Below are positions 1 to 64,000 of a stretch of 64,000 bases of DNA, piece by piece. Location: the NCBI RefSeq assembly GCF_020149915.1, contig NZ_CP083760.1:2976001-3040000 (forward strand), in the 5' to 3' direction. The DNA comes from Candidatus Sulfidibacterium hydrothermale (lineage in GTDB: Bacteria; Bacteroidota; Bacteroidia; Bacteroidales; F082). Numbering within the stretch: the stretch's first letter is position 1; each line of letters opens with the position of its first letter. The position numbers and the translations under genes are program-made. A model generated the notes under the pieces. It had not been told where the DNA came from and did not search any database. It saw only the letters and a list, made by a program, of their open reading frames with translations.

Positions 1-108
1 CTGACCGTTGTGTCGGGTTTTTTTATGCCCCGACCCGTCGGCCTAACCGAATTAAAACTATTTTCCGAAAATAAACGGCACGGATGTCAGGCGTATCCAA
101 TTTAGGTT

Positions 109-116
109 TACTTTTG
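109..116 (+). promoter_or_regulatory. Promoter -7 box of the cold-shock gene
   Basis: TACTTTTG matches the Bacteroidota -7 consensus TAnnTTTG and lies 36 nt before the ATG of the cold-shock gene. No clear -33 TTG is visible. The leader between box and start is AT-rich. Confidence 0.6.
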
Positions 117-152
117 CACAATTAATTATTTATATTACAATTTATTACACAA

Positions 153-344
153 ATGAAAAAAGGAACAGTAAAATTCTTCAACGAGTCAAAAGGATTCGGA
201 TTTATTATTGAAGACGACTCTAACGAAGAGTATTTTGTACACGTATCGGGCTTGATCGACGAAATTCGTGAAGGCGATATGGTAGAATTCGGCTTAAAAG
301 AAGGCAGAAAAGGTTTAAATGCAGTGGATGTCAAAACCCTTTAA
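153..344 (+). CDS. Cold-shock domain protein (CspA family)
   Basis: A 63-residue protein made of a single cold-shock domain, a small beta-barrel that binds single-stranded RNA and DNA and keeps mRNA unfolded in the cytoplasm. RNP1 (KGFGFI, residues 13-18) and RNP2 (YFVHVS, 27-32) are both present. RNP2 has Val where many family members have Phe. The length is typical of the family. The gene stands alone between its own TAnnTTTG promoter and a strong terminator at 365-399, so it is probably monocistronic. Family assignment is secure. Whether it responds to cold or is a constitutive RNA chaperone cannot be read from the sequence. Confidence 0.95.
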   Translation: MKKGTVKFFNESKGFGFIIEDDSNEEYFVHVSGLIDEIREGDMVEFGLKEGRKGLNAVDVKTL

Positions 345-364
345 TGTCTGCATCATAACTTCAT

Positions 365-399
365 AAAAAAAGCCTGTCAGTTTTTGACAGGCTTTTTTT
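365..399 (+). terminator. Rho-independent terminator of the cold-shock gene
   Basis: A perfect 9-bp stem (AGCCTGTCA / TGACAGGCT) with a short T-rich loop is followed by six T. It ends right before an ATG at 400 that could otherwise be taken as the start of the next gene. Confidence 0.9.
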
Positions 400-437
400 A
401 TGTCTTTATCCGGGCAAAACATAAACCGGAATTTTCA

Positions 438-445
438 TATTTTTG
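438..445 (+). promoter_or_regulatory. Promoter -7 box of the Nramp gene
   Basis: TATTTTTG fits TAnnTTTG. It would start transcription near 452, downstream of the in-frame ATG at 400. This argues that translation starts at the ATG at 475. Confidence 0.55.
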
Positions 446-474
446 GAAAAACGTCAGGTGTAGGTTCAGATTTC

Positions 475-2346
475 ATGAGAAAAGAAAAAAAATCACTGGA
501 AGAAGTACACGCCTCGGTTGACACAACAAAGAAAACCGGAGTCTTCAGAAAACTCATGGCATTTATGGGCCCGGCATACCTGATCAGTGTCGGATACATG
601 GATCCGGGAAACTGGGCTACCGATATTGCTGCCGGCAGCCGGTTTGGCTATCAGCTGATTTGGGTTTTGCTGATGTCGAACATTATGGCTTTATTATTAC
701 AAAGCCTGAGTGTGCGCCTTGGCGTGGTACGCGGTCGTGATTTGGCCCAGGCCTGTCGCGAAACCTATTCGCGGCCGGTAAATTTCATCTTGTACATCCT
801 GGCAGAAATCGCCATTATTGCCACCGATCTGGCAGAAGTGGTCGGCATGGCCATTGGGCTGCAGCTTCTTTTTCATATTCCGTTGCTGTGGGGTGTCCTG
901 CTTACTTTTGCCGACACCTTTCTTTTGCTTTTTCTTATTAACAAGGGCATGCGAAAGATGGAAGCTTTTATTCTGGCCCTGGTAGGCGTTATCGGTCTGG
1001 CTTTTTTTGTAGAGATGATTTTTGCCCAACCCAATCTGACTGAACTGTCCAAAGGCTTTATTCCGTCTCTTCCGGGAGACTCTGCTTTATATATTGCCAT
1101 TGGCATTATCGGAGCCACGGTAATGCCCCATAACCTGTACTTACACTCATCGCTGGTACAAACCCGCAGTTTTAAACGAACACGTGTCGATATCGGCAGC
1201 GCCTTGCGATTCAACTTTCTGGATTCGCTTTTTGCTTTGAACATGGCTTTTTTTGTAAACGCCGCTATCCTGATCCTGGCGGCAGCCACTTTTTATCAGG
1301 CCGGGTTATTCCATGTAAGTGAAATTCAGGATGCATACAAGTTTCTGGCTCCTTTGCTCGGCACACACTGGGCCGCCATTTTGTTTGCCGTGGCACTGAT
1401 TGCCGCCGGACAAAGCTCTACACTTACCGGTACCCTGGCCGGGCAAATTATTATGGAAGGATTTATCAATTTCCGGATCCAGCCCTGGGCCCGGCGGATG
1501 ATCACCCGGCTGCTGGCCATTATTCCGGCCATTATCACCTTGTTATACTTTGGCGAAAGTTACACCGGGAGACTGCTCGTTTTGAGCCAGGTAGTTTTAA
1601 GCCTGCAACTGGGATTTGCCGTAATCCCTTTGATTCATTTTGTCAGCGACAAAACTTCCATGGGAAAATTCGCCATCCGGCTTCCGGTAAAAATTGCTGC
1701 CTGGTCCATTGCCCTGATTATCGTGATCCTTAATCTTCAACTAATTTTTCAGGAAATCCGGCAGTGGATGACCATGCATCCCGTACTGGTTACCACCCTT
1801 GTTATTCCGCTGACCACCCCTTTGATATTCCTGCTTTTTTATTTGCTTATTTATCCGGCAGTTAAAAAAGCAAAAATCAAAAAAAGCAATTTTATTCATT
1901 CGGGAATTCCGGAGCTACAGCTTTCACAGAAACCTTTATATCAACGGATTATGGTTGCGCTGGACTTTTCCGGTGCTGATGCATCCGTTATGCAACACGC
2001 ACTGGCCATGGGCAATGAAAACACGGAATTTCTTTTTGTTCATATTGTGGAAAGCGCCACGGCACTGGTTTTTGGCGATGAAACCGAAGACCTGGAAGCA
2101 GAAGATGACGGACAGCGTTTGCAAAACTTTGTGAAAAAGATCAACACTTTCGGATTCAAGGCAAAAACCCGTATCGGCTACGGAAATCCCAAACAATTGC
2201 TACCCGAATTTGCCCGGGACTTCCAGGCTGATTTATTGATCATGGGCGCTCACGGCCACGGTTGGTTTAAAGACCTGATTTTTGGAACCACTATCGAAAA
2301 AGTACGGCACAAGGTGAAAATACCGGTTCTGATTGTCCGGAAATGA
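475..2346 (+). CDS. mntH: Nramp family Mn2+/Fe2+ importer fused to a UspA domain
   Basis: An inner-membrane proton-coupled divalent metal importer of 623 residues. The Nramp core carries the TM1 metal-site motif DPGNW (residues 43-47) and the TM6 motif MPHN (217-220). From about residue 488 a cytoplasmic universal-stress (UspA) domain follows, with the nucleotide-binding pattern G-2x-G-9x-G-T starting at G591. An in-frame ATG at 400 exists, but it overlaps the upstream terminator and precedes the probable promoter at 438-445, so 475 is preferred. An IS element and then a CDF exporter with Mn-type motifs lie downstream on the opposite strand. The Usp tail suggests control of transport by ATP or metabolic state, which is inference. 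Manganese rather than iron is likely but not proven. Confidence 0.93.
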   Translation: MRKEKKSLEEVHASVDTTKKTGVFRKLMAFMGPAYLISVGYMDPGNWATDIAAGSRFGYQLIWVLLMSNIMALLLQSLSVRLGVVRGRDLAQACRETYSRPVNFILYILAEIAIIATDLAEVVGMAIGLQLLFHIPLLWGVLLTFADTFLLLFLINKGMRKMEAFILALVGVIGLAFFVEMIFAQPNLTELSKGFIPSLPGDSALYIAIGIIGATVMPHNLYLHSSLVQTRSFKRTRVDIGSALRFNFLDSLFALNMAFFVNAAILILAAATFYQAGLFHVSEIQDAYKFLAPLLGTHWAAILFAVALIAAGQSSTLTGTLAGQIIMEGFINFRIQPWARRMITRLLAIIPAIITLLYFGESYTGRLLVLSQVVLSLQLGFAVIPLIHFVSDKTSMGKFAIRLPVKIAAWSIALIIVILNLQLIFQEIRQWMTMHPVLVTTLVIPLTTPLIFLLFYLLIYPAVKKAKIKKSNFIHSGIPELQLSQKPLYQRIMVALDFSGADASVMQHALAMGNENTEFLFVHIVESATALVFGDETEDLEAEDDGQRLQNFVKKINTFGFKAKTRIGYGNPKQLLPEFARDFQADLLIMGAHGHGWFKDLIFGTTIEKVRHKVKIPVLIVRK

Positions 2347-2427
2347 AAACGTGAGGACGTGAGGATGTTGGATGTGAGGATGGAGGATGTTTGATGGGAG
2401 ATGTGAGATGTGAGATGTAATGTGTAG
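2347..2427. repeat. GATG-rich degenerate tract
   Basis: A run of imperfect GGATGTGAGATG-like units follows the Nramp stop codon. Similar tracts occur at about 16990-17075, 17175-17240, 23255-23300, 26040-26060 and, in the opposite orientation, 60105-60145. No coding sense. Confidence 0.6.
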
Positions 2428-2497
2428 ATGCCTGAATATGGTTGACCGTTTTTACTTACTTATTTTCATTATTTGCGTTGTTCATTCATGAGTGATC

Positions 2498-3328
2498 TTA
2501 GAGACTGAAGGATTGTTGTCCATTACAAAGATAACTTTTTTCAAATTCATTGGGGCTTTTTCGTTGTAACTCTATATGAGGCTTTTCCTGGTTGTAAAGT
2601 AACACGGTTCGGTCAACCTCTTTTTGAAGTTCTTCAAAACTGTTTATCTGACGATGGTTCAGATAATTGTTTTTTATTACCCCGTTTAGTCTTTCTACTT
2701 TCCCGTTCTCCCACGGGTATTCGCACATGCTGTTTTTAAAGCCTTCTTTTTGGGTCAGCTTTAAAAAAGCCTTGTCGTAATATTGACCCCCTCCGTCTGA
2801 GTGAAATACAATACCGGTTGTCATTGTGTTTTCCTTAACCCGAAGTTTAATTGCCTTCTGTAAAGCCGGTAATGTAGTCTGTTCTGTAGTCAGCCTTTTT
2901 GAAACAGAATGACCTAAAATCCGTCTGGAATAGGAATCTTCAATAAAAGTGATGTAATAGAATCTGCTGTTTATTTCATAGTAGGTAATATCACTTTGCC
3001 ATGCCTGATTAATTCCGGTTAAAGTCAGGCTTTTTAATAAATTATCAAACCGGACAACGCCTGTACTATCGGTGGTTCTTCTCCAGTTTTTTACCTTGGC
3101 TACTGTTAATCCTTCTGATTTGCAAAAGGCTTCAAACCGGTCTCTGCCCATGGTCTGGGGACGTAACTTATAATACATATCCCGTATTCCCATTGTAGGA
3201 TGATCCTCTCGTATTTGATAAATCATAACCAGTAATTGCTTTTGCTCTGAGCGTATTCTCAGCTTTTTATCCAGCATCTTATGAAAAGCCTGTTTACTAA
3301 TCCCTATGCTCTTATATAGACGGTTCAT
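2498..3328 (-). CDS. IS3-family transposase OrfB (DDE integrase)
   Basis: A 276-residue catalytic subunit of the IS3-type transposase. An N-terminal HTH_21-like region is followed by an rve integrase core with the likely catalytic triad D113 (QSDITYYE), D178 (HSDGGGQY) and E212 (GKVERLNG). The length is normal for OrfB and the frame is open, so it may be active. Its ATG overlaps the orfA stop as ATGA, which suggests translational coupling. Many IS3 elements instead make an OrfAB fusion by -1 frameshifting, and I did not find a convincing slippery A-tract at the junction. Confidence 0.93.
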   Translation of the reverse strand: MNRLYKSIGISKQAFHKMLDKKLRIRSEQKQLLVMIYQIREDHPTMGIRDMYYKLRPQTMGRDRFEAFCKSEGLTVAKVKNWRRTTDSTGVVRFDNLLKSLTLTGINQAWQSDITYYEINSRFYYITFIEDSYSRRILGHSVSKRLTTEQTTLPALQKAIKLRVKENTMTTGIVFHSDGGGQYYDKAFLKLTQKEGFKNSMCEYPWENGKVERLNGVIKNNYLNHRQINSFEELQKEVDRTVLLYNQEKPHIELQRKSPNEFEKSYLCNGQQSFSL

Positions 3329-3750
3329 GCTGTATCGGTATTGTTCTCTGTGGTGCCAGAAATATTCGAGGGTCGGGTAGAAAACTTTTTTTTTATATCT
3401 ACGCCATAAATCTCTTCTGCCAGTTCTATCATCTTATCTTTGAAATCAATCAGGATTTGCTTTTGGCCGATTATCCGTTCAAGTTCTGCTACTTTCTTTT
3501 TGAGTTCCAATAGCTGCCTTGTGTCGCTATCTGTCTCAATAATAAGTTTCTCTTTCTTGTCTTTCATAGTTCCGAATTTATTTAACCACCGATAAACGTT
3601 GGTAGTGGTTACTTCATATTGTTTGCTAATTTCGGAAACTTTTGTCTTACCTGTTTCTATTTCCCTGACTTTTTGAATCTTGAAACTGTCGCTGAAATGA
3701 CGACGCCTTCGCTCGGCAGTCGTCATTTTAAATTGTCTTCTTGTTGCCAT
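3325..3750 (-). CDS. IS3-family transposase OrfA (helix-turn-helix)
   Basis: A 141-residue DNA-binding partner of OrfB. A helix-turn-helix lies at about residues 19-60 (FSDSFKIQKV to YRWLNKFG). A leucine-rich coiled coil (about 77-112) follows, which in IS3 proteins mediates oligomerisation. The gene begins 32 bp inside the right inverted repeat. It overlaps orfB by 4 nt. It is intact, with no internal stop. Confidence 0.9.
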   Translation of the reverse strand: MATRRQFKMTTAERRRRHFSDSFKIQKVREIETGKTKVSEISKQYEVTTTNVYRWLNKFGTMKDKKEKLIIETDSDTRQLLELKKKVAELERIIGQKQILIDFKDKMIELAEEIYGVDIKKKFSTRPSNISGTTENNTDTA

Positions 3751-3820
3751 TTTTAACTGTTTTTAATGTGAATTCTTTCGTTAAAAGTGGTCAACCTATT
3801 TCAGGCATTGACAATGCTGA

Positions 3821-4744
3821 TTACAAATCATTTTCGGAGATACCGAAGACTTCTTCTTCCCCTTTATCGCCCTGTGGTTCCATGTGAACCACCACATCAT
3901 ACACATTCTGAACCGTTTCCCTGATTTCTTTTTCCACTTCGTGGCTGATGCGGTGACTTTCCTGTAAAGTCATCTCGCCCGGCAATTCGATATCCAGGGC
4001 AATAATGTACAAATGGGCCATTTTACGCACACGGATCCGGTGCGGGTGGGAAACATTTTCCACGTTTCGGCAGGCTTCAATAATTTTTTTGTAAATCTCC
4101 TGGTCATCCACTCCGTCCATTAGCTCCCGGCCCGATTCAATAAAAATTCTCAGTGCCGTGGCCATGATCCATCCGCTTACGGCAAAAGCGGTAAGCACAT
4201 CCAGTATCGGCATTTTAAAAATAAAAGTGGCGGTAAGTCCCACCAATACAGAGAAAGAGATCAGCACATCGCTTTGCATATTTTTCGCATTGGCAATCAG
4301 CATATTACTCCGCTCTGCTTTTCCGGCTTTTTTCAGATAAAATGCCAACAACTGTTTTCCGAGGATAGAAACCAGCACAATATATACCGCCATCGCCTTG
4401 GGGATAGCTCTCGGTTCCGGATGGATCAGCTTGCCAAATGTAGAAATAGCCAGTTGTGCCCCGGCAAAAAAGATTATAAAAGCCAAAATTTTAGATGCCA
4501 GCGTATCGGCTTTGTTATAACCAAAGGGAAATTTGGGGTTGGGCGGCCGGGCAATAATATGTGCCGTGTAAAGGGTGATCAGCGAAGTAAGCACATCCGA
4601 TGCCGAATCAATACCATCAGCCACGACGGCAAGGCTTCCGGACAAAACCCCCACCACAATCTTCAACAGAGAAAGGAATGCATTTCCATACACCGCCACT
4701 TTCGACACACGAACAATCCGTTTTTCTCTTTCGCCCAGGGCCAT
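3821..4744 (-). CDS. Cation diffusion facilitator, Mn-type motifs
   Basis: An inner-membrane metal/proton antiporter of 307 residues that exports divalent cations. Six membrane segments are followed by a cytoplasmic ferredoxin-like domain, where His-rich positions (SHPHRIRVRK, HRISHEVE) bind metal. The TM2 site reads DxxxD (DGIDSASD) and the TM5 site NxxxD (NMQSD). Zinc members have HxxxD at both sites, so manganese is more likely; that is inference from family knowledge. The frame can be extended to 4804, but the ATG at 4744 begins the conserved part and lies just after a promoter box at 4763-4770. The IS insertion lies just beyond the stop codon. The Nramp importer is the next gene beyond the IS. 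Confidence 0.88.
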   Translation of the reverse strand: MALGEREKRIVRVSKVAVYGNAFLSLLKIVVGVLSGSLAVVADGIDSASDVLTSLITLYTAHIIARPPNPKFPFGYNKADTLASKILAFIIFFAGAQLAISTFGKLIHPEPRAIPKAMAVYIVLVSILGKQLLAFYLKKAGKAERSNMLIANAKNMQSDVLISFSVLVGLTATFIFKMPILDVLTAFAVSGWIMATALRIFIESGRELMDGVDDQEIYKKIIEACRNVENVSHPHRIRVRKMAHLYIIALDIELPGEMTLQESHRISHEVEKEIRETVQNVYDVVVHMEPQGDKGEEEVFGISENDL

Positions 4745-4762
4745 GGTTATTATTTTTGGCTG

Positions 4763-4770
4763 CAAAGGTA
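4763..4770 (-). promoter_or_regulatory. Promoter -7 box of the CDF gene
   Basis: On the minus strand the box reads TACCTTTG, matching TAnnTTTG. It lies 18 nt before the chosen ATG and just beyond the trxB terminator. Confidence 0.6.
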
Positions 4771-4773
4771 TAA

Positions 4774-4816
4774 GAAAAACGCTCTCCCTTTTGCCTGACG
4801 GCAAAAGCGGAAAGCG
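4774..4816 (-). terminator. Terminator after trxB
   Basis: A long GC-rich stem with a GTCA loop (arms around 4780-4795 and 4800-4816) is followed on the minus strand by TTTTT. It separates trxB from the CDF gene. Confidence 0.85.
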
Positions 4817-4845
4817 TTTTTATCTTTCGTTGTTCATTCCGGAAA

Positions 4846-5778
4846 TTATCCCAAAAACCGTTCGGCTTCAATAGCCGCCATGGCTCCGGTTCCGGCTGCC
4901 GTAATCGCCTGGCGGTAGTACTTATCCTGTACATCGCCGGCAGCAAAAATACCGGGAACATTGGTAGCCGTTGAGTCGGGTTTGGTAATCAGATAACCGG
5001 TTTCGTCCATATCCAGTTTCCCTTTAAAGATATCGGTGTTGGGTTTATGGCCGATGGCGACAAAGAATCCTTCAATGTCAATTTTTTTCTCTTCACCGGT
5101 TTTATTGTTTACCAGAATAGCACCATTCAACGCTTTGGTAAAGCCTTTTACTTCACCCACAATCTCTTTCACTTCGTGATTCCAAAGGATTTCGATATTG
5201 GGTGTTTCCATCACTTTTTTCTGCATGGCTTTAGAAGCTCTCAGCTGGTCACGACGGTGAATCAGGTACACTTTCCGGCACAAATTAGCCAGGTAGGTTG
5301 CTTCTTCGGCTGCGGTATCCCCACCGCCAACAACGGCTACATCTTTTCCTTTGTAGAAAAAGCCGTCGCAGGTAGCACAAGCCGAAACTCCACCGCCTTT
5401 AAATTTCTCTTCCGACTCCAGGCCAAGATATTTTGCGGTTGCTCCGGTAGCCACTATGACAGTTTCTGCCAAGATTTCAGTACCGTCATCCACTTTTACT
5501 TTAAAAGGCCGCTCTGTAACATCCACATCAGTAACCACACCCCAACGGATGTCGGCACCAAAACGTTCAGCCTGTTTTTGTAAATCTTCCATGAGTTTCG
5601 GGCCGTCAATTCCTTCGGGATATCCGGGGAAGTTATCTACTTCAGTAGTGGTGGTCAGCTGTCCGCCGGGCTCCATTCCCTGATAAACGATGGGTTTTAA
5701 ATCGGCACGGGAAGCATAAATGGCAGCCGTATAACCGGCCGGACCGGAACCAATAATTAAGCATTTGGTTGTTTCCAT
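4846..5778 (-). CDS. trxB: Thioredoxin reductase
   Basis: A 310-residue cytoplasmic flavoenzyme that uses NADPH to reduce thioredoxin. An FAD-binding GSGPAG motif sits at residues 11-16. The redox-active pair C134-A-T-C137 lies in the NADPH domain, followed by the GGGDTAAEEA dinucleotide motif. The C-terminal FAD motif GDVQDKYYRQ is also present. Length is the usual low-molecular-weight type. It lies 66 nt downstream of folB on the same strand and may be read from the gltX promoter, although a short palindrome (5810-5824) in the gap could mark its own control region. It ends in a strong terminator. Confidence 0.97.
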   Translation of the reverse strand: METTKCLIIGSGPAGYTAAIYASRADLKPIVYQGMEPGGQLTTTTEVDNFPGYPEGIDGPKLMEDLQKQAERFGADIRWGVVTDVDVTERPFKVKVDDGTEILAETVIVATGATAKYLGLESEEKFKGGGVSACATCDGFFYKGKDVAVVGGGDTAAEEATYLANLCRKVYLIHRRDQLRASKAMQKKVMETPNIEILWNHEVKEIVGEVKGFTKALNGAILVNNKTGEEKKIDIEGFFVAIGHKPNTDIFKGKLDMDETGYLITKPDSTATNVPGIFAAGDVQDKYYRQAITAAGTGAMAAIEAERFLG

Positions 5779-5809
5779 ATTCTTTATTTTTGATTTGTTT
5801 CTATTGGAT

Positions 5810-5824
5810 TGAATGAATCATTCA
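5810..5824. promoter_or_regulatory. Short perfect palindrome upstream of trxB
   Basis: TGAATGA-A-TCATTCA is a perfect inverted repeat with a 1-nt centre, located 32 nt before the trxB start codon. It could be an operator or simply chance; only its position supports a role. Confidence 0.3.
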
Positions 5825-5844
5825 TCAAAACGGGTGCCAAAAAA

Positions 5845-6195
5845 TCAGGCTTCCAGTTCGATGGACACAAAGTCGATTTTTCCGCCAAGAGGCGGATTCA
5901 GTTTCCGGATTTTCAAACGGGCCTGTTTAACCTGGGGGAAGTGTTGTTTTACACTTTCCAAAATACGTCTTCCCACATGTTCCAACAGTTTCGATTTGGT
6001 CTCCATCTCGGTTTTCAGCAGCTGGTAAACGGCTTGGTAATTTACCGTATCTGCCAGATTATCCGTTTGTTCGGCTTTGGTGGTATCCACTTCCAGAAAA
6101 AGATCGCAACGAAATTTGGTGCCGATCACCTGCTCTTCTTTAAAACAGCCGTGGTAAGCAAAAAACTCCATTCCTTCAATAGAAATCACAGACAT
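5845..6195 (-). CDS. folB: Dihydroneopterin aldolase
   Basis: A 116-residue folate biosynthesis enzyme that cleaves 7,8-dihydroneopterin to 6-hydroxymethyl-dihydropterin and glycolaldehyde. Family motifs are present: FFAYHGCFKEEQVIG near the N-terminus (with the pterin-contact Glu), LADTVNY in the middle, and the C-terminal IRKLNPP with the catalytic-type Lys. The open frame extends upstream to 6300 inside gltX, but the ATG at 6195 starts the conserved domain and lies 19 nt after the gltX stop. It is very probably cotranscribed with gltX. Confidence 0.93.
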   Translation of the reverse strand: MSVISIEGMEFFAYHGCFKEEQVIGTKFRCDLFLEVDTTKAEQTDNLADTVNYQAVYQLLKTEMETKSKLLEHVGRRILESVKQHFPQVKQARLKIRKLNPPLGGKIDFVSIELEA

Positions 6196-6214
6196 CTTTT
6201 TTATTTTACGGTTT

Positions 6215-7747
6215 TTAAGCTTCTTTTTTCCCCAGTTCATGCAAACCGATTTCCAGTCTGCGCAAAGTTTCTTCCTGACCGATAAGGGCAATAATATCAA
6301 ACAAGTGTGGCCCTTTTAGTGCCCCCACAATCAACAAGCGGAAAGCATTCAACACAGCACCCATTCCGTATTCTTTTTCTGCAATCCAGTTTTTTACTAC
6401 AGCTTCTGTATTCTCAGCAGAAAAATCATCAATGGCGGCCAACAGTGTTTTTAATTCCGACATCTGGTCATACGAAGCTGATTTCCATCGTTTTTTTACC
6501 GCTTTCGGATCATACGATTCCGGCGCTCTGAAAAAGAAATCGGACTGGTTCCACAGCTCATGAACAAAATTCACCCGTTCTTTCACCAAAGCCACCACTT
6601 TTTCCACATACGTTTCATCGGCCATAATTCCATTCTGTTGCAACACAGGCATAAACAATCCGGCCAGCTCACGGTTACTTTTTTTCTGAAGATACTGATG
6701 ATTAAACCATTTGGCCTTTTCAGGATCAAAACGGGAACCCGATTTCCCTACCCTTTCAAGTGAAAAAGCTTCGGCCATTTCATCAAGCGTAAAAAGTTCG
6801 CGTTCATCTCCCGGATTCCAGCCCAAAAGGGCCAGCATATTGATAAATGCTTCCGGAAAATAACCGGCTTCACGATAACCTTGCGTCACTTCGCCGGTTT
6901 TCGGATCGGTCCATTGCAAAGGAAACACCGGAAAACCCAGCCGGTCACCATCACGTTTGCTCAGTTTTCCTTTTCCATCGGGTTTCAGCAACAACGGAAG
7001 GTGCGCAAACTGTGGTGCTTCCCAGCCGAAAGCTTCGTAAAGCAACACATGTAACGGCAACGACGGCAGCCACTCTTCGCCACGGATGACATGACTAATC
7101 TTCATCAGATGATCATCCACCACATTGGCCAAATGGTAGGTCGGCATCCCGTCTGACTTAAACAAGATCTTGTCATCCAGCACACTGGTTTTCACTTCTA
7201 TGGTACCGCGAATCAAATCGGTCATTTTTACGGTTTCCGCTTCCGGCATCTTAAAACGGATGACATAAGGATCTCCGGAGAGCAGTTTCTGCCGGGTATC
7301 TTCCACAGACAATGTCAGCGAATTTTTCAGCTGTTTTCTCTCCTCGGCATTATAAGTAAATGTCTTTTTTTGCGATTCAAACTGTTTCCGCAAAGCAGAG
7401 AGTTCTTCCGCAGTATCAAATGCATAATAAGCATGACCGGAAGCCACCAATTTTTCGGCAAACTCACGATATAAAGCTTTTCGTTCCGATTGTTTATACG
7501 GGCCGTAAGGACCTCCTTTGGTCACTCCTTCATCAAAAGAAATTCCACACCAGCGGAAAGCTTCCACAATATATTCTTCGGCACCCGGCACAAAGCGTGT
7601 TTGGTCGGTATCTTCGATACGCAAAATAAATTTTCCGTTATTTTTTCGGGCGAAAAGATAATTGTACAAAGCAGTTCGTACACCACCGATATGAAGCGGG
7701 CCGGTAGGACTGGGAGCAAAACGAACCCGGATTTCACGATTGTTCAT
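6215..7747 (-). CDS. gltX: Glutamate--tRNA ligase
   Basis: A class I aminoacyl-tRNA synthetase of 510 residues that charges tRNA-Glu with glutamate. The HIGH signature is in [14 protein letters not shown] at the N-terminus. The KMSKS-type loop reads KLSKRDG. The C-terminal anticodon-binding helical part is complete. It is the first gene of a gltX-folB(-trxB) unit, and its promoter box lies 21 nt upstream. The gene diverges from comB. Nothing in the sequence suggests a non-discriminating variant, but that cannot be excluded. Confidence 0.97.
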
Positions 7748-7767
7748 TTGTTTCTGTTTTTAAGCGG

Positions 7768-7775
7768 CAAAGATA
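7768..7775 (-). promoter_or_regulatory. Promoter -7 box of gltX
   Basis: The minus strand reads TATCTTTG (TAnnTTTG), 21 nt before the gltX ATG. It lies in the 116-bp divergent region shared with comB. Confidence 0.6.
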
Positions 7776-7832
7776 GGAAAACTCCGCTGAAGACCATGGG
7801 AAGACAAGCCGGTCATTTTCATAAAAAGCCGT

Positions 7833-7840
7833 TACCTTTG
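7833..7840 (+). promoter_or_regulatory. Promoter -7 box of the comB-like gene
   Basis: TACCTTTG fits TAnnTTTG and is 24 nt before the GTG start of the ComB-like gene. Confidence 0.6.
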
Positions 7841-7863
7841 CCAGAAGAAAAAGTATAAAACCC

Positions 7864-8577
7864 GTGAAAATTGATATTATTCCTTATGCCTCTGCCATTC
7901 GGCCCGGTCTGGTAAAAAACCGGAACACGGTAGTCATTGATGTACTGCGTGCTTCTTCGGTAATGGTTACCGCACTAGCCAACGGTGCCCAGGCATTTAT
8001 TCCGGCAAAAACAGCAAACGAAGCCAGACAAAAAGCAGCAGAATTTCCTGCGGACAAGGTTCTGCTGTGCGGTGAACGAAAAACAAAAATTATTCGTGGC
8101 TTTCATCTGGGCAATTCGCCCCTGGATTATACGCCGGAAAAAGTAGCCGGGAAAACGCTTGTCTTAACCACTTCCAACGGCACCAGAGCATTAAACCGTT
8201 TGCAAAATGCCAAAAAGGTTTTGATTGGTTCCTTTTTAAATATGGATGCTCTTGTTCATCATTTGATTGATGAAGAAGAAGTTGTCCTGGTCTGTTCGGG
8301 TACCAATTATAATTTTTCGATGGACGACGGAATGTGCGCGGCTCTGTTCATTGATGAAATGCGCCGGAAACGGCCGGTAACCTTATCGGATATGGCCATC
8401 ACCCTGCACAAAGCCTATGAAAAAGATGATGGAAACCTGGATCTTTTGCTCAAAGATTGTTATCACCGGAATTTATTGATCCGGAACGGGTTTGGTGATG
8501 ATGTAACCTATTGCTTTCAGAAAAACCGGTTGGACCTGGTTCCGGTAATGAAAGCAGGAAAAATCGTCAAGGCCTAA
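7864..8577 (+). CDS. comB: 2-phosphosulfolactate phosphatase (ComB family)
   Basis: A 237-residue protein of the Mg-dependent ComB family, whose characterised archaeal member converts 2-phosphosulfolactate to sulfolactate in coenzyme M synthesis. Family signatures are VVIDVLRASS near the N-terminus, CGERKTKIIRGFHLGNSP, TTSNGTRAL and SGTNYNFSMDDG. The start codon is GTG at 7864, placed by the promoter box and by the conserved beginning. In bacteria that do not make coenzyme M the true substrate is open. In Bacteroidota a role in sulfonate or sulfonolipid metabolism is imaginable, but no linked gene here supports it. Its stop codon overlaps that of the convergent dus gene. Confidence 0.85.
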   Translation: MKIDIIPYASAIRPGLVKNRNTVVIDVLRASSVMVTALANGAQAFIPAKTANEARQKAAEFPADKVLLCGERKTKIIRGFHLGNSPLDYTPEKVAGKTLVLTTSNGTRALNRLQNAKKVLIGSFLNMDALVHHLIDEEEVVLVCSGTNYNFSMDDGMCAALFIDEMRRKRPVTLSDMAITLHKAYEKDDGNLDLLLKDCYHRNLLIRNGFGDDVTYCFQKNRLDLVPVMKAGKIVKA

Positions 8578-9560
8578 TTTTCCAGTTTTTTTCCACCGTA
8601 TCCTTTCCATTGATACGTTTCAAAAACAAAACGAACGGCATCTTCATAGGCGTCAAACGAACGGGTTTTTTTAATTTTCCCAAAAACCCTGACCGGATCA
8701 TCAAACGAAAGCGACAGATAACTCCACAACTCTTTTAACCGGTTCAAAGCACGTAAATCGTCATTAAAATTTTTCCGGTAAGCATAATAAAGTTCGTCAA
8801 CGTAACGGCGAATTTTGGTTTCCGGCGAGACCGGAGGCCGTTCTCCTTTTATTGCTGCCGGCAAAAAAGGATCGGCCAGCAAACCGCGTCCTAACATCCA
8901 TCCGTTAACCGAAGGAAAACGGCTTTCCGCTGCATCAAAATCACCGGGCGAAAAAACATCGCCATTATACACAACCGGCAAAGTGCTGTTTTCCAACACT
9001 TTTTCGAAAGAGCCCCAATCCGTTTGTCCCTTATACATCTGAACACCCAGGCGGGCATGAATAATGAGTTCGGACAAAGGAAAAGAGTGAAAAACGGGCA
9101 AAAGAGCAAAAATCTCTTCCGGAGAATGATAGCCTAACCGGCATTTCACCGACAGCCGAACCGGAATTTGTGGCATCAGCTCTTCCAAAATTTTCTGAAC
9201 ATCTTCGGGATAAGGCAGCAAACCGGATCCCCGTTTTTTCCGGGCTACCCGCGGAAACGGACATCCCAGATTCCAGTTGATCTCTTCAAAACCCAAATCA
9301 TGACAAATCCGGGCAAAAAGCAACATTTCACGGGCATCTTTGCTTAAGATCTGAGGAATTACCGGTACGCCATGATGGTGGGTAACCGCCAACTCTTGTT
9401 TGTGCGAACGCAGGCTTTTTTCTGTCTGGATCCCGGTAAAAAAAGCCGTGAACAGCTTATCGACCCCGCCAAAATACTGCGTGTAAACCTCCCGGAACAC
9501 ATACGTGGTGATTCCCTGAAAAGGAGCAAGATAAACAAGCGGTTCTCTTTGTTGTTTCAT
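8574..9560 (-). CDS. tRNA-dihydrouridine synthase family protein
   Basis: A 328-residue FMN-dependent TIM-barrel enzyme that reduces uridine to dihydrouridine in tRNA. The N-terminal YLAPFQGITTYVFR matches the Dus start, and the catalytic Cys is C100 in NLGCPFP. The segment after it (RVARKKRGSGLL) carries extra basic residues compared with the usual VxxxGxGSxLL. The phosphate-binding region GDVFSPGDF and the MLGRGLLADPFL motif follow. Its ATG directly abuts the stop codon of the upstream hydrolase gene, so the two are cotranscribed. It overlaps comB tail to tail by 4 nt. The Dus subgroup (DusB- or DusC-like) is not clear. Confidence 0.88.
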   Translation of the reverse strand: MKQQREPLVYLAPFQGITTYVFREVYTQYFGGVDKLFTAFFTGIQTEKSLRSHKQELAVTHHHGVPVIPQILSKDAREMLLFARICHDLGFEEINWNLGCPFPRVARKKRGSGLLPYPEDVQKILEELMPQIPVRLSVKCRLGYHSPEEIFALLPVFHSFPLSELIIHARLGVQMYKGQTDWGSFEKVLENSTLPVVYNGDVFSPGDFDAAESRFPSVNGWMLGRGLLADPFLPAAIKGERPPVSPETKIRRYVDELYYAYRKNFNDDLRALNRLKELWSYLSLSFDDPVRVFGKIKKTRSFDAYEDAVRFVFETYQWKGYGGKKLEN

Positions 9561-10211
9561 TTATCCGATGCCAATGGCCACAAAAGGATTTTCCCGTTTT
9601 TCGCGTCCTATTTTTGTATCCGGACCATGTCCGGGATAAACAACGGTTTCGTCGGGTAAAACAAACAACTTTTCCCAAATACTTTTTTGCAGCACGTCAT
9701 AATCGCCCGTAGGCAAATCCGTACGGCCGATACTTTGGTAAAACAACACATCTCCGGTAATGACAAAACCTTCTTTTTCGGCATAAAAACAGAGACTTCC
9801 GTCAGCGTGACCCGGAGTATCCAGAACCTGCAAAACATCTTCTCCGAGCGACAATGTTTCTCCTCCTGCCAGCGGACGATCAATGGATTTTACAGCATTT
9901 AACGGCAATCCGAAACGGGCCGCACTGTCGAAAGCCCGGTCAAGAAAAGGCTGACCGCCGGGATGAGCCGCCAGGGGAATTTTATATTTTTCAGCTACTT
10001 GCTGATTTCCGATAATATGGTCAATATGGCTATGGGTATTCACTAAAAGAACCGGGTTCAGATGATTTTGCCGGATAAACTCATCGAGCTGCTGCATCTC
10101 GGCAGCACTGGAAACCGCCGGATCAAAAATAAACGCCTCACCACTTTCGTTGTACACCACGTAAGCATTGAGCTGAAACGGATTGAAAACAAATTTCTTA
10201 ACTTTAAGCAT
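9561..10211 (-). CDS. Metallo-beta-lactamase-fold hydrolase (glyoxalase II-like)
   Basis: A 216-residue cytoplasmic binuclear-metal hydrolase. It has the full ligand set: H60-x-H62-x-D64-H65 (THSHIDH), a later His in DTPGHADGS, the bridging Asp in GDVLF and the last His in VYPGHGPDT. The GRTDLP stretch is typical of small glyoxalase II-like thiolesterases. The substrate could be S-lactoyl or another acyl-thiol; the sequence does not decide. It begins a two-gene unit with the dus gene and has a promoter box at 10235-10242. Confidence 0.88.
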   Translation of the reverse strand: MLKVKKFVFNPFQLNAYVVYNESGEAFIFDPAVSSAAEMQQLDEFIRQNHLNPVLLVNTHSHIDHIIGNQQVAEKYKIPLAAHPGGQPFLDRAFDSAARFGLPLNAVKSIDRPLAGGETLSLGEDVLQVLDTPGHADGSLCFYAEKEGFVITGDVLFYQSIGRTDLPTGDYDVLQKSIWEKLFVLPDETVVYPGHGPDTKIGREKRENPFVAIGIG

Positions 10212-10234
10212 GTGTTTCTTGTTTTTGCGGGGGA

Positions 10235-10242
10235 CAAAGGTA
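10235..10242 (-). promoter_or_regulatory. Promoter -7 box of the hydrolase-dus unit
   Basis: The minus strand reads TACCTTTG (TAnnTTTG), 24 nt before the hydrolase ATG. Confidence 0.55.
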
Positions 10243-10285
10243 AGATTTTGACCGGTTTCCGGAAACCGGAAATTATATCAATTGT

Positions 10286-10318
10286 ATTTTAAAATGCGCT
10301 AAAAGTGCATTTTAAAAT
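10286..10318 (-). terminator. AT-rich hairpin after tsaB
   Basis: A perfect 12-bp stem (ATTTTAAAATGC and its complement) with a 9-nt loop lies just downstream of the tsaB stop. There is no separate T-run, so termination here is likely but not certain. Confidence 0.6.
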
Positions 10319-10339
10319 CTACAATGGCAAATACCGGGA

Positions 10340-11059
10340 TCAATCGCGTAAACCTTTTACATGCGGAATTCCGGCAATAAAATCTTTCAGATAAAAAGGT
10401 TCGAAATAGGCAGTATCTTCAAACTGTTTCTTTTGCCATCTTTCTTCGGCAAGCGGGGCCATAAAAGCAGCAGATGGCTGAAAATCATCATCAAAAACAG
10501 CATTTCCCGACACAGGCGACAAAACCGGCCGACATTTCGGCGCCCCGTCGCCCATAAAAACCAGTGTTTTTCCCTGGCTAAAAAATTCGGAGAACGAATG
10601 CTCATCAATCACTTCGGCTTTGATTTCTCTTATTTCTTCCAGCCGGCTGTTATATATCGCAGTATAAACTTCCATACGCCGGGCATCAATCATCGGACAA
10701 AAAAGAAAATCATCACGAAAAGTATTTTCTTTTTTCATTTTTTGAATCATTCCGAAAGCCATAGCCGGCAAAGTTCCTATGGCAATAAGCGGTTTATCCA
10801 GCGAATAGCAAAACCCTTTGGCGGTAGAAACGCCGATACGCAAGCCGGTATACGACCCGGGACCTTTACTGACCGCTATGGCGTCCAAGTCCTGAAACGT
10901 GATGCCCGCTTCATACATCAGCTGTTCGGCAAAAACCGTAATATGCCGGGCATGAGAATTTTTTACTGTCGATTCCTGTATCGCTGTTACATTTCCGTCT
11001 TTGGCAAGCGCCACCGAACATACCCGTGTCGCTGTTTCAATATTTAAAATGCTGGCCAA
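10340..11059 (-). CDS. tsaB: tRNA threonylcarbamoyladenosine biosynthesis protein TsaB
   Basis: A 239-residue ASKHA-fold protein that partners TsaD in making the t6A modification of tRNAs reading ANN codons. The start MASILNIETATRVCSVAL and the KGPGSYTGLRIGVSTAKG motif are diagnostic. Full length for the family. It sits 14 nt after the HlyD-type adaptor gene on the same strand, so it appears to be the last gene of the efflux operon. This is an unexpected pairing that probably reflects read-through rather than shared function. A hairpin follows its stop. Confidence 0.93.
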   Translation of the reverse strand: MASILNIETATRVCSVALAKDGNVTAIQESTVKNSHARHITVFAEQLMYEAGITFQDLDAIAVSKGPGSYTGLRIGVSTAKGFCYSLDKPLIAIGTLPAMAFGMIQKMKKENTFRDDFLFCPMIDARRMEVYTAIYNSRLEEIREIKAEVIDEHSFSEFFSQGKTLVFMGDGAPKCRPVLSPVSGNAVFDDDFQPSAAFMAPLAEERWQKKQFEDTAYFEPFYLKDFIAGIPHVKGLRD

Positions 11060-11073
11060 TGTTTTTTCTCCTT

Positions 11074-12429
11074 TTATTTTTTCAGAACGAACAGTTCTTT
11101 TTTGGGTACTTTTTTTACTTTATCGCCATTTTTCAACTCCTTGGATACCAACCGGTAAGGCGCTGTAATTACTTCATCCCCTTCTTTCACCCCTTTTTTA
11201 ATCTCGATGTACATATTATCCTGAATACCGGTTTTCACCTTTTGCAGTTTGGCAATTCCTTTTTCATACAAAAAAACATATTCCTGTGTTTTTTTCGTCA
11301 CGACATCCGCATTCTTTTTTGCTTTTTTCTCTTCCCGTTTTTCCAGTGCTGTTTTCATCCGGCCGGTAGAATCGGCCCGGGTGGTCACCGCCTGAATGGG
11401 AACAGCCAGCACATGGTCAGCACGTTTGGTCTGGATTTCGACAGAAGCCGACATTCCGGGACGGAACGGAGACGGAATCGGATTTTTCGGTTTGATCAAA
11501 TCGGCATACGAAGATTTCAGCATCCGTATTTTCACATCGAAATTGGTCACCTGGTCGGCACTCACCCCGGTGGTGTTGGCCGAAGTGGCAATTTCAGTAA
11601 CAATTCCTTTAAATTTCCGGTTCAGATAAGCATCCACTTCAATCAGTGCCGTATCATTCAGGGCCACCTGTACAATATCATTTTCATTCACTTCCACATT
11701 CACTTCCAACACATCCAGATTGGCAATGCGCATGATTTCGGTACCGGCCGAAAATTGCGACGCTCCGGTAACCCGTTCGCCCACTTCCACATTTAATTTG
11801 GAAACCGTCCCGTCGTTAGGGGCATAAATGGTCGTCCGGTTTAAATTTTCACGGGCTTCTCCCAGTTTGGCTCTTGCACTGTTTACCTGAAAAGCACTGG
11901 CTTTATAACTTTCTTCTGCTGCAGCCACTTCTGCCTTGGCCACAAGATAAGACGAACGGGCCGCATCAAAATCAGCATCGGAAATCACCTGGGTTTTCCA
12001 CAGTTTTTGGCTCCGTTCAAAATCAAGTTTACTTTTTACAAACTGCGCCTGGGTTTGTGCCAGCCGGGCTTTGGCATTGGCCCGATTGGCTTCGGCAGTT
12101 TTCAATGCGGCTTCGGCCTGTTGATAAGAGGAAACGTAAATCTTCGGGTCGATCTTTGCCAGTTTCTGTCCTTTTTTTACAAAATCGCCTTCCTTTACAT
12201 AAAGGGCGACCACTTCTCCGGAAATATAAGGACTGATTTTCACATCTTTAGCCGGCTGGATCTTTCCACTGGCCGAAATGGTAGCAATAATATTCCTGCG
12301 GACTACTTTTTCCACAGCCACCCGTTTGGCTTCCGTTGACTTTCCTTTTTTAACAGCTAAAACGATAAGAAGCAAAAGAATTACACCGCCAACGATGTAC
12401 CAGATTGTTTTTTTACGGGATTTCGTCAT
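11074..12429 (-). CDS. Efflux periplasmic adaptor (HlyD/MacA family)
   Basis: A 451-residue membrane-fusion protein that links an inner-membrane pump to a TolC-type channel. A single N-terminal membrane anchor (about residues 9-26) is followed by a barrel-sandwich (lipoyl-like) half, YISGEVVALYVKEGDFVKKGQKLAKID. Next come a long alpha-helical hairpin rich in Ala, Lys and Glu (about 100-200), then the second lipoyl half, IYAPNDGTVSKLNVEVGERV, and beta-barrel and membrane-proximal domains. A Lys/Glu-rich insertion near residues 360-385 is unusual. The outer-membrane partner is the upstream gene (53 nt away). No pump gene is adjacent. MacA-like assignment is by general resemblance. Confidence 0.9.
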   Translation of the reverse strand: MTKSRKKTIWYIVGGVILLLLIVLAVKKGKSTEAKRVAVEKVVRRNIIATISASGKIQPAKDVKISPYISGEVVALYVKEGDFVKKGQKLAKIDPKIYVSSYQQAEAALKTAEANRANAKARLAQTQAQFVKSKLDFERSQKLWKTQVISDADFDAARSSYLVAKAEVAAAEESYKASAFQVNSARAKLGEARENLNRTTIYAPNDGTVSKLNVEVGERVTGASQFSAGTEIMRIANLDVLEVNVEVNENDIVQVALNDTALIEVDAYLNRKFKGIVTEIATSANTTGVSADQVTNFDVKIRMLKSSYADLIKPKNPIPSPFRPGMSASVEIQTKRADHVLAVPIQAVTTRADSTGRMKTALEKREEKKAKKNADVVTKKTQEYVFLYEKGIAKLQKVKTGIQDNMYIEIKKGVKEGDEVITAPYRLVSKELKNGDKVKKVPKKELFVLKK

Positions 12430-12482
12430 TTGTTTGTTTTTTTAGCTCTGCGAAGATAATGAATAAAAACACAGCTTCCGAA

Positions 12483-13883
12483 TTATTTACCAGCAGTTTG
12501 CACGGAACCCGGCACGGTCATATCTTTCAGCGAAAGGCTGCGTCCGAGATAAAAATCAAGAATCTTTGTCTTAAAAATATAGTCGTATTTAGCCGCCAGC
12601 ATGTCCGATTCGGCATTGTACAATTTTACCTTGGCAATGTCAAAATCAGTAGAATTAACCATTCCCACATTAAACTTTTGCTGGGCGTATTTAAAGGACT
12701 CCCGTAAAGAAACCAATGATTTTTGGCGGGCAATATAAGTTTGATAAGCAGCCAGCGCATCGGCATAAGCCTGTTCGATATTTTTTCGTAAAGTATTCTT
12801 TTCCATCTCGAGAGACAGGTTGGCATTTTCCAACGAGATTTTTGATTGTTTAATCATGTTGGCCACCTGAAAACCATTGAGAATGGGGATGGTCAAACGA
12901 AATCCCAGGGTAATGTTTCGGTTATCTCTCATCTGGTCCCAGAAAGGTTTGGTTTCGTAAAAACCCGGATCCAGCGGATTGTTGCTCACGCGAATCTGAT
13001 CAGAATAATTGTTTCCGTAAGAAGAGTTCAACGACAGTGTCGGGCTACGCCGTCCTTTGGCTACTTTCAGTGCTTGGCTGGCAGCCTTGACCGAATATTC
13101 GGCACTTTTGATCTGCGGCATAATTTCCAGTGCTTTGGAGTAAATAGACTGTACCGGTAACAAGTTGGGCTTTTGTGTAATCTGCAAATTGGGTTTTTCA
13201 ATATCAAATTTGGTATTCCCTTTGATATCCAGAATCTGCATCAAATCAAGATAAGCCAGCATCAGTTTGTTTTGGGCATTCACCAAATTCACTTTATCGT
13301 TGGCTCCCTGCGCTTCAATATCCAAGAGATTTCCGCGGGCTACGGTTCCGGCTTCCACCTGTTTTTTGGTTCGTTCAATCTGCTTTTGGCTGATCTGTAC
13401 CTGTCGTTTGGCATTATTCACCTGTTCAATGCTGTAAAGAATTTGCAGATAGGCAGCCGCAATATTCAGTGCAATGTTATCCCTGATCTTTTCTGAATTG
13501 TATTTTTTGGCCAGGTATTCAAATTCTTTTTGCCGCAACGTATTGACGTTCTGCATTCCGTTAAACAGGATCAGGCTGGCATTGACCGATCCGTAAGCCT
13601 GGTTGGTTTTGTTGTCGGTATAACGATACGTTGCCATGTCCACCGTTCTTCCCCACCCGGTATTTTGCGAAACGCTGGCATTAAATGTGGGTAAAAAGTT
13701 CAGCTTACTTTGCAACAGGTTTTCTTTGGACGACTCGGTAGACAACTCACTCTGTTTGATTTGCAGGTTATTTTGAAAAGCATAATGAATACATTTTTCT
13801 AACGACCATGGCTGCTGGGCCATTCCGTTCAATCCTGTCAGCAAAAAAGTAAAAAAGGAAATGACAAACAATATCTTTTTCAT
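12483..13883 (-). CDS. TolC-family outer membrane efflux protein
   Basis: A 466-residue outer-membrane channel component. A signal peptide (first about 22 residues, cleaved near MAQQ) precedes two OEP repeats with the characteristic long coiled-coil helices, for example LQIKQSELSTESSKENLLQSKL and the matching C-terminal helix around QAYADALAAYQTY. It heads an operon with the periplasmic adaptor and tsaB. The inner-membrane transporter that would complete the tripartite pump is not in the window. Substrate unknown. Confidence 0.9.
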   Translation of the reverse strand: MKKILFVISFFTFLLTGLNGMAQQPWSLEKCIHYAFQNNLQIKQSELSTESSKENLLQSKLNFLPTFNASVSQNTGWGRTVDMATYRYTDNKTNQAYGSVNASLILFNGMQNVNTLRQKEFEYLAKKYNSEKIRDNIALNIAAAYLQILYSIEQVNNAKRQVQISQKQIERTKKQVEAGTVARGNLLDIEAQGANDKVNLVNAQNKLMLAYLDLMQILDIKGNTKFDIEKPNLQITQKPNLLPVQSIYSKALEIMPQIKSAEYSVKAASQALKVAKGRRSPTLSLNSSYGNNYSDQIRVSNNPLDPGFYETKPFWDQMRDNRNITLGFRLTIPILNGFQVANMIKQSKISLENANLSLEMEKNTLRKNIEQAYADALAAYQTYIARQKSLVSLRESFKYAQQKFNVGMVNSTDFDIAKVKLYNAESDMLAAKYDYIFKTKILDFYLGRSLSLKDMTVPGSVQTAGK

Positions 13884-14167
13884 GAATAATCAATTTATGG
13901 ATGGTTAATCTCTTTGCTATTATAACGATGTTTTATCACAAAACGTGCCATAAACATAATTTATTGAATGAATTGAGATTACAAAACAACGAAAAGCCAT
14001 TCTGTCAAGAGGTTGTCCAAATTATAACAATCTTTGTTCGAAAACGGACAGGTGCTGTCAAGACCACTTTTTCCGGAAAAGGCTTATTTTCATTTTGTTT
14101 TATCGCCATTTACCGACAAAAAAGGGGGATTCACCGATTTTTCTTTTCGCTACCCCGTCAACCCGGT
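13884..14167. other. Divergent intergenic region
   Basis: About 280 bp between the divergently transcribed TolC-family gene and the LiaF-like gene. Reading frames across it show no family resemblance. Besides the promoter box at 14168-14175 and a small CCGG-centred palindrome near 14065-14080 I see nothing in it. Confidence 0.5.
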
Positions 14168-14175
14168 TATCTTTG
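14168..14175 (+). promoter_or_regulatory. Promoter -7 box of the envelope-stress operon
   Basis: TATCTTTG fits TAnnTTTG and lies 20 nt before the ATG of the LiaF-like gene. Confidence 0.6.
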
Positions 14176-14194
14176 CACTATTAAAACGTAAAAA

Positions 14195-14920
14195 ATGGAA
14201 AAAAATTCCCGTCAGCCCAACCAACCGCAACAGGGCAAACTCATTATCGGCGGACTACTTATTTTTATTGGCGGGCTGCTCATGCTCTCTAACCTCGATG
14301 TTTTTGATATCAGCATAACCCATTATCTGTTCTCGTGGAAAAGCATTTTGATCTATATCGGATTGGTGATGCTGGCCAGCCACTCCAACAAAAAACCGGC
14401 GTATATTTTAATCGGGATCGGGGCTTTCTTTTGGTTGCCCGAAATTTTCGGTTATTCCGTACGTTTTCGTGATGTTTTTTGGCCATTGGTATTTATTGGT
14501 CTTGGTTTTTTACTGATTTACCGTCAACGTCCGCCCCAGCAAGTTCAGTATGACGAAAATGGTAATCCGGTTGCCGGCAGCAACGGATATCTGAATGATA
14601 TTTCGGTGTTCGGCGGCGGAATAAAGATCATTCAATCGAAAAATTTCAAAGGCGGCAACATTACGGCCATCATGGGCGGATCAGAATTTGACCTGCGACA
14701 GGTTCAATTTGCCACCAATGTGGCGGTTATTGATGTTTTTACGCTTTTCGGCGGAACAAAATTCATTGTACCGGAAAGCTGGACGGTGCAGTCGGATGCC
14801 ATTTCCATTCTGGGAGGCTTTACCGACAAACGAGCCATCACCATGAAAGTTTCCGACGAAAATGTTCTGGTCATCAAAGGGCTGGTCATGCTCGGGGGTA
14901 TCGAAATAAAAAGCTTTTAA
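14195..14920 (+). CDS. LiaF-like membrane protein
   Basis: A 241-residue protein with an N-terminal block of three to four membrane segments (about residues 16-110, with GGLLIFIGGLLMLSNLDVF first). A soluble beta-rich C-terminal domain follows (about 130-241: SVFGGGIKI, IMGGSEFDLR, TLFGGTKFIVP, SILGGFTDKR), which is the pattern of the LiaF/DUF2154-type domain. In Firmicutes LiaF restrains a two-component system that senses cell-envelope damage. Here it is the first gene of a unit with a TM2 protein and a LytS/LytR-type kinase and regulator, which makes a similar modulating role plausible. That role is inference. Confidence 0.82.
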   Translation: MEKNSRQPNQPQQGKLIIGGLLIFIGGLLMLSNLDVFDISITHYLFSWKSILIYIGLVMLASHSNKKPAYILIGIGAFFWLPEIFGYSVRFRDVFWPLVFIGLGFLLIYRQRPPQQVQYDENGNPVAGSNGYLNDISVFGGGIKIIQSKNFKGGNITAIMGGSEFDLRQVQFATNVAVIDVFTLFGGTKFIVPESWTVQSDAISILGGFTDKRAITMKVSDENVLVIKGLVMLGGIEIKSF

Positions 14921-14941
14921 ACTAAAAAACAGAATAGAATT

Positions 14942-15160
14942 ATGAAATCAAAAGTAGCGGCCTATTTGCTATGGTTTTTTCTCGGGTTTTTGTCGGCCCA
15001 CCGGTTTTATCTCGGAAAATACGGCACCGCCATCCTTTATCTGTTTACCGGTCAGCTGTTTGGTATCGGATGGATCATTGATGCCTTTCTGATCAACGGC
15101 ATGGTAGAACAATACAATCTTAAAACGAGAGTAAAAAGAATAGAAACCGTTTGGGTATAA
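14942..15160 (+). CDS. TM2 domain protein
   Basis: A 72-residue membrane protein with two hydrophobic helices joined by a short turn. It has the TM2 signature of Gly/Arg/Tyr residues: FLGFLSAHRFYLGKYGTAILYL, then GIGWIIDAFLI. The biochemical role of TM2 proteins is unknown. It follows the LiaF-like gene by 21 nt and precedes the kinase gene by 18 nt, so it belongs to the same transcript. Confidence 0.88.
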   Translation: MKSKVAAYLLWFFLGFLSAHRFYLGKYGTAILYLFTGQLFGIGWIIDAFLINGMVEQYNLKTRVKRIETVWV

Positions 15161-15178
15161 CCTTTCAGCCATCAAGAA

Positions 15179-16246
15179 ATGCTTTTAAACCCTTTATCAA
15201 AAAATAAGAATTATCTCCTTGGCTATCTTTCCATTTGGGCAGTCATCATTGCTGTTCACACCCTTATTTTAAATTTTTTTTACGGCATAAACGGTTCCAT
15301 CAGTCTGGCCGATTCGTTGGTTTTCAACTTCAGTTTTATGGTGGCCGGATACAGCCTCTGGTACGTTATCCGGTTTAACCTTCGCGAAAAACCATCATTT
15401 ATCGACATGATATTCAACCACTTGCTTACAGCAGTGGTCATTATCGGATTATGGTTGCTGCTGGGCTATTTTTCCATGAAAAGCCTGTACGGGAATCATA
15501 CCGACTATCTTTTGTTCTTAAAAAATTCTTTGGCCTGGCGGGCCGTGATGGGCGTGTTTTACTACCTGCTTTTTATCATGTTTTATTACCTGATTCTTTA
15601 CTACGACGACTTGCAGGAAAAACTGAAAATAGAAAGCAAGCTACAAAACCTGGTTACCCAAGCCGAGCTGGAAACGCTTAAATCGCAAATCAACCCGCAC
15701 TTTTTATTTAACAGCCTGAATTCCATCAGCTCGCTCACCATCACCAATCCCGGAAAAGCTCAGGAGATGGTGATCAAGCTTTCCGATTTTCTGCGCTATT
15801 CGCTCAGCCACGATAAAAATGAAAAAACACCCCTTCAAAAGGAATTTGAAAACCTGAAACGTTATCTCGAAATCGAAAAAGTGCGTTTCGGTAAACGGCT
15901 GAATTTTGTTTATCACATTCCTGAAAATTGCTACCGATATGTTATTCCCAACATGATCTTACAGCCTCTTATCGAAAATTCCATTAAACACGGCGTGTAC
16001 AACAGTGCCGACGAGGTACAGGTAGAAATTACCTGCAAAGAAGAAAAATATGATCTTGTTATCGAAATCAGTAATGACTACGATCCGGAAACCATCAAAC
16101 CCAAAGGTGAGGGCATCGGATTAAGAAATATCCGGAAACGGCTGCAGTTAATATACGGCCGGACCGACTTACTGGAAACCAAAGCGGATAAAATGGTTTT
16201 CACCGCGCGCTTACAATTACCTAAAGAACAAGAAGATGGAAAATAA
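15179..16246 (+). CDS. LytS-type sensor histidine kinase
   Basis: A 355-residue membrane kinase. Four predicted membrane helices fill the first about 150 residues with little extracellular sequence. A His_kinase domain follows, with phospho-acceptor H174 in QINPHFLFNSLNSISSL. The ATP-binding domain has an N-box (LIENSIKHGV) and GEGIGLRNIRKRL. There is no obvious external sensor domain, so it probably senses through its membrane part or through the LiaF-like and TM2 partners encoded just upstream. The gene overlaps its response regulator by 11 nt, indicating coupled translation. Confidence 0.93.
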   Translation: MLLNPLSKNKNYLLGYLSIWAVIIAVHTLILNFFYGINGSISLADSLVFNFSFMVAGYSLWYVIRFNLREKPSFIDMIFNHLLTAVVIIGLWLLLGYFSMKSLYGNHTDYLLFLKNSLAWRAVMGVFYYLLFIMFYYLILYYDDLQEKLKIESKLQNLVTQAELETLKSQINPHFLFNSLNSISSLTITNPGKAQEMVIKLSDFLRYSLSHDKNEKTPLQKEFENLKRYLEIEKVRFGKRLNFVYHIPENCYRYVIPNMILQPLIENSIKHGVYNSADEVQVEITCKEEKYDLVIEISNDYDPETIKPKGEGIGLRNIRKRLQLIYGRTDLLETKADKMVFTARLQLPKEQEDGK

Positions 16247-16991
16247 AATCCTGACCATTATCATCGAAGATGAACAACCGGCCCGCGAATTGCTCAAAGC
16301 TTACCTGCAATCGCACAAAGAGGTGGAGCTGGTGGCCGAATGTGAAAACGGTTTTGACGGGGTAAAAGCCATCGCCGAATACCGGCCCGACCTGATCTTT
16401 CTCGACATACAAATGCCCAAACTCAACGGTTTTGAAATGCTGGAACTGCTGGACGAATACCCCGAAATTATCTTCACCACGGCTTACGACGAATTTGCCC
16501 TGCAGGCATTTGAACTGAATGCTGTGGACTATCTGATGAAACCGTTTTCGAAAACCCGCTTTGATCAGGCGCTGGAAAAAGTTTTTTCCCGGTTAAAAAA
16601 CAAATCGCAGCAAAATCCGGTTGTGGAAAAACTGAAAGAACAGGTGCGCGAAACAGCAGGACCTCAGGAACGGTTTTTTGTAAAAACAGGCAACCACATT
16701 GACGTCATTGCCACCGACGAAATCATTCATGTGGAAGCCCAGGACGATTATGTGGAATTTCACACGGTGAAAGGCCGTTTTTTGAAAAAAGAAACCATGG
16801 CTCAGCTGGAAAAACAACTGCCACCCGACCGGTTTCTGCGCGTCCACCGCTCGCACATTATCCGCCTCGACCAGATGGAAAAACTGGAAAAATACGGCAA
16901 AGAAAGTTACATGGTTGTCCTGAAAAACGGCGACCGGGTACAGGTAAGCAAAAGCCGCATCAAAAAGCTAAAAGAAAAGCTGGGGATTTGA
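16236..16991 (+). CDS. LytTR-family response regulator
   Basis: A 251-residue transcription factor. The N-terminal receiver has acidic pocket residues E11-D12-E13, phospho-acceptor D57 (LIFLDIQMP), T in FTTAYD and K in LMKPFS. The LytTR DNA-binding domain occupies about residues 145-251 (FFVKTGNHIDVI to RVQVSKSRIKKLKEKL). Together with the overlapping kinase gene it forms a complete two-component system. Targets are unknown; autoregulation of the 14195-16991 operon is the simplest guess. Confidence 0.94.
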   Translation: MENKILTIIIEDEQPARELLKAYLQSHKEVELVAECENGFDGVKAIAEYRPDLIFLDIQMPKLNGFEMLELLDEYPEIIFTTAYDEFALQAFELNAVDYLMKPFSKTRFDQALEKVFSRLKNKSQQNPVVEKLKEQVRETAGPQERFFVKTGNHIDVIATDEIIHVEAQDDYVEFHTVKGRFLKKETMAQLEKQLPPDRFLRVHRSHIIRLDQMEKLEKYGKESYMVVLKNGDRVQVSKSRIKKLKEKLGI

Positions 16992-17411
16992 TGTGAGGAT
17001 GTTAGGGATGTGCGATGGAAGGATGTGGGGATGGGAGGATGTGATGATGGAAGGATGGAAAGATGCAGAATGATGAGTGATGAATGGCGAATGATGAATA
17101 CTTGATTTTCAACGCTTTAATATTTCCCTTAGTGGTACTTTGTGATGTCCTTTGCACTCCTTTGTGGTGACGGATGGGAGGATGGATGGAAAATTTCTGA
17201 TGTGCGATGTGAGGATGTGGGATGGAAAGATGTTTGGATGGTAATGATAAGTGTTGAACGATAAATGTAGAATGATGAACCGATGAAGGGGAAAAAGTCA
17301 TTGGTCATTGGTGATTAGTTGATTATCAGCAGTTTGGCGTTCTGCGTTTCGCGTTTAGGGTTTGGGAATTTTTTGTCATTTGTCTTTTTGGTTTTGGGGA
17401 TTTCTAATTTT
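16992..17411. repeat. GATG-rich and ATTGGTCATT-rich intergenic repeats
   Basis: GATG-rich degenerate tracts (about 16990-17080 and 17175-17285) surround a 70-bp segment at 17101-17170 that recurs exactly at 18616-18685. T/G-rich sequence leading into the tandem array follows. No gene is supported. Confidence 0.7.
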
Positions 17412-18573
17412 GGTCATTAGTCACTGGTCATTGGGAGGATGAACGACGAACAATTGATTTTCAGTGTTTTATATGTATTTTTCCCTATCATCCTGAACGG
17501 AGCGAAACGTAGTGAAAGAGCTCAAAGGATGTTTGGATGTAAGGATAGAAGGTGTTTGATGTTAATGATGAGTGATGAATGGGAAAAGTTATTTGTCATT
17601 GATGATTGGTCGATTTTCGCGTTTTATCTATGTTTTTTACTGTCCTCCTGAACAGAGCACAGCGGAGTGAAGGATCTAAAAATAATCACGGTTGTTAAAA
17701 TAGATGCTTCACTGCGTTCAGCATGACAAAAGAAGTTAATTTTTGGAATTTGAGATTTTTTTGTGATTTGATTTTTTGCTTTTTGTGATTTCTAACTTGG
17801 TCATTAGTCACTAGCCATTGGGAAGGATGAACAACGAACAATTGATTTTCAGTGTTTTATATGTATTTTTCCCTATCATCCTGAACGGAGCGCAGCGTAG
17901 TGAAGGAGCTCAAAGGATGTTTGGATGTGAGGATAGAAGGTGTTTGATATTAATGATGAGTGATGAATGGGAAAAGTTATTTGTCATTGATGATTGGTCG
18001 ATTTTCGCGTTTTATCTGTGTTTTTTACTGTCCTCCTGAACAGAGCACAGCGGAGTGAAGGATCTAAAAATAATCACGGTTGTTAAAATAGATGCTTCAC
18101 TGCGTTCAGCATGACAAAAGAAGTTAATTTTTGGAATTTGAGATTTTTTTGTGATTTGATTTTTTGCTTTTTGGGATTTCTAACTTGGTCATTAGTCACT
18201 GGTCATTGGGAGGATGAACGACGAACAATTGATTTTCAGTGTTTTATATGTATTTTTCCCTATCATCCTGAACGGAGCGAAACGTAGTGAAAGAGCTCAA
18301 AGGATGTTTGGATGTGAGGATAGAAGGTGTTTGATATTAATGATGAGTGATGAATGGGAAAAGTTATTTGTCATTGATGATTGGTCGATTTTCGCGTTTT
18401 ATCTGTGTTTTTTACTGTCCTCCTGAACAGAGCACAGCGGAGTGAAGGATCTAAAAATAATCACGGTTGTTAAAATAGATGCTTCACTGCGTTCAGCATG
18501 ACAAAAGAAGTTAATTTTTGGAATTTGAGATTTTTTTGTCATTTGATTTTTTGCTTTTTGGGATTTCTAACTT
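17412..18573. repeat. Tandem array of three 387-bp units
   Basis: Three nearly identical units start at 17412, 17799 and 18187 (387, 388 and 387 bp). Each contains a T/G-rich part, a half copy and a full inverted-repeat copy of the CTGAACGnAGnGAAGGATC family (full copies at 17641-17728, 18029-18116 and 18416-18503). The first bases of a fourth unit follow. The array is bracketed by 70-bp exact direct repeats (17101-17170 and 18616-18685). A 70-73 residue reading frame recurs in each unit but is made of the repeat itself. Confidence 0.93.
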
Positions 18574-18615
18574 GGTCATTAGTCACTAGCCATTGGGAAA
18601 GATGAACGATGAACA

Positions 18616-18685
18616 CTTGATTTTCAACGCTTTAATATTTCCCTTAGTGGTACTTTGTGATGTCCTTTGCACTCCTTTGTGGTGA
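18616..18685. repeat. Second copy of the 70-bp flanking repeat
   Basis: All 70 bases are identical to 17101-17170. The sequence includes CTTAGTGGTACTTTGTG and ends in CTTTGTGGTGA. Related CTTTGTGGT sequences occur near 59885 and 63555-63720. Confidence 0.85.
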
Positions 18686-18725
18686 ATAGCATCTTCGCTC
18701 AATGTAAACACACCTTTCCCTTCCA

Positions 18726-18753
18726 CTTTTCAGGTCTGGTCCGACCTGAAAAG
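18726..18753. repeat. Palindromic CTTTTCAGGTC repeat
   Basis: An 11-bp perfect inverted repeat (CTTTTCAGGTC / GACCTGAAAAG) with a 6-nt centre. It is one of at least six related hairpins in the window (also 55260-55287, 59751-59778, 59820-59851, 63743-63772 and 63801-63832). This copy lies downstream of the prenyl synthase gene and could act as a terminator stem. Confidence 0.75.
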
Positions 18754-18837
18754 AGAAACCGTCATTGCGGGGAGGCACGATGAAGCAATCCCGGTTTTAG
18801 GCACCATTCTCAAACACCATCCGGGATAAAAACCCGG

Positions 18838-19824
18838 TTAGAAACTTCTTTTATAAATGGATTCGGCCAGCTCGAAAAGGCGCGCGCTTTGTTCTTTCCC
18901 AATGGATAATGCTTTCAGCGACGCCAGCGCTTCCTCGTAAAATTTTTCCATGATGGCAAATGTATCTTTGTGCACATCCAGGGCTTCATAAACGGCTTTC
19001 ATTTCCGCAATTTTCTTCTCTTCATCTTTTTCATCAAAAAGATCGAAAATTTTCCGGCGTTGTTCGTCGTCGGCTTTGGTCAGCGAAAGACAAAGCAGGT
19101 ACGTTTTTTTGTTTTGCAGGATATCTCCGCCGATGCGTTTTCCAAAAGTTTTCTGGTCGCCAAACGTATCGAGATAATCATCTTTTATCTGAAAAGCCAG
19201 TCCGAGTTTCTCCCCAAAATTATAGATGTTTTTCTGGTCTTCGGCCGATGCGCCACCGAGAATGGCGCCCATATGCAATGCGGCCGCCAGCAAAACCGAT
19301 GTTTTCAGCCGGATCATGTTCATATACTCCTCCAGCGACACTTCCGGAATATCTTCAAAATCCACGTCATACTGTTCTCCTTCAATCACCTCGGCAGCTA
19401 CTTTTTCAAAAGCCGTCATCAAAGCAAAATGTTTATCGCGGGGCGCTTTGTTAATCAGGTGAATGGCATGCAGCAGCATGGCATCGCCGGTAAGGATGGC
19501 TTTGTTCACGCCAAAAGCCTTGTGAACGGTGGTTTCGTTACGGCGGATATCGGCTTTGTCAATAATATCATCGTGCACCAGCGTAAAATTATGATACGTT
19601 TCAATGGCGCAGGCCGTATCGAGGGCTTCGGAAATATCGCCGCCAAAAGCTTCGCAGGCGGTCAGCAACAGCACCGGACGAATCCGTTTGGCTTTCATTT
19701 TCATGATCTGCAAAGCCGGTTCATACAACACCTTCGGGAATCCTTCATATCCTTTGGTGAAAAGATAATCTTCAAAAATGGCTTTCAGTTCGTCTGCCGA
19801 ATGTTTTTGATGTGAGTTTGTCAT
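18838..19824 (-). CDS. Polyprenyl (geranylgeranyl/farnesyl-type) diphosphate synthase
   Basis: A 328-residue trans-isoprenyl diphosphate synthase that condenses isopentenyl diphosphate with allylic diphosphates. The first Asp-rich motif is D85-D86-x-x-D89 (HDDIID) and the second is D216-D217-x-x-D220 (KDDYLD). The aromatic residue F80, five positions before the first motif, is of the kind that limits chain length, so a C15-C20 product is likelier than a long quinone tail; this is inference. It follows the mevalonate kinase gene by 10 nt, so it is the third gene of the mevalonate operon. Confidence 0.92.
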   Translation of the reverse strand: MTNSHQKHSADELKAIFEDYLFTKGYEGFPKVLYEPALQIMKMKAKRIRPVLLLTACEAFGGDISEALDTACAIETYHNFTLVHDDIIDKADIRRNETTVHKAFGVNKAILTGDAMLLHAIHLINKAPRDKHFALMTAFEKVAAEVIEGEQYDVDFEDIPEVSLEEYMNMIRLKTSVLLAAALHMGAILGGASAEDQKNIYNFGEKLGLAFQIKDDYLDTFGDQKTFGKRIGGDILQNKKTYLLCLSLTKADDEQRRKIFDLFDEKDEEKKIAEMKAVYEALDVHKDTFAIMEKFYEEALASLKALSIGKEQSARLFELAESIYKRSF

Positions 19825-19834
19825 TATTTTCTTT

Positions 19835-20776
19835 TTAAAATTGCTGAACTATCTGAAGAGAAAACGGTTTCAGGAAATTTTTCGTCTGTTCAAAATCACG
19901 GGTAAACCCGAGCATCATTCCGCCGCCGCCCGAGCCACACAGTTTTAAAGAACAGAGGTTGTTTTCCAGTCCTTTTTGCCACAAAGGCAACAGTTTTTCG
20001 GGAATCATGGGCCGGAAATACTGCAAAGTAAAAGCCGAAAGTTTTTCCACAACCGGTAACAACGAAAGGGCATCGCCCGCCAGGTAGCTACGGATGCACC
20101 CGGAATTCAACGGAATCAGTTCCGTTTTCAGTTTTTCGGAAAACGCGGGGTCTTCGCATTGTTTTACAAAATAACGGACCAGCGGTTGTGTTTCGCCGGT
20201 CATTTCCGTATCAAGCAAAAACACCGCGCCGCCCGACGACGTTTCAAAATGCGGCAAATCAACTATTTTCAGGCGGTTATCGCTTTCCACCTTCACCGCT
20301 TTTTGCAGATAACAAATTAACGGATCCAGCCCGGAACTTTTGCCATGAAACCACGATTCCATTTCGGCCATCGTCTGTTTTAGCACAGCCAGTTTTTCAT
20401 TGGAAAGCTGGTCGTCCGCCGGAATTTTATCCCGTCCGTAACGGTCGTAAACCGCTGCCACCAGCGCACCAGAACTGCCCAACCCGTAACCCGACGGGAT
20501 GTTGCTGTTGAAGACAAGTCCGCGGTTTACATCGTTCTCGAACTGCGCAACATCCAGTTTTCCCGAAAAATGTTTTTTCTGCGAAAGCTGCCTGAGATAA
20601 GCGGCATATTTTTTCAAATGGCTGTTCGAATCCAGGGTCGTCTGTTGCTGCGGCTGAAAAGCGAACGCCCCTTCTAACTTGCTGTAAGGAATACTCAACG
20701 CTTCGGAACCCGCCATAAGCGCATACTCACCAAACAACAGGATTTTCGAATAAAACCGCTTGCACTCCTTCATCAT
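19835..20776 (-). CDS. GHMP kinase, probably mevalonate kinase
   Basis: A 313-residue GHMP-superfamily kinase. The N-terminal substrate strand includes KILLFGEYALMAG. The ATP-binding motif is PSGYGLGSSGALVAAVYD and the C-terminal glycine-rich motif is LKLCGSGGGGMMLGF. The position between diphosphomevalonate decarboxylase and a prenyl synthase makes mevalonate or phosphomevalonate phosphorylation the likely reaction. The GEYALMAG form fits mevalonate kinase-like enzymes. Its ATG shares one base with the stop codon of the preceding gene; a second ATG follows immediately. No separate phosphomevalonate kinase gene is visible here. Confidence 0.85.
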   Translation of the reverse strand: MMKECKRFYSKILLFGEYALMAGSEALSIPYSKLEGAFAFQPQQQTTLDSNSHLKKYAAYLRQLSQKKHFSGKLDVAQFENDVNRGLVFNSNIPSGYGLGSSGALVAAVYDRYGRDKIPADDQLSNEKLAVLKQTMAEMESWFHGKSSGLDPLICYLQKAVKVESDNRLKIVDLPHFETSSGGAVFLLDTEMTGETQPLVRYFVKQCEDPAFSEKLKTELIPLNSGCIRSYLAGDALSLLPVVEKLSAFTLQYFRPMIPEKLLPLWQKGLENNLCSLKLCGSGGGGMMLGFTRDFEQTKNFLKPFSLQIVQQF

Positions 20777-21870
20777 TACAGGATTTTTTCAGGACCGTTC
20801 CCCACTTCATCTTCAATAAATCCCAACGGGCTCAAAAATGCCGTCAGTTCGTTTTGAATAAACGGCAGGATGTCTGCTTTAGCCGAAGCCGGATAAAGCA
20901 GATGCACGTTGGGGCCGGCATCGAGGGTAAAACATAGCGGCAAACCGGTTTCTTCGCGAAAAGCAAAAACCTTTTCGATGATTTGCAGGGTGTTGGGTTT
21001 CATCAACAAAAAGTAAGGCTGCGAAGTCATCATCATGGCATGCAACGTCAGGGCTTCCGACTCGGTAATGCGGATAAACGTTTCCATATCGCCGGTACGC
21101 AGGGCTTTCAGCAAATCGGCCAGGTTCCGGTGAGCCTGCCGGAAACGTTCGGCAGCAAACGGATTGGTTTTCATCAGGCTGTGTCCTACCCGGCTGGAAA
21201 CTTTTTTCTGTCCGGCATCTACCAGCAAAATGGTATCCTGGTAATTTTGAAAAACAGGATCAATTCCTTCGTTCACCGGGAAACCGTAAAAATCGGAAGT
21301 GCCGGCCACGGCTTCGGTCTCACCCCAGATCACCAGTCCGCCGTACACCGACCGGGCAGCGCTGCCCGACCCCAAACGGGCCACATAAGAAGCCTTGCGG
21401 CGAAAGTCATCCTCATTTTGCAATGTTCCGAAATACTGACGTTCCAAATCGCACAATACCATGGCCAGCACGCTCATTCCCGAGGCGGAAGAAGCAATAC
21501 CGGCAGAATGCGGAAAGGTGTTTTTGGAACGGATAACAAATTTCAACTGACCGATAAAAGGAAAGATATCCAAAAGCGTTTCAAAGAATTTCAGTGTTTT
21601 TTGCTCAAAAACCGGATGACGGTTTCCGTCGAAATAAAACTCCATCTCAGGTTTTCCGGCAACAGACGGAGAATAGGCTACTTCCGTTTCGGAACGCGAC
21701 TTGCTCAACGTGAAGCTGATAGACGGGTTTTGCGGAATTTGTACCGGTTTTTTTCCCCAGTATTTTACCAGCGCAATGTTTGACGGACTGCGCCAGGCGA
21801 TTTTTCCGGAAGGGACTGCCGCTTCGGGAAATCTTAGATCAGAATGATGATAATCAGGTTCGGAATGCAC
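20776..21870 (-). CDS. mvaD: Diphosphomevalonate decarboxylase
   Basis: A 364-residue GHMP-fold enzyme that converts mevalonate 5-diphosphate to isopentenyl diphosphate with ATP. Diagnostic segments are SPSNIALVKYWGK near residue 30, the ATP motif HSAGIASSASGMSVLA and the C-terminal FTLDAGPNVHLLYP with the catalytic-type Asp. It is the first gene of a three-gene mevalonate operon (decarboxylase, kinase, prenyl synthase). The N-terminus has an about 20-residue extension rich in His and Asp compared with typical members; the next start would lose conserved sequence. Confidence 0.92.
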   Translation of the reverse strand: MHSEPDYHHSDLRFPEAAVPSGKIAWRSPSNIALVKYWGKKPVQIPQNPSISFTLSKSRSETEVAYSPSVAGKPEMEFYFDGNRHPVFEQKTLKFFETLLDIFPFIGQLKFVIRSKNTFPHSAGIASSASGMSVLAMVLCDLERQYFGTLQNEDDFRRKASYVARLGSGSAARSVYGGLVIWGETEAVAGTSDFYGFPVNEGIDPVFQNYQDTILLVDAGQKKVSSRVGHSLMKTNPFAAERFRQAHRNLADLLKALRTGDMETFIRITESEALTLHAMMMTSQPYFLLMKPNTLQIIEKVFAFREETGLPLCFTLDAGPNVHLLYPASAKADILPFIQNELTAFLSPLGFIEDEVGNGPEKIL

Positions 21871-22022
21871 GTTTTTACTGTTTTCTAACTATTTAACACC
21901 GGGGTTACAGGCCCGTATTTGATCGCCAAAATTAAAAAAATTACGGAGACGAATGATTTGAATCCTGATTCCGCAGCGAAAATCACCGGTAAAAAAATTC
22001 ATAACAAAATCAAAAATTTGTT

Positions 22023-22030
22023 TATTTTTG
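22023..22030 (+). promoter_or_regulatory. Promoter -7 box of tRNA-Cys
   Basis: TATTTTTG (TAnnTTTG) lies 16 nt before the first base of tRNA-Cys. Confidence 0.6.
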
Positions 22031-22046
22031 CAGTCCGTTTTTAGAG

Positions 22047-22117
22047 GGTACCGTGGCCGAGTGGCTAGGCGGAGGTCTGCAAAACCTTATACAGCGGTTC
22101 GAATCCGCTCGGTACCT
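22047..22117 (+). tRNA. tRNA-Cys (anticodon GCA)
   Basis: A 71-nt cloverleaf. A 7-bp acceptor stem (GGTACCG / CGGTACC) and discriminator U73, the identity base of tRNA-Cys, are present. The anticodon loop reads CTGCAAA with GCA, and the T-arm contains GGTTCGAATCC. The 3' CCA is not encoded. A terminator hairpin follows. Confidence 0.96.
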
Positions 22118-22123
22118 CAGATG

Positions 22124-22160
22124 AAAAGAGGCTGTTTCCAAAAGGCAGTCTCTTTTTTTT
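22124..22160 (+). terminator. Terminator of tRNA-Cys
   Basis: An AGAGGCTG / CAGTCTCT stem, with one G-T pair, is followed by eight T. Confidence 0.8.
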
Positions 22161-22273
22161 ATGATTAATTTTTGTCTTTGGGGATTTTGCTTGTGATTTG
22201 TTTTTTGGGATTTCTAACCTGGTCATCTGCAACGACGAACGATTGATTTTCTGTATTTTATATCTATTTCCAG

Positions 22274-22819
22274 TGTCATTCTGAACGGAGCACAGCGAAG
22301 TGAAGAATCTCAAAAATATTATTTTTGTAAACATCCTCTAATCAACGAAAAATGAAACCTATAGGAACCCATAACTACTTTGTATACATTACAACCAACC
22401 AAAATAAAACCGTACTTTATACCGGCGTAACCAACAATTTACCTTATCGGCTGGAACAACATGAGGAAAATGCAAAAACTACTAAAACTTCTTTTGCAGG
22501 CAAATACAATTGCTACCATCTTATTTATTATGAACGTTTTGAATATATTCAACACGCTATTGACAGGGAAAAAGAAATAAAAGGATGGGTACGACGAAAA
22601 AAGGAGAAATTAATCAATGAATTTAATCCTGAATGGAAATTTTTAAATGACGAAATTGAAGATTGAAATCTTTTCCTCTCCAAAAAATTTTTACTCCTGT
22701 CCGAAGGACTCTGCCGAAGGCATCGCTTCGTGACTTCGGAGAACGAAGCGCAACGAAGTGAAAGAGCTCAAAAAACTGGCAATAGTTAAAATAGATTCTT
22801 CGCTACGCTCAGAAGGACA
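22274..22819. mobile_element. Possible GIY-YIG nuclease element with inverted ends
   Basis: The GIY-YIG gene is flanked on the left by TGTCATTCTGAACGGAG (22274 onward) and on the right by the inverted counterpart ending at 22819 (AGATTCTTCGC to AGAAGGACA). The same two ends bound the dispersed 79-bp repeat. The right flank (22698-22819) is itself close to a complete copy of that repeat, so the gene may simply lie between two repeats. No target duplication was found. Treating it as one element is a hypothesis. Confidence 0.4.
22352..22666 (+). CDS. GIY-YIG nuclease family protein
   Basis: A 104-residue single-domain GIY-YIG protein. The motif strands read YFVYITTNQN and VLYTGVTNNLPYRLEQHE (Y-V-Y ... 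Y-T-G, with the usual Arg and His downstream). A conserved Glu lies in IDREKEIKGW. The family includes homing-type and repair endonucleases; stand-alone members such as this are poorly characterised. It is the only gene in a 1.5-kb repeat-rich stretch and is bordered on both sides by inverted ends of a dispersed repeat. This suggests an element-encoded nuclease rather than a housekeeping gene, which is inference. Confidence 0.85.
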   Translation: MKPIGTHNYFVYITTNQNKTVLYTGVTNNLPYRLEQHEENAKTTKTSFAGKYNCYHLIYYERFEYIQHAIDREKEIKGWVRRKKEKLINEFNPEWKFLNDEIED

Positions 22820-23673
22820 AATCGGTTGATTTCTGGAATTTGTCTTTTTGTTTTTTGGAATTTCTAACTGGTCATTGGTGATTTGGCGAGTGGTGAATTG
22901 TTGATTTTCAGTATTTTAACCATACTTTTACTGTCATCCTGAACGAAGTGAAGGATCTCAAAAAAACTGGCAATAGTTAAAATAGATTCTTCGCTACGCT
23001 CAGAAGGACAAAAGAAGTTGATTTTTGGTGTTTGTCTTTTTGTTTTTGGGGATTTCTCGCTTGGTCATTAGTCATTGGATGATTGGTTGGTTTTAAGCAG
23101 TTTGGCGTTCTGTGTTCTGTGTTTTGCGTTTAGGGTTTGAGATTTTTTTGGAGTTTGATTTTTTGTCTTTTGGAGATTTTCACCCCATCGCAACTTCGCC
23201 TTTTCTTCTTCCCGCGTCCTCGCGCAATGCCCCGCCCACCCACCCCGTTTGGATATTTGGATGGAAGATGGATGATGTTTGGATGGAGGATGTTTGATGT
23301 CAATGATGAATAAATTGGTCATTGGTTGATTTTGAGTAGTTTATGCGTTTGGGGTTTGGGGGTTTTCCGGAATTTGTTTTTTGGAACTTCGTTTGTCATT
23401 TGTCTTTTGTTTTTTGCGATTTCCTTTGCGATTTGTCTTTTGCCTTTTGGTGCTTCATTTGAACTTTCCTTTTCCCCGTTTTGAAAATTGATGTTTTCAC
23501 TTTATTTTTGTCACTGGCCATGTGGGGTTTTGGTGATTTGGTGATTTAGTGATTGGTGAATGGTGAGTAGTGAGTGGTGATTGGTCATTGGTTATTGGTT
23601 ATTTGTGTTTTGTTTTTTGAATTTTGTTTTTTGTTGTTTGTTTTTTGTGATTTTTTTTTTTTGATTCGTTACT
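22667..23673. repeat. Repeat-rich intergenic region
   Basis: It contains two full inverted-repeat elements (22698-22819 and 22932-23010), T/G-rich tracts with ATTGGTCATT motifs and a GATG-rich tract near 23255-23300. Frames of up to 84 codons here are built from these repeats and are not supported as genes. Confidence 0.7.
22932..23010. repeat. 79-bp MITE-like inverted-repeat element
   Basis: Arms start TGTCATCCTGAACGAAG and, inverted, end CGCTCAGAAGGACA. The interior is AAAACTGGCAATAGTTAAAA. Same-length copies lie at 26522-26600 and 26854-26932, and a longer one at 26155-26243. Confidence 0.85.
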
Positions 23674-25920
23674 ATGAAACCCGTCCGTAAACTTTTGCTC
23701 TTTGTTGTCCGTTTGGCTCTCCTTTGCAGTGTGATGCTTTCCTTTGCGTTTTCCCCTGCTGTTTCTTCGCTTTCTGCTTTGCCTGATGATGATGAATATG
23801 CCAATGCGGAAGATACGGTAACCGGTTACGGATATATTGCTACTGCCGATGAATTAACCAAACAAATCCTTGCTCATGTTGTCTTGTCCCTTTCTCCGGA
23901 TTCTGTCTCCGGGGTGCCTGCCGATACCGTCTGGAAACTGGAAACCAATGAGGCCGGTACCGCTTTCTTTTCCCTGCCGGTGAAAATCTCTTCCGCTGAT
24001 GCAATAAGCCTTTTCCCGGTGCTTAATGCTCGGGTTTTCCCTCATTCGGGCAGCGGATTTAATTTTATCTCTCCGGTGATTGTCCATGCTAAAATTCTGG
24101 TGTTTAATGCCAATGGTCTGCTGGTGACCGTGGAAGAAATTACAGGACGTCATGCTTTTGTTAACCTGAGGAACCAAAGTAACGGTTTGTATGTTTACCG
24201 GGTGGTGGGTGATAAAGGGGTGGTGTCTTCCGGTAAGTTTATCAAAACAAATGGGGTTGTAAAGAATGTGCGTGGTGAGGTGCCGGATAATGCTTTTAAA
24301 TCTGCTGATTTCGGCTTTAAAAGTACGGCTTCCGAAGTGGCTTATTATTGGTTGAAGTGGCGTAAGGAGGGGTATAAAACGGACAGTGTTCGCCTGAGTC
24401 TTCATGAAGGCGATAACGGAACGCAGACCATTGCGATGGAACCTTTGCCGTTGGATACGCTTTGGGCTACGGGTAACTTTAAAGCGGTTGATGAAAACAA
24501 CATGGGTTTAGAAGATGTTATTCTATACTTTAAACCGGATAGTGTGTTCAACCACACCCCCGACACCACATTCAAGATGGAAACCAAGGCGGATGGAAGC
24601 ATCAGTTTCAAAGTTCCGGTCTGGATTAGTAACATCTCTAAACAAGATCCTATAAACGCTAAGTATCAATTAAAATGGAGTGAAGACGGTTACAAGACGG
24701 ATAGTGCAGCATTCACGCTCACAGAAGGCGACAACGGAACACAAACAATAAAACTAACACCCTTACCAGTAGACACCACCTGGGGACAAGTTTTTATTGG
24801 AATTAGAAACAAAGAAACCGGAGAATCGATTACAGATATTACAGAATTAGAAATTACCCCAGATAGTATTGCAGATAAAACTCCAGATACAACTTATCAC
24901 ATTAAAACAAATGAAAGCGGATTTATTTATGATAACTTCCCAGTTAGAATCAGTAACAAGTTGCCGCCTTCGGAAATCAGGGCAAAATACAAGATAAAAT
25001 GGGTTAAGGATGGTTTTTTCACGGACAGCACAGAAGTAACGCTAAAAGACGGAAAAAACGATCCAGTCTTTGTTTACTTACAACCTTTACCACCAGGTAA
25101 AGTAACGCTGATAGACACGGTAAGAGATTTAGAAACCAAGAAACCTTTGGAAAACATCATAACGAACATTATAGTAGCAGACACAGTATTCGCCACAGAC
25201 ACTACGGACGAAAACGGAGTATTCACTTTTAAAAACATTCCACAAGGAACAGCATTAACGCTTAACATCCACGGATCCACAAGCCACTACTCATTACTAA
25301 GCGTAAGCGGTTACAAAACACCAAGTGACGTTCCTTTAAACACAACAGATACTATCTTCGGAGTTTACAACGCTTACTTGATTGCAAGAAACCCAATAAC
25401 CAGCGCCACACACATCAGGCAATTCTGCGGAGAAAACACCAACCAAGACACAATACCTTTTAGTTTCGACAACGATACTAACCTATCAACATATGTTACT
25501 GAATCCGACAGAGAACAATACAGGGCTTGGTTCAAACAATTCGAAAAAGACACTGACAGTGCATTCATATTCAAAGAAAGCGAAACCAGTGTCAAAGGAA
25601 AAGAAGGAATTTTCATCTACAACGGCTCCTACGCCACAGACGCTTATCAAGGAGAATACTCTACCCCATTAGGAAAAGTATATCCTGTAATATATGCAAT
25701 AAGCAGTCAATTCATCTCAGAATACAGTGTTTTTGTTCACGAAGATCTAAGAGGACTTGGATACAGAGAAGTTAGTTGGACTAATAGTGTAATGAATGCA
25801 AAAGGTTCTGTATTTACAGATGAGGACAAAACACTAATCAAGATAGGACGAGAATACTATAAACAATTTTATGACGGAAAAACAAATATTGACCTTGATT
25901 TCATCTCTGATGACGAATAG
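23674..25920 (+). CDS. Secreted repeat protein, chimeric, with an internal T9SS sorting-like segment
   Basis: A 748-residue protein with a signal peptide (about residues 1-27). I do not recognise a function. It carries at least three copies of a module with PDS, PDTT and PVxIS motifs (starting near residues 74, 287 and 406), each followed by an LKW-EGYKTDS-EGDNGTQTI type segment. Residues 139-191 (AKILVFNANGLLV to VVSSGKFIK) closely resemble a type A T9SS sorting domain, which normally sits at the very C-terminus. A carboxypeptidase-regulatory-like beta domain follows near 480-540. A C-terminal part near 700 (VHEDLRGLGYR) faintly recalls a degenerate metalloprotease site. From about 24600 onward codon use shifts to A-rich, as if two sources were joined. 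The gene lies between two repeat arrays. Confidence 0.75.
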   Translation: MKPVRKLLLFVVRLALLCSVMLSFAFSPAVSSLSALPDDDEYANAEDTVTGYGYIATADELTKQILAHVVLSLSPDSVSGVPADTVWKLETNEAGTAFFSLPVKISSADAISLFPVLNARVFPHSGSGFNFISPVIVHAKILVFNANGLLVTVEEITGRHAFVNLRNQSNGLYVYRVVGDKGVVSSGKFIKTNGVVKNVRGEVPDNAFKSADFGFKSTASEVAYYWLKWRKEGYKTDSVRLSLHEGDNGTQTIAMEPLPLDTLWATGNFKAVDENNMGLEDVILYFKPDSVFNHTPDTTFKMETKADGSISFKVPVWISNISKQDPINAKYQLKWSEDGYKTDSAAFTLTEGDNGTQTIKLTPLPVDTTWGQVFIGIRNKETGESITDITELEITPDSIADKTPDTTYHIKTNESGFIYDNFPVRISNKLPPSEIRAKYKIKWVKDGFFTDSTEVTLKDGKNDPVFVYLQPLPPGKVTLIDTVRDLETKKPLENIITNIIVADTVFATDTTDENGVFTFKNIPQGTALTLNIHGSTSHYSLLSVSGYKTPSDVPLNTTDTIFGVYNAYLIARNPITSATHIRQFCGENTNQDTIPFSFDNDTNLSTYVTESDREQYRAWFKQFEKDTDSAFIFKESETSVKGKEGIFIYNGSYATDAYQGEYSTPLGKVYPVIYAISSQFISEYSVFVHEDLRGLGYREVSWTNSVMNAKGSVFTDEDKTLIKIGREYYKQFYDGKTNIDLDFISDDE

Positions 25921-26154
25921 TGGTGAGCGTGAATAGTGAATAGTGAATAGTGAATGGTGAGTGGCGAGTGGTGATTGGTTGATTTTCAGTATTTTACCTG
26001 TATTTCCGCTGTCATCCTGAACGAAGTGAAGGATCTCAGAGGTTGTTTGGATGTGAGGATGGAGGATGTTTGATGTCAATGATGAGTGATGAATGGGAAA
26101 AAGTTATTAGTTATTGATATTGGTTGATTTTCAATATTCTACTCATATTTTCAT

Positions 26155-26243
26155 TGTCATTCTGAACGGAGCGCAGCGTAGTGAAGGATCTCAAAAAAAC
26201 TGGCAATAGTTAAAATAGATTCTTCGCTACGCTCAGAAGGACA
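26155..26243. repeat. 89-bp MITE-like inverted-repeat element
   Basis: Same arms and interior as the 79-bp form but with GGAGCGCAGCGTAGTG in the left arm, 10 bp longer. Confidence 0.8.
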
Positions 26244-26521
26244 AAAGAAGTTGTTTTTTTTGGAATTTGATTTTTTGTCTTTGGGGATTTCTCGCTTGGT
26301 CATTAGTCATTGGATGATTGGTTGGTTTTAAGCAGTTTGGCGTTCTGTGTTTTGCGTTTAGGGTTTGAGATTTTTTTGTGATTTGCTTTTTTGTTTTTTG
26401 GGATTTCCTTTGCGATTTGTCTTTTTGTTTTTTGGGTTTTCTAACTTGGTCATTGGGAAACGATGAACGATGAATGTTGAGTGATGAATGGTTGATTTTC
26501 AGTATTTTACCACACTTTTAC

Positions 26522-26600
26522 TGTCATCCTGAACGAAGTGAAGGATCTCAAAAAAACTGGCAATAGTTAAAATAGATTCTTCGCTACGCTCAGAAGGACA
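26522..26600. repeat. 79-bp MITE-like inverted-repeat element
   Basis: Same ends, interior and length as 22932-23010. Confidence 0.85.
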
Positions 26601-26853
26601 AAAGAAGTTGTTTTTTTTGGAATTTGATTTTTTGTCTTTGGGGATTTCTCGCTTGGTCATTAGTCATTGGATGATTGGTTGGTTTTAAGCAGTTTGGCGT
26701 TCTGTGTTCTGTGTTTTGCGTTTAGGGTTTGAGATTTTTTTGCGATTTGTTTTTTTGTTTTTTGGGATTTTTAACTTGGTCATTGGGAAACGATGAACGA
26801 TGAATGTTGAGTGATGAGTGGTTGATTTTCAGTATTTTACCCGTATTTTTCAC

Positions 26854-26932
26854 TGTCATCCTGAACGAAGTGAAGGATCTCAAAAAAACTGGCAATAGTT
26901 AAAATAGATTCTTCGCTACGCTCAGAAGGACA
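26854..26932. repeat. 79-bp MITE-like inverted-repeat element
   Basis: Same ends, interior and length as 22932-23010. It ends 15 bp from the stop codon of the PfkB kinase gene, where it could also serve as a terminator stem. Confidence 0.85.
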
Positions 26933-26947
26933 AATCGGTTAATTTTC

Positions 26948-27919
26948 TTACAGTGCTTTCACTTTTTCTCTTATCTCGGTCCATTTCTCTTCGCCAAACT
27001 TAGCACCCAGCACTTCGACCACCGTACCGGAAAGCAGCGAGCCGATCGCGCCGGCTTTTTCAAAGCCAAGATCGTTGGCCAGTCCATACAAAAATCCGGA
27101 AGCATACAAGTCGCCGGCGCCGGTAGTATCTACTGCTTTGGCTTTGATGGGAACAATACGGGTTACGGTTTCGCCCTGTTTCACCATCGATCCCTTACTG
27201 CCAATTTTCACCACGGCAATATCTGCCAGATCAGCAATGGCATCCAATGCTTCTTCCGGTTCTTTACCGGTAAACGCTTTGGATTCTTCTTCGTTGGCAA
27301 AGACAATATCCACATAGTTTTTTACCATCTCCTGCAAAAATTCTAGGTTGTCTTCCACCACGTTATAGCTGGCAAGATCCAACGATATTTTCAGTCCGGC
27401 AGCTTTAGCCAGTTTCAAAATGGTTTCGAGCAGTTCATGGTTTTGTACCAGATAGCCTTCCACATGAAGGATATCATAACCTTCAAAATGGCTTTGCGAA
27501 AGCATTTCGGGCGAAAGATCCAGGGCTGCACCAAGGAAAGTACCGAAAGTACGTTCGCCGTCGGGCGAGATCATTCCGTTGGCAATACCCGAAGGCGAAT
27601 CAGAATAAAACAAAACGGGCTTGATGCCGCTGTTTTTCAAATCTTCTTCAAAAAAGCGGCCGGTTTCATCTTTTCCTACGCAGCCGATAAAAGCGGTTTC
27701 TGTTCCCAGTTTAGCCAGTCCGTGAATGGTGTTGGCAGCCGAACCGCCCGAGGCCATTGTTTTTTTCAGATTTTTACTTTTTTCCTGAATTTTTGCCGAG
27801 CGTTCTGCATCGACCAGTTGCATGCTGCCGCGCGGAAGACCAAGTTCTTCCAGCAGGCGGTCATCTTCTAATTGTGTTAATACGTCCACCAGGGCGTTTC
27901 CTATTCCTATAATTTTCAT
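26948..27919 (-). CDS. PfkB-family kinase, adenosine kinase-like
   Basis: A 323-residue ribokinase-fold kinase. The N-terminal MKIIGIGNALVD and the GGSAANT substrate motif are typical, and the C-terminal DTTGAGDLYASGFLYG contains the catalytic Asp. The overall pattern (GNALVDVL, GGSAANTIHGLAKLG, FIGCVGKDETG) is that of bacterial adenosine kinase-like PfkB proteins. Substrate (adenosine or a sugar) is inferred only. The frame continues upstream to 27961 over the end of the T9SS gene, but the conserved start is the ATG at 27919. A sequence one base off the -7 consensus lies just upstream, so it may have its own promoter or be read from the T9SS operon 31 nt away. Confidence 0.9.
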   Translation of the reverse strand: MKIIGIGNALVDVLTQLEDDRLLEELGLPRGSMQLVDAERSAKIQEKSKNLKKTMASGGSAANTIHGLAKLGTETAFIGCVGKDETGRFFEEDLKNSGIKPVLFYSDSPSGIANGMISPDGERTFGTFLGAALDLSPEMLSQSHFEGYDILHVEGYLVQNHELLETILKLAKAAGLKISLDLASYNVVEDNLEFLQEMVKNYVDIVFANEEESKAFTGKEPEEALDAIADLADIAVVKIGSKGSMVKQGETVTRIVPIKAKAVDTTGAGDLYASGFLYGLANDLGFEKAGAIGSLLSGTVVEVLGAKFGEEKWTEIREKVKAL

Positions 27920-27950
27920 CGTTTCAAATTTTGTGCAAAGGTGGTAATTT

Positions 27951-30900
27951 TTATTGAACAATTATTTTGGAAAAGTAAGAACCGGACGAATTATGTATCC
28001 ACAACGAGTAATATCCCGGCTTTAACCGGGGCAGAAACAAGGTTGTTTTACAACTTCCCGAACAGGCAGGAAGCCGTTTTTCAATCCATTTTCGTCCTGT
28101 CATATCAAAGATCTCCAAAAGAGAAGGTTTTCCGTTTCCCGGAAAAACAACGGAAATCTCACGGCGGGCAGGATTGGGGAAAACAGCAATTTTTTCTGTT
28201 TTACTGTTTATCATCCCGGCCGGAGCGGCAAAAGTGATCACGGCACTGTCAACGCTGGAACAGCCTCCGGTAATTCCCACCACGCGAATGGTTGTGGTAC
28301 CCAACGGGAAATCGCCATAATTCACTTTTATTGTTCGGGTTACAGCGCCGGTTGTCCAGTAATAGCTATCAAAACCCGGTCCGGCATCATACTGCACCGA
28401 GCCATCCGGATAAAGGGTCGTATCGGCCGGTACCAGATGAATAGCGGGAACCGGTCCGTAAACAAAAGTTTCTTTTGTGGATTTCCCCACGCAGCCTTCC
28501 CGTGAAATAAAAACATAAGAAACCGCATGATTTCCGGGACCGGCCTGCTTGGGAGAAAACAAAGAATCATGCATTCCGTTACCGGAAAAAAATCCGCCAG
28601 CCGGAAATCCGGTTAATACGACCGCCGGATCATTTTCGCAATACGAGGGCATCAACCCGGAAAAATTCGCTTCCGGCAAAGGCGCCGGAGCAATCAACAG
28701 GCTATCTTTTGCTTTACATCCTTTTTCGTCGGTTCCCCACAAATAAACCGTCATGGTATCCTGCGGCATTACAGAAAAAGTATCGCTGGTTACGCCTCCC
28801 GGATACCACAAGTAATGTTCGGCGCCTTCGGCGGAGAGCCGGAAACGGGTATTCAGGCATGCAGCCGTATCTTGCTGCACAATTTTTGTTTCGGGCAACG
28901 GGAATAACGTTACGTTCAAATTATCTGTATACAAGCAAAGCGGATCATTTCCGCTAACCGCTTCATAAACCGTATTTTGCAAAGGCATCACCTGCAAAAC
29001 AGAATCTTTTGACAAAGTATCTTTTCCGTTTAACCAATAAAAGATTTTGCCTCCCGACCCCACAACATGAAGGCTGTCGCCCTGACAAATTCCGGTATCT
29101 GCCGGGATGATGATATCCGGATAACGTATGGTATGCAGAAAAGTGCTGTCGGTAGCCGTGCAACCATGCGCATCGGCAGCTCTTACCCGGACCCAGTCGG
29201 AAACAGCCGGCTGGTAAAGAACCAAAGAATCGGCTTCGGTTTGATAATCGTTTCCGTCAAAAGACCAGATGTAGTCCTTAAATTCGCCTTGAACAGCAGA
29301 ACAGAAAATAGTTACCGGTTTTCCTTCACAGGCTTTAAAAACCGAGGTATCCATTTTTACACGCACAGCCGGGAAAACAAAAAGCTGTGCCGAATCGGTA
29401 TTTACACATCCCTGTGCAGAAAGGGTTTTTACCGTATAAGTCATCACAGTATCCGGAAAAGGAGAAACCACTTTTATCGTATTTGTTGTATCTCCCGTAT
29501 TCCACAAAAAAGAGACACCGGGAGTACTGGATTCCGCATGGATTTGAGCAGTATCACCAAAACAGCTCGTCAGGCTGTCTTGCGGAATGTCAATATCGGG
29601 CAAAAGGTATTGCTCGATCTGAATGGTATCTGATGCCGAACATTTTTCCGGAGTAAACAAGGTCAAAGAAATCACCGTATCCGAAACAGGGCAAACCGTA
29701 ATTGCCGATGTCGTATCGCCGGTACTCCAGCGGTAGGCATAATTTCCCTGCAATCCTTTTAACGAGATACAATTTCCCGGGCAGATTCCCGTATCGGGCC
29801 CCAGACTAAATGCCGGAATTTCAGGATATACAAAAATACGGGCAGAATCCTCAGCCTGACAACCATACACCGACCGGGCCTGCACATCAAATTTATATGT
29901 CGTATCCGGAACCTGTGGCAAAAAAGCGATCGAAGCCGTGGTATCTCCGGTATTCCATAAAAAAGTCAATGCGGAATCATTTGTTTCTGTGGACAGAAAC
30001 ACCGTATCGCCAAAACAATAAGACGTGCTGTCTTGTGCAATACGGATCACCGGAGGCTTATGAAAAGTCACCTTTACCGAATCCGAAACCAAACAGCCGT
30101 CTGCTGTTTTCACGGTTAATTTTACGGTTGTATCGCTTTCGGGACAAAGCGTTACCGTTGATGTTGTATCGCCGGTACTCCATAAATATTGATACGAGCC
30201 AACGGGCCCCGACAAAGAAAAGCAAGAACCGGCACAAACCGCTGTATCGGAGCCAAGAGAAACTTCGGGAACAGAAAAAACCGTTACGTGAATGGTATCA
30301 CTCATTTCATTCCCGGCATTATCTTTCACCACAAGGGCATAATCGGTAGTCGTATCCGGCGAAACGGTTACAGCAGATGCCGTACTAAAAGGTTCGTTAT
30401 TCCGGTACCATTGGTATTCCTGCATTCCGTCAGGACCTGACAATGAAAGTGTATCTCCCGGGCAAATTGCCGTATCGGGCCCCAATTTTACCAGATTACA
30501 AAATCCGGCATCATAATCAATGCTCCATCCACTGCGATCTAAAGAACACAGCGAATCCTGCAAGGCTATTTTCTGAGGCCCGGAAGGCATCTTCATGACA
30601 TAATCCATGGCTACCAGCGCTTTCCATTGAGAACCGGTGGTCATAGCCTGCCGTGTAAATGAATCGGCCAGCATTTCTGCCGGATAATAATACCGGCCAT
30701 CCCAGGATAAATTAATCAGTGCAGTATCTTTTCCGACTCCGGCATAATCATAATTTTCTGTGCCAAAGACTTCTATTTTTTCTACCGGGTTATCTGCATA
30801 CACATTCAGGGTGAGTGTATAATACATCAAATCGGACGGGACATCTCCGGAAAAAGTAATTGTCATCCGGTTATTCCGAATCGTCTTGTGAATTTGTACT

Positions 30901-31835
30901 GCTTGTTTTACAACCAGATAGCTTAATATACGATCATCTGTGGTCAACAAAATATTATCTTTTCCCGAACTGCCGTAAGTACGGTCAATTTCTTTCATTT
31001 CATCAAGAAAAACCGAGGGGATGAGATGCATTCCGGAAAGCAGCCACATGTGTTTTCCCCTTTTACTTTCGTTGTACAACGAATCAGCATACTCTTTAAA
31101 ATTACTGTAAGTAAACAGCCGGTTTATTTTCACCGGTTTTAACCAGTCAATCGTATCACTTTCCACATCAAAACCAATATTGCCATATCCTATCCAGCTG
31201 TTGTCCTGCCCCTGATTAATGGCATCATAATAATGGTTCCGGGAGAGATAATCCACATAGATGTCCAGTCCGTTGGGAATAACAAAACTTTTAAATGTCA
31301 CTGAATCAGAGATTTTCCGGCGGGTATAGCTCCGGGTCCGTTGAAAGGCATATTCTATTTTTTCAGGAGATGAAACATCCGGATTATCAAAAAGTCCGTG
31401 ATTTTCAATACCCCAGTGATGACGATACATCGTATCCAATTGCGTCCAGGTTAATTTTCCCGGATCATGATACGGATCATCAGGATTCAGAATATCGGTG
31501 TTATTGTAACTGCTAAATATATAGAGAGATGTGGACATTTTAAACGTGATCAAACGGCCGCATCCGTCAGTAAAAGTCAATCCCGGCGTAGTGGAGGTTC
31601 CCTGAAAAACAGGATATATTTTTTCATAAATGTCACTCAAAGCATCATCCATCTGAAAGCTCATCGCAAAAGCCTTATTGTAAAGTAAGGGCGCTTTTTG
31701 AACCGTAGCCAACGGAGGTTGTGTAAAGGTAATTACCACCGAATCGACACCGGGCGGATTAAACTGTTGCCCGAATACGGTTCCGGCAAAAAGGATAAAA
31801 ATAAAGGTTAAGAATCTCTTGTCTACTCCCGCCAT
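27951..31835 (-). CDS. T9SS type A substrate with deacetylase-like N-domain and Ig-like repeats
   Basis: A 1294-residue secreted protein. A signal peptide ends near residue 22. Residues about 45-430 form a domain with polysaccharide-deacetylase-like traits (FQMDDALSDIYEKIYPVF, then WGIENHGLFD with a candidate His). At least six Ig/PKD-like repeats follow, with SLGSDTAVCAGSCFSLSGP and YLWSTGDTTSTVTLCPESD patterns and paired Cys. The last about 80 residues (VFPNPARREISVVF to SKIIVQ) are a type A T9SS sorting domain, so it should be exported and anchored at the cell surface. It is the third gene of an operon with a type B paralogue and PorP/SprF, 10 nt after the latter. Enzymatic activity is unproven. 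Confidence 0.88.
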   Translation of the reverse strand: MAGVDKRFLTFIFILFAGTVFGQQFNPPGVDSVVITFTQPPLATVQKAPLLYNKAFAMSFQMDDALSDIYEKIYPVFQGTSTTPGLTFTDGCGRLITFKMSTSLYIFSSYNNTDILNPDDPYHDPGKLTWTQLDTMYRHHWGIENHGLFDNPDVSSPEKIEYAFQRTRSYTRRKISDSVTFKSFVIPNGLDIYVDYLSRNHYYDAINQGQDNSWIGYGNIGFDVESDTIDWLKPVKINRLFTYSNFKEYADSLYNESKRGKHMWLLSGMHLIPSVFLDEMKEIDRTYGSSGKDNILLTTDDRILSYLVVKQAVQIHKTIRNNRMTITFSGDVPSDLMYYTLTLNVYADNPVEKIEVFGTENYDYAGVGKDTALINLSWDGRYYYPAEMLADSFTRQAMTTGSQWKALVAMDYVMKMPSGPQKIALQDSLCSLDRSGWSIDYDAGFCNLVKLGPDTAICPGDTLSLSGPDGMQEYQWYRNNEPFSTASAVTVSPDTTTDYALVVKDNAGNEMSDTIHVTVFSVPEVSLGSDTAVCAGSCFSLSGPVGSYQYLWSTGDTTSTVTLCPESDTTVKLTVKTADGCLVSDSVKVTFHKPPVIRIAQDSTSYCFGDTVFLSTETNDSALTFLWNTGDTTASIAFLPQVPDTTYKFDVQARSVYGCQAEDSARIFVYPEIPAFSLGPDTGICPGNCISLKGLQGNYAYRWSTGDTTSAITVCPVSDTVISLTLFTPEKCSASDTIQIEQYLLPDIDIPQDSLTSCFGDTAQIHAESSTPGVSFLWNTGDTTNTIKVVSPFPDTVMTYTVKTLSAQGCVNTDSAQLFVFPAVRVKMDTSVFKACEGKPVTIFCSAVQGEFKDYIWSFDGNDYQTEADSLVLYQPAVSDWVRVRAADAHGCTATDSTFLHTIRYPDIIIPADTGICQGDSLHVVGSGGKIFYWLNGKDTLSKDSVLQVMPLQNTVYEAVSGNDPLCLYTDNLNVTLFPLPETKIVQQDTAACLNTRFRLSAEGAEHYLWYPGGVTSDTFSVMPQDTMTVYLWGTDEKGCKAKDSLLIAPAPLPEANFSGLMPSYCENDPAVVLTGFPAGGFFSGNGMHDSLFSPKQAGPGNHAVSYVFISREGCVGKSTKETFVYGPVPAIHLVPADTTLYPDGSVQYDAGPGFDSYYWTTGAVTRTIKVNYGDFPLGTTTIRVVGITGGCSSVDSAVITFAAPAGMINSKTEKIAVFPNPARREISVVFPGNGKPSLLEIFDMTGRKWIEKRLPACSGSCKTTLFLPRLKPGYYSLWIHNSSGSYFSKIIVQ

Positions 31836-31845
31836 ACGAACAAAC

Positions 31846-32841
31846 TCAACGATAATCGATTATTTGAGGGGTTGGTTTATAAATAGACTGGCGGCGGTAA
31901 GAACGGCTATATTCACCGTTTTTATTTTCAAAATATTTTCTATTCTGTTGACCAAAACGGTAGGAAAGCGTAATTTCATGCGTTGTTCCGCTTCCTTTAT
32001 TGATGCCACCGGTTCCAAATTCAAATGAATAATTGAGGGCAAAACCATACCCGACATACCCTCCAATATTTACAGCCAAAGCGCCTGTATTGCGATAAAG
32101 CAATCCGGCCCATGCCTGTTTCATATAAACCGCCATGGCAGACATTTCAAAATTCCCCGGCATATTTTTCGTCTTCCGGTAAACCGCAAAACCCTGCAGT
32201 TGCCAATTATCAACCAAATAAAAAAGATAGGAAGCATGAAAAAGAAATTCGCGTTGCATCTTAAAATCCGGGCTACCCGGATTGGTTACATCGTATGAGT
32301 TGTCCGCCATTGCATTCGGCATGGCAAAGCCCACATTCAGTCCCTGCCAGTTGTAGTCAATACCAAACCCGGCATTAAAAGTGCTTCCGCTTATCGAACT
32401 CCTCCCCTGCAAAAGCGGATCGGCCGGGTTGATTTCGGTCATATCCGAAAGGCTGATGGAATTTTGAAAATAATTGGCCCACACGCCAAAAAAGAGCCGC
32501 TGATTATCACCGGTCTGCAAAATGTAAGAATAACTGACGCTGGCCTTAAACAAAGAAAAAACACCGGTTTTATCCATATACATTTCGCCGCCAAGCCACA
32601 TTTTTTGCTTATAAATGTTTCCGAAACCGTTCAACCGTACCGTTTTTGGGCCATCATCAATCTGAGTCCACTCACGGCGATAGTCCAAATGAATCTCAGA
32701 ATAGTTAAAATACCCGGCCATTGCCGGATTTAAAGCATACGGATTATATAAATATTGTGTTGTTAACGGAAACTGCTGGGCACTAAGTGTTCCGCTGAAA
32801 ACCAGCAATAATAAAAACAGATATGTTATCCTTATCTTCAT
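31846..32841 (-). CDS. PorP/SprF family T9SS outer-membrane protein
   Basis: A 331-residue outer-membrane beta-barrel protein with a signal peptide (cleavage near AQQ). The family hallmark is QYLYNPYALNPAMAGYFNYSEIHLDYRREW just after the signal. Alternating beta strands run to the C-terminal LSYRFGQQNR. In Flavobacterium, SprF-like proteins are needed for secretion of neighbouring type B substrates. Here the gene starts within the stop codon of such a substrate (TGATG overlap), which fits that role exactly. A type A substrate gene follows 10 nt later. Confidence 0.93.
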   Translation of the reverse strand: MKIRITYLFLLLLVFSGTLSAQQFPLTTQYLYNPYALNPAMAGYFNYSEIHLDYRREWTQIDDGPKTVRLNGFGNIYKQKMWLGGEMYMDKTGVFSLFKASVSYSYILQTGDNQRLFFGVWANYFQNSISLSDMTEINPADPLLQGRSSISGSTFNAGFGIDYNWQGLNVGFAMPNAMADNSYDVTNPGSPDFKMQREFLFHASYLFYLVDNWQLQGFAVYRKTKNMPGNFEMSAMAVYMKQAWAGLLYRNTGALAVNIGGYVGYGFALNYSFEFGTGGINKGSGTTHEITLSYRFGQQNRKYFENKNGEYSRSYRRQSIYKPTPQIIDYR

Positions 32842-35654
32842 CAGCGAATAATGCTTATGGTTCCCCTATATTCTTTTCCGTTATGATCCACAATGACATA
32901 ATAATAGGTTCCTTTCGGCAATGGATTTCCGTTAAAATCACCTTTCCAGTCGTTGTTATAGTTCTCAGACGAATAGACCAGACTTCCTGCCCGGTTATAA
33001 ACACGCAAACTAAAAGGAGGAATCACTTTGGTATTGTCCACTTTCCAGACATCATTATAACCATCGCCATTGGGCGTAAAAAAAGGCATGGCCGGAGCCG
33101 ACGTTACAGGGACATCTCCGCCGCCTGAATTGGTATAAACCGCATAAAATACCGAAGTACCGGGACAAATATTCACATACGCTTTCACGGTATATTCACC
33201 CTCTTCTTTTACATAATAGTCGGGGGACAAAACATGAGGCGGCCACACAATAGAATCATAGTCTTCCGGATCTTTAACCGTTAAATAAGCGCTGTCGCCC
33301 TGGGCAAAAGAAACTGTATCATTGTAATACACCTGTGTACCGTCTTCACGTAAAATGACAATATCTGGCGATCCGTAAATGCTGATCGGCTTAGAAAGCG
33401 AATCTACACAACCATACGAGGTGGTTACTACCAGCTTTGCGGTATAATTGCCCGGATAATATTGGTGATAAGCATACATATTCGGACGATACTCAGAAAG
33501 GCCGTCACCGTAATCCCAATAGCGGGTAACAATATCGCCGAAATCCACTTTTGTACTGTCAATAAACAGGGTATTTCCTTCCGAGGAACATTGCCCGGAA
33601 TAAGAAAAATCTACCTGCGGCACTTCCCCCACCGGAACCTGATGTACTTTGGTAATGATATTTCCCGATTTAAAGGTAAGCCGCATTCCCACCAGCCAGA
33701 GTTGTGCTTTTGGAAAAGCATAAAGCACCGTATCTCCGAAAGCATCGTCATATTCTCCGTCCATATTCAAATCCCAGGCGGTTTGCAGCAAAGTATCTTT
33801 TTCACTGGAACTTTCGTTAATCAACAGGGTGGAATCGCCCAGGCAAACCGTGTCATATTTAAAATCAATTACATATCCATAATCCGGAAGCACCATAAAA
33901 TCCTGGGTTGTACTACAGCCATACGAATTGGTTACTTTTACCCAATAGGTTGTATTGCGAACGGGTTGAACACGAATGGAAGTATCGGTTGCTCCGGTAC
34001 TCCATAAATATTCGGGATAGCCGCCCGAGGCCCAAAGCAAAGTATCGGTACCCGGCTGTATGACCACCGAATCGGAAGAATGTTGAAACACCGGAACGGG
34101 ATAAACAATTACCTGTGTTGTATCGCGACCGGTTTGGTCGTCCGGGGTAGTAATTTCCACCCAGTACTGGGTATTTTCTTTAGGAGCTATTTTAATGGTT
34201 TGCACCGTATCCCCCGTATTCCAAAGATAATGTTTCATTCCGTCAGGCGCCTGCAAAGTCGCCGTATCACCCAGGCAAATGGTATCAGGAGAAACGGTAA
34301 AATGATAACTACAATAATTTTCCAAAGAAGAAGTATTCAATGCGCAGAGCTCATCATGATATTTTTGCAGGGTATCCGGATTTTGAATGGCATCCACATA
34401 ATCCGAAGCGATGAGACAATTGGTGGCACTGGTATCGTTTTTGGCTATTTGAATATATTTTTCCGCTCTTTCGCCCTCCGGCTCAATAATTCGTCCGTCC
34501 CACGAAAAATTAATAATGGCCGTATCTCCGTGAATAGCATGGGTGGATGAAACAGCGCCCTGGACATCCACACTGGAAACCGGCTGGTCGCCCACAACAA
34601 GTAAAGTAAGCGTATACCAATGCATGTTGGTCGGAATTTGATCTCCTACAAAGCCGATTTGTGTTTCGTTTCCCAGTGTGGTGGCTGAAATCGTGGTCTT
34701 TTCACAAAGCAACAGATATTCAAACACTTCCTGATCACCGGCTACCCAAATATTATCTTTTCCGTTTTTTCCGTATGTGGATGCGATTTCTTCCATCTCT
34801 TTTTTAAACTCTGAAAAAGAGATATCCGGAGAAACACCAAACTGGCGAAAATCATAAACTCCCATATAATGATGCCCGTTTATGCTTTGGAGATCCATCA
34901 GTTGTACTTTACTGTACAAACTATTATCCAGGCGATTGGTCAGAAAAAGACGAGGCGGGGAAAAAAGCGGCTTTACCGAGGTTAAATCAATCGGGTTGTT
35001 TGTCAAGTCAAAAGAGGGGTTACTGAAAAAAGCGATATAACCCACATCGCGGGCCGGGAGCATTTGTCCCTGCCCGTCGGAAGGTAAAACATACGTGTCG
35101 GTAGTAATGCCGCCATTGGTATACGGAGCCGTCATTTTTACAGCAAAACTTATATTCCGCTGAACCTGATAATCCTGATCGGAACCATAAGGAGGATCCA
35201 CCAATCCCCGGCTGTCAATGCTATAACCATTTTTCCAGAGCTCATCAATTTTTTTCCAGCTCAAATAATTGGCCGTATCATCCGAGTGAACATCCACTCC
35301 CGATTTTAAAGAGAAATAATTGACATCCAGTGAAAAAGGAACGTCATTTCCGGTACCGTCCGTAAAGAACAACCCCGGATTTCCGTTTTTTCCGGAAAAA
35401 AACGGATAGACGCTGTCGTACACATCCGTTGTGGCATCATCGGCCTGCAAAACCAATGCAAAATCTTTGTTGTATTTTAAATATGGGAAAGAGGTACTTA
35501 CCGTGGCCGGTGCTGCAGAAAAAGTAACTGTTATTTTTACGTCTTCAAGGGTTTGTCCCCAACCGGAAACAGGATAAAGCAAATAACACAGAATTACACC
35601 GAAAAAAAAAGTTGTTTTTAAGTATTTTGTCTTTTGGTTTCGCACGATCCACAT
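32841..35654 (-). CDS. T9SS type B (gliding-motility C-terminal domain) surface protein
   Basis: A 937-residue secreted protein. The N-terminal hydrophobic signal (about residues 12-32) ends near SGWGQ. Residues about 45-450 are paralogous to the N-domain of the type A protein downstream (LQADDATTDVYDSVYPFF against FQMDDALSDIYEKIYPVF). The position matching the His of ENHGLFD reads DSRGLVD, so a catalytic role is doubtful. Ig-like repeats and a PKD domain (YWDYGDGLSEYRP) follow. The end (FTPNGDGYNDVW to GTISIIR) is the type B, CHU_C/gliding-motility-associated sorting domain. It is the first gene of the operon. Confidence 0.92.
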   Translation of the reverse strand: MWIVRNQKTKYLKTTFFFGVILCYLLYPVSGWGQTLEDVKITVTFSAAPATVSTSFPYLKYNKDFALVLQADDATTDVYDSVYPFFSGKNGNPGLFFTDGTGNDVPFSLDVNYFSLKSGVDVHSDDTANYLSWKKIDELWKNGYSIDSRGLVDPPYGSDQDYQVQRNISFAVKMTAPYTNGGITTDTYVLPSDGQGQMLPARDVGYIAFFSNPSFDLTNNPIDLTSVKPLFSPPRLFLTNRLDNSLYSKVQLMDLQSINGHHYMGVYDFRQFGVSPDISFSEFKKEMEEIASTYGKNGKDNIWVAGDQEVFEYLLLCEKTTISATTLGNETQIGFVGDQIPTNMHWYTLTLLVVGDQPVSSVDVQGAVSSTHAIHGDTAIINFSWDGRIIEPEGERAEKYIQIAKNDTSATNCLIASDYVDAIQNPDTLQKYHDELCALNTSSLENYCSYHFTVSPDTICLGDTATLQAPDGMKHYLWNTGDTVQTIKIAPKENTQYWVEITTPDDQTGRDTTQVIVYPVPVFQHSSDSVVIQPGTDTLLWASGGYPEYLWSTGATDTSIRVQPVRNTTYWVKVTNSYGCSTTQDFMVLPDYGYVIDFKYDTVCLGDSTLLINESSSEKDTLLQTAWDLNMDGEYDDAFGDTVLYAFPKAQLWLVGMRLTFKSGNIITKVHQVPVGEVPQVDFSYSGQCSSEGNTLFIDSTKVDFGDIVTRYWDYGDGLSEYRPNMYAYHQYYPGNYTAKLVVTTSYGCVDSLSKPISIYGSPDIVILREDGTQVYYNDTVSFAQGDSAYLTVKDPEDYDSIVWPPHVLSPDYYVKEEGEYTVKAYVNICPGTSVFYAVYTNSGGGDVPVTSAPAMPFFTPNGDGYNDVWKVDNTKVIPPFSLRVYNRAGSLVYSSENYNNDWKGDFNGNPLPKGTYYYVIVDHNGKEYRGTISIIR

Positions 35655-35793
35655 AGTTTTCTGGTCGAATTGATAAAAGTAGAAGAAAACGGTTTATCTT
35701 CCGCATTACCGAACAAATTTTTTTAAACAATTTATCAAATGAAGCCAAGAACTGGCCCGGTATTTACGGCGAAAAAATTTTTTAAAAAAATCC

Positions 35794-35822
35794 TTGCATA
35801 TAAAAATTATTCTCTATCTTTG
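35794..35822 (+). promoter_or_regulatory. Promoter of tRNA-Asn
   Basis: A -33 TTG (35794-35796) and a -7 TATCTTTG (35815-35822) are spaced by 18 nt, a clear Bacteroidota promoter. The tRNA starts 23 nt further on. Confidence 0.75.
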
Positions 35823-35845
35823 CGCCCACATTTGAGAGAAAATAC

Positions 35846-35919
35846 GCCTCCATAGCTCAGTTGGTTAGAGCATCTGACTGTTAATCAGAGGGTCCTAGGT
35901 TCAAGTCCTGGTGGGGGCG
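35846..35919 (+). tRNA. tRNA-Asn (anticodon GTT)
   Basis: A 74-nt cloverleaf. The acceptor stem is GCCTCCA / TGGGGGC with one T-G pair and discriminator G73. The anticodon arm is GACTGTTAATC with GTT. The T-loop region is GGTTCAAGTCC. CCA is not encoded. A partial copy of its 3' end lies at 36002-36059. Confidence 0.96.
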
Positions 35920-35924
35920 CTTCA

Positions 35925-35957
35925 ATCCGGTTCATACAGAGCCGGATTTTTTTTTTT
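35925..35957 (+). terminator. Terminator of tRNA-Asn
   Basis: An 8-bp stem (ATCCGGTT / AGCCGGAT, one G-T pair) is followed by about ten T. Confidence 0.85.
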
Positions 35958-36001
35958 GCATACCCTGCCGGATAATACGATCTTTCCAAAAGCATCAAAG
36001 C

Positions 36002-36059
36002 GTCCCAGGTTCCCCGCCCGACTGAACGTCGTTCGGGCGGGAAGTCCTGGTGGGGGCGC
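36002..36059 (+). pseudogene. Duplicated 3' end of tRNA-Asn split by a hairpin insert
   Basis: The last 18 nt of the tRNA region (AAGTCCTGGTGGGGGCGC) recur exactly at 36042-36059, and a close match of the preceding GTCC-AGGTTC is at 36002-36012. Between them, at the point that would be the T-loop, 29 nt form a GC-rich hairpin (CCCGCCCGA stem). The rest of a tRNA is absent. It may be an attachment-site remnant or a repeat that uses tRNA 3' ends. Confidence 0.7.
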
Positions 36060-36060
36060 A

Positions 36061-36094
36061 AAAAAAGCCGGTTTGTTTCCAAACCGGCTTTTTT
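36061..36094. terminator. Bidirectional terminator between tRNA-Asn and dnaG
   Basis: A 14-bp stem (AAAAAAGCCGGTTT and its complement) with a 6-nt loop has T-runs on both strands. It can end dnaG transcription and any read-through from tRNA-Asn. Confidence 0.9.
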
Positions 36095-36139
36095 CTGTTT
36101 TTACCTTACCACAACAGTTCCATCTGTATTATTGGGAAA

Positions 36140-38128
36140 TCAATAATCAAAAATACGATGTAGCTCGTTATCAATTTCTTTGGCTACCTTTTTCAGCTCA
36201 AAAAACTGCTGTTGAAGAATAAAAATCTCCGCTTCGTCAGAAGTCGTTTTCATTTTTTCCGTAATCTCTCTTAAATACCGGCTAATCACTTTGATACGGA
36301 ATTGGTTTAATGTACTCACCACTGTTTTTGATAAGTCATCTTCTTCGCTTTTTACATAAATTTTATTCTTTTTCCAGCTACTGCTCAATTCGTAAGGCGT
36401 GGCAATCAACGAAATTGCTTCATCGGCAATTTTATCATCCATATGTTGGGTAAAATACTGTTCGTCCGGTACTTTTCCGGTTTCCAGCATCTTTTTTATC
36501 TCATCGGCCATCTGGTTGTAGAGCTTGTTTTCGAAAGTAATCCCATCATTTTCCAGGTTGGTCAAAACATATTTTGCCACATACTCTTCCTGAACTACAA
36601 CCACTTCTTTTCCAAACTCATCAATAATTTTTTCCGTTTCCACATCGGGAGGCTGGATTTTGCGGTTTCCATAAAGCAAAAGAAGCCGCATAATCTGTTT
36701 TTCATGTTCGGAAATATCCAGCGGATCAATCTGATTTTGCCTTCCGGCCGGTTGTTTCATCACATCAATTGCAGACTCCGGCTCCAGTTGTTGTTCCGGG
36801 GTTGTTTTCCGCAATTTTTTCCGGTACTTTTCCCTGAGCAATTTATTCAGTTCGTTCATCAGCGTTTGCTCGGGAATATCCATCATGGCACTGCATTCCT
36901 GAATATAAACCGTTCGCTGAATGGCTTCAGGAATGTGGGCAATGGTTTGCACAATATCTTTTATCAATGTCACTTTGGCCACCGGATCGCCCAATGTTTC
37001 GTCCAGCAAAAGCCGGGTCTTGAATTTGATAAAATCGACCGCAGAAGTCCGGATAAAATTTTCCAGCTCCGAGCTGGTATGACTCCGGGCGTATGAATCG
37101 GGATCTTCGCCATCCGGGAAAAGAACAATTTTCACATTCATTCCCTGATACAAAATCAAATCAATACCGCGGAAAGAGGCTTTAATACCGGCTGCATCCC
37201 CATCATACAAAATAGTAATGTTGGGCGTAAACCGTTTAATCAGCTTAATTTGTTCTTCGGTGAGTGATGTTCCGGAGGAAGCGACCACGTTTTCAATTCC
37301 GGCCTGATGCAGCGAAATCACATCCGTGTATCCTTCAACAAGATAACAATTATCCTGTTTTACAATGGCATTACGGGCAAAAAAGATTCCGTACAGGCTT
37401 TTACTTTTATTATAAATCTCAGATTCGGGGGAATTGACATATTTTGCCGTTGATTTTTCAGAGGAGAGAATACGTCCGCCAAAACCAATCACTTTTCCGG
37501 TCAGGTTATGAATAGGAAACATAACCCTTCCGCGAAAGCGATCCATCAACCGGTTTCCTTTGTCAATAGATAAGCCCGTTTTTACCAGTACATCTTTTGA
37601 ATACCCGTGTTCCAGGGCATATTTCGAATATTTTTCCCAGGCATCATGCGCATAGCCCAGTTGAAATTTTTTAATCGTTGCTTCCAGAAAACCACGTTCT
37701 TTAAAGTAGGTAAGTCCGACCGCCTTCCCTTCTTCGCTCTGAAAAAGCTGTTCCTGAAAATAATCAGACATAAAGGTATTAAGGGCAAACAGGGCTTCCC
37801 GTTCATCCATTTGCTGCTTTTCTTCATCGGAAAGCTCGGTTTCTTCTACGTCAATGCCATATTTTCGGGCAAGATATTTCAAGGCTTCCGGATACGAATA
37901 ATGCTCGTGCTCCATCACGAATTTCACGGCATTTCCGGCTTTGCCACAACCAAAACATTTAAAAATCCCTTTGGCCGGCGACACGGTAAACGAGGGCGTT
38001 TTCTCATTATGAAAAGGACATAATCCAATGTAATTTACCCCTCTTTTTTTTAAAGTAACAAAATCACCCACGACCTCTTCAATACGCGCCGCATCAAATA
38101 TCTTTTGTATGGTTTCCGGTTTAATCAT
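36140..38128 (-). CDS. dnaG: DNA primase
   Basis: A 662-residue replication primase that makes RNA primers at the fork. The N-terminal CHC2 zinc-binding domain has CPFHNEKTPSF to FKCFGCGKAGN (Cys-His-Cys-Cys). The TOPRIM core has the acidic Glu in YLVEGYTDVISLHQ and LYDGDAAGIKAS. The C-terminal part matches a helicase-binding domain and is followed by the low-complexity segment usual in Bacteroidota. Length is normal. Immediately upstream a separate promoter and a terminator hairpin form a leader or small-RNA unit (38154-38291), so dnaG may be controlled by attenuation. Confidence 0.96.
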   Translation of the reverse strand: MIKPETIQKIFDAARIEEVVGDFVTLKKRGVNYIGLCPFHNEKTPSFTVSPAKGIFKCFGCGKAGNAVKFVMEHEHYSYPEALKYLARKYGIDVEETELSDEEKQQMDEREALFALNTFMSDYFQEQLFQSEEGKAVGLTYFKERGFLEATIKKFQLGYAHDAWEKYSKYALEHGYSKDVLVKTGLSIDKGNRLMDRFRGRVMFPIHNLTGKVIGFGGRILSSEKSTAKYVNSPESEIYNKSKSLYGIFFARNAIVKQDNCYLVEGYTDVISLHQAGIENVVASSGTSLTEEQIKLIKRFTPNITILYDGDAAGIKASFRGIDLILYQGMNVKIVLFPDGEDPDSYARSHTSSELENFIRTSAVDFIKFKTRLLLDETLGDPVAKVTLIKDIVQTIAHIPEAIQRTVYIQECSAMMDIPEQTLMNELNKLLREKYRKKLRKTTPEQQLEPESAIDVMKQPAGRQNQIDPLDISEHEKQIMRLLLLYGNRKIQPPDVETEKIIDEFGKEVVVVQEEYVAKYVLTNLENDGITFENKLYNQMADEIKKMLETGKVPDEQYFTQHMDDKIADEAISLIATPYELSSSWKKNKIYVKSEEDDLSKTVVSTLNQFRIKVISRYLREITEKMKTTSDEAEIFILQQQFFELKKVAKEIDNELHRIFDY

Positions 38129-38153
38129 AGCGTAAAAACAAGAGGGCTAAGAT

Positions 38154-38256
38154 AAAAAAAAGAGAGGTAAGCAGGACGCTTACCTCTCAAAAACCAACAA
38201 TTATGAAAACCCTTTAAACAAAGCAAAAATTATGAAAATTTACCCTTGCTATTGTT
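38154..38256 (-). ncRNA. Candidate small RNA or attenuated leader upstream of dnaG
   Basis: A strong promoter on the minus strand (38262-38291) would start a transcript near 38256. It would end at a perfect 11-bp hairpin (GAGAGGTAAGC, 38162-38188) followed by eight T, about 100 nt in all. The terminator lies 25 nt before the dnaG ATG, so the RNA is either an independent small RNA or a terminated dnaG leader. I recognise no known family and see no convincing leader peptide. Confidence 0.55.
38162..38188 (-). terminator. Terminator hairpin before dnaG
   Basis: A perfect 11-bp stem (GAGAGGTAAGC / GCTTACCTCTC) with a 5-nt loop; on the minus strand it is followed by a run of T (38154-38161). Confidence 0.85.
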
Positions 38257-38261
38257 CGTGG

Positions 38262-38291
38262 CAAATATACAACGATTTTCTTTTTTGTCAA
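38262..38291 (-). promoter_or_regulatory. Promoter of the dnaG leader or small RNA
   Basis: On the minus strand TTGACA and TATATTTG are separated so that TTG-N19-TAnnTTTG is exact. It is the best promoter match noticed in the window. Confidence 0.75.
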
Positions 38292-38356
38292 GAAGAAAAA
38301 TAAAAAAATGTTGTTAATATTTGTTAAAGGTTCTGTTTCAATCAAATGGAATGGTT

Positions 38357-38364
38357 TAATTTTG
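38357..38364 (+). promoter_or_regulatory. Promoter -7 box of the RprX-like gene
   Basis: TAATTTTG (TAnnTTTG) ends only 4 nt before the ATG at 38369, so the transcript would be leaderless or nearly so. Confidence 0.5.
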
Positions 38365-38368
38365 CTGC

Positions 38369-39820
38369 ATGAATAAACGGTTAACAATCATTATCATTGT
38401 TTTGGTTTCCCTGGCCAGCATCGGGTTAATGACGATTCAGGTTTACTGGATCAAAAATGCCATGCAGGTGAGGCAAGCTGTTTTTAACCGTGACGTAAAT
38501 ATTGCCATGCAACGGGTGGTTTTTACCATCGACAAACTTCGTTATCAGGAATATTACCTGAAAACAAAAGAATTTTATAAAAAGAACCTGAACGCTTTTG
38601 CTCTTTTTGACTCGCTCAACCGTGATTTAATCCACCAATCGCTTTCGTTAACCAGTCCGGCTGACATTAACCGAATACTGGAGAAAAGGCTTCTTTTAAA
38701 TAACCAATACCACCAACTTTTTTCCGGTTTCAAGCAACCGGATGACATCCGTTTCTTTACCCAACACAAAAGCCTTATCGACTCACTGATACAGAGTGCA
38801 TTAAGAGAAAAAAATATTAAAACACGTTTTGAATTCGGTATTTACAAACCGGTTTCCAACGCCATGATCCTGCAAAAAACAGGAAAATACCCTACCGAAC
38901 TCCTCACAAAAAGCTACGTGTACGATTTAACGCCCATCAACAGCGACATGCAAGTCCCTCTTAAATTGCTCATTTATTTTCCTGAAGAACACTTTTTTAT
39001 CATTAAAAAACTCTATAAACTACTCGTTGTTTCCATGGGGTTGTTTTTTATTATCATCGGGGCATTATCTTTCAGCCTGGTGGTAATTAACCGGCAAAAG
39101 AAACTGTCGGAAATGAAAAATGACCTTATTAATAACATGACCCACGAGTTTAAAACACCAATCTCTACCATATCGTTGGTATGTGAAGCTTTGCGTGACA
39201 GAGATGTTAAAAAATCGGATGAGTTGTACAACAATTATATCAGTGTCATCGACGAGGAAAATAAACGGTTGCGTACCATGGCTGAGCATATTTTACGTTC
39301 GGCTTCTATTGAAAGTGGCCGGCTGAAATTACACAAAGAAACCGTTGATCTTCATGAAATCCTGCAAAATGCCGTTAATGCTAAAAAGATTAACGCCGAA
39401 AGCAAAGGCGGCAGCATCTCTCTGGAAATGAATGCGGAAAACAGTGCCATTTATGCCGACCGGGTTCACATGACCAATGTTTTTGTTAATCTGCTGGACA
39501 ACGCCATCAAATATAATCTGAATGCTCCGGTCATCAAGATCAGCACACGAAACCTGAAAGACGGCATTCTGGTAGATATTGCCGATAACGGAATCGGTAT
39601 CAGCAAAGCCAATCAGAGTAAAATTTTTGACAAGCTGTATCGTGTTCACACAGGGAATGTACACAATTTCAAAGGATTCGGACTAGGACTCAGTTATGTC
39701 AAAGCCATTGTTGAACAACACAAAGGAAAAATAACCGTTGACTCGGAATTGAAAAAAGGTTCCGTATTTCATATATATTTACCCAACGAAAAGACAGAAA
39801 ATCATGAAAAAGAAAGTTAA
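38369..39820 (+). CDS. rprX: RprX-like sensor histidine kinase
   Basis: A 483-residue membrane kinase. Two membrane helices (about residues 5-27 and 213-238) enclose an extracytoplasmic sensor of about 185 residues. The kinase core has phospho-acceptor H259 (MTHEFKTPISTI), N-box NLLDNAIKYN, G1 DNGIGI and G2 GFGLGLSYVKAI. It resembles RprX of Bacteroides, a kinase of two transmembrane segments; the symbol is given by resemblance. The gene overlaps its response regulator by 17 nt. The signal sensed is unknown. Confidence 0.9.
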   Translation: MNKRLTIIIIVLVSLASIGLMTIQVYWIKNAMQVRQAVFNRDVNIAMQRVVFTIDKLRYQEYYLKTKEFYKKNLNAFALFDSLNRDLIHQSLSLTSPADINRILEKRLLLNNQYHQLFSGFKQPDDIRFFTQHKSLIDSLIQSALREKNIKTRFEFGIYKPVSNAMILQKTGKYPTELLTKSYVYDLTPINSDMQVPLKLLIYFPEEHFFIIKKLYKLLVVSMGLFFIIIGALSFSLVVINRQKKLSEMKNDLINNMTHEFKTPISTISLVCEALRDRDVKKSDELYNNYISVIDEENKRLRTMAEHILRSASIESGRLKLHKETVDLHEILQNAVNAKKINAESKGGSISLEMNAENSAIYADRVHMTNVFVNLLDNAIKYNLNAPVIKISTRNLKDGILVDIADNGIGISKANQSKIFDKLYRVHTGNVHNFKGFGLGLSYVKAIVEQHKGKITVDSELKKGSVFHIYLPNEKTENHEKES

Positions 39821-40502
39821 TATCCTGTTGGCCGAAGACGACAAAAACCTCGGCACCATTTTGAAATCCTATTTGCAGGCCAAAGGATTTGAAGCCACCC
39901 TTTGCGAAAATGGAAAACTGGCTCTTGAGGCTTTTAAAAAAGGTGAATTTGACTTTGCCATTTTGGATGTGATGATGCCTGTAATGGACGGCTTTACCCT
40001 GGCCAAGGAAATCAGGAAGATTGATAAAAAAATTCCGCTGTTATTCCTCACAGCCAAGACCATGGAAGAAGACAAGATCCAGGGATTTGAGCTGGGTGCC
40101 GATGACTATCTTACCAAACCTTTCAGCATGGAAGAACTGTTGCTTCGCATCCAGGCGATTTTACGCCGAACAGAACAAGGGAGCAAAAAACACACCAACT
40201 CTATTTATAAGTTCGGAAGATATACTTTTGACTACGACCACCAGGTTTTGAAAATCGGCAAAACCGAAAACAAACTCACATCAAAAGAAACAGAACTGTT
40301 ACGGCTTTTGTGTGAAAACCTGAATGAAGTACTGGACCGGACGGTAGCCCTGAACAAAATTTGGCAAGATGACAGCTACTTTAATGCACGATCAATGGAC
40401 GTATATATCACCAAGCTCCGGAAATTCTTAAAAGAAGATCCGAAAGTAGAACTCATCAATGTCCATGGTATCGGGTTTAAACTGGTAGCTCCCGAAAAAT
40501 AA
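39804..40502 (+). CDS. rprY: RprY-like OmpR-family response regulator
   Basis: A 232-residue regulator. The receiver domain (1-120) has acidic residues in LLAEDDKN, phospho-acceptor D55 (ILDVMMPVMDGF), T in FLTAKT and K in LTKPFS. The C-terminal OmpR/PhoB winged helix (about 135-232) has YTFDYDHQVLKIG and the recognition helix region NARSMDVYITKLRKFLKEDP. It is cotranscribed with the kinase. It converges with the DUF5684-type gene, leaving only 5 nt between the stop codons. Confidence 0.93.
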   Translation: MKKKVNILLAEDDKNLGTILKSYLQAKGFEATLCENGKLALEAFKKGEFDFAILDVMMPVMDGFTLAKEIRKIDKKIPLLFLTAKTMEEDKIQGFELGADDYLTKPFSMEELLLRIQAILRRTEQGSKKHTNSIYKFGRYTFDYDHQVLKIGKTENKLTSKETELLRLLCENLNEVLDRTVALNKIWQDDSYFNARSMDVYITKLRKFLKEDPKVELINVHGIGFKLVAPEK

Positions 40503-40507
40503 GCCGA

Positions 40508-40903
40508 TTATACGTTAACTTCGGTAACTTTCGGTTTCCCTGCCGGACCAATGTATTCGGCATCTCCAAACCCGAGAATCGCATAAAAAATAACGGGAAG
40601 GAGAAGCAAACCAAGCGTAAAGGCTACCCCCTTCCCAAAACTTTTGGAAAGCAGATTGGTAACCCAAATAGCCACCACCAGGTTGGCAAAAGGAACAAAC
40701 ATCCAGATGAGCCACCATCCGGGTTTTCCCACAATTTTTAACAAAAAGTAAAGATTTAAAATGGGGATGATTGACGTCCAGCCGGGTTGTCCGGCTTTTT
40801 CATAAACACGCCAAGTAGCAATAATCTGGACTAAAGCCAGAAAAAAAACAGAAAGAAGAACAATAACTACTTCGAAAGTACTGAGTGTGTTAAAACTATC
40901 CAT
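40508..40903 (-). CDS. DUF5684-type small membrane protein
   Basis: A 131-residue protein with about four membrane helices. The first lies at residues 10-32. A conserved YEKAGQPGWTSIIPILNLYFLLKIVGKPGWW segment is the hallmark of this family, which is often annotated as signal peptidase I-like although it lacks a protease active site. Function unknown. It stands alone on the minus strand next to the RprXY-like pair. Confidence 0.8.
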   Translation of the reverse strand: MDSFNTLSTFEVVIVLLSVFFLALVQIIATWRVYEKAGQPGWTSIIPILNLYFLLKIVGKPGWWLIWMFVPFANLVVAIWVTNLLSKSFGKGVAFTLGLLLLPVIFYAILGFGDAEYIGPAGKPKVTEVNV

Positions 40904-41042
40904 AGCAACAAGTTTTTATAGTGAAACAAATTAAATCCGTTTTCCTCATTTTATAGTAAAATAGCCCATACTATTCAGGCATCAACAGCTTCCAACTTCT
41001 GACTTCCGACTTTTTGTCTTCCCTCTTCCTGCTGCTTCGTAT

Positions 41043-41699
41043 CTAAATACTCATTTCCGGTACTTCTCCTTCAACCAACAGCGGGGCTTCCGTTTTTTCA
41101 ACAATTTCTTCCACGCTGACACCGGGAGCTCTTTCTATCAGTTTAAAGCCTTGCGGCGTAACATCTACCACAGCAAGATCCGTTACAATTCGTTTTACAC
41201 AATTCACTCCGGTTAACGGCAAAGTACATTCATTCAATAATTTAGGGTTTCCTTTCCGATCGGTATGCGTCATAGCCACAATGATATTTTTAGCCGATGC
41301 CACCAAATCCATGGCGCCGCCCATGCCTTTTACCATTTTTCCGGGAATTTTCCAGCTGGCAATGTCGCCGTTTTTATTTACCTGAAAAGCACCAAGCACA
41401 GTCAGATCAATATGCCCTCCGCGAATCATGGCAAAACTGGTAGCCGAATCGAAAAAGGCAGCTCCTTTTACATAAGTTACCGTTTGCTTTCCGGCATTAA
41501 TCAGATCGGCATCCAGCTCATCCTTTGTTGGGAAAGGACCGATACCAAGCAACCCGTTTTCCGATTGTAAAACCACTTCCACTCCTTCCGGAATAAAATT
41601 GGCCACCAGTGTCGGAATTCCGATACCGAGATTAACATAGTAACCATCTTTCAGCTCTTGTGCTATGCGTTTGGCAATACCGTTTTTATCTAAACTCAT
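41043..41699 (-). CDS. 3-oxoacid CoA-transferase subunit B
   Basis: A 218-residue beta subunit of a class I CoA-transferase that moves CoA from succinyl-CoA or an acyl-CoA to acetoacetate. The catalytic Glu is E47 in [29 protein letters not shown] and the C-terminal AP(G)VS and [12 protein letters not shown] regions match. Subunit A lies upstream at 42232-42924. The two genes, normally adjacent, are separated by 532 nt holding an inserted nuclease cassette. In this operon it would activate acetoacetate released by leucine breakdown. Confidence 0.93.
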
Positions 41700-41744
41700 G
41701 TTATTTAGTTTTTATGGTTCTTCTTTATTCAAAAATAATTCAAC

Positions 41745-41753
41745 TATATTTTA
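41745..41753. repeat. Left 9-bp direct repeat of the nuclease cassette
   Basis: TATATTTTA directly abuts the left cassette end (TTTCACG at 41754). The same 9-mer occurs at 42226-42234 just beyond the right end, as expected of a target-site duplication. Confidence 0.6.
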
Positions 41754-42225
41754 TTTCACGCAAAGCCCGCCAAAGACTACGCTAAAAGCGCAAAAAGATT
41801 ACAGGTTATTTACGATTCTGTGAATATTATCTTTCAACGTTTTTGCATTAAAATTGATAAGCAAACCTAATTTCACACCAGACAATCTAAGATAGGTTAA
41901 TAACTGGGCATAATGGACAGGCGCCAGGGTTTCAACAGATTTTACTTCAATGATAACCTTTTTATTAACCAAAATATCAATCCTATATCCTACATCTAAC
42001 TTAACCTCTTTATAAACAAACGGCATGGCCACTTGCTGTTGCACATCATAACCCTTTATCCTAAGATCATATGCCAATGCATTTTCATAAGCGGATTCCA
42101 ATAATCCCGGGCCAATACTCTTGTGCACTTCTATTGCAGTTCCAATACATTGATATGAAATATCATTCTCATGCATTTTTGCGTTCTCTGCGATTTTACA
42201 CTTTTGCGTTCTCTGCGTGAAACAT
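41754..42225. mobile_element. One-gene GxxExxY nuclease cassette inside the CoA-transferase operon
   Basis: A 472-bp segment. The left end TTTCACGCAAAG and the inverted right end TTTCACGCAGAG differ at one of 12 positions. Each end continues with a cluster of four CGCnAAAG-like repeats (left: 41759, 41768, 41780, 41789; right inverted: about 42177-42218). The only gene fills the space between the clusters. A 9-bp direct repeat flanks it, three bases from the right end. It separates ctf subunits A and B, which would otherwise be about 50 nt apart. Similar CGCAAAG repeats are common in Bacteroidota intergenic DNA; a named family is not known to me. Confidence 0.6.
41799..42176 (-). CDS. GxxExxY protein (PD-(D/E)xK nuclease-like)
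   Basis: A 125-residue protein. The name-giving motif is G24-L-L-E27-S-A-Y30. A PD-(D/E)xK-type core follows: D67 in RIDILVNKKVIIEVKS with E77-x-K79. The end contains the conserved LLINFNAKTLKDNIHRIVN. The family is widespread and its biological role is not established. The gene lies exactly between two inverted repeat clusters, its start and stop within a few bases of them, which suggests it is the cargo or the mobilising enzyme of the cassette. That is inference. Confidence 0.9.
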   Translation of the reverse strand: MHENDISYQCIGTAIEVHKSIGPGLLESAYENALAYDLRIKGYDVQQQVAMPFVYKEVKLDVGYRIDILVNKKVIIEVKSVETLAPVHYAQLLTYLRLSGVKLGLLINFNAKTLKDNIHRIVNNL

Positions 42226-42234
42226 TATATTTTA
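42226..42234. repeat. Right 9-bp direct repeat of the nuclease cassette
   Basis: TATATTTTA, identical to 41745-41753. Its last three bases are the stop codon of ctf subunit A on the minus strand, so insertion occurred right at the end of that gene. Confidence 0.6.
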
Positions 42235-42924
42235 ATCTCGTGTCGTTGCAAACTCAATGCGTTTTTCATAATTTTCTCCCTGGAAGATGCGCTGGACAAA
42301 TATTCCGGGAGTATGAATGCAATTCGGGTCCAGTTCGCCGGCCGGCACCAGTTCTTCCACTTCGGCAATGGTAATTTTTCCGGCCATGGCCATCATGTTG
42401 TTAAAGTTGTTGGCCGTATGCCGGTAAACAAGATTTCCGGCCGTATCGCCTTTCCAGGCTTTTACCAAAGCAAAGTCGGCAGTCAGCGCCGTTTCGAGCA
42501 GGTACATCTTACCGTTAAACTCCCGCACTTCTTTTCCTTCGGCCACTTCGGTACCGTAGCCTGCCGGAACATAAAACGCCGGAATTCCGGCACCGCCTGC
42601 CCGGCAGCGTTCAGCCAGCGTTCCCTGCGGATTGAGTTCCACTTCCAGTTCGCCCGAGAGTAACTGACGCTCAAATTCGGCATTCTCGCCCACATACGAA
42701 GAAATCATTTTTTTTATCTGATGGCGTTCGAGCAAAACACCCAGGCCGAAATCATCCACACCGGCATTATTGGAAATACAGGTTAGTCCGGTAACGCCCT
42801 TATCGTGCAACGCCCGGATCAGGTTTTCGGGAATTCCGCACAGACCGAAACCACCAAGCATCAGGGTCATGTTATCCTGAATATCGCGAACCGCTTCGGT
42901 AGCATTTTTTACCACTTTATTCAT
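42232..42924 (-). CDS. 3-oxoacid CoA-transferase subunit A
   Basis: A 230-residue alpha subunit partner of the 41043-41699 product. The N-terminal glycine loop [18 protein letters not shown] binds CoA, and [15 protein letters not shown] and the [21 protein letters not shown]-like region are typical. It starts 28 nt after the acyl-CoA dehydrogenase gene on the same strand. Downstream the operon is interrupted by the nuclease cassette, which may reduce or uncouple expression of subunit B. Confidence 0.92.
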
Positions 42925-42952
42925 AGGGCAATTATTTAGGTTAAAAATCTTA

Positions 42953-44098
42953 TTAACATCCTATTTGACGCGAAATCACCAGCCGTTGGATCTCGGAAGT
43001 TCCCTCACCAATCTGCAACAGACGCTGATCGCGATAAAAACGTTCGATATCATAGTCTTTCATCAGCCCGTAACCACCGTGAATCTGAACGGCTTCATCC
43101 GCCACCTGTTTGGCAATTTCGGAACAATACAATTTCGACATGGCTGCTTCTTTCGTATACGGTTTGCCATTGTCTTTCAGCCAGCAGGCTTTGTAAAGCA
43201 GGTTGCGGGCCAGTTCGATTTTCATGGCCATATCGGCCAGTTTAAAAGCATTAATCTGGAACTTCGTCAACGGCTTTCCGAACTGTTTTCGCTCTTTGGC
43301 ATAATTCAGGGCCATTTCGAAAGCGCCCTGGGCCAGTCCCAGTCCCATAGCGCCGATGGAAAGCCTTCCGCCGTCGAGTGTATGCAACATGATATGAGAA
43401 CCTTCGCCCACTTTTCCCAAAAGATTTTCTTTCGGAACACGAACGTCATCAAAATAAAGTTCAGAAGTATCCGAAGCACGCCACATCATTTTGTTATGCA
43501 TGGGAACCCGGCGAAAACCGGGAGTTCCGGCTTCAACAATGATGGTGGTAAAAATTTTCTTTCCGTCTTTTTCGCCGGACACGGCCTGCACGGTACAACC
43601 TTTTGAAATATCAGAGGCTCCGTTGGTAATAAAAATCTTAGAGCCGTTGATAACCCACTCGTCACCGTCGAGTACAGCGGTGGTTTTAGAACCTCTTGAA
43701 TCGGAACCGGCGCCCGGTTCGGTAAGTCCGAAACTCCAAAGCCCTTCGCCGGTACACAGTTGCGGCAGGTATTTCATCTTCTGCTCTTCGGTTCCAAACT
43801 CATATATCGGACTTATTCCAAGAGAGTTATGCGCGGCAAGCGTAGCGGCTTGCGATCCGTCTACCCGCGCCAGCTCTTCCACAGCAATAATATACGACAG
43901 GGTATCAAGTCCCTGACCGCCGTACTTTTCGGGAAGGTTCATACCAAAAAGGCCCAGTTCACCCATCATTTTGGTCAACTCATACGAAAATTCACCTTTG
44001 GCATCCAGTTCTTTTGCCCTGGGTTTCACTTCTCTTTCAGCAAATTCCCGTACCGTTTGACGGATCATTTGCTGTGTTTCTGTTAATTCAAAATCCAT
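42953..44098 (-). CDS. Acyl-CoA dehydrogenase, probably isovaleryl-CoA dehydrogenase
   Basis: A 381-residue FAD-dependent dehydrogenase. The segments [18 protein letters not shown] (FAD/substrate loop) and [20 protein letters not shown] are present. The catalytic Glu is E365 in [10 protein letters not shown] near the C-terminus, the position used by short- and medium-chain enzymes. Isovaleryl-CoA enzymes usually have the base elsewhere, so a butyryl- or short branched-chain substrate is also possible. The operon context (methylcrotonyl-CoA carboxylase, methylglutaconyl-CoA hydratase) favours a leucine role; the substrate is inference. Confidence 0.9.
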
Positions 44099-44126
44099 TC
44101 AATTTATTTTTTTATACCGTTTTATT

Positions 44127-46121
44127 TTATTCTGTCACCGAAATATTTACCAATTGCAAATCGGTATCTACCCGGTCGCCTTCTTTCACATTTACCTTAT
44201 CTACCACTCCATCTTCGAGTGCTACGATATTATTTTCCATTTTCATGGCTTCCACCACCAGCAGTACGGTTCCCCGCGTTACGCTATCGCCGGGTTTTAC
44301 ATTTACTTTAATCACTTTTCCCGGCATGGGAGCAAACAGACTGCCCGCATCATTCGAAGCCTGTAACAACGGATCTTCCAGGGTTTCGTTTAACACATCA
44401 GGCCGCCTTACTTCAAAAACGTGCCCATCCATCGCAACAAAACGATTTCCCTGCTCCCCTTCGGAAATTACCGCTTTATAAAAACGATGAAAGATACGAA
44501 ATTCTATGGAGTATTTATCCAGCTTATGCAGCAATATTTCTTTGCGTTCACCACCATCCATAAGGAAAAAGAAACGGTTTTTATCTCTTTTTTCCAGTCT
44601 GACCATTTTTTCTTTTCCATCAACCACTACCGGTATTTCCATCTTATTTCTCCAGTAGCCGATATATTCCCACACATTGCGCGGAGAGTATACTTTGTTT
44701 TCGTTAAGGACATAAAGCAAATAGGCAAGCACCGGAATATCTGTTCCAAATTCCGACCTGGCTGTTTCGATTTTCTGCAGGATTTCGGCTGTATGCGTAT
44801 CGCAAAAACCGGTTGAGATCTTATTTTCGGCAAAAGCCGGATGCTGTAACAGGAACAACAAATAACTAATATTGGTACGAATGCCGTGAACATGATAATC
44901 TTTTAGTGCCGCGATCATTTTTTCACGGGCTATTGAACGGTCGTCGCCCCACACCACCAGTTTACTGATCATGGGATCAAAAGCACTTTGCACCTGTGCC
45001 GGACCTTTCAGGCTGCTATCCACTCGTATTCCTGCACCTTGCGGTTCACGATAAAAAGAAATTTTTCCGGGAGCCGGCAAAAAATCACGTGACGGATCTT
45101 CGGCATATATCCGGCACTCAATAGCATGACCATATTGAGAAAGGTCTTCCTGCTTTATACGCAAAGGATTACCGGCAGCCACCAAAATTTGTTCTTCCAC
45201 CAGGTCAACACCGGTAACCATCTCCGTTACCGGATGTTCTACCTGAATACGGGTATTCATTTCCAGAAAATAAAAATGAAGCGTTTTATCCACCAGGAAC
45301 TCTACCGTTCCGGCACTGTTATACCCTGCTGCTTTAGCAATCCGTACAGCGGCATCCCCCATTTGCTGCCGAACTTCTTCGGTTAATGTGGGAGACGGTG
45401 ATTCTTCAATAATTTTCTGGTACCGTCTTTGAATACTACACTCTCTTTCAAAAAGATGAACCACATTTCCAAAATGATCGCCCAGCACCTGAATTTCGAT
45501 ATGCCTTGGTTCTTCGATATATTTTTCAATATAGATGGTTCCGTCACCAAAATAATTTTTGGCTTCACGGGATGTGGCTTCAAGAATTTCTTTCAGGTCA
45601 TCTTCTTCGCGCACAATACGCATTCCTTTTCCGCCGCCGCCGGCTGCCGCTTTTACCAACAACGGAAAAGGAATTTCCGTTGCTTTCTCCAGGAGTTCTT
45701 CCGGAGAACCGGTTACCCCGGCGGTCATGGGAACTTTCAATTTCTTCACAAAAGCACGGGCTTCAATTTTATTTCCCATAAGACGAATCGCCTCGGTATG
45801 CGGGCCAATAAATGTGATGCCGGCTTTTTGACAGGCTTCGGTAAGCAAAGGGCTTTCCGACAAAAAGCCATATCCCGGATGAACCGCATCGCATCCGGAT
45901 AAACGGGCCACCTCCATTATTTTATCCACATTCAGGTACGTGTCGCTTAATTCTTCTTTTCCAATACAATAGGCTTCGTCTGCCAATTCCACATGCAAAG
46001 CATCTTCATCAATTTCAGAATAAACAGCGACAGTGGGAATACCCAGTTTTTTTGCCGAACGGATGATCCGCACCGCAATTTCTCCCCGGTTTGCCACCAA
46101 TATTTTTTTGAAAATTTTCAT
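44127..46121 (-). CDS. Acyl-CoA carboxylase alpha subunit (methylcrotonyl-CoA type), biotin-carrying
   Basis: A 664-residue protein that carboxylates biotin with ATP and bicarbonate. The biotin carboxylase domain (about 1-450) starts FKKILVANRGEIAVRIIRSAKKLG, has the ATP loop KAAAGGGGKGMRIV and the catalytic region EMNTRIQVEHPVTE. A linker domain (about 470-585) binds the beta subunit. The C-terminal biotinyl domain carries the biotinylated Lys K627 in EAMKMEN. Alpha-BCCP fusions of this size are methylcrotonyl- or propionyl-CoA carboxylases. The beta subunit in the operon is of the methylcrotonyl type. Confidence 0.9.
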   Translation of the reverse strand: MKIFKKILVANRGEIAVRIIRSAKKLGIPTVAVYSEIDEDALHVELADEAYCIGKEELSDTYLNVDKIMEVARLSGCDAVHPGYGFLSESPLLTEACQKAGITFIGPHTEAIRLMGNKIEARAFVKKLKVPMTAGVTGSPEELLEKATEIPFPLLVKAAAGGGGKGMRIVREEDDLKEILEATSREAKNYFGDGTIYIEKYIEEPRHIEIQVLGDHFGNVVHLFERECSIQRRYQKIIEESPSPTLTEEVRQQMGDAAVRIAKAAGYNSAGTVEFLVDKTLHFYFLEMNTRIQVEHPVTEMVTGVDLVEEQILVAAGNPLRIKQEDLSQYGHAIECRIYAEDPSRDFLPAPGKISFYREPQGAGIRVDSSLKGPAQVQSAFDPMISKLVVWGDDRSIAREKMIAALKDYHVHGIRTNISYLLFLLQHPAFAENKISTGFCDTHTAEILQKIETARSEFGTDIPVLAYLLYVLNENKVYSPRNVWEYIGYWRNKMEIPVVVDGKEKMVRLEKRDKNRFFFLMDGGERKEILLHKLDKYSIEFRIFHRFYKAVISEGEQGNRFVAMDGHVFEVRRPDVLNETLEDPLLQASNDAGSLFAPMPGKVIKVNVKPGDSVTRGTVLLVVEAMKMENNIVALEDGVVDKVNVKEGDRVDTDLQLVNISVTE

Positions 46122-46142
46122 AAAAATTACTTTCTGTCTGTT

Positions 46143-46958
46143 TTATTTTTTTTGCTTTTTTCCGGTTACCCAAAAAGGTTTTCTCTTTTCCAGAAAAGCA
46201 GCCATTCCTTCTTGTCCTTCTTCGTCTGCACGCAAGCGGGCAATCATCCGCGAGGTAATATCTATCAACCGGTTCAGGTTGCGGGTTTCCGTAACCTGAT
46301 TAATCAGTTTTTTGGTTTCTCTCACAGCATGAGGAGCAGCGGTTAATATTTCATGGATCAGGCTTTGGATCTTCGCTTCCAGTTCATCTTCAGGAACCAC
46401 CTGATTTACCAAATGCCATTTTTCGGCTTCCCGGGCATTAAAACGTTTTCCGGTAAGCATCAGTTCACGCGCACCATATTCTCCAATGCGCTTGATAACA
46501 AACGGACTGATCGTTGCCGGTGAAATACCCAGTTTTACTTCGCTGAAAGCAAATTTTGTGTTTTCGGCAGCAAGTACCATATCGCAGGCCGCCAAAAGGC
46601 CGTTGGCACCTCCAAAAGCAGCGCCATGCACCACAGCCAATGTGGGAACCGGACATTCATAAACCGACCGGAACAATGTGGCTAACCGGCGGCCATCTTC
46701 TTTGTTTTCTTCAAAACCGTAAGCCGCAATAGATTTCATATAATTCAGGTCGGCTCCGGCACAAAACGATTTCCCGTTGCCCCGCAAAATGACCAGCCGG
46801 GGTAAATCTTCCGGAACCTTGTTATCCAACTCCTGAAAAAAATGGGTCAGTTCGCGGATCATTTCCTCATTCAGGGCATTATGTACTTCCGGACGGTTGA
46901 GTACCAGCTCAACGATTCCTTTTTTTGTCTGAACAAGGATTGTATTGAATTTCTTCAT
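46143..46958 (-). CDS. Enoyl-CoA hydratase, probably methylglutaconyl-CoA hydratase
   Basis: A 271-residue crotonase-fold enzyme. The oxyanion-hole segments GKSFCAGADLNYMKS and HGAAFGGANGLLAACD are present, and KLGISPATISPFVIKRIGEYGARELMLTG is close to LiuC/AUH hydratases acting on 3-methylglutaconyl-CoA. The product would be HMG-CoA. It lies between the carboxylase beta and alpha genes, the order seen in leucine/isovalerate operons. HMG-CoA lyase, the next enzyme, is not in the window. Confidence 0.9.
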   Translation of the reverse strand: MKKFNTILVQTKKGIVELVLNRPEVHNALNEEMIRELTHFFQELDNKVPEDLPRLVILRGNGKSFCAGADLNYMKSIAAYGFEENKEDGRRLATLFRSVYECPVPTLAVVHGAAFGGANGLLAACDMVLAAENTKFAFSEVKLGISPATISPFVIKRIGEYGARELMLTGKRFNAREAEKWHLVNQVVPEDELEAKIQSLIHEILTAAPHAVRETKKLINQVTETRNLNRLIDITSRMIARLRADEEGQEGMAAFLEKRKPFWVTGKKQKK

Positions 46959-47024
46959 TTTAAAATCCTTTCTGCCTGACTTTTTGTATAAGCATTGGTT
47001 TTATCCCTCGTTGATTACAAACCG

Positions 47025-48632
47025 TTACATCCTAAAAATTCCATATTGTTGTTCGGGATATTTCTTATTTAACGACATGGCTATACCCATGGCCAGCATT
47101 TTCCGGGTATCTACCGGATCAATAATGCCATCATCCCACAAGCGGGAGGTGCTATACAAAGCAGCTCCTTCGCGTTCATATTTTTCTAAAATGGGCTTTC
47201 TTAGTTTTTCTACTTCTTCCGGAGGCATTTCTTTACCCATGGCACGGTATTGATCACGTTTCACCGTTTCGAGCACCGTCGCCGCCTGCTCACCACCCAT
47301 CACCGAGATTTTGGCATTGGGCCACATGAACAGCAAGCGGGGATCGTAAGCCCGGCCTGCCATTCCATAGTTTCCGGCACCAAACGAGCCACCAAAGATC
47401 ACCGTAAATTTCGGCACATTGGTATTCGATACCGCGTGTACCATTTTAGCCCCGTCACGGGCAATTCCTTTGCGTTCAAACTCTTTCCCGACTATAAAAC
47501 CGGTAATGTTTTGCAAAAAGATCAATGGAATTTTACGACTGGTACACAACTCAATAAAGTGGGTCACTTTCAAAGCCGATTCAGAAAACAGCACGCCGTA
47601 ATTGGCGATAATTCCTACCGGGAAACCCATAATACGGGCAAAACCGGTAACTACCGTCGTAGCATAACGGGCTTTAAATTCCTGAAACCGGCTGCCGTCC
47701 ACCATACGCATGATAATTTCGCGCGGATCCACCATTTTTTTCAGATCTACCGGAGCAATTCCATAAAGCTCTTCCGGATCGTAAAGCGGTTCTTCGGGCG
47801 TAGTAATATCCAGCTGTTGTTTTTCACGAAATTCAAGGTTTTCAAATATGTTCCGGCAAATCTGAATGGCATGGGTATCGTTTTCAGCAAAGTGATCGGC
47901 TACCCCCGAAACCGCAGTATGTACTTCGGCTCCGCCCAGCTCTTCAGCGGTCACTTCTTCGCCGGTAGCGGCTTTTACCAACGGAGGGCCGCCTAAAAAA
48001 ATGGTTCCCTGTTCTTTTACGATAATCGTTTCATCGCTCATGGCCGGCACATAAGCGCCACCTGCCGTACAGGATCCCATTACGATTGAGATCTGGGGAA
48101 TACCCATAGCCGACATACGTGCCTGATTGTAAAAAAACCGGCCAAAATGGTTGGCATCCGGGAAAACAGTATCCTGTTCAGGTAAAAATGCTCCTCCCGA
48201 ATCCACCATGTACACACACGGCAGGTGGTTTTCCATGGCAATCTGCTGGGCACGCAAATGCTTCTTAATGGTAAACCGCATATACGTTCCGCCTTTTACG
48301 GTGGCATCGTTGGCAATGATCACCGTTTCCTGTCCGTGAATGACACCAATACCGGTTACAATTCCCGCCGAGGGGAATTCATTGTTGTACTGGTCATAAG
48401 CAGCCAACGGCGAAAGCTCCAAGAAGGGAGTTCCCGGATCAACCAGCAGATTGATGCGTTCACGGGCCAGTAATTTACCCCTTTCTTTATGTCGTTTTAC
48501 TGATTTTTCTGATCCTCCCCGGGTGACGGTTTCCAGAATGTTTTTATACTCATCCAGCAGTTTTATAAAAGCCTTGCGATTGGCTTTGAACTCTTCCGAA
48601 TGAATGTCTATTTTGGTTTTTAACTGATACAA
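47025..48632 (-). CDS. Acyl-CoA carboxylase beta subunit (methylcrotonyl-CoA type)
   Basis: About 535 residues; the carboxyltransferase subunit. The N-half has the [20 protein letters not shown] and [13 protein letters not shown] regions and the [42 protein letters not shown] signature of methylcrotonyl-CoA carboxylase. The C-half has [20 protein letters not shown] and [20 protein letters not shown]. It is the first gene of the leucine operon. The start is odd: no ATG is available. TTG codons exist at 48677 and 48632, and where homologues usually begin (before KTKID) the codon is TTA. A near-consensus -7 box (TAAACTTG, 48675-48682) favours 48632. Confidence 0.88.
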
Positions 48633-48750
48633 TTTTATCGGGATTAAAAATGATGAACGTTTATTTTGGGAATGCAAGTTTACGGAAAAATGACCACATT
48701 TCCATGTTATTGATTAAATAAAACCGGTTCTTTATTGGTCAACTTCCCGG

Positions 48751-50076
48751 TTATTGGGCAGAATCCGGCATTTCGCCCATCCATTTTTTCAGAATGGAAA
48801 TGGCTCTCTTTTTCATCGCAGGCGGCAAATTATTAATCCGGGTAAGATGGCTGCCCCCCGGCTTCACAAATTTTACCAGATTGTTCTGGTAAGTCAGGTT
48901 AACCGAGGTGGAACCCCACGGATCATCACCACCAACAAGAAACATCATATTATGGGCTTTATGACGGATAAAACAATCGACAGAATCCATGACGGACGGA
49001 TCAAAGCCGGGTTTTGTTCCTTTGGGAAGTGTGAAATTGAAATTCGGATTGTGTTTAAAAACGGTCCATTGTTTAAACGGAGCAATGTTATACCCATACA
49101 TTCCCATTTGTTTCATGGCCTCATAAAAGAACGGTTCAAACCGTTTGATGCCCTGGTCAGAAACCCATGAAAAATCAGCCACTTTGTCCCAGTATTTTAC
49201 CATCTTCATCGGATTATCCGGCGTCATCGGGATGGCATCACAACGGGCTTTTCCCCATTGCCAAAAAGCAAACCGGAATTCAAAAACCATTAAATCAAAT
49301 GCTTTTTCCCAACCGATACGAGAATAAGTATATCCTTTTGCTTTGGCTTCCTGTTTGAAATAAGGAAGATATTTATTCCGGTGGCTGATCAATTCTTTCT
49401 GGAAATTAAAAACCGCTTTACGGCATGCCGGTGTTCCTACCGAATCAAGAAACATATTAATCCGCCGGTCGGTAATGGAAAAATTCAACGGAGCCACATA
49501 AGGCACACTGGCCGTTACATCATCCGGATAAAAATAACGGTAGATCATACAGGTTTGTCCGCCTTTACTGATGCCGGTACTCAGCCATTTGCCATGATAA
49601 ATATGCTTGAGCATTTCCACCACAGCATGATCGTCAGCAGCAGCTTGTTGCACGGTCAGGTAGCGCCAGTCGAGGCTGTCTGGTGCCGACGGCGGGAAAA
49701 AACGGTGTTCCAGCACAATCTGATTGGCGTTTAATATCGGGCACAATTCATTTACATATTTTGGATTGGCAGCATAATTAGCCCAATAGCCTTCGGTAAC
49801 AAACACCACCGGTTTATCCAGTCCTTTGTTCGAAAGGAAAATCCGTTGGGTAAATGTTTTTCCGTTGGGATGGTTATGATCCAACGGCTCTTTAAACTCA
49901 ATGAGATATTTCTCCGTAAAAAAGCTGTCAACCGGCATTTTTTTAAACGTAATGGGATACGTTTTAGCCAGTTGTTGTAATTCTTTCTCCAAACGGGTTT
50001 GTCCACTTACCGAAAGGGTAAAAATGAAAAAGAACAAAACGGCCATGCCTGATAAGCGCAAGGTTAATTTTTTCAT
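48751..50076 (-). CDS. Secreted S37-family (PS-10 type) serine aminopeptidase
   Basis: A 441-residue protein with a signal peptide (about 1-25, cleavage near VSGQ). The alpha/beta-hydrolase catalytic Ser is S170 in STGISKGGQT. A candidate Asp lies in VGGDDPWG and the His in KPGGSHLTR, in the right order. The general pattern (WRYLTVQQAAADDHAVVEMLKHIY, FYPDDVTASVPYVAPL) matches the PS-10/S37 peptidases known from Streptomyces as tripeptidyl aminopeptidases. It probably acts in the periplasm on peptides. Monocistronic, with a promoter box and a palindrome just upstream. Confidence 0.88.
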   Translation of the reverse strand: MKKLTLRLSGMAVLFFFIFTLSVSGQTRLEKELQQLAKTYPITFKKMPVDSFFTEKYLIEFKEPLDHNHPNGKTFTQRIFLSNKGLDKPVVFVTEGYWANYAANPKYVNELCPILNANQIVLEHRFFPPSAPDSLDWRYLTVQQAAADDHAVVEMLKHIYHGKWLSTGISKGGQTCMIYRYFYPDDVTASVPYVAPLNFSITDRRINMFLDSVGTPACRKAVFNFQKELISHRNKYLPYFKQEAKAKGYTYSRIGWEKAFDLMVFEFRFAFWQWGKARCDAIPMTPDNPMKMVKYWDKVADFSWVSDQGIKRFEPFFYEAMKQMGMYGYNIAPFKQWTVFKHNPNFNFTLPKGTKPGFDPSVMDSVDCFIRHKAHNMMFLVGGDDPWGSTSVNLTYQNNLVKFVKPGGSHLTRINNLPPAMKKRAISILKKWMGEMPDSAQ

Positions 50077-50117
50077 GGGTTTTAAAATTTAATGTTTAAC
50101 TGTACGTTTCTTTCACT

Positions 50118-50134
50118 TTTGTCCGACGGACAAA
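50118..50134. promoter_or_regulatory. Palindrome at the S37 peptidase transcription start
   Basis: TTTGTCCGACGGACAAA is a perfect 7-bp inverted repeat with a GAC centre. It directly adjoins the -7 box at 50135-50142 and so covers the expected transcription start of the peptidase gene. Operator or 5' hairpin. Confidence 0.4.
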
Positions 50135-50142
50135 CAAAATTA
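50135..50142 (-). promoter_or_regulatory. Promoter -7 box of the S37 peptidase gene
   Basis: The minus strand reads TAATTTTG (TAnnTTTG), 59 nt before the ATG. Confidence 0.5.
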
Positions 50143-50247
50143 CGATTTCCTGTTCGAATAATTCCTCATATTCCCTAAGTAAAACCCGTATTTTTCCTTT
50201 TTTTACCGACTGATGTCCCAAGGTTTTTATTTTTGCTGTTAGAAATG

Positions 50248-50255
50248 TATCTTTG
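50248..50255 (+). promoter_or_regulatory. Promoter -7 box of the dehydrogenase gene
   Basis: TATCTTTG (TAnnTTTG) lies 21 nt before the ATG at 50276. A second match, TATTTTTG, is at 50228-50235. Confidence 0.55.
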
Positions 50256-50275
50256 TTGTTAAAAAACTGAACGTC

Positions 50276-51472
50276 ATGTCAAAAAGAACCATTGTAACTT
50301 TGCCAGGCGACGGTATCGGAAGAGCTGTACTGGATGCAGCACTTCGTGTTTTAGATGCCGCCGGATTTGAAGCCGATTATGTAGAAGGCGACATCGGCTG
50401 GGAATTTTGGAAAAAAGAGGGAAACCCCTTACCCGACCGCACCATAAAACTGCTTGAAAAACATAAAATTGCTCTGTTTGGAGCCATTACATCCAAGCCG
50501 AAAGATGCTGCAGCTGAAGAGCTTGATCCGGCATTACGCGAAAAAGGACTGGTTTACTCTTCGCCTATTGTTGGCCTGCGGCAACATTTTAATCTGGATA
50601 TTTGCATGCGTCCCTGTCATACCTACAAAGGCAATCCGTTGAATTTTATCCGGCGGGGAGCTGATGGCGGCGTGGAAGAACCGGAGGTCGATGTGGTTAT
50701 TTTCCGCCAAAATACCGAAGGATTGTACGGAGGTGTAGAATGGTCCGATCCGCCTGATATCGTTTACAACGCGTTGATGACACATCCGAAATTTGTAAAA
50801 AATTTCGGCAAAGCACCCAAAAACGAAATTTCCGTTTCTACCCGTATCTTCACCAAAAAAGCTACGGAACGGATTTTACGAGCTGCTTTTGATCATGCTA
50901 AACAGTATGGCTATAAATCGGTTACCGTTTGCGAGAAGCCTAATGTCATCCGTGAAACTTCCGGGATGATGTACAAAATGGCCCAGCAAATGCAAAAAGA
51001 ATCGTATCCTGAAATCGAACTCTGGAATACCAACATTGACGCCCAAATGATGTGGCTGACAAAAAATCCGGAAAACTATGGTGTCATCGTAGCCGGAAAT
51101 ATGTTCGGCGATATTGTTTCCGATGGTTTTGCCGGTCTTATCGGTGGTTTGGGCTTTGCCTGCTCGGCACAGTTTAATCCGGATTCGGGCATTGGTGTTT
51201 TTGAACCGACCCACGGATCGGCTCCCAAGTATGCCGATTTCCCGGTTTCCATTGTAAACCCCATTGCCATGATCGAATCTTCCTGCATGATGCTTGATTT
51301 TATCGGTGAAAACGAAAAAGCGGCCAAGATACGTAAAGCCGTAGCCGAAGTAATTGCCGAAGGAAAAGTTCGAACCTATGACATGATGAAAATGCACGGT
51401 ACTCCTGATGTGGTAAACAAAGGAGCCGCATCGACCGACCAAATGGCCGACGCCATTATTGCTAAATTATAA
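50276..51472 (+). CDS. Isocitrate/isopropylmalate dehydrogenase family protein
   Basis: A 398-residue beta-decarboxylating dehydrogenase. The nucleotide/substrate elements are TLPGDGIGRAVLDAA at the N-terminus, VIFRQNTEGLYGGVEW (substrate loop), GNMFGDIVSDGFAGLIGGLG with the metal-binding Asp residues, and EPTHGSAPKYA near the C-terminus. The short, compact form is that of NAD-type isocitrate or homologous dehydrogenases rather than the long monomeric enzyme. Isocitrate is the most likely substrate, but no leu or TCA genes adjoin it. It is monocistronic, bounded by a promoter and a strong terminator. Confidence 0.85.
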   Translation: MSKRTIVTLPGDGIGRAVLDAALRVLDAAGFEADYVEGDIGWEFWKKEGNPLPDRTIKLLEKHKIALFGAITSKPKDAAAEELDPALREKGLVYSSPIVGLRQHFNLDICMRPCHTYKGNPLNFIRRGADGGVEEPEVDVVIFRQNTEGLYGGVEWSDPPDIVYNALMTHPKFVKNFGKAPKNEISVSTRIFTKKATERILRAAFDHAKQYGYKSVTVCEKPNVIRETSGMMYKMAQQMQKESYPEIELWNTNIDAQMMWLTKNPENYGVIVAGNMFGDIVSDGFAGLIGGLGFACSAQFNPDSGIGVFEPTHGSAPKYADFPVSIVNPIAMIESSCMMLDFIGENEKAAKIRKAVAEVIAEGKVRTYDMMKMHGTPDVVNKGAASTDQMADAIIAKL

Positions 51473-51488
51473 AAGCACTAATTGCCCG

Positions 51489-51527
51489 AAAAAGGAATAG
51501 CAGACTTTTCTGTTATTCCTTTTTTTT
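51489..51527 (+). terminator. Terminator of the dehydrogenase gene
   Basis: The AAAGGAATAGCAG / CTGTTATTCCTTT stem (one G-T pair) with a 6-nt loop is followed by a T-run. Confidence 0.9.
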
Positions 51528-51574
51528 AAAAAAACCGTAATACGGAAAATTACAAATCCGCAAAAATTTAAATA

Positions 51575-52129
51575 ATGAACAACGAAGTTTTAAAACTCTG
51601 GCCCGAGTTGAATTGGATAAAGGATAACGGCTTACGCGAAAAGACGGCCAAAACCTGGGAACTGGCATTAGAACGCAGTGTTTTAACGGCTGATGATCTG
51701 GAAAAAATTCCTTTTACCCTGCTGGTAGGCTCCGACCTGAAAGTAACTTTTATGGACCATAAACGGGCTGTCGTTCATATTGCCCGCGATGCCGGCGAAA
51801 AAATCAACGCCATGTTTCATGGCGAGCTAACAGTAAATATGGATGTGTTGGTAGCCGGAGCTATTTTAGCTGATGTGGGAAAATTGCTGGAATATGAATT
51901 AGATGAAAACGGAAAAGCGGTACAGGGAAACTATGGAAAATACCTGCGGCATCCTTTTTCGGGAGTCAGCCTGGCCGAAGAAGCCGGCGTACCGGCTGAG
52001 GTTTGTCACATTATTGCGGCTCATGCCGGTGAAGGCAACATGGTAAAACGCACCACCGAGGCTTACATCGTGCATCATGTTGATTTTATGACCTTCTTGC
52101 CCTTTAAAGAACGGCTGGAAATCAAATAG
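51575..52129 (+). CDS. HD-domain protein with an altered HD motif
   Basis: A 184-residue single HD-fold protein of the phosphohydrolase superfamily. A first His lies in FMDHKRAVVHIAR, a later His in YLRHPFSG and further His residues in VCHIIAAHAGEG. The name-giving doublet normally reads HDIGK, but here the text is AILADVGKL, so the His of the HD pair is Ala and one metal ligand is missing. The protein may be a catalytically weakened nucleotide phosphohydrolase or use an altered metal site. Substrate unknown. It converges with the zinc-ribbon gene. Confidence 0.78.
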   Translation: MNNEVLKLWPELNWIKDNGLREKTAKTWELALERSVLTADDLEKIPFTLLVGSDLKVTFMDHKRAVVHIARDAGEKINAMFHGELTVNMDVLVAGAILADVGKLLEYELDENGKAVQGNYGKYLRHPFSGVSLAEEAGVPAEVCHIIAAHAGEGNMVKRTTEAYIVHHVDFMTFLPFKERLEIK

Positions 52130-52135
52130 GAAACA

Positions 52136-52489
52136 TCAAAAGTTTTTGTTCACCACCAGGGCAAAAAAATCGTGCTCCAGCGGAAGGTATCCCTGCTCAT
52201 AACAAAAATAATAAACCTTCCCTTCTTTGTTTTTATAAACGTGGGTAAAATGTTTAAAATCAAAACCTTTTGCCAGGAGAGTTTGTTTTTTTACCTTAGC
52301 TTTTCCATGTGGATTCAACTCCTTTAAAATCCGGCGGTTTTTTCGTAACGCGTGATTGATATTACGCATGTAAGTGGTTTCATCCCGGTTAAGCCGGTTG
52401 TTATAGGTATTTCTACACTGATCCGAACAAAATTTCTGGTCGACACGACCGTGCAGCTCGGCACCGCATTCCAGACAATAGCGTTTCAT
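52136..52489 (-). CDS. Small zinc-ribbon protein
   Basis: A 117-residue protein starting MKRYCLECGAEL. The two pairs C-x-x-C (CLEC near residue 5) and C-x4-C (CSDQC near 23) form a treble-clef-like zinc site, followed by a basic helical segment (ALRKNRRILKEL, KAKVKKQTLL). Similar unnamed proteins are common in Bacteroidota. It may bind nucleic acid, as inferred from zinc plus charge. The frame extends upstream to 52516, but the Met at 52489 starts the conserved part. It lies 31 nt after the beta-propeller gene. Confidence 0.75.
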   Translation of the reverse strand: MKRYCLECGAELHGRVDQKFCSDQCRNTYNNRLNRDETTYMRNINHALRKNRRILKELNPHGKAKVKKQTLLAKGFDFKHFTHVYKNKEGKVYYFCYEQGYLPLEHDFFALVVNKNF

Positions 52490-52520
52490 GTTGAAGGTTT
52501 TCTCAAAAATAAGCAAATTT

Positions 52521-53357
52521 TCACAATCCGGTGAGCTTCCGTGCCACTACGCGGTTATCGAAAAAAGTGGGAACAAGCAAAATCTTTTTTTGCGGAATAA
52601 AGCCCAAATCTGCTGCGTTAACCTGTTCGTCCGTGGTATTGCTCAATACTTTCTGCACGCCATCCGGTAAAATCAGCCGGATCTCTCCCGACCAGTCCGA
52701 AACCACATATTTTCCGTTTCCCAACGGAACAAGCCCATCAATTCCGTGGGGTACACGAGCCACAATTTTCAGCTTGCCCGTTTTAGGATCTGCTTTTAAA
52801 AGATGTCCCTGGCAACCGATGAGTAACGAATCATTTTCCACCGCCAGGCCATTGGCTCCTTTCAACAAAGGATCTTTTTTCCAGATTTCCGGTTTCCATT
52901 TTTTCATAACGAACACCGCTCCCAGTTGCGTATCGGTAACATAAATCTTTCCGTCAGGGCCCACCACTACATCATTCAAAAAACGGGCCCCCGGAAAAGA
53001 GACAAAACGAATGATCTTACCGGTATGCAAATCAATCTCTGCCAACCGGTCAATATCCGAAACCAACAAATGATTTCCTTTTATGGCCATTCCTTTGGGC
53101 GCATTCAATCCGGTTGCCCAATGCAAATTGACCACCAGCCCTTTCGAGTCCAAAAGGGCAATAAAACCTCTGCTGTTTTTCTCTGCCGGCTTTCCATTAA
53201 TATTGGACACATAAATCAGGCCTGTGTGCGGGACATAAAGTACCGACTCCGGAACCTTTAAAACCCGGCCGGTTTGCCACACTGTTTGCAACGACTGTCC
53301 GTAAATAACGGGCATAAAAAGAATCGCCGTAAAGAAAAAAAACCAAAAACGTTTCAT
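52521..53357 (-). CDS. Secreted SMP-30/gluconolactonase-like beta-propeller
   Basis: A 278-residue protein with a signal peptide (about residues 1-20, ending near IYGQ). It has six-bladed propeller repeats, seen as recurring strand patterns such as LIYVSNINGKPAEKN, ARFLNDVVVGPDGKIYVTDT and GLVPLGNGKYVVSDW. The NDVVVGPDGKIYVTDT motif with its Asn and Asp ligands is the metal site of SMP-30/gluconolactonase-like enzymes. Periplasmic lactonase or ligand-binding activity is possible; the substrate cannot be given. Divergent from the aldo/keto reductase gene. Confidence 0.82.
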   Translation of the reverse strand: MKRFWFFFFTAILFMPVIYGQSLQTVWQTGRVLKVPESVLYVPHTGLIYVSNINGKPAEKNSRGFIALLDSKGLVVNLHWATGLNAPKGMAIKGNHLLVSDIDRLAEIDLHTGKIIRFVSFPGARFLNDVVVGPDGKIYVTDTQLGAVFVMKKWKPEIWKKDPLLKGANGLAVENDSLLIGCQGHLLKADPKTGKLKIVARVPHGIDGLVPLGNGKYVVSDWSGEIRLILPDGVQKVLSNTTDEQVNAADLGFIPQKKILLVPTFFDNRVVARKLTGL

Positions 53358-53491
53358 GACTTTTTATTTTATAGACAAAAATTTCTTTTCCGCGGACGAA
53401 CGCTAAGATAAGCAATTTTTTACGTATGTTCGCTATTGATTTCAAACAACTTATTGAAAAAGAAAATAGCATACATCGTAAAATAACAACT

Positions 53492-54484
53492 ATGGACTAC
53501 AGAAAATTTGGAAATACCGAACTCAATGTCAGTGTTATTGGTTTTGGATCGTGGGGAATTGGCGGACCGGCCATGGCCAAAGACCTTCCCATTGGCTGGG
53601 GAAATGTGGACGACCGTACTTCGGTACAAGCACTAAAAAAAGCCTTCGACCAGGGGATTAATTTCTACGACACGGCCGATATTTACGGCGTAGGCCATTC
53701 GGAAGAACTTATCGGAAAAACTTTCGGAAACCGGCAGGATGTAATCATTGCCAGCAAAGCAGGACACCTGATCAACGCGGAAGGAGACCTCTCGGTAAAC
53801 TATTCCAAATCGTATATTATTCAGGCCTGTGAAAAAAGCCTGAAACGGCTTCGCCGCGAAACCATCGATTATTACCAGCTCCATTCGGCACAGGTAAAAC
53901 ACCTGCAGCAAGGTGAATGTATTGAAGCGATGGAAACTTTGCAAAAAGCTGGAAAAATCAGATACTGGGGCGTATCACTCAACACTTTTCAACCGCAACC
54001 GGAAGCCGACTTTTTGATGCAACACCAGCTGGGAAATGGTTTTCAAATTGTTTTTAACCTTCTTAATCAGCGGGCACTTCCATTAATCCGGAAGGCTGCT
54101 GCCGCCGGCTACGGGATTATCGCCCGCATGCCGTTGCAGTTTGGATTGCTTACCGGAAAATTCAACAAAAACAGCCGGTTTGCAAAAAATGACCACCGGG
54201 TTTTCCGTCTCACTCCGGAGCTGCTGGAAAAAGCCGATCATCTTCTTCAAGAAGTATGGCAAAAAGCCAAAGAAAAGGGCATATCAAAAACGGCTTACAG
54301 CCTGAGTTTTTGCTATAGTTTTCCTGAAATATCCACGGTAATCCCGGGAATAAAAACGCCAGAACAGGTATTGTCTAATACCACGGGCATTGTTAAACTG
54401 TCTGATGAAGAAATTGCTTTTATGCAAAGACTTTACCAGGAAAAATTTACTGAACTGATTCAACTCATTGAAAAGAACGGTTAG
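53492..54484 (+). CDS. Aldo/keto reductase
   Basis: A 330-residue NADPH-dependent TIM-barrel oxidoreductase. The catalytic tetrad is visible: D60 and Y65 (DTADIYGVGHSE), K89 (IIASKAGH) and H131 (YYQLHSAQ). The C-terminal cofactor region STVIPGIKTPEQVLSN is present. The frame opens at 53426, but the conserved beginning MDYRKFGNTEL is at 53492. The alternative would add 22 residues that include a stretch overlapping the promoter. It belongs to the group acting on small aldehydes and ketones, with unknown substrate. No operon partners. Confidence 0.92.
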   Translation: MDYRKFGNTELNVSVIGFGSWGIGGPAMAKDLPIGWGNVDDRTSVQALKKAFDQGINFYDTADIYGVGHSEELIGKTFGNRQDVIIASKAGHLINAEGDLSVNYSKSYIIQACEKSLKRLRRETIDYYQLHSAQVKHLQQGECIEAMETLQKAGKIRYWGVSLNTFQPQPEADFLMQHQLGNGFQIVFNLLNQRALPLIRKAAAAGYGIIARMPLQFGLLTGKFNKNSRFAKNDHRVFRLTPELLEKADHLLQEVWQKAKEKGISKTAYSLSFCYSFPEISTVIPGIKTPEQVLSNTTGIVKLSDEEIAFMQRLYQEKFTELIQLIEKNG

Positions 54485-55303
54485 TTGGAAACAGGAAGGC
54501 AAAAGAAAGAAGCCGGAAGCGGGAAGTTGGAAGATGAATGACTTATTCCCATTTTGAGGCACTATCATTTGGTTTTGATGAGATACCAGCCTCTGAATAA
54601 ATTCAGAGCAATGGTAATAAGTCGTCCCTAGGGACTCCAAATATCACATCTTATCGGTGTTTGGGGGAGATTTCTTTGTCATTTGGTTTTTTGTTTTTTG
54701 GGATTTCCCACTTTAGGCATTTGAAGTATTTGAAGTACTTAAAGTTTGAAGTGAAAAGTACTTAAAATGAGAGATTCATATCTCGTGTTTGTAACTAAAT
54801 CCGAAGGGGTTGAATACCAGCCTCTGAATAAATTCAGCGTCAATGGTAATAAGTCGTCCCTACGGGACTCTAATGCATCACATTTTATTTGTATTTGTCC
54901 GCTAGAAGGCGCGCTTTGCGGCAATAAAAGAGATGAACCGGAAAATTCATCGTTTTGTATTTGGTATTTAGGAATTTTTTGTGATTTGTTTTTTTGTCTT
55001 TTGGAATTTCCCACTTTTGTCATTGGTCACTGGTCATTGGGAATGATGAACGATAAATGTAGAATGTTGAACCGATGAATGGGAAAGGGTCATTGGTGAT
55101 TAGTTGATTTTAAGTTATTTATGGTTTTGTATTCTGCGTTTAGGGTTTGGGATTTTTTTGTGATTTGTCTTTTTGTTTTTTCGGAATTTTCCCAACTTTA
55201 GGCATTGTGTGTAAGTGGTGAGAAATCTCCCGGAAAAAAGCCGGAAGGGCAAACCGTCTCTTTTCAGGTCGGGTAAGACCTGATAAGGTTACAGATACAT
55301 CTT
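54485..55303. repeat. Repeat-rich intergenic region
   Basis: About 820 bp without a gene. It holds two copies of a TACCAGCCTCTGAATAAATT repeat ending in GTCGTCCCTACGGGACTC (54584-54637 and 54815-54870), ATTGGTCATT-type T/G-rich tracts, and an imperfect CTTTTCAGGTC hairpin at 55260-55287. Confidence 0.7.
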
Positions 55304-55451
55304 GCGGCAGCAATAGCAGGCAGTAGCTGTACGAAAGGACGCCACAGCACCTGTTGGCAGGCGGAGGCGACCTGTGGAAGCCCCCGTACTGCTTACAGGG
55401 ACGTGAACGGCCTGAGTACACTACGCCGGATAGTGCGACCAGCCGCCCAAA
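55304..55451 (+). ncRNA. GC-rich RNA-like element, copy 1
   Basis: 148 nt of GC-rich sequence in an AT-richer surround. It shares block order with copy 2 at 60147-60294: GCGGCAG/ATAG at the 5' end, GGCGGAGGCG, GGAAGCCCCCG, ATAGTGCGACC, then a closing GCCGCCCAAATAA. The first and last blocks are complementary (GCGGC / GCCGC). This is what a conserved structured RNA looks like. It lies just beyond the stop codon of the convergent CoA-transferase gene. It may belong to a known Bacteroidota RNA motif, which I cannot confirm. Confidence 0.5.
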
Positions 55452-55464
55452 TAACAGAAAAAAC

Positions 55465-56811
55465 TTACCGCTTATTGGACCGGCGCCAAATTCGCAGTTT
55501 TTCGGCCTGTTGAATCAGGTCTTCCCTGAAATCGGGATGGGCAATACTGATGAGCTCTTCGGCGCGTTGCCACGTGGGTTTGGGTTTGAGTTTGACGGCG
55601 CCGAACTCGGTGACCACGTAATCGACCAGCTGCCGTGGAATGGTGACGATGCTGTGGGGTGCCAGTGCGGCCATGATGCGCGATTCGGTTTTGCCTTCGG
55701 CATTTTGGTAGGTGGAATTGAGACAAATGAAGCTTTTGCCGTTTTTGGACCACTGGCTGCCGAGGACAAAGTCGAACATGCCGCCGTTGCCCGAAACCTG
55801 ATACATGCCGAGGCTTTCGCCGTTGACCTGCGAGTACAAATCGACCTGCAGGGCGTTGTTGATGGAAACGAAATTGTCAAGCCGGGCAATGACGCGCGGG
55901 TCGTTGGTGTAGTTGGCCGGATAGGAAGCCAGGCCGGCGTTTTCGTGAATGAAATCGTACAGGCGCTGACTGCCGAGGGCAAAAGTATAAGGCACTTTAT
56001 GACGGTCGATGGCTTTTTTGGAACCATTCATCACGCCCGACTGAATCATGTCGATATAGGCATCGGAAAGCATTTCGGTATGACCGCCGAGGTTTTTCAG
56101 TCCCGACTGTGCTATTAACCGCCCGACAGCATTGGGAATACCGCCGATACCGAGTTGTACTACCGATTCGTCTTTGATAAACGGCAGAATGTTTTCGGCG
56201 ATTTTCAGGTCGGCTTCGGTAGGTTCGGCCGGAGGCATAGCGGCCAACACCTGCTCTTTGGGTGCTTCCACAATGGCGGTTACTTTTGCAATGTGTACCG
56301 ACTCTTCGTTGCCGCCGAAAGCCCGCGGCATGTTGGGATTGACTTCCACGATGACCACTTCGGACATTTCGATTTTGGCCATGGTTTCGGAATTTTGCAA
56401 TCCGAAGTTAAAATAACCGTTTTTGTCCATGGGCGTGGTTTGCAAAATGGTTACCTGCCGCCGCGGACGGGCCAGCCCTTCGCGGTAGTAGCGGGGTGCC
56501 AGATGGTAAATGATGGGCGAATAAAATCCCAGTCCGTACTGTTTTTGCATCACGCGGTTGATTTTGCTGAAATGCCAGTCCATGTACGTAAAAGCCTGGG
56601 GGAATTTCACTGTTTCGGGTACCGGCGGGACGGTGGTAACAGCATAGATGAGCACATCCTGTAGTTCGTTGTGCCGTGCGGCCAGTGCTTTGTCGCACAA
56701 CACCGGTTTTCCGTTAAAGGCGCCGTATTCTACACGGTCGCCCGATTTAACAAGTTGTACTGCCTTTTCGGCCGTTGTCAGCTTTTGCTGGTAATCTTTC
56801 TGTATATCCAT
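55465..56811 (-). CDS. Acyl-CoA:acetate CoA-transferase/hydrolase family protein
   Basis: A 448-residue class I CoA-transferase with both halves in one chain. [10 protein letters not shown] (CoA-binding glycine loop, residues 221-230) is followed by the catalytic Glu E246 in [14 protein letters not shown]. The C-terminal part contains [23 protein letters not shown] and [15 protein letters not shown]. It resembles butyryl-CoA:acetate and 4-hydroxybutyrate CoA-transferases of fermenters; the exact acyl group is not determined. It is monocistronic, with a perfect 16-bp palindrome over the expected transcription start, hinting at repressor control. Confidence 0.9.
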
Positions 56812-56836
56812 TGTTCTGTCGTTTAAAAATCAAATT

Positions 56837-56852
56837 ATTACGCATGCGTAAT
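56837..56852. promoter_or_regulatory. Perfect 16-bp palindrome, candidate operator
   Basis: ATTACGCATGCGTAAT is perfectly self-complementary. It lies 26 nt before the CoA-transferase ATG and 6 nt downstream of the -7 box, covering the likely transcription start, as repressor operators do. Confidence 0.5.
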
Positions 56853-56857
56853 ATCAG

Positions 56858-56865
56858 CAAATTTA
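56858..56865 (-). promoter_or_regulatory. Promoter -7 box of the CoA-transferase gene
   Basis: The minus strand reads TAAATTTG (TAnnTTTG), 47 nt before the ATG. The rest of the 320-bp gap to the peroxiredoxin gene shows no gene. Confidence 0.5.
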
Positions 56866-57090
56866 TAAAAAGCCCGGAAAGATTCTCGTTGTTTTTAGGG
56901 TTTTTTAAGAAACCTTTTTAAAGATGGCGGATAAAATTATTTTATACGATTAAACGAAAATGGTACATAAATGGCACATAATCTTTGTTAAGATACTGAT
57001 AATGATTTTTCTGGCTCACCGGCAAAAAAGTTTTCGGGCTTTAATTTGGATTGTTTCCTGTGCTTATTTAAAATAATTCAAAATTATTCG

Positions 57091-57098
57091 TACCTTTG
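57091..57098 (+). promoter_or_regulatory. Promoter -7 box of the peroxiredoxin gene
   Basis: TACCTTTG (TAnnTTTG) lies 35 nt before the ATG. Confidence 0.6.
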
Positions 57099-57133
57099 CA
57101 CACATAAAAATAATTATTAAAAAACAGTGTATT

Positions 57134-57766
57134 ATGTCAGTATTAGTTGGAAAAAAAGCGCCTTTATTTGAGGCAACAGCCGTGGTAAACGGTGGTGAAT
57201 TTGTAGAGAAATTTTCGCTGGAACAGTATATCGGAAAAAAACATGTTATCTTTTTCTTTTACCCGTTGGATTTTACCTTTGTATGTCCTACGGAAATCCT
57301 GGCTTTCCAGGAAAAGATGGAAGAATTTGAAAAACGCAATGTGGCTGTAGTCGGTTGTTCTGTGGACTCGGCTTACTCGCACTGGGCCTGGCTGAACACC
57401 GAGAAAAACGACGGCGGTATCAAAGGGGTAAAATTCCCGTTGGTTTCGGACCTGTCGAAAACTATCTCGGAAAATTATGATGTGCTGGCCGGTGAGTACG
57501 ATTACAACGAGGAAGGCGAAATGGTATTTCACGGCGAAGCCGTCGCTTATCGCGGATTGTTTTTGATTGACAAACAGGGGGTTGTGCGTCATCAGATAGT
57601 AAACGACCTGCCGCTGGGCCGCAGCATTGACGAAGCCCTGCGTATGGTGGATGCATTGCAGTTTTTTGAAGAGCACGGCGAAGTTTGCCCGGCCAACTGG
57701 AAACCCGGCGACGAAGCCATGGAAGCCACCCACGAAGGAGTTGCCCAGTATTTGAGCCATCACTAA
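57134..57766 (+). CDS. Typical 2-Cys peroxiredoxin (AhpC/Prx1 type)
   Basis: A 210-residue thiol peroxidase that reduces hydrogen peroxide and organic hydroperoxides in the cytoplasm. The peroxidatic Cys is C51 in PLDFTFVCPTEI and the resolving Cys is C185 in EVCPANWKPG. The C-terminal tail after it (about 25 residues) is of the length seen in overoxidation-sensitive Prx1 proteins, though a clear YF motif is not evident. Single gene with promoter and terminator. The thioredoxin reductase at 4846-5778 could supply its electrons through thioredoxin. Confidence 0.95.
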   Translation: MSVLVGKKAPLFEATAVVNGGEFVEKFSLEQYIGKKHVIFFFYPLDFTFVCPTEILAFQEKMEEFEKRNVAVVGCSVDSAYSHWAWLNTEKNDGGIKGVKFPLVSDLSKTISENYDVLAGEYDYNEEGEMVFHGEAVAYRGLFLIDKQGVVRHQIVNDLPLGRSIDEALRMVDALQFFEEHGEVCPANWKPGDEAMEATHEGVAQYLSHH

Positions 57767-57795
57767 AAACAACTTAAACCGTTTTTACATTTTCT

Positions 57796-57834
57796 AAAAA
57801 AAGGCTGTCTGCCAAAGGGTGGACGGCCTTTTTT
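57796..57834 (+). terminator. Terminator of the peroxiredoxin gene
   Basis: The AAAAAGGC-TGTC / GGAC-GGCCTTTTTT stem is followed by a T-run. Confidence 0.85.
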
Positions 57835-57909
57835 GCAGGATGTTGTTTCGGTATGTCAGCAAACTGTTTCGGACCTTCCCGAAAGGAATACAACAAAACG
57901 CTTTTTCCC

Positions 57910-57917
57910 TACCTTTG
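57910..57917 (+). promoter_or_regulatory. Promoter -7 box of dxs
   Basis: TACCTTTG (TAnnTTTG) ends only 6 nt before the ATG at 57924. The frame opens earlier (57819), but this box makes a start upstream of 57924 unlikely and implies an almost leaderless mRNA. Confidence 0.55.
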
Positions 57918-57923
57918 CCTGCC

Positions 57924-59699
57924 ATGAAAATGCAGAAACCAAAACCGGGATCTTTGCTTGCCTCTGTCCGTACGCCGGCCGACCTGAAAAAGCTGAGCCG
58001 TAAACAATTGCCGCAACTGGCAGAAGAGCTGCGCAATTTTATTTTGGATGTGGTTTCGGTACATCCCGGACATTTGGGTTCCAGTCTGGGCGTCGTGGAA
58101 CTTTCCATTGCCCTGCATTACGTTTTCAACACGCCGTACGACCGGCTCATCTGGGATGTGGGCCATCAGGCGTATGCGCACAAAATCCTTACCGGCCGGC
58201 GCGATGCATTTCACACGCTACGTCAGCTTGGCGGCATCAGCGGCTTTCCGTCACTGAGCGAAAACGAATACGACACTTTCGGTACCGGACATGCTTCCAC
58301 TTCCATTTCGGCAGCACTCGGCATGGCCACTGCGTCGGTGCTGAAAGGCGAAAAAGACCGTCACCACATTGCTGTTATCGGCGACGGCGCCATGACCGGC
58401 GGCATGGCCATCGAAGGATTAAACAACGCCGGAGCATCGCACGCCAACCTGCTCATCATCCTGAACGACAACGGCATTGCCATCGACAAAAATACCGGTG
58501 TGATGAAAGAAGCCTTTTTGCGCAGCAGTCATCTTTTTGAAGCTTTTCACTTTCATTATTTTGGTCCGGTGGATGGTAATGACATTCCGCAATTACTTGA
58601 TGCACTGGAAGAAACAAAAAAGCAAAAAGGGCCTAAACTGCTGCATATTATCACCACCAAAGGCAAAGGGTTTCGGGAAGCCGAAAAAAAGCAGACGCTT
58701 TTTCATGCACCGGGCCGTTTCGACCGGAATACGGGCGCTCTGATTGCCGAAGACCCTGAAAACCGCATCACCTATCAGGAAGTGTACGGTCGTACCCTGC
58801 TCGAGCTGGCCGAAAAAAACAAAAAAATTGTGGCCGTTACCCCGGCCATGCCTTCGGGTTCGGCTTTAACTTTTATGATGGAAAAATTTCCCGAACGGGT
58901 TTTTGATACAGGCATTGCCGAACAACATGCGGTTACTTTTTCGGCCGGACTGGCAGCTGCCGATTACACGCCTTTCTGCACCATCTATTCCACTTTTTTG
59001 CAGCGGGCTTACGACCAGGTGATTCACGATGTAGCCCTGCAAAAACTGCCGGTGGTTTTCGGCATCGACCGGGCCGGACTGGTGGGCGCCGACGGCGCCA
59101 CCCATCACGGCGTTTTTGACCTGGCTTTTTTGAACAGCATTCCCGATATGGTGGTGGCAGCGCCCATGAACGAAACGGAACTGCGGCAGATGATGTTTAC
59201 CGCCTCGCAATACAAAGCAGGACCATTTGCTATCCGTTATCCGCGTGGTTACGGATTTATGAAAGCCAGCGAATGGAAACAACCGTTTGAAACCCTGCCC
59301 GTTGGGAAAGGAAGGCAGGTTAAAGAAGGTGAAAATATAGCCCTTGTCTGTATCGGGCAGCCCGGAAACTTTGCGCTGGAAGCAGCCCGCCAGTTGGAAA
59401 AAGAAAACATCCGTCCGGCTGTTTTCGACCTGCGGTTTCTGAAGCCGCTGGATGAAGCGTTGCTGCACACTGTTTTCCGGCAATATCCGTTTATCCTCAC
59501 CATAGAAGACGGCGTTATGCAGGGCGGACTGGCCTCGGCCATCGCTTCTTTTGCCGTGGCCAACGGCTACACCAACCCCATAAAAAGCCTCGGCGTTCCC
59601 GACCGCTTCATTCCGCACGGCAGCAAATCGGACCTTTACCGGCTTTGCGGTTTTGATGTGGAAGGCATTGTCGGGGCAGTGAAGGAGATGGTTGGTTAA
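57924..59699 (+). CDS. dxs: 1-deoxy-D-xylulose-5-phosphate synthase
   Basis: A 591-residue thiamine-diphosphate enzyme joining pyruvate and glyceraldehyde 3-phosphate. The product enters the MEP isoprenoid pathway and also thiamine and pyridoxal phosphate synthesis. The N-terminus is LKKLSRKQLPQLAEELRNFI. DVGHQAYAHKILTGRRD and the GDGAMTGGMAIEGLNNAG metal/ThDP motif follow. The transketolase-type middle domain has VFDTGIAEQHAVTFSAGLA, and the C-terminal domain is complete. Starts at 57924 and 57930 are both possible. Its presence next to a mevalonate operon 36 kb away is unusual. It stands alone, followed by repeats. Confidence 0.94.
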   Translation: MKMQKPKPGSLLASVRTPADLKKLSRKQLPQLAEELRNFILDVVSVHPGHLGSSLGVVELSIALHYVFNTPYDRLIWDVGHQAYAHKILTGRRDAFHTLRQLGGISGFPSLSENEYDTFGTGHASTSISAALGMATASVLKGEKDRHHIAVIGDGAMTGGMAIEGLNNAGASHANLLIILNDNGIAIDKNTGVMKEAFLRSSHLFEAFHFHYFGPVDGNDIPQLLDALEETKKQKGPKLLHIITTKGKGFREAEKKQTLFHAPGRFDRNTGALIAEDPENRITYQEVYGRTLLELAEKNKKIVAVTPAMPSGSALTFMMEKFPERVFDTGIAEQHAVTFSAGLAAADYTPFCTIYSTFLQRAYDQVIHDVALQKLPVVFGIDRAGLVGADGATHHGVFDLAFLNSIPDMVVAAPMNETELRQMMFTASQYKAGPFAIRYPRGYGFMKASEWKQPFETLPVGKGRQVKEGENIALVCIGQPGNFALEAARQLEKENIRPAVFDLRFLKPLDEALLHTVFRQYPFILTIEDGVMQGGLASAIASFAVANGYTNPIKSLGVPDRFIPHGSKSDLYRLCGFDVEGIVGAVKEMVG

Positions 59700-60146
59700 T
59701 GAAAGTCGAAGTTGAGAAATGAGATGGCTACCTTTCAGGTCGAGTCGTCTCTTTTCAGGTCGAACCAGACCTGAAAAGTGGAGACCGTGGAACTTTGATG
59801 AGAAAAGTTTTTTTAGCTCAACCTTTCAAGTCTGATTCGACTTGAAAGGTTACTTTAAAAAAAATAGTTTCCTTCGTACGCCTTTGTGGTAAAAGAAACC
59901 ACGAAAGAACACAAGTGTATCACAAAGGAACATAAAGGAATGTGTAGGCGAAAGGGCGAAAACAAAAATCAGCCGATTTGTCATACTGAACACCGTGAAG
60001 TATCTCTCTTATGATATTGTGATTATTTTTGAGATCCTTCGCTTCGCTCAGGACGACAAGAAATACGGATAAAATATTAAAGATTAATACAATACAATCA
60101 AAATCTAACATCTTCCATCCTCACATCCAAACATCTCCATCCTTAC
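59700..60146. repeat. Intergenic hairpins and dispersed repeats
   Basis: No gene. It contains two CTTTTCAGGTC-type hairpins (59751-59778, and the CCTTTCAAGTC form at 59820-59851), a CTTTGTGGT/ACCACGAAAG repeat near 59880-59935, a divergent inverted-repeat element of the CTGAACG family (59979-60058) and an inverted GATG tract (CATCC-rich, 60105-60145). Confidence 0.7.
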
Positions 60147-60294
60147 TGCGCCAGGGATAGAGTGGAATAGCCCGCAGGGCCGGGGCGGCATGGAAGCCGG
60201 CGGAGGCGGGGCGACCAACGGAAGCCCCCGCAAACGACTTGGCTGACACCGCCCCGGACCGAGGACTATGAGCGACGACCCGCCCGGGCGCCCA
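60147..60294 (+). ncRNA. GC-rich RNA-like element, copy 2
   Basis: 148 nt, the same length and strand as copy 1 at 55304-55451. TGCGCCAGGGATAGAG opens it and GGGCGCCCATAAAA closes it; GCGCC and GGCGC can pair. The inner blocks GGCGGAGGCG and GGAAGCCCCCG are shared with copy 1. No open frame. It lies between dxs and the cobalamin riboswitch. Confidence 0.5.
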
Positions 60295-60435
60295 TAAAAA
60301 TCAAACCAGCATCTTTGTTTTGCAACACATTAATTTTCAGTTATTTATTTTAACAATAGACTTCTTAAAAAAAGTCGTGTTCATTTCTTCGTTAATAACT
60401 GCCCGGGGATTTTCGGTTTTGTAAAAGGATAAAAG

Positions 60436-60615
60436 ATATTTTTAACCTGCAAATTTGATGTAAGGGAATCCTGTGAAAATCAGGAGCTGTCCCCGCAGCC
60501 GTAATTCCGACTCTGTTTTTTGCAGAGTAGTATGCTTTTTGAACCACGCCACTGTCCGCCGGCCGGCGGATGGGAAGGCAAAAAAAGCCGGAAGAGCCGG
60601 AAGACCTGTCATTTT
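60436..60615 (+). promoter_or_regulatory. Cobalamin riboswitch ahead of nrdDG
   Basis: It shows the conserved pieces in order: GTAAGGGAATCC, GTGAAAATC, a B12-box core GAGCTGTCCCCGCAGCCGTAA (about 60484-60503), a variable stem with TCTGTTTTTTGCAGA, CCACGCCACTG, GGATGGGAAGGC and the closing GGAAGACCTGTC. These match the cobalamin riboswitch consensus closely. No clear terminator follows within the about 100 nt before the nrdD ATG, so control by access to the start region is likely. B12 binding would lower expression of the B12-independent reductase. Confidence 0.88.
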
Positions 60616-60720
60616 TGCCATCATTTCGTAGCTTTCGGGTGAAAAAGCGAAGAAAGACTGATCACCTTTCTGGAATTTTATCCTGTGCTACCATTAATTG
60701 TTTAACCAAAATTTAATGCT

Positions 60721-62871
60721 ATGAAAATTAATGGTATGTTTCAAACCGTACAAAAGCGTGACGGACGGCGGGTTCCGTTTGACGCTGACAAAATCACTTT
60801 TGCTGTTTTTAAAGCCCTGCGTGCCACCGGGCAACCCGACAGAATTCTGGCCGGGAAAATTACGCAAAAAGTCATCCAAAAACTTACGTCTCCCGTGCCC
60901 ACCGTGGAAGAGATTCAGGACGCCGTGGAATTTGAACTTTTTGAGCAGAAGCTGTATAAAACAGCCAAAGCGTACATTATTTACCGGAAACAGCATGAAG
61001 GGATGCGCCATGTGAAAGAGCTTTTTTCCAACATCGACATGGTGGACCAATACCTGAACAACAACGACTGGCGCATTAAAGAGAGTGCCAACTCTACCTA
61101 CTCGCTGCAGGGAATGAACCAGCACATTTCGACCATTATCAGTTCGCAGTATTGGCTGAACAAGGTTTACCCCGACGAAATTGCCCGGGCACACAAAAGT
61201 GGTCGTCTGCATATCCACGATTTGGGATATCTGAGTGTTTACTGTGTGGGATGGGATTTGCAGGAACTTATTATGGTGGGTTTTAAAGGGGTTCCCGGAA
61301 AGGTGGAAAGCAAACCGGCCAAACATTTTCGCACGCTGCTGGGGCAAATTGTCAACTTTTTTTATACCATGCAGGGCGAAGCGGCCGGCGCACAGGCGTT
61401 TTCCAATTTCGACACTTACCTGGCCCCTTTTATCCGGCATGACGGCTTGTCGTACCGCGAAGTGAAACAAGCTTTGCAGGAATTTATGTTTAACATGAAC
61501 ATCCCCACGCGGGTGGGATTTCAAACACCTTTTACAAACATCACGATGGATTTGGTGGTTCCGGAAAACATGAAAAACCTCGGGGTGATCATCGGCGGGA
61601 AGATGCAGGATACCGTTTACGGCGATTATCAAAAGGAAATGGATATGCTGAACCGGGCTTTTGCCGAAGTAATGACGGAAGGTGATGCCAACGGACGGAT
61701 ATTTTCATTTCCCATTCCCACTTACAACATCACCAAAGACTTCGACTGGGATAACGAAAACCGGGAACCCATTTGGGAAATGACGGCCAAATACGGCATT
61801 CCGTACTTTTCCAATTTTGTGAATTCGAACATGTCGCCCGACGATGTACGGTCGATGTGCTGCCGGCTGCGGCTGGACACTTCTGAACTGCGATCGCGGG
61901 GCGGCGGACTTTTCGGGGCCAATCCGCTGACCGGTTCCATCGGCGTGGTGACGCTGAATTTGCCGCGCGTGGCTTACGAATCGAAAACAGAAGCCGAACT
62001 GTACCAGAAAATTGAAAAGCTGATGGTGCTGGCCAAAGAGAGCCTGGAAATCAAACGAAAACTGATTGAGAAATTTACGGAAAACGGTCTGTATCCCTAC
62101 TCTCGTTTTTATTTGCGGAACATCAAACTGCGTAACGGGGCTTACTGGGACAACCATTTTTCAACCATCGGACTCATCGGCATGAACGAGTGCCTGTTAA
62201 ACTTTTGGGGAACCGACATCACCACCTACGAAGGAAAACGATTTGCCGAGCAGATTATGGATTTTATGCGGGACAAATTACAGGAATTTCAGACGGAAAC
62301 AGGCCACATTTACAACCTGGAAGCCACCCCGGCCGAAGGAACAACTTACCGGCTGGCACAAATCGACAAAGCGCAGTATCCCGACATTATTACCGCCAAC
62401 GAAAAGCAGGTGAGAGAAAACGGTGCCGCCCCCTACTACACCAATTCCAGCCAGTTGCCGGTAGGCCATACCGATGACATTTTTGAAGCGCTGGAATTGC
62501 AGGACAGCCTGCAGACAAAATATACCGGCGGAACGGTTTTTCACACTTTTGTAGGCGAAAGTCAGCTGCCGCCGGCCTCGGTAAAAAAGCTGGTAAAAGT
62601 CGTCTGCGAAAATTTCAAACTTCCCTATTTTACGCTGTCGCCCACATTTAGCATTTGCCCCGAACACGGATACATTTACGGCGAACACAAATATTGCCCC
62701 AAATGCGAAGAAGAAGGGAAACAAAACCGGTGTGAAGTGTATTCGCGTATTGTGGGGTATCTGCGTCCGGTAGATCAGTGGAACGACGGTAAACAATCGG
62801 AATTTGAAGACCGGAAGCTGTTTGACAGCAAAATTGAAACCGGTGTGCCAACAGAATTACAGGAAGCTTAG
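60721..62871 (+). CDS. nrdD: Anaerobic ribonucleoside-triphosphate reductase (class III)
   Basis: A 716-residue glycyl-radical enzyme that makes deoxyribonucleotides without oxygen. The N-terminal ATP-cone (about residues 8-95, KRDGRRVPFDADKITFAVFKAL) gives allosteric control. The barrel core includes GRLHIHDLGY and MCCRLRLDTSEL. Near the C-terminus, four Cys (CPEH, CPKC, RCEVY) form the zinc site, and the glycyl radical is G679 in RIVGYLRP. Six nt separate it from nrdG. The cobalamin riboswitch upstream implies that another, B12-dependent class II reductase is encoded elsewhere. Confidence 0.96.
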   Translation: MKINGMFQTVQKRDGRRVPFDADKITFAVFKALRATGQPDRILAGKITQKVIQKLTSPVPTVEEIQDAVEFELFEQKLYKTAKAYIIYRKQHEGMRHVKELFSNIDMVDQYLNNNDWRIKESANSTYSLQGMNQHISTIISSQYWLNKVYPDEIARAHKSGRLHIHDLGYLSVYCVGWDLQELIMVGFKGVPGKVESKPAKHFRTLLGQIVNFFYTMQGEAAGAQAFSNFDTYLAPFIRHDGLSYREVKQALQEFMFNMNIPTRVGFQTPFTNITMDLVVPENMKNLGVIIGGKMQDTVYGDYQKEMDMLNRAFAEVMTEGDANGRIFSFPIPTYNITKDFDWDNENREPIWEMTAKYGIPYFSNFVNSNMSPDDVRSMCCRLRLDTSELRSRGGGLFGANPLTGSIGVVTLNLPRVAYESKTEAELYQKIEKLMVLAKESLEIKRKLIEKFTENGLYPYSRFYLRNIKLRNGAYWDNHFSTIGLIGMNECLLNFWGTDITTYEGKRFAEQIMDFMRDKLQEFQTETGHIYNLEATPAEGTTYRLAQIDKAQYPDIITANEKQVRENGAAPYYTNSSQLPVGHTDDIFEALELQDSLQTKYTGGTVFHTFVGESQLPPASVKKLVKVVCENFKLPYFTLSPTFSICPEHGYIYGEHKYCPKCEEEGKQNRCEVYSRIVGYLRPVDQWNDGKQSEFEDRKLFDSKIETGVPTELQEA

Positions 62872-62877
62872 GGGGTT

Positions 62878-63540
62878 ATGAAGATAGCCGGATTTAAAAA
62901 ACAGAGCCTGATTGATTTTCCGGGGAACATCAGCACGGTGATTTTTACGCAGGGATGTAATTTCCGCTGTGGGTTTTGCCACAATCCCGACCTGGTGTTG
63001 CCCGAAAAATTCGGGCCTTTGTACAAACAGGAAATGCTGTTTGATTACCTGAACAAATACCGCCATCTGCTGGATGCCGTTTGCATTACCGGCGGCGAGC
63101 CGACACTGCACAACGATTTGCCTGATTTTATCCGGGAAATAAAAAGTTTCGGGCTGAAAGTAAAACTGGACAGTAACGGCACCCGTCCGGATATGCTGGC
63201 TTTGCTCTTCGAACAGAAACTGCTGGATTTTATCGCTATGGACATTAAACAGGTGCTCGATTTTTCGCTGTACAACGCCATTGTCGGCAATACGTTAAAT
63301 CGGACGGTCTTTGACAAGATACTTCGTTCGATAACTCTGATAGAAAATGCGGGTATTGACTACGAATTTCGCACCACCGTCATCAAAGGGGTTCATCAGC
63401 CGGAACAAATAAAGGCATTGCGAAAAAGATTTGGCCGGCATTACAAAATACAGCAATTCAACCCGGAAATAACTTTAAACCCGGATGTGACCGGCGAACC
63501 GTTTTCCGAGAAAGAGTTTCAGGCATTTCAGGCCGGATAG
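62878..63540 (+). CDS. nrdG: Anaerobic ribonucleotide reductase-activating protein (radical SAM)
   Basis: A 220-residue radical SAM enzyme that installs the glycyl radical on NrdD. The [4Fe-4S] ligands are C27-x3-C31-x2-C34 (GCNFRCGFC). The SAM-binding GGEPTLH motif follows at about 66. This longer form, starting IAGFKKQSLIDFPGNIS, is common in anaerobes and differs from the short E. coli type. A G-rich stretch precedes the ATG. It is cotranscribed with nrdD under the riboswitch. Confidence 0.94.
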   Translation: MKIAGFKKQSLIDFPGNISTVIFTQGCNFRCGFCHNPDLVLPEKFGPLYKQEMLFDYLNKYRHLLDAVCITGGEPTLHNDLPDFIREIKSFGLKVKLDSNGTRPDMLALLFEQKLLDFIAMDIKQVLDFSLYNAIVGNTLNRTVFDKILRSITLIENAGIDYEFRTTVIKGVHQPEQIKALRKRFGRHYKIQQFNPEITLNPDVTGEPFSEKEFQAFQAG

Positions 63541-63901
63541 ACAACCGGTTTTCTTTGTGGTAAGAGAACCCATGAACGCAAAGGCGAAGGGTGAGATGGG
63601 GCGAAATGGCGAAATAAGTGTCAATTTTTTAAAAAAGGCTTCCTTTGTGCCATCCTTTACGCGCCTTGGTGGTAAGAGAAACCACGAAGGAACGCGAAGT
63701 GCATCACGAAGGAACGCAAAGGAGGATCGAGAAAACAGCATCACCTTTCAGGTCGGACCGGACCTGAAAGGTGGAAAGTTATTTCCCAATTCCTGTATTC
63801 AACCTTTCAAGTCCTGTTCGACTTGAAAGGTTACGGAAACCGCTTTCGAGCATTCACACTCAAAGCCATCAATCTTCTTTGAATTTGTGTCAGGAAAGGT
63901 T
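63541..63901. repeat. Intergenic repeats with two palindromic hairpins
   Basis: It contains CTTTGTGGT/ACCACGAAGG repeats (about 63553-63720) and two perfect hairpins: ACCTTTCAGGTC (63743-63772) and AACCTTTCAAGTC (63801-63832). No gene is supported; an 89-codon frame at 63557 is repeat-derived. Confidence 0.75.
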
Positions 63902-64000
63902 TCACGCCGTCCGCAGCTCAATCAGCGTAATTTCGGGCAAAATGCCGATACGTCCCGGGTAGCCAATGGAACCCAGCCCGCGGTTTACGTAAATCTGCCG
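63902..64000 (-). CDS. Metallophosphoesterase, C-terminal fragment
   Basis: The last 32 codons of a minus-strand gene that continues beyond the window. They read IYVNRGLGSIGYPGRIGILPEITLIEL and end with a TGA stop. This is the typical end of YaeI-like calcineurin-type phosphoesterases (the YVNRGLG and PPEITLL pattern). The catalytic metal-binding motifs lie outside the window, so function is by C-terminal resemblance only. Confidence 0.75.
   Translation of the reverse strand, partial: RQIYVNRGLGSIGYPGRIGILPEITLIELRTA

Follow-up and report, generated by a model that had tools for sequence, protein, structure and literature searches.

A GxxExxY nuclease gene between inverted repeat clusters: a possible gene-bearing form of a REPIN-like system

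The spacer between two CoA-transferase subunit genes of Candidatus Sulfidibacterium hydrothermale holds a one-gene cassette, in which a GxxExxY gene has a cluster of short repeats on either side, the two clusters being inverted to each other. In our estimate, the chances are about even that this cassette represents the gene-carrying version of a resident REPIN/RAYT-like repeat system, built on a PD-(D/E)XK nuclease and not on a Y1 transposase. This reading draws on what was directly observed, namely the anatomy of the cassette, gene-less hairpin-capable elements in spacers, turnover by presence and absence, co-variation of arms and protein, a predicted nuclease fold and purifying selection. 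From these we infer that the nuclease acts on the repeats.

In the window, i.e., the whole stretch of 64,000 nucleotides analyzed here, the cassette measures 469 bp (41754 to 42222), or 472 bp including the CAT at 42223 to 42225. Its left end, TTTCACGCAAAG, starts at 41754, and the inverted partner TTTCACGCAGAG (minus strand) ends at 42222. TTTCACGCAnAG opens both ends, and each arm carries four CGCnAAA-type units. The features of the locus are as follows.

41043..41699, minus strand: downstream host gene, CoA-transferase subunit (PF01144, 3.9e-50)
41745..41753, unstranded: left TATATTTTA, candidate target duplication, directly outside the left end
41754..41798, plus strand: left arm (downstream of the gene), TTTCA and then four CGCnAAA-type units, an inverted repeat of the right arm by sequence
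41799..42176, minus strand: GxxExxY gene, 125 aa, predicted PD-(D/E)XK nuclease fold (TIGR04256, PF13366, AlphaFold2, Foldseek)
42177..42222, minus strand: right arm (upstream of the gene), TTTCA and then four CGCAGAG/CGCAAAA units, by sequence with one direct and inverted pairs
42226..42234, unstranded: right TATATTTTA, separated by 3 nt from the right end and including the stop codon of the upstream CoA-transferase gene
42232..42924, minus strand: upstream host gene, CoA-transferase subunit (PF01144, 2.1e-80)

Counted by hand, the left-arm units lie at 41759, 41768, 41780, and 41789 (spacing 9-12-9), and the right-arm units, from outside inward on the minus strand, at 42217, 42208, 42192, and 42183 (spacing 9-16-9). 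Neither CoA-transferase gene is broken by the inserted cassette. The initial annotation had described this layout (the ends, the repeat clusters, the gene, the positions of the 9-mer, and the stop codon within its right copy), and the sequence matches that description; its claim that the cassette has one gene and inverted clusters of repeats is borne out by the sequence and by comparison. The window arms taken alone are moderately unusual, their inverted score of 25 being reached by 18 of 2000 shuffles. A shared word of at least 9 occurred in 0.0004 of the shuffled flanks; the real flanks, cut slightly off, gave 6 (at least 6 in 0.0201), so that neither value is a clean estimate for the 9-mer itself. 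The comparative evidence is stronger than these chance statistics.

The window protein is a GxxExxY protein according to TIGR04256 (4e-43; 146.5 bits against a cut-off of 35), and its sole Pfam match is PF13366 (PDDEXK_3; 2.9e-41, 141 bits against a cut-off of 22). The five AlphaFold2 models had mean pLDDT values of 66.0 to 92.7, the best being 92.7. Weak to moderate Foldseek matches were obtained with this model: the best was SSO0001 (1.5e-4), and all 4 matches with E ≤0.001 were SSO0001, which we take to be a Cas4 protein. Beyond E 0.001 came a DinG chain, lambda-type exonucleases (from 6.2e-3), and a Holliday resolvase. A search of the sequence against solved structures gave nothing significant (best E 0.19), and PADLOC gave a weak Cas4 match (4.8e-4). 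All 12 sequences compared from the genus share E27, D67, E77, K79, Q91, and Y95, and this residue set, E..D..ExK..QxxxY, is presumably the motif of Cas4/lambda exonuclease-type nucleases. As far as residues and model go, D67/E77/K79 and the fold matches place the protein in the PD-(D/E)XK nuclease superfamily, with putative catalysis. Nearest solved folds, residue set, and PADLOC match all liken it to Cas4/lambda exonuclease-type nucleases, but GxxExxY is only 125 aa long. Sequence comparison further indicates that the protein is under purifying selection: pN was 0.07 and pS 0.77 between the genes of the window and of G003, and among 11 Flavobacterium cassettes, 33 of 55 pairs had a usable dS and gave a median dN/dS of 0.065.

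The same CoA-transferase spacer was read in 15 genomes, including that of the window, in which both neighbors are present; three further loci, with a distant match (45 to 48% identity) and without an adjoining second subunit, were left aside. The full cassette occupies the spacer in the window's genome (G000) and in G003. Empty sites in relatives, which the initial annotation had proposed to look for, were found within the genus in G001, G006, G007, G008, and G009, where the spacer measures 28 to 39 nt. In G011 the cassette is internally deleted, both gene ends and both arms being kept, and G002 carries the arms without the gene, the left arm being degenerate. The G004 spacer holds another cassette (L034:906-1497), with a four-helix gene (TIGR02436, 1.4e-20; PF05635, 3.6e-13) between different inverted repeats. 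G015, from another genus, has CGCAAAG-type repeats and no gene, and in G012, G013, and G022 the spacer of 24 to 91 nt has no such repeats. The spacer is thus empty, filled, deleted, or gene-less according to the relative, so that both empty sites and derivatives without the gene are represented. Such derivatives, likewise anticipated, turned up at this spacer, at a Flavobacterium spacer, and dispersed in the genus. The G010 spacer (L039) carries an unrelated hairpin insert with CCCACCCCTACACCCCTCCAAGGAGGGG at its middle.

Repeats around GxxExxY genes were scored more generally by comparing the upstream 250 nt with the reverse-complemented downstream 250 nt. The loci came from an 80-locus sample (named genomes of many phyla), 60 genomes of the order (29 of which have a GxxExxY gene), the genus, and 7 viral contigs; the 80-locus sample, consisting of the best-matching 80 among the matches listed, is therefore biased toward relatives of the window's alignment. 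After 7 of 173 ORFs with short or N-filled flanks were left out, and with near-duplicate loci kept in the count, 100 of 166 scored GxxExxY ORFs had inverted flank repeats that surpassed the 99th percentile among 1756 in-locus controls. Inverted or direct repeats exceeded the threshold for 124 of the 166, and neither did for 42. Among neighboring ORFs of at least 100 aa, 9 of 185 passed the same threshold. Thus, the earlier proposal that such clusters flank other GxxExxY genes holds for most of them but not for all. Two of 103 rows were left out before one further count. A genus search gave 17 GxxExxY matches (one a 43-aa fragment), each with a short-repeat cluster on at least one side by eye; at L061 a cluster is visible upstream only. 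The arm motifs vary from locus to locus, and the motif classes are hand-made patterns that leave 50 of 190 loci in no class, many of these having other repeats by eye. Two side observations concern the same loci. At L001:1181-1930, L053, L054, and L055, gene-less repeat modules of the ACCACAAAG..CTTTGTGGT type stand in series beside the GxxExxY gene, and the next gene in L001, L054, and L055, read from the sequence, is presumably an XRE/LexA-like regulator. The GxxExxY genes of two viral contigs (L149, L152) also lie within inverted clusters, of other motifs.

The arms and the protein vary together. In 187 of 190 distinct loci, repeated 6-mers of the flanks were compared with protein identity. 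Between genera, flank similarity rises with protein identity (rho 0.287 over 16,237 pairs, reached in 0 of 500 permutations), and clearly similar flanks occur in 0 to 1% of pairs below 45% identity, 5% at 45 to 55%, and 11% at 55 to 65%. Within genomes, 97 pairs gave a rho of 0.428, reached in 0 of 500 permutations (their mean being 0.13). The co-variation agrees with the suggestion of the initial annotation that the nuclease may recognize the repeat clusters. Joint inheritance of the gene and its flanks contributes to this co-variation; at such protein identities we would expect unconstrained flanking DNA to lose its likeness.

A similar anatomy surrounds four-helix genes. TIGR02436 was matched in 42 of the 60 genomes of the order, with 11 matches in the window's own genome. 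TIGR02436/PF05635 genes often lie within inverted, locus-specific repeat clusters (L153-L182, L232-L236): with 4 of 38 ORFs left out for short or N-filled flanks, 22 of the 34 scored exceeded the 99th percentile of 140 controls. From a small search of the open-access literature, we know of no report of TIGR02436 genes enclosed by inverted repeat clusters.

Gene-less and gene-bearing forms share one Flavobacterium spacer, whose cyclase-side neighbor matches PF04199 and whose other neighbor we take to be a radical-SAM/hemW-like gene. Both neighbors were present at 107 loci, 15 of 122 lacking one or coming from another site; the genus name rests on named loci (e.g., L081), and some loci are probably the same genome twice. 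For the 99 loci mapped to a sample of 111 genomes, hand-made patterns gave 38 gene-less hairpins, 14 cassettes, 24 empty spacers (including L271, with adjoining N letters, and L303, with half an arm), 15 other states, and 8 unread. A GxxExxY gene, at whatever location, is present in 37 genomes with the hairpin and absent from 1; the corresponding numbers for the empty spacer are 13 and 11 (Fisher p 4.5e-5, phylogeny ignored). The spacing of the units is similar in the two forms. From start to start, 9 (61 times) and 12 (31 times) are commonest in gene-bearing arms, and in gene-less hairpins 8 (29 times) and 9 (25 times) are followed by 11 and 12, five times each. At L319, L323, L330, and L315, the TTAACC of the repeat-element end forms the stop of the upstream gene, and the last codons differ from those of most empty sites.

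The load of repeats was then compared with gene content. AACCRCAAAGNNCRCWAAG was counted with up to 2 mismatches in the 111 Flavobacterium genomes, an excess being more than 10 over a backward control. Of 88 GxxExxY-containing genomes, 46 showed such an excess; of the 23 others, 1 did, G442 having repeats in excess and no GxxExxY gene. The largest count was 380 against a control of 14 (G469). Given genome size and the number of Y1 genes, the partial rank correlation between repeats and GxxExxY was 0.53. A tree was available for 93 of the 111 genomes. Across 8 independent phylogenetic pairs, a mean of 1.8 pointed in the expected direction vs 0.2 in the opposite (median p 0.5), and with a lower threshold 3.8 vs 1.4 (median p 0.625). 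Therefore, with so few supported independent pairs (8), the association between gene and repeats is not significant under phylogenetic control.

In the genus, matches to TTTCACGCAAAGNNCGCAAAR with up to 3 mismatches were counted against a control. They numbered 66 in G004 (control 4), 24 in G011 (1), 24 in G003 (5), and 12 in G005 (2). In the window's genome this motif was not seen in dispersed copies, the 7 matches (control 3) including the cassette's own two arms. Gene-less hairpins of the window type lie in G004, G011, G003, G001, and G005 (L403-L442), and by script 32 of 40 fetched stretches contain a complete inverted pair, 26 of them of 104 to 107 bp. Folding as hairpins gave a median z of -2.96 for 26 Flavobacterium elements of the CAAAG type and -4.56 for 26 from the genus; gene-less elements of the GAT type fold more weakly (median z -1.49, 16 elements). 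These low fold energies also fit single-stranded DNA hairpins.

What kind of element this is was judged against several explanations. The initial annotation had seen a minimal mobile element with a 9-bp target duplication. An exact pair of TATATTTTA, inverted ends, and empty sites in relatives are indeed what an ordinary small transposon making 9-bp duplications would leave. As a general rule, however, the duplication did not hold up. For the 80 of 173 GxxExxY ORFs with an inverted score of at least 34 and enough flank, the mean common word was 2.54 vs 2.36 after permutation (15 of 200 permutations as high). Since these 80 bounded elements show no clear excess, the TATATTTTA duplication is a local fact and no family trait. 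At the other occupied CoA-transferase spacers (G002, G003, G011), the left and right flanks are, by eye, only loosely alike, imperfect, and A/T-rich. Thus, of the classical marks of an IS or transposon, the constant duplication is missing and the empty sites are present, both here and at the Flavobacterium spacer. The arm sequence, moreover, changes from locus to locus. Of 72,556 plasmid records, 8 matched the window protein, and none of 50,697 phage records did; 7 loci with GxxExxY were matched among IMG/VR viral contigs. With so few plasmid matches, none in the phage collection, 7 on viral contigs, and many gene-less hairpins, the picture is closer to a resident REPIN-like system than to a transposon. 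A minimal mobile element is plausible as such, while the transposon in the ordinary sense is highly improbable.

The hairpins might instead be spread by another enzyme, either a RAYT/IS200-type Y1 transposase or the enzyme of an outer repeat, with GxxExxY genes landing in them or riding along. By eye, many gene-less copies of the genus are surrounded by an outer imperfect inverted repeat, GAGGCTGTTCAAAAAG, which is absent from the window cassette and whose core occurs, allowing 1 mismatch, in 16 of those 40 fetched stretches. It could be the end of another element, and on its account something else may spread these copies. The three GxxExxY genes of G004 have other arm sequences, one of them (L059) with similar CGCAAAG units; the outer repeat and the want of a closely matching gene argue there against a simple model of one gene for one repeat. 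G442 likewise has repeats and no clearly matching gene, and many Flavobacterium genomes (77 of 111) carry Y1 genes. However, with GxxExxY and genome size given, Y1 has no further explanatory value (partial correlation -0.02), and the 22 genomes with an excess above 50 all have GxxExxY, whereas 3 of them have no Y1. The outer core, with up to 2 mismatches, lies in only 2 of 190 GxxExxY flanks, and the co-variation of motif and protein across genera is not readily explained by a passenger gene. We consider this explanation unlikely. A co-inherited regulatory or RNA element, whose arms would act in the transcript as a stem, attenuator, or processing site while the protein binds or trims RNA without any DNA mobility, appears to us quite unlikely. 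The placement between co-directional genes and the folding energy would suit it, as would the G004 cassette in the same spacer, with its TIGR02436/PF05635 gene and its own inverted repeats. Nevertheless, the arms of gene-less hairpins are no better matched within than between copies (1618 and 1712 of 2000 permutations as high), and the consensus fold of 26 gene-less copies, a mixed set, is weak, with 3 compensatory cells vs 10 broken. The dispersed gene-less copies and the turnover by presence and absence also speak against it. Among 19 distinct Flavobacterium cassettes, the arms are weakly coupled within copies (4 of 2000 permutations), and phylogeny may lie behind this coupling.

For the REPIN-like system that we favor, we infer that the GxxExxY nuclease binds the units of its own arms, probably where single strands are exposed and the arms fold into a hairpin or cruciform. 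It would nick or trim the arms, and the element would be copied into spacers or lost from them with no fixed target duplication. Gene-less copies could arise by internal deletion, as in the one case of G011, and would be moved in trans.

As far as the available parts of the RAYT/REPIN papers (PMC3116915, PMC8049555) go, the two systems are alike in having a small gene adjoining its own repeats and many gene-less, inverted, hairpin-capable doublets. Such dispersed intergenic doublets are present in the relatives, and the window motif is not so dispersed in its own genome. A possible further likeness, within the same parts of these papers, is the larger number of repeats in genomes with the gene, here 46/88 vs 1/23 and not significant under phylogenetic control. 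Rarity on plasmids is shared as well: in the accessible text of PMC8049555, RAYTs were not observed on plasmids, and GxxExxY matched 8/72,556 records. The phrase "target site duplication" is absent from the REPIN text as available (PMC3116915). In contrast, the enzyme there is of the HUH/Y1 type, whereas here it is a PD-(D/E)XK nuclease, and GxxExxY arms are rows of short units. Membership among the RAYTs is excluded, as the GxxExxY enzyme is not a Y1 transposase. TIRtrons and their TIRYTs, described in the accessible portion of PMC3733652 as tyrosine transposases with an HUH motif, resemble the cassette in their single gene within terminal inverted repeats that differ between genes, some in dispersed families, but GxxExxY is no such transposase. 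Intervening sequences of 23S rRNA (IVP/S23, PF05635) are likewise cassettes with one small ORF, the Coxiella 23S rRNA IVS of 428 nt being, in the part available, a small selfish cassette of this kind (PMC4990558), and a PF05635 cassette sits in the same spacer of G004. Unlike the window cassette, which lies in a protein-coding operon, they are sited in rRNA and encode an unrelated four-helix protein.

In the open-access PMC literature, as far as its text was available, GxxExxY is mentioned in passing, and no description was found of a link between GxxExxY genes and repeats; prior art elsewhere is possible. Nothing was found there on PDDEXK_3/TIGR04256, on six repeat strings, or on REPIN together with nuclease in Flavobacterium.

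More tentatively, and with chances that we put short of even, GxxExxY may drive a second REPIN-like world that evolved independently, in which a minimal Cas4-like nuclease in many phyla would copy and remove hairpins made of its own phased units. This could account for many unexplained clusters of spacer repeats (CGCAAAG, CACAGAG, CACGGAT, CACGAAT, and ACAGGAT types), and four-helix proteins of the IVP family might operate a third such system in parallel, with cassettes of the same anatomy. For a curated family without an assigned function, the work offers a concrete role that can be tested, and it supplies a candidate enzyme for a common but nameless kind of intergenic repeat in bacteria. If true, gene-plus-hairpin repeat systems would have arisen more than once, with a nuclease replacing the transposase, and the multiplication of short hairpins in bacterial genomes would be open to direct test.
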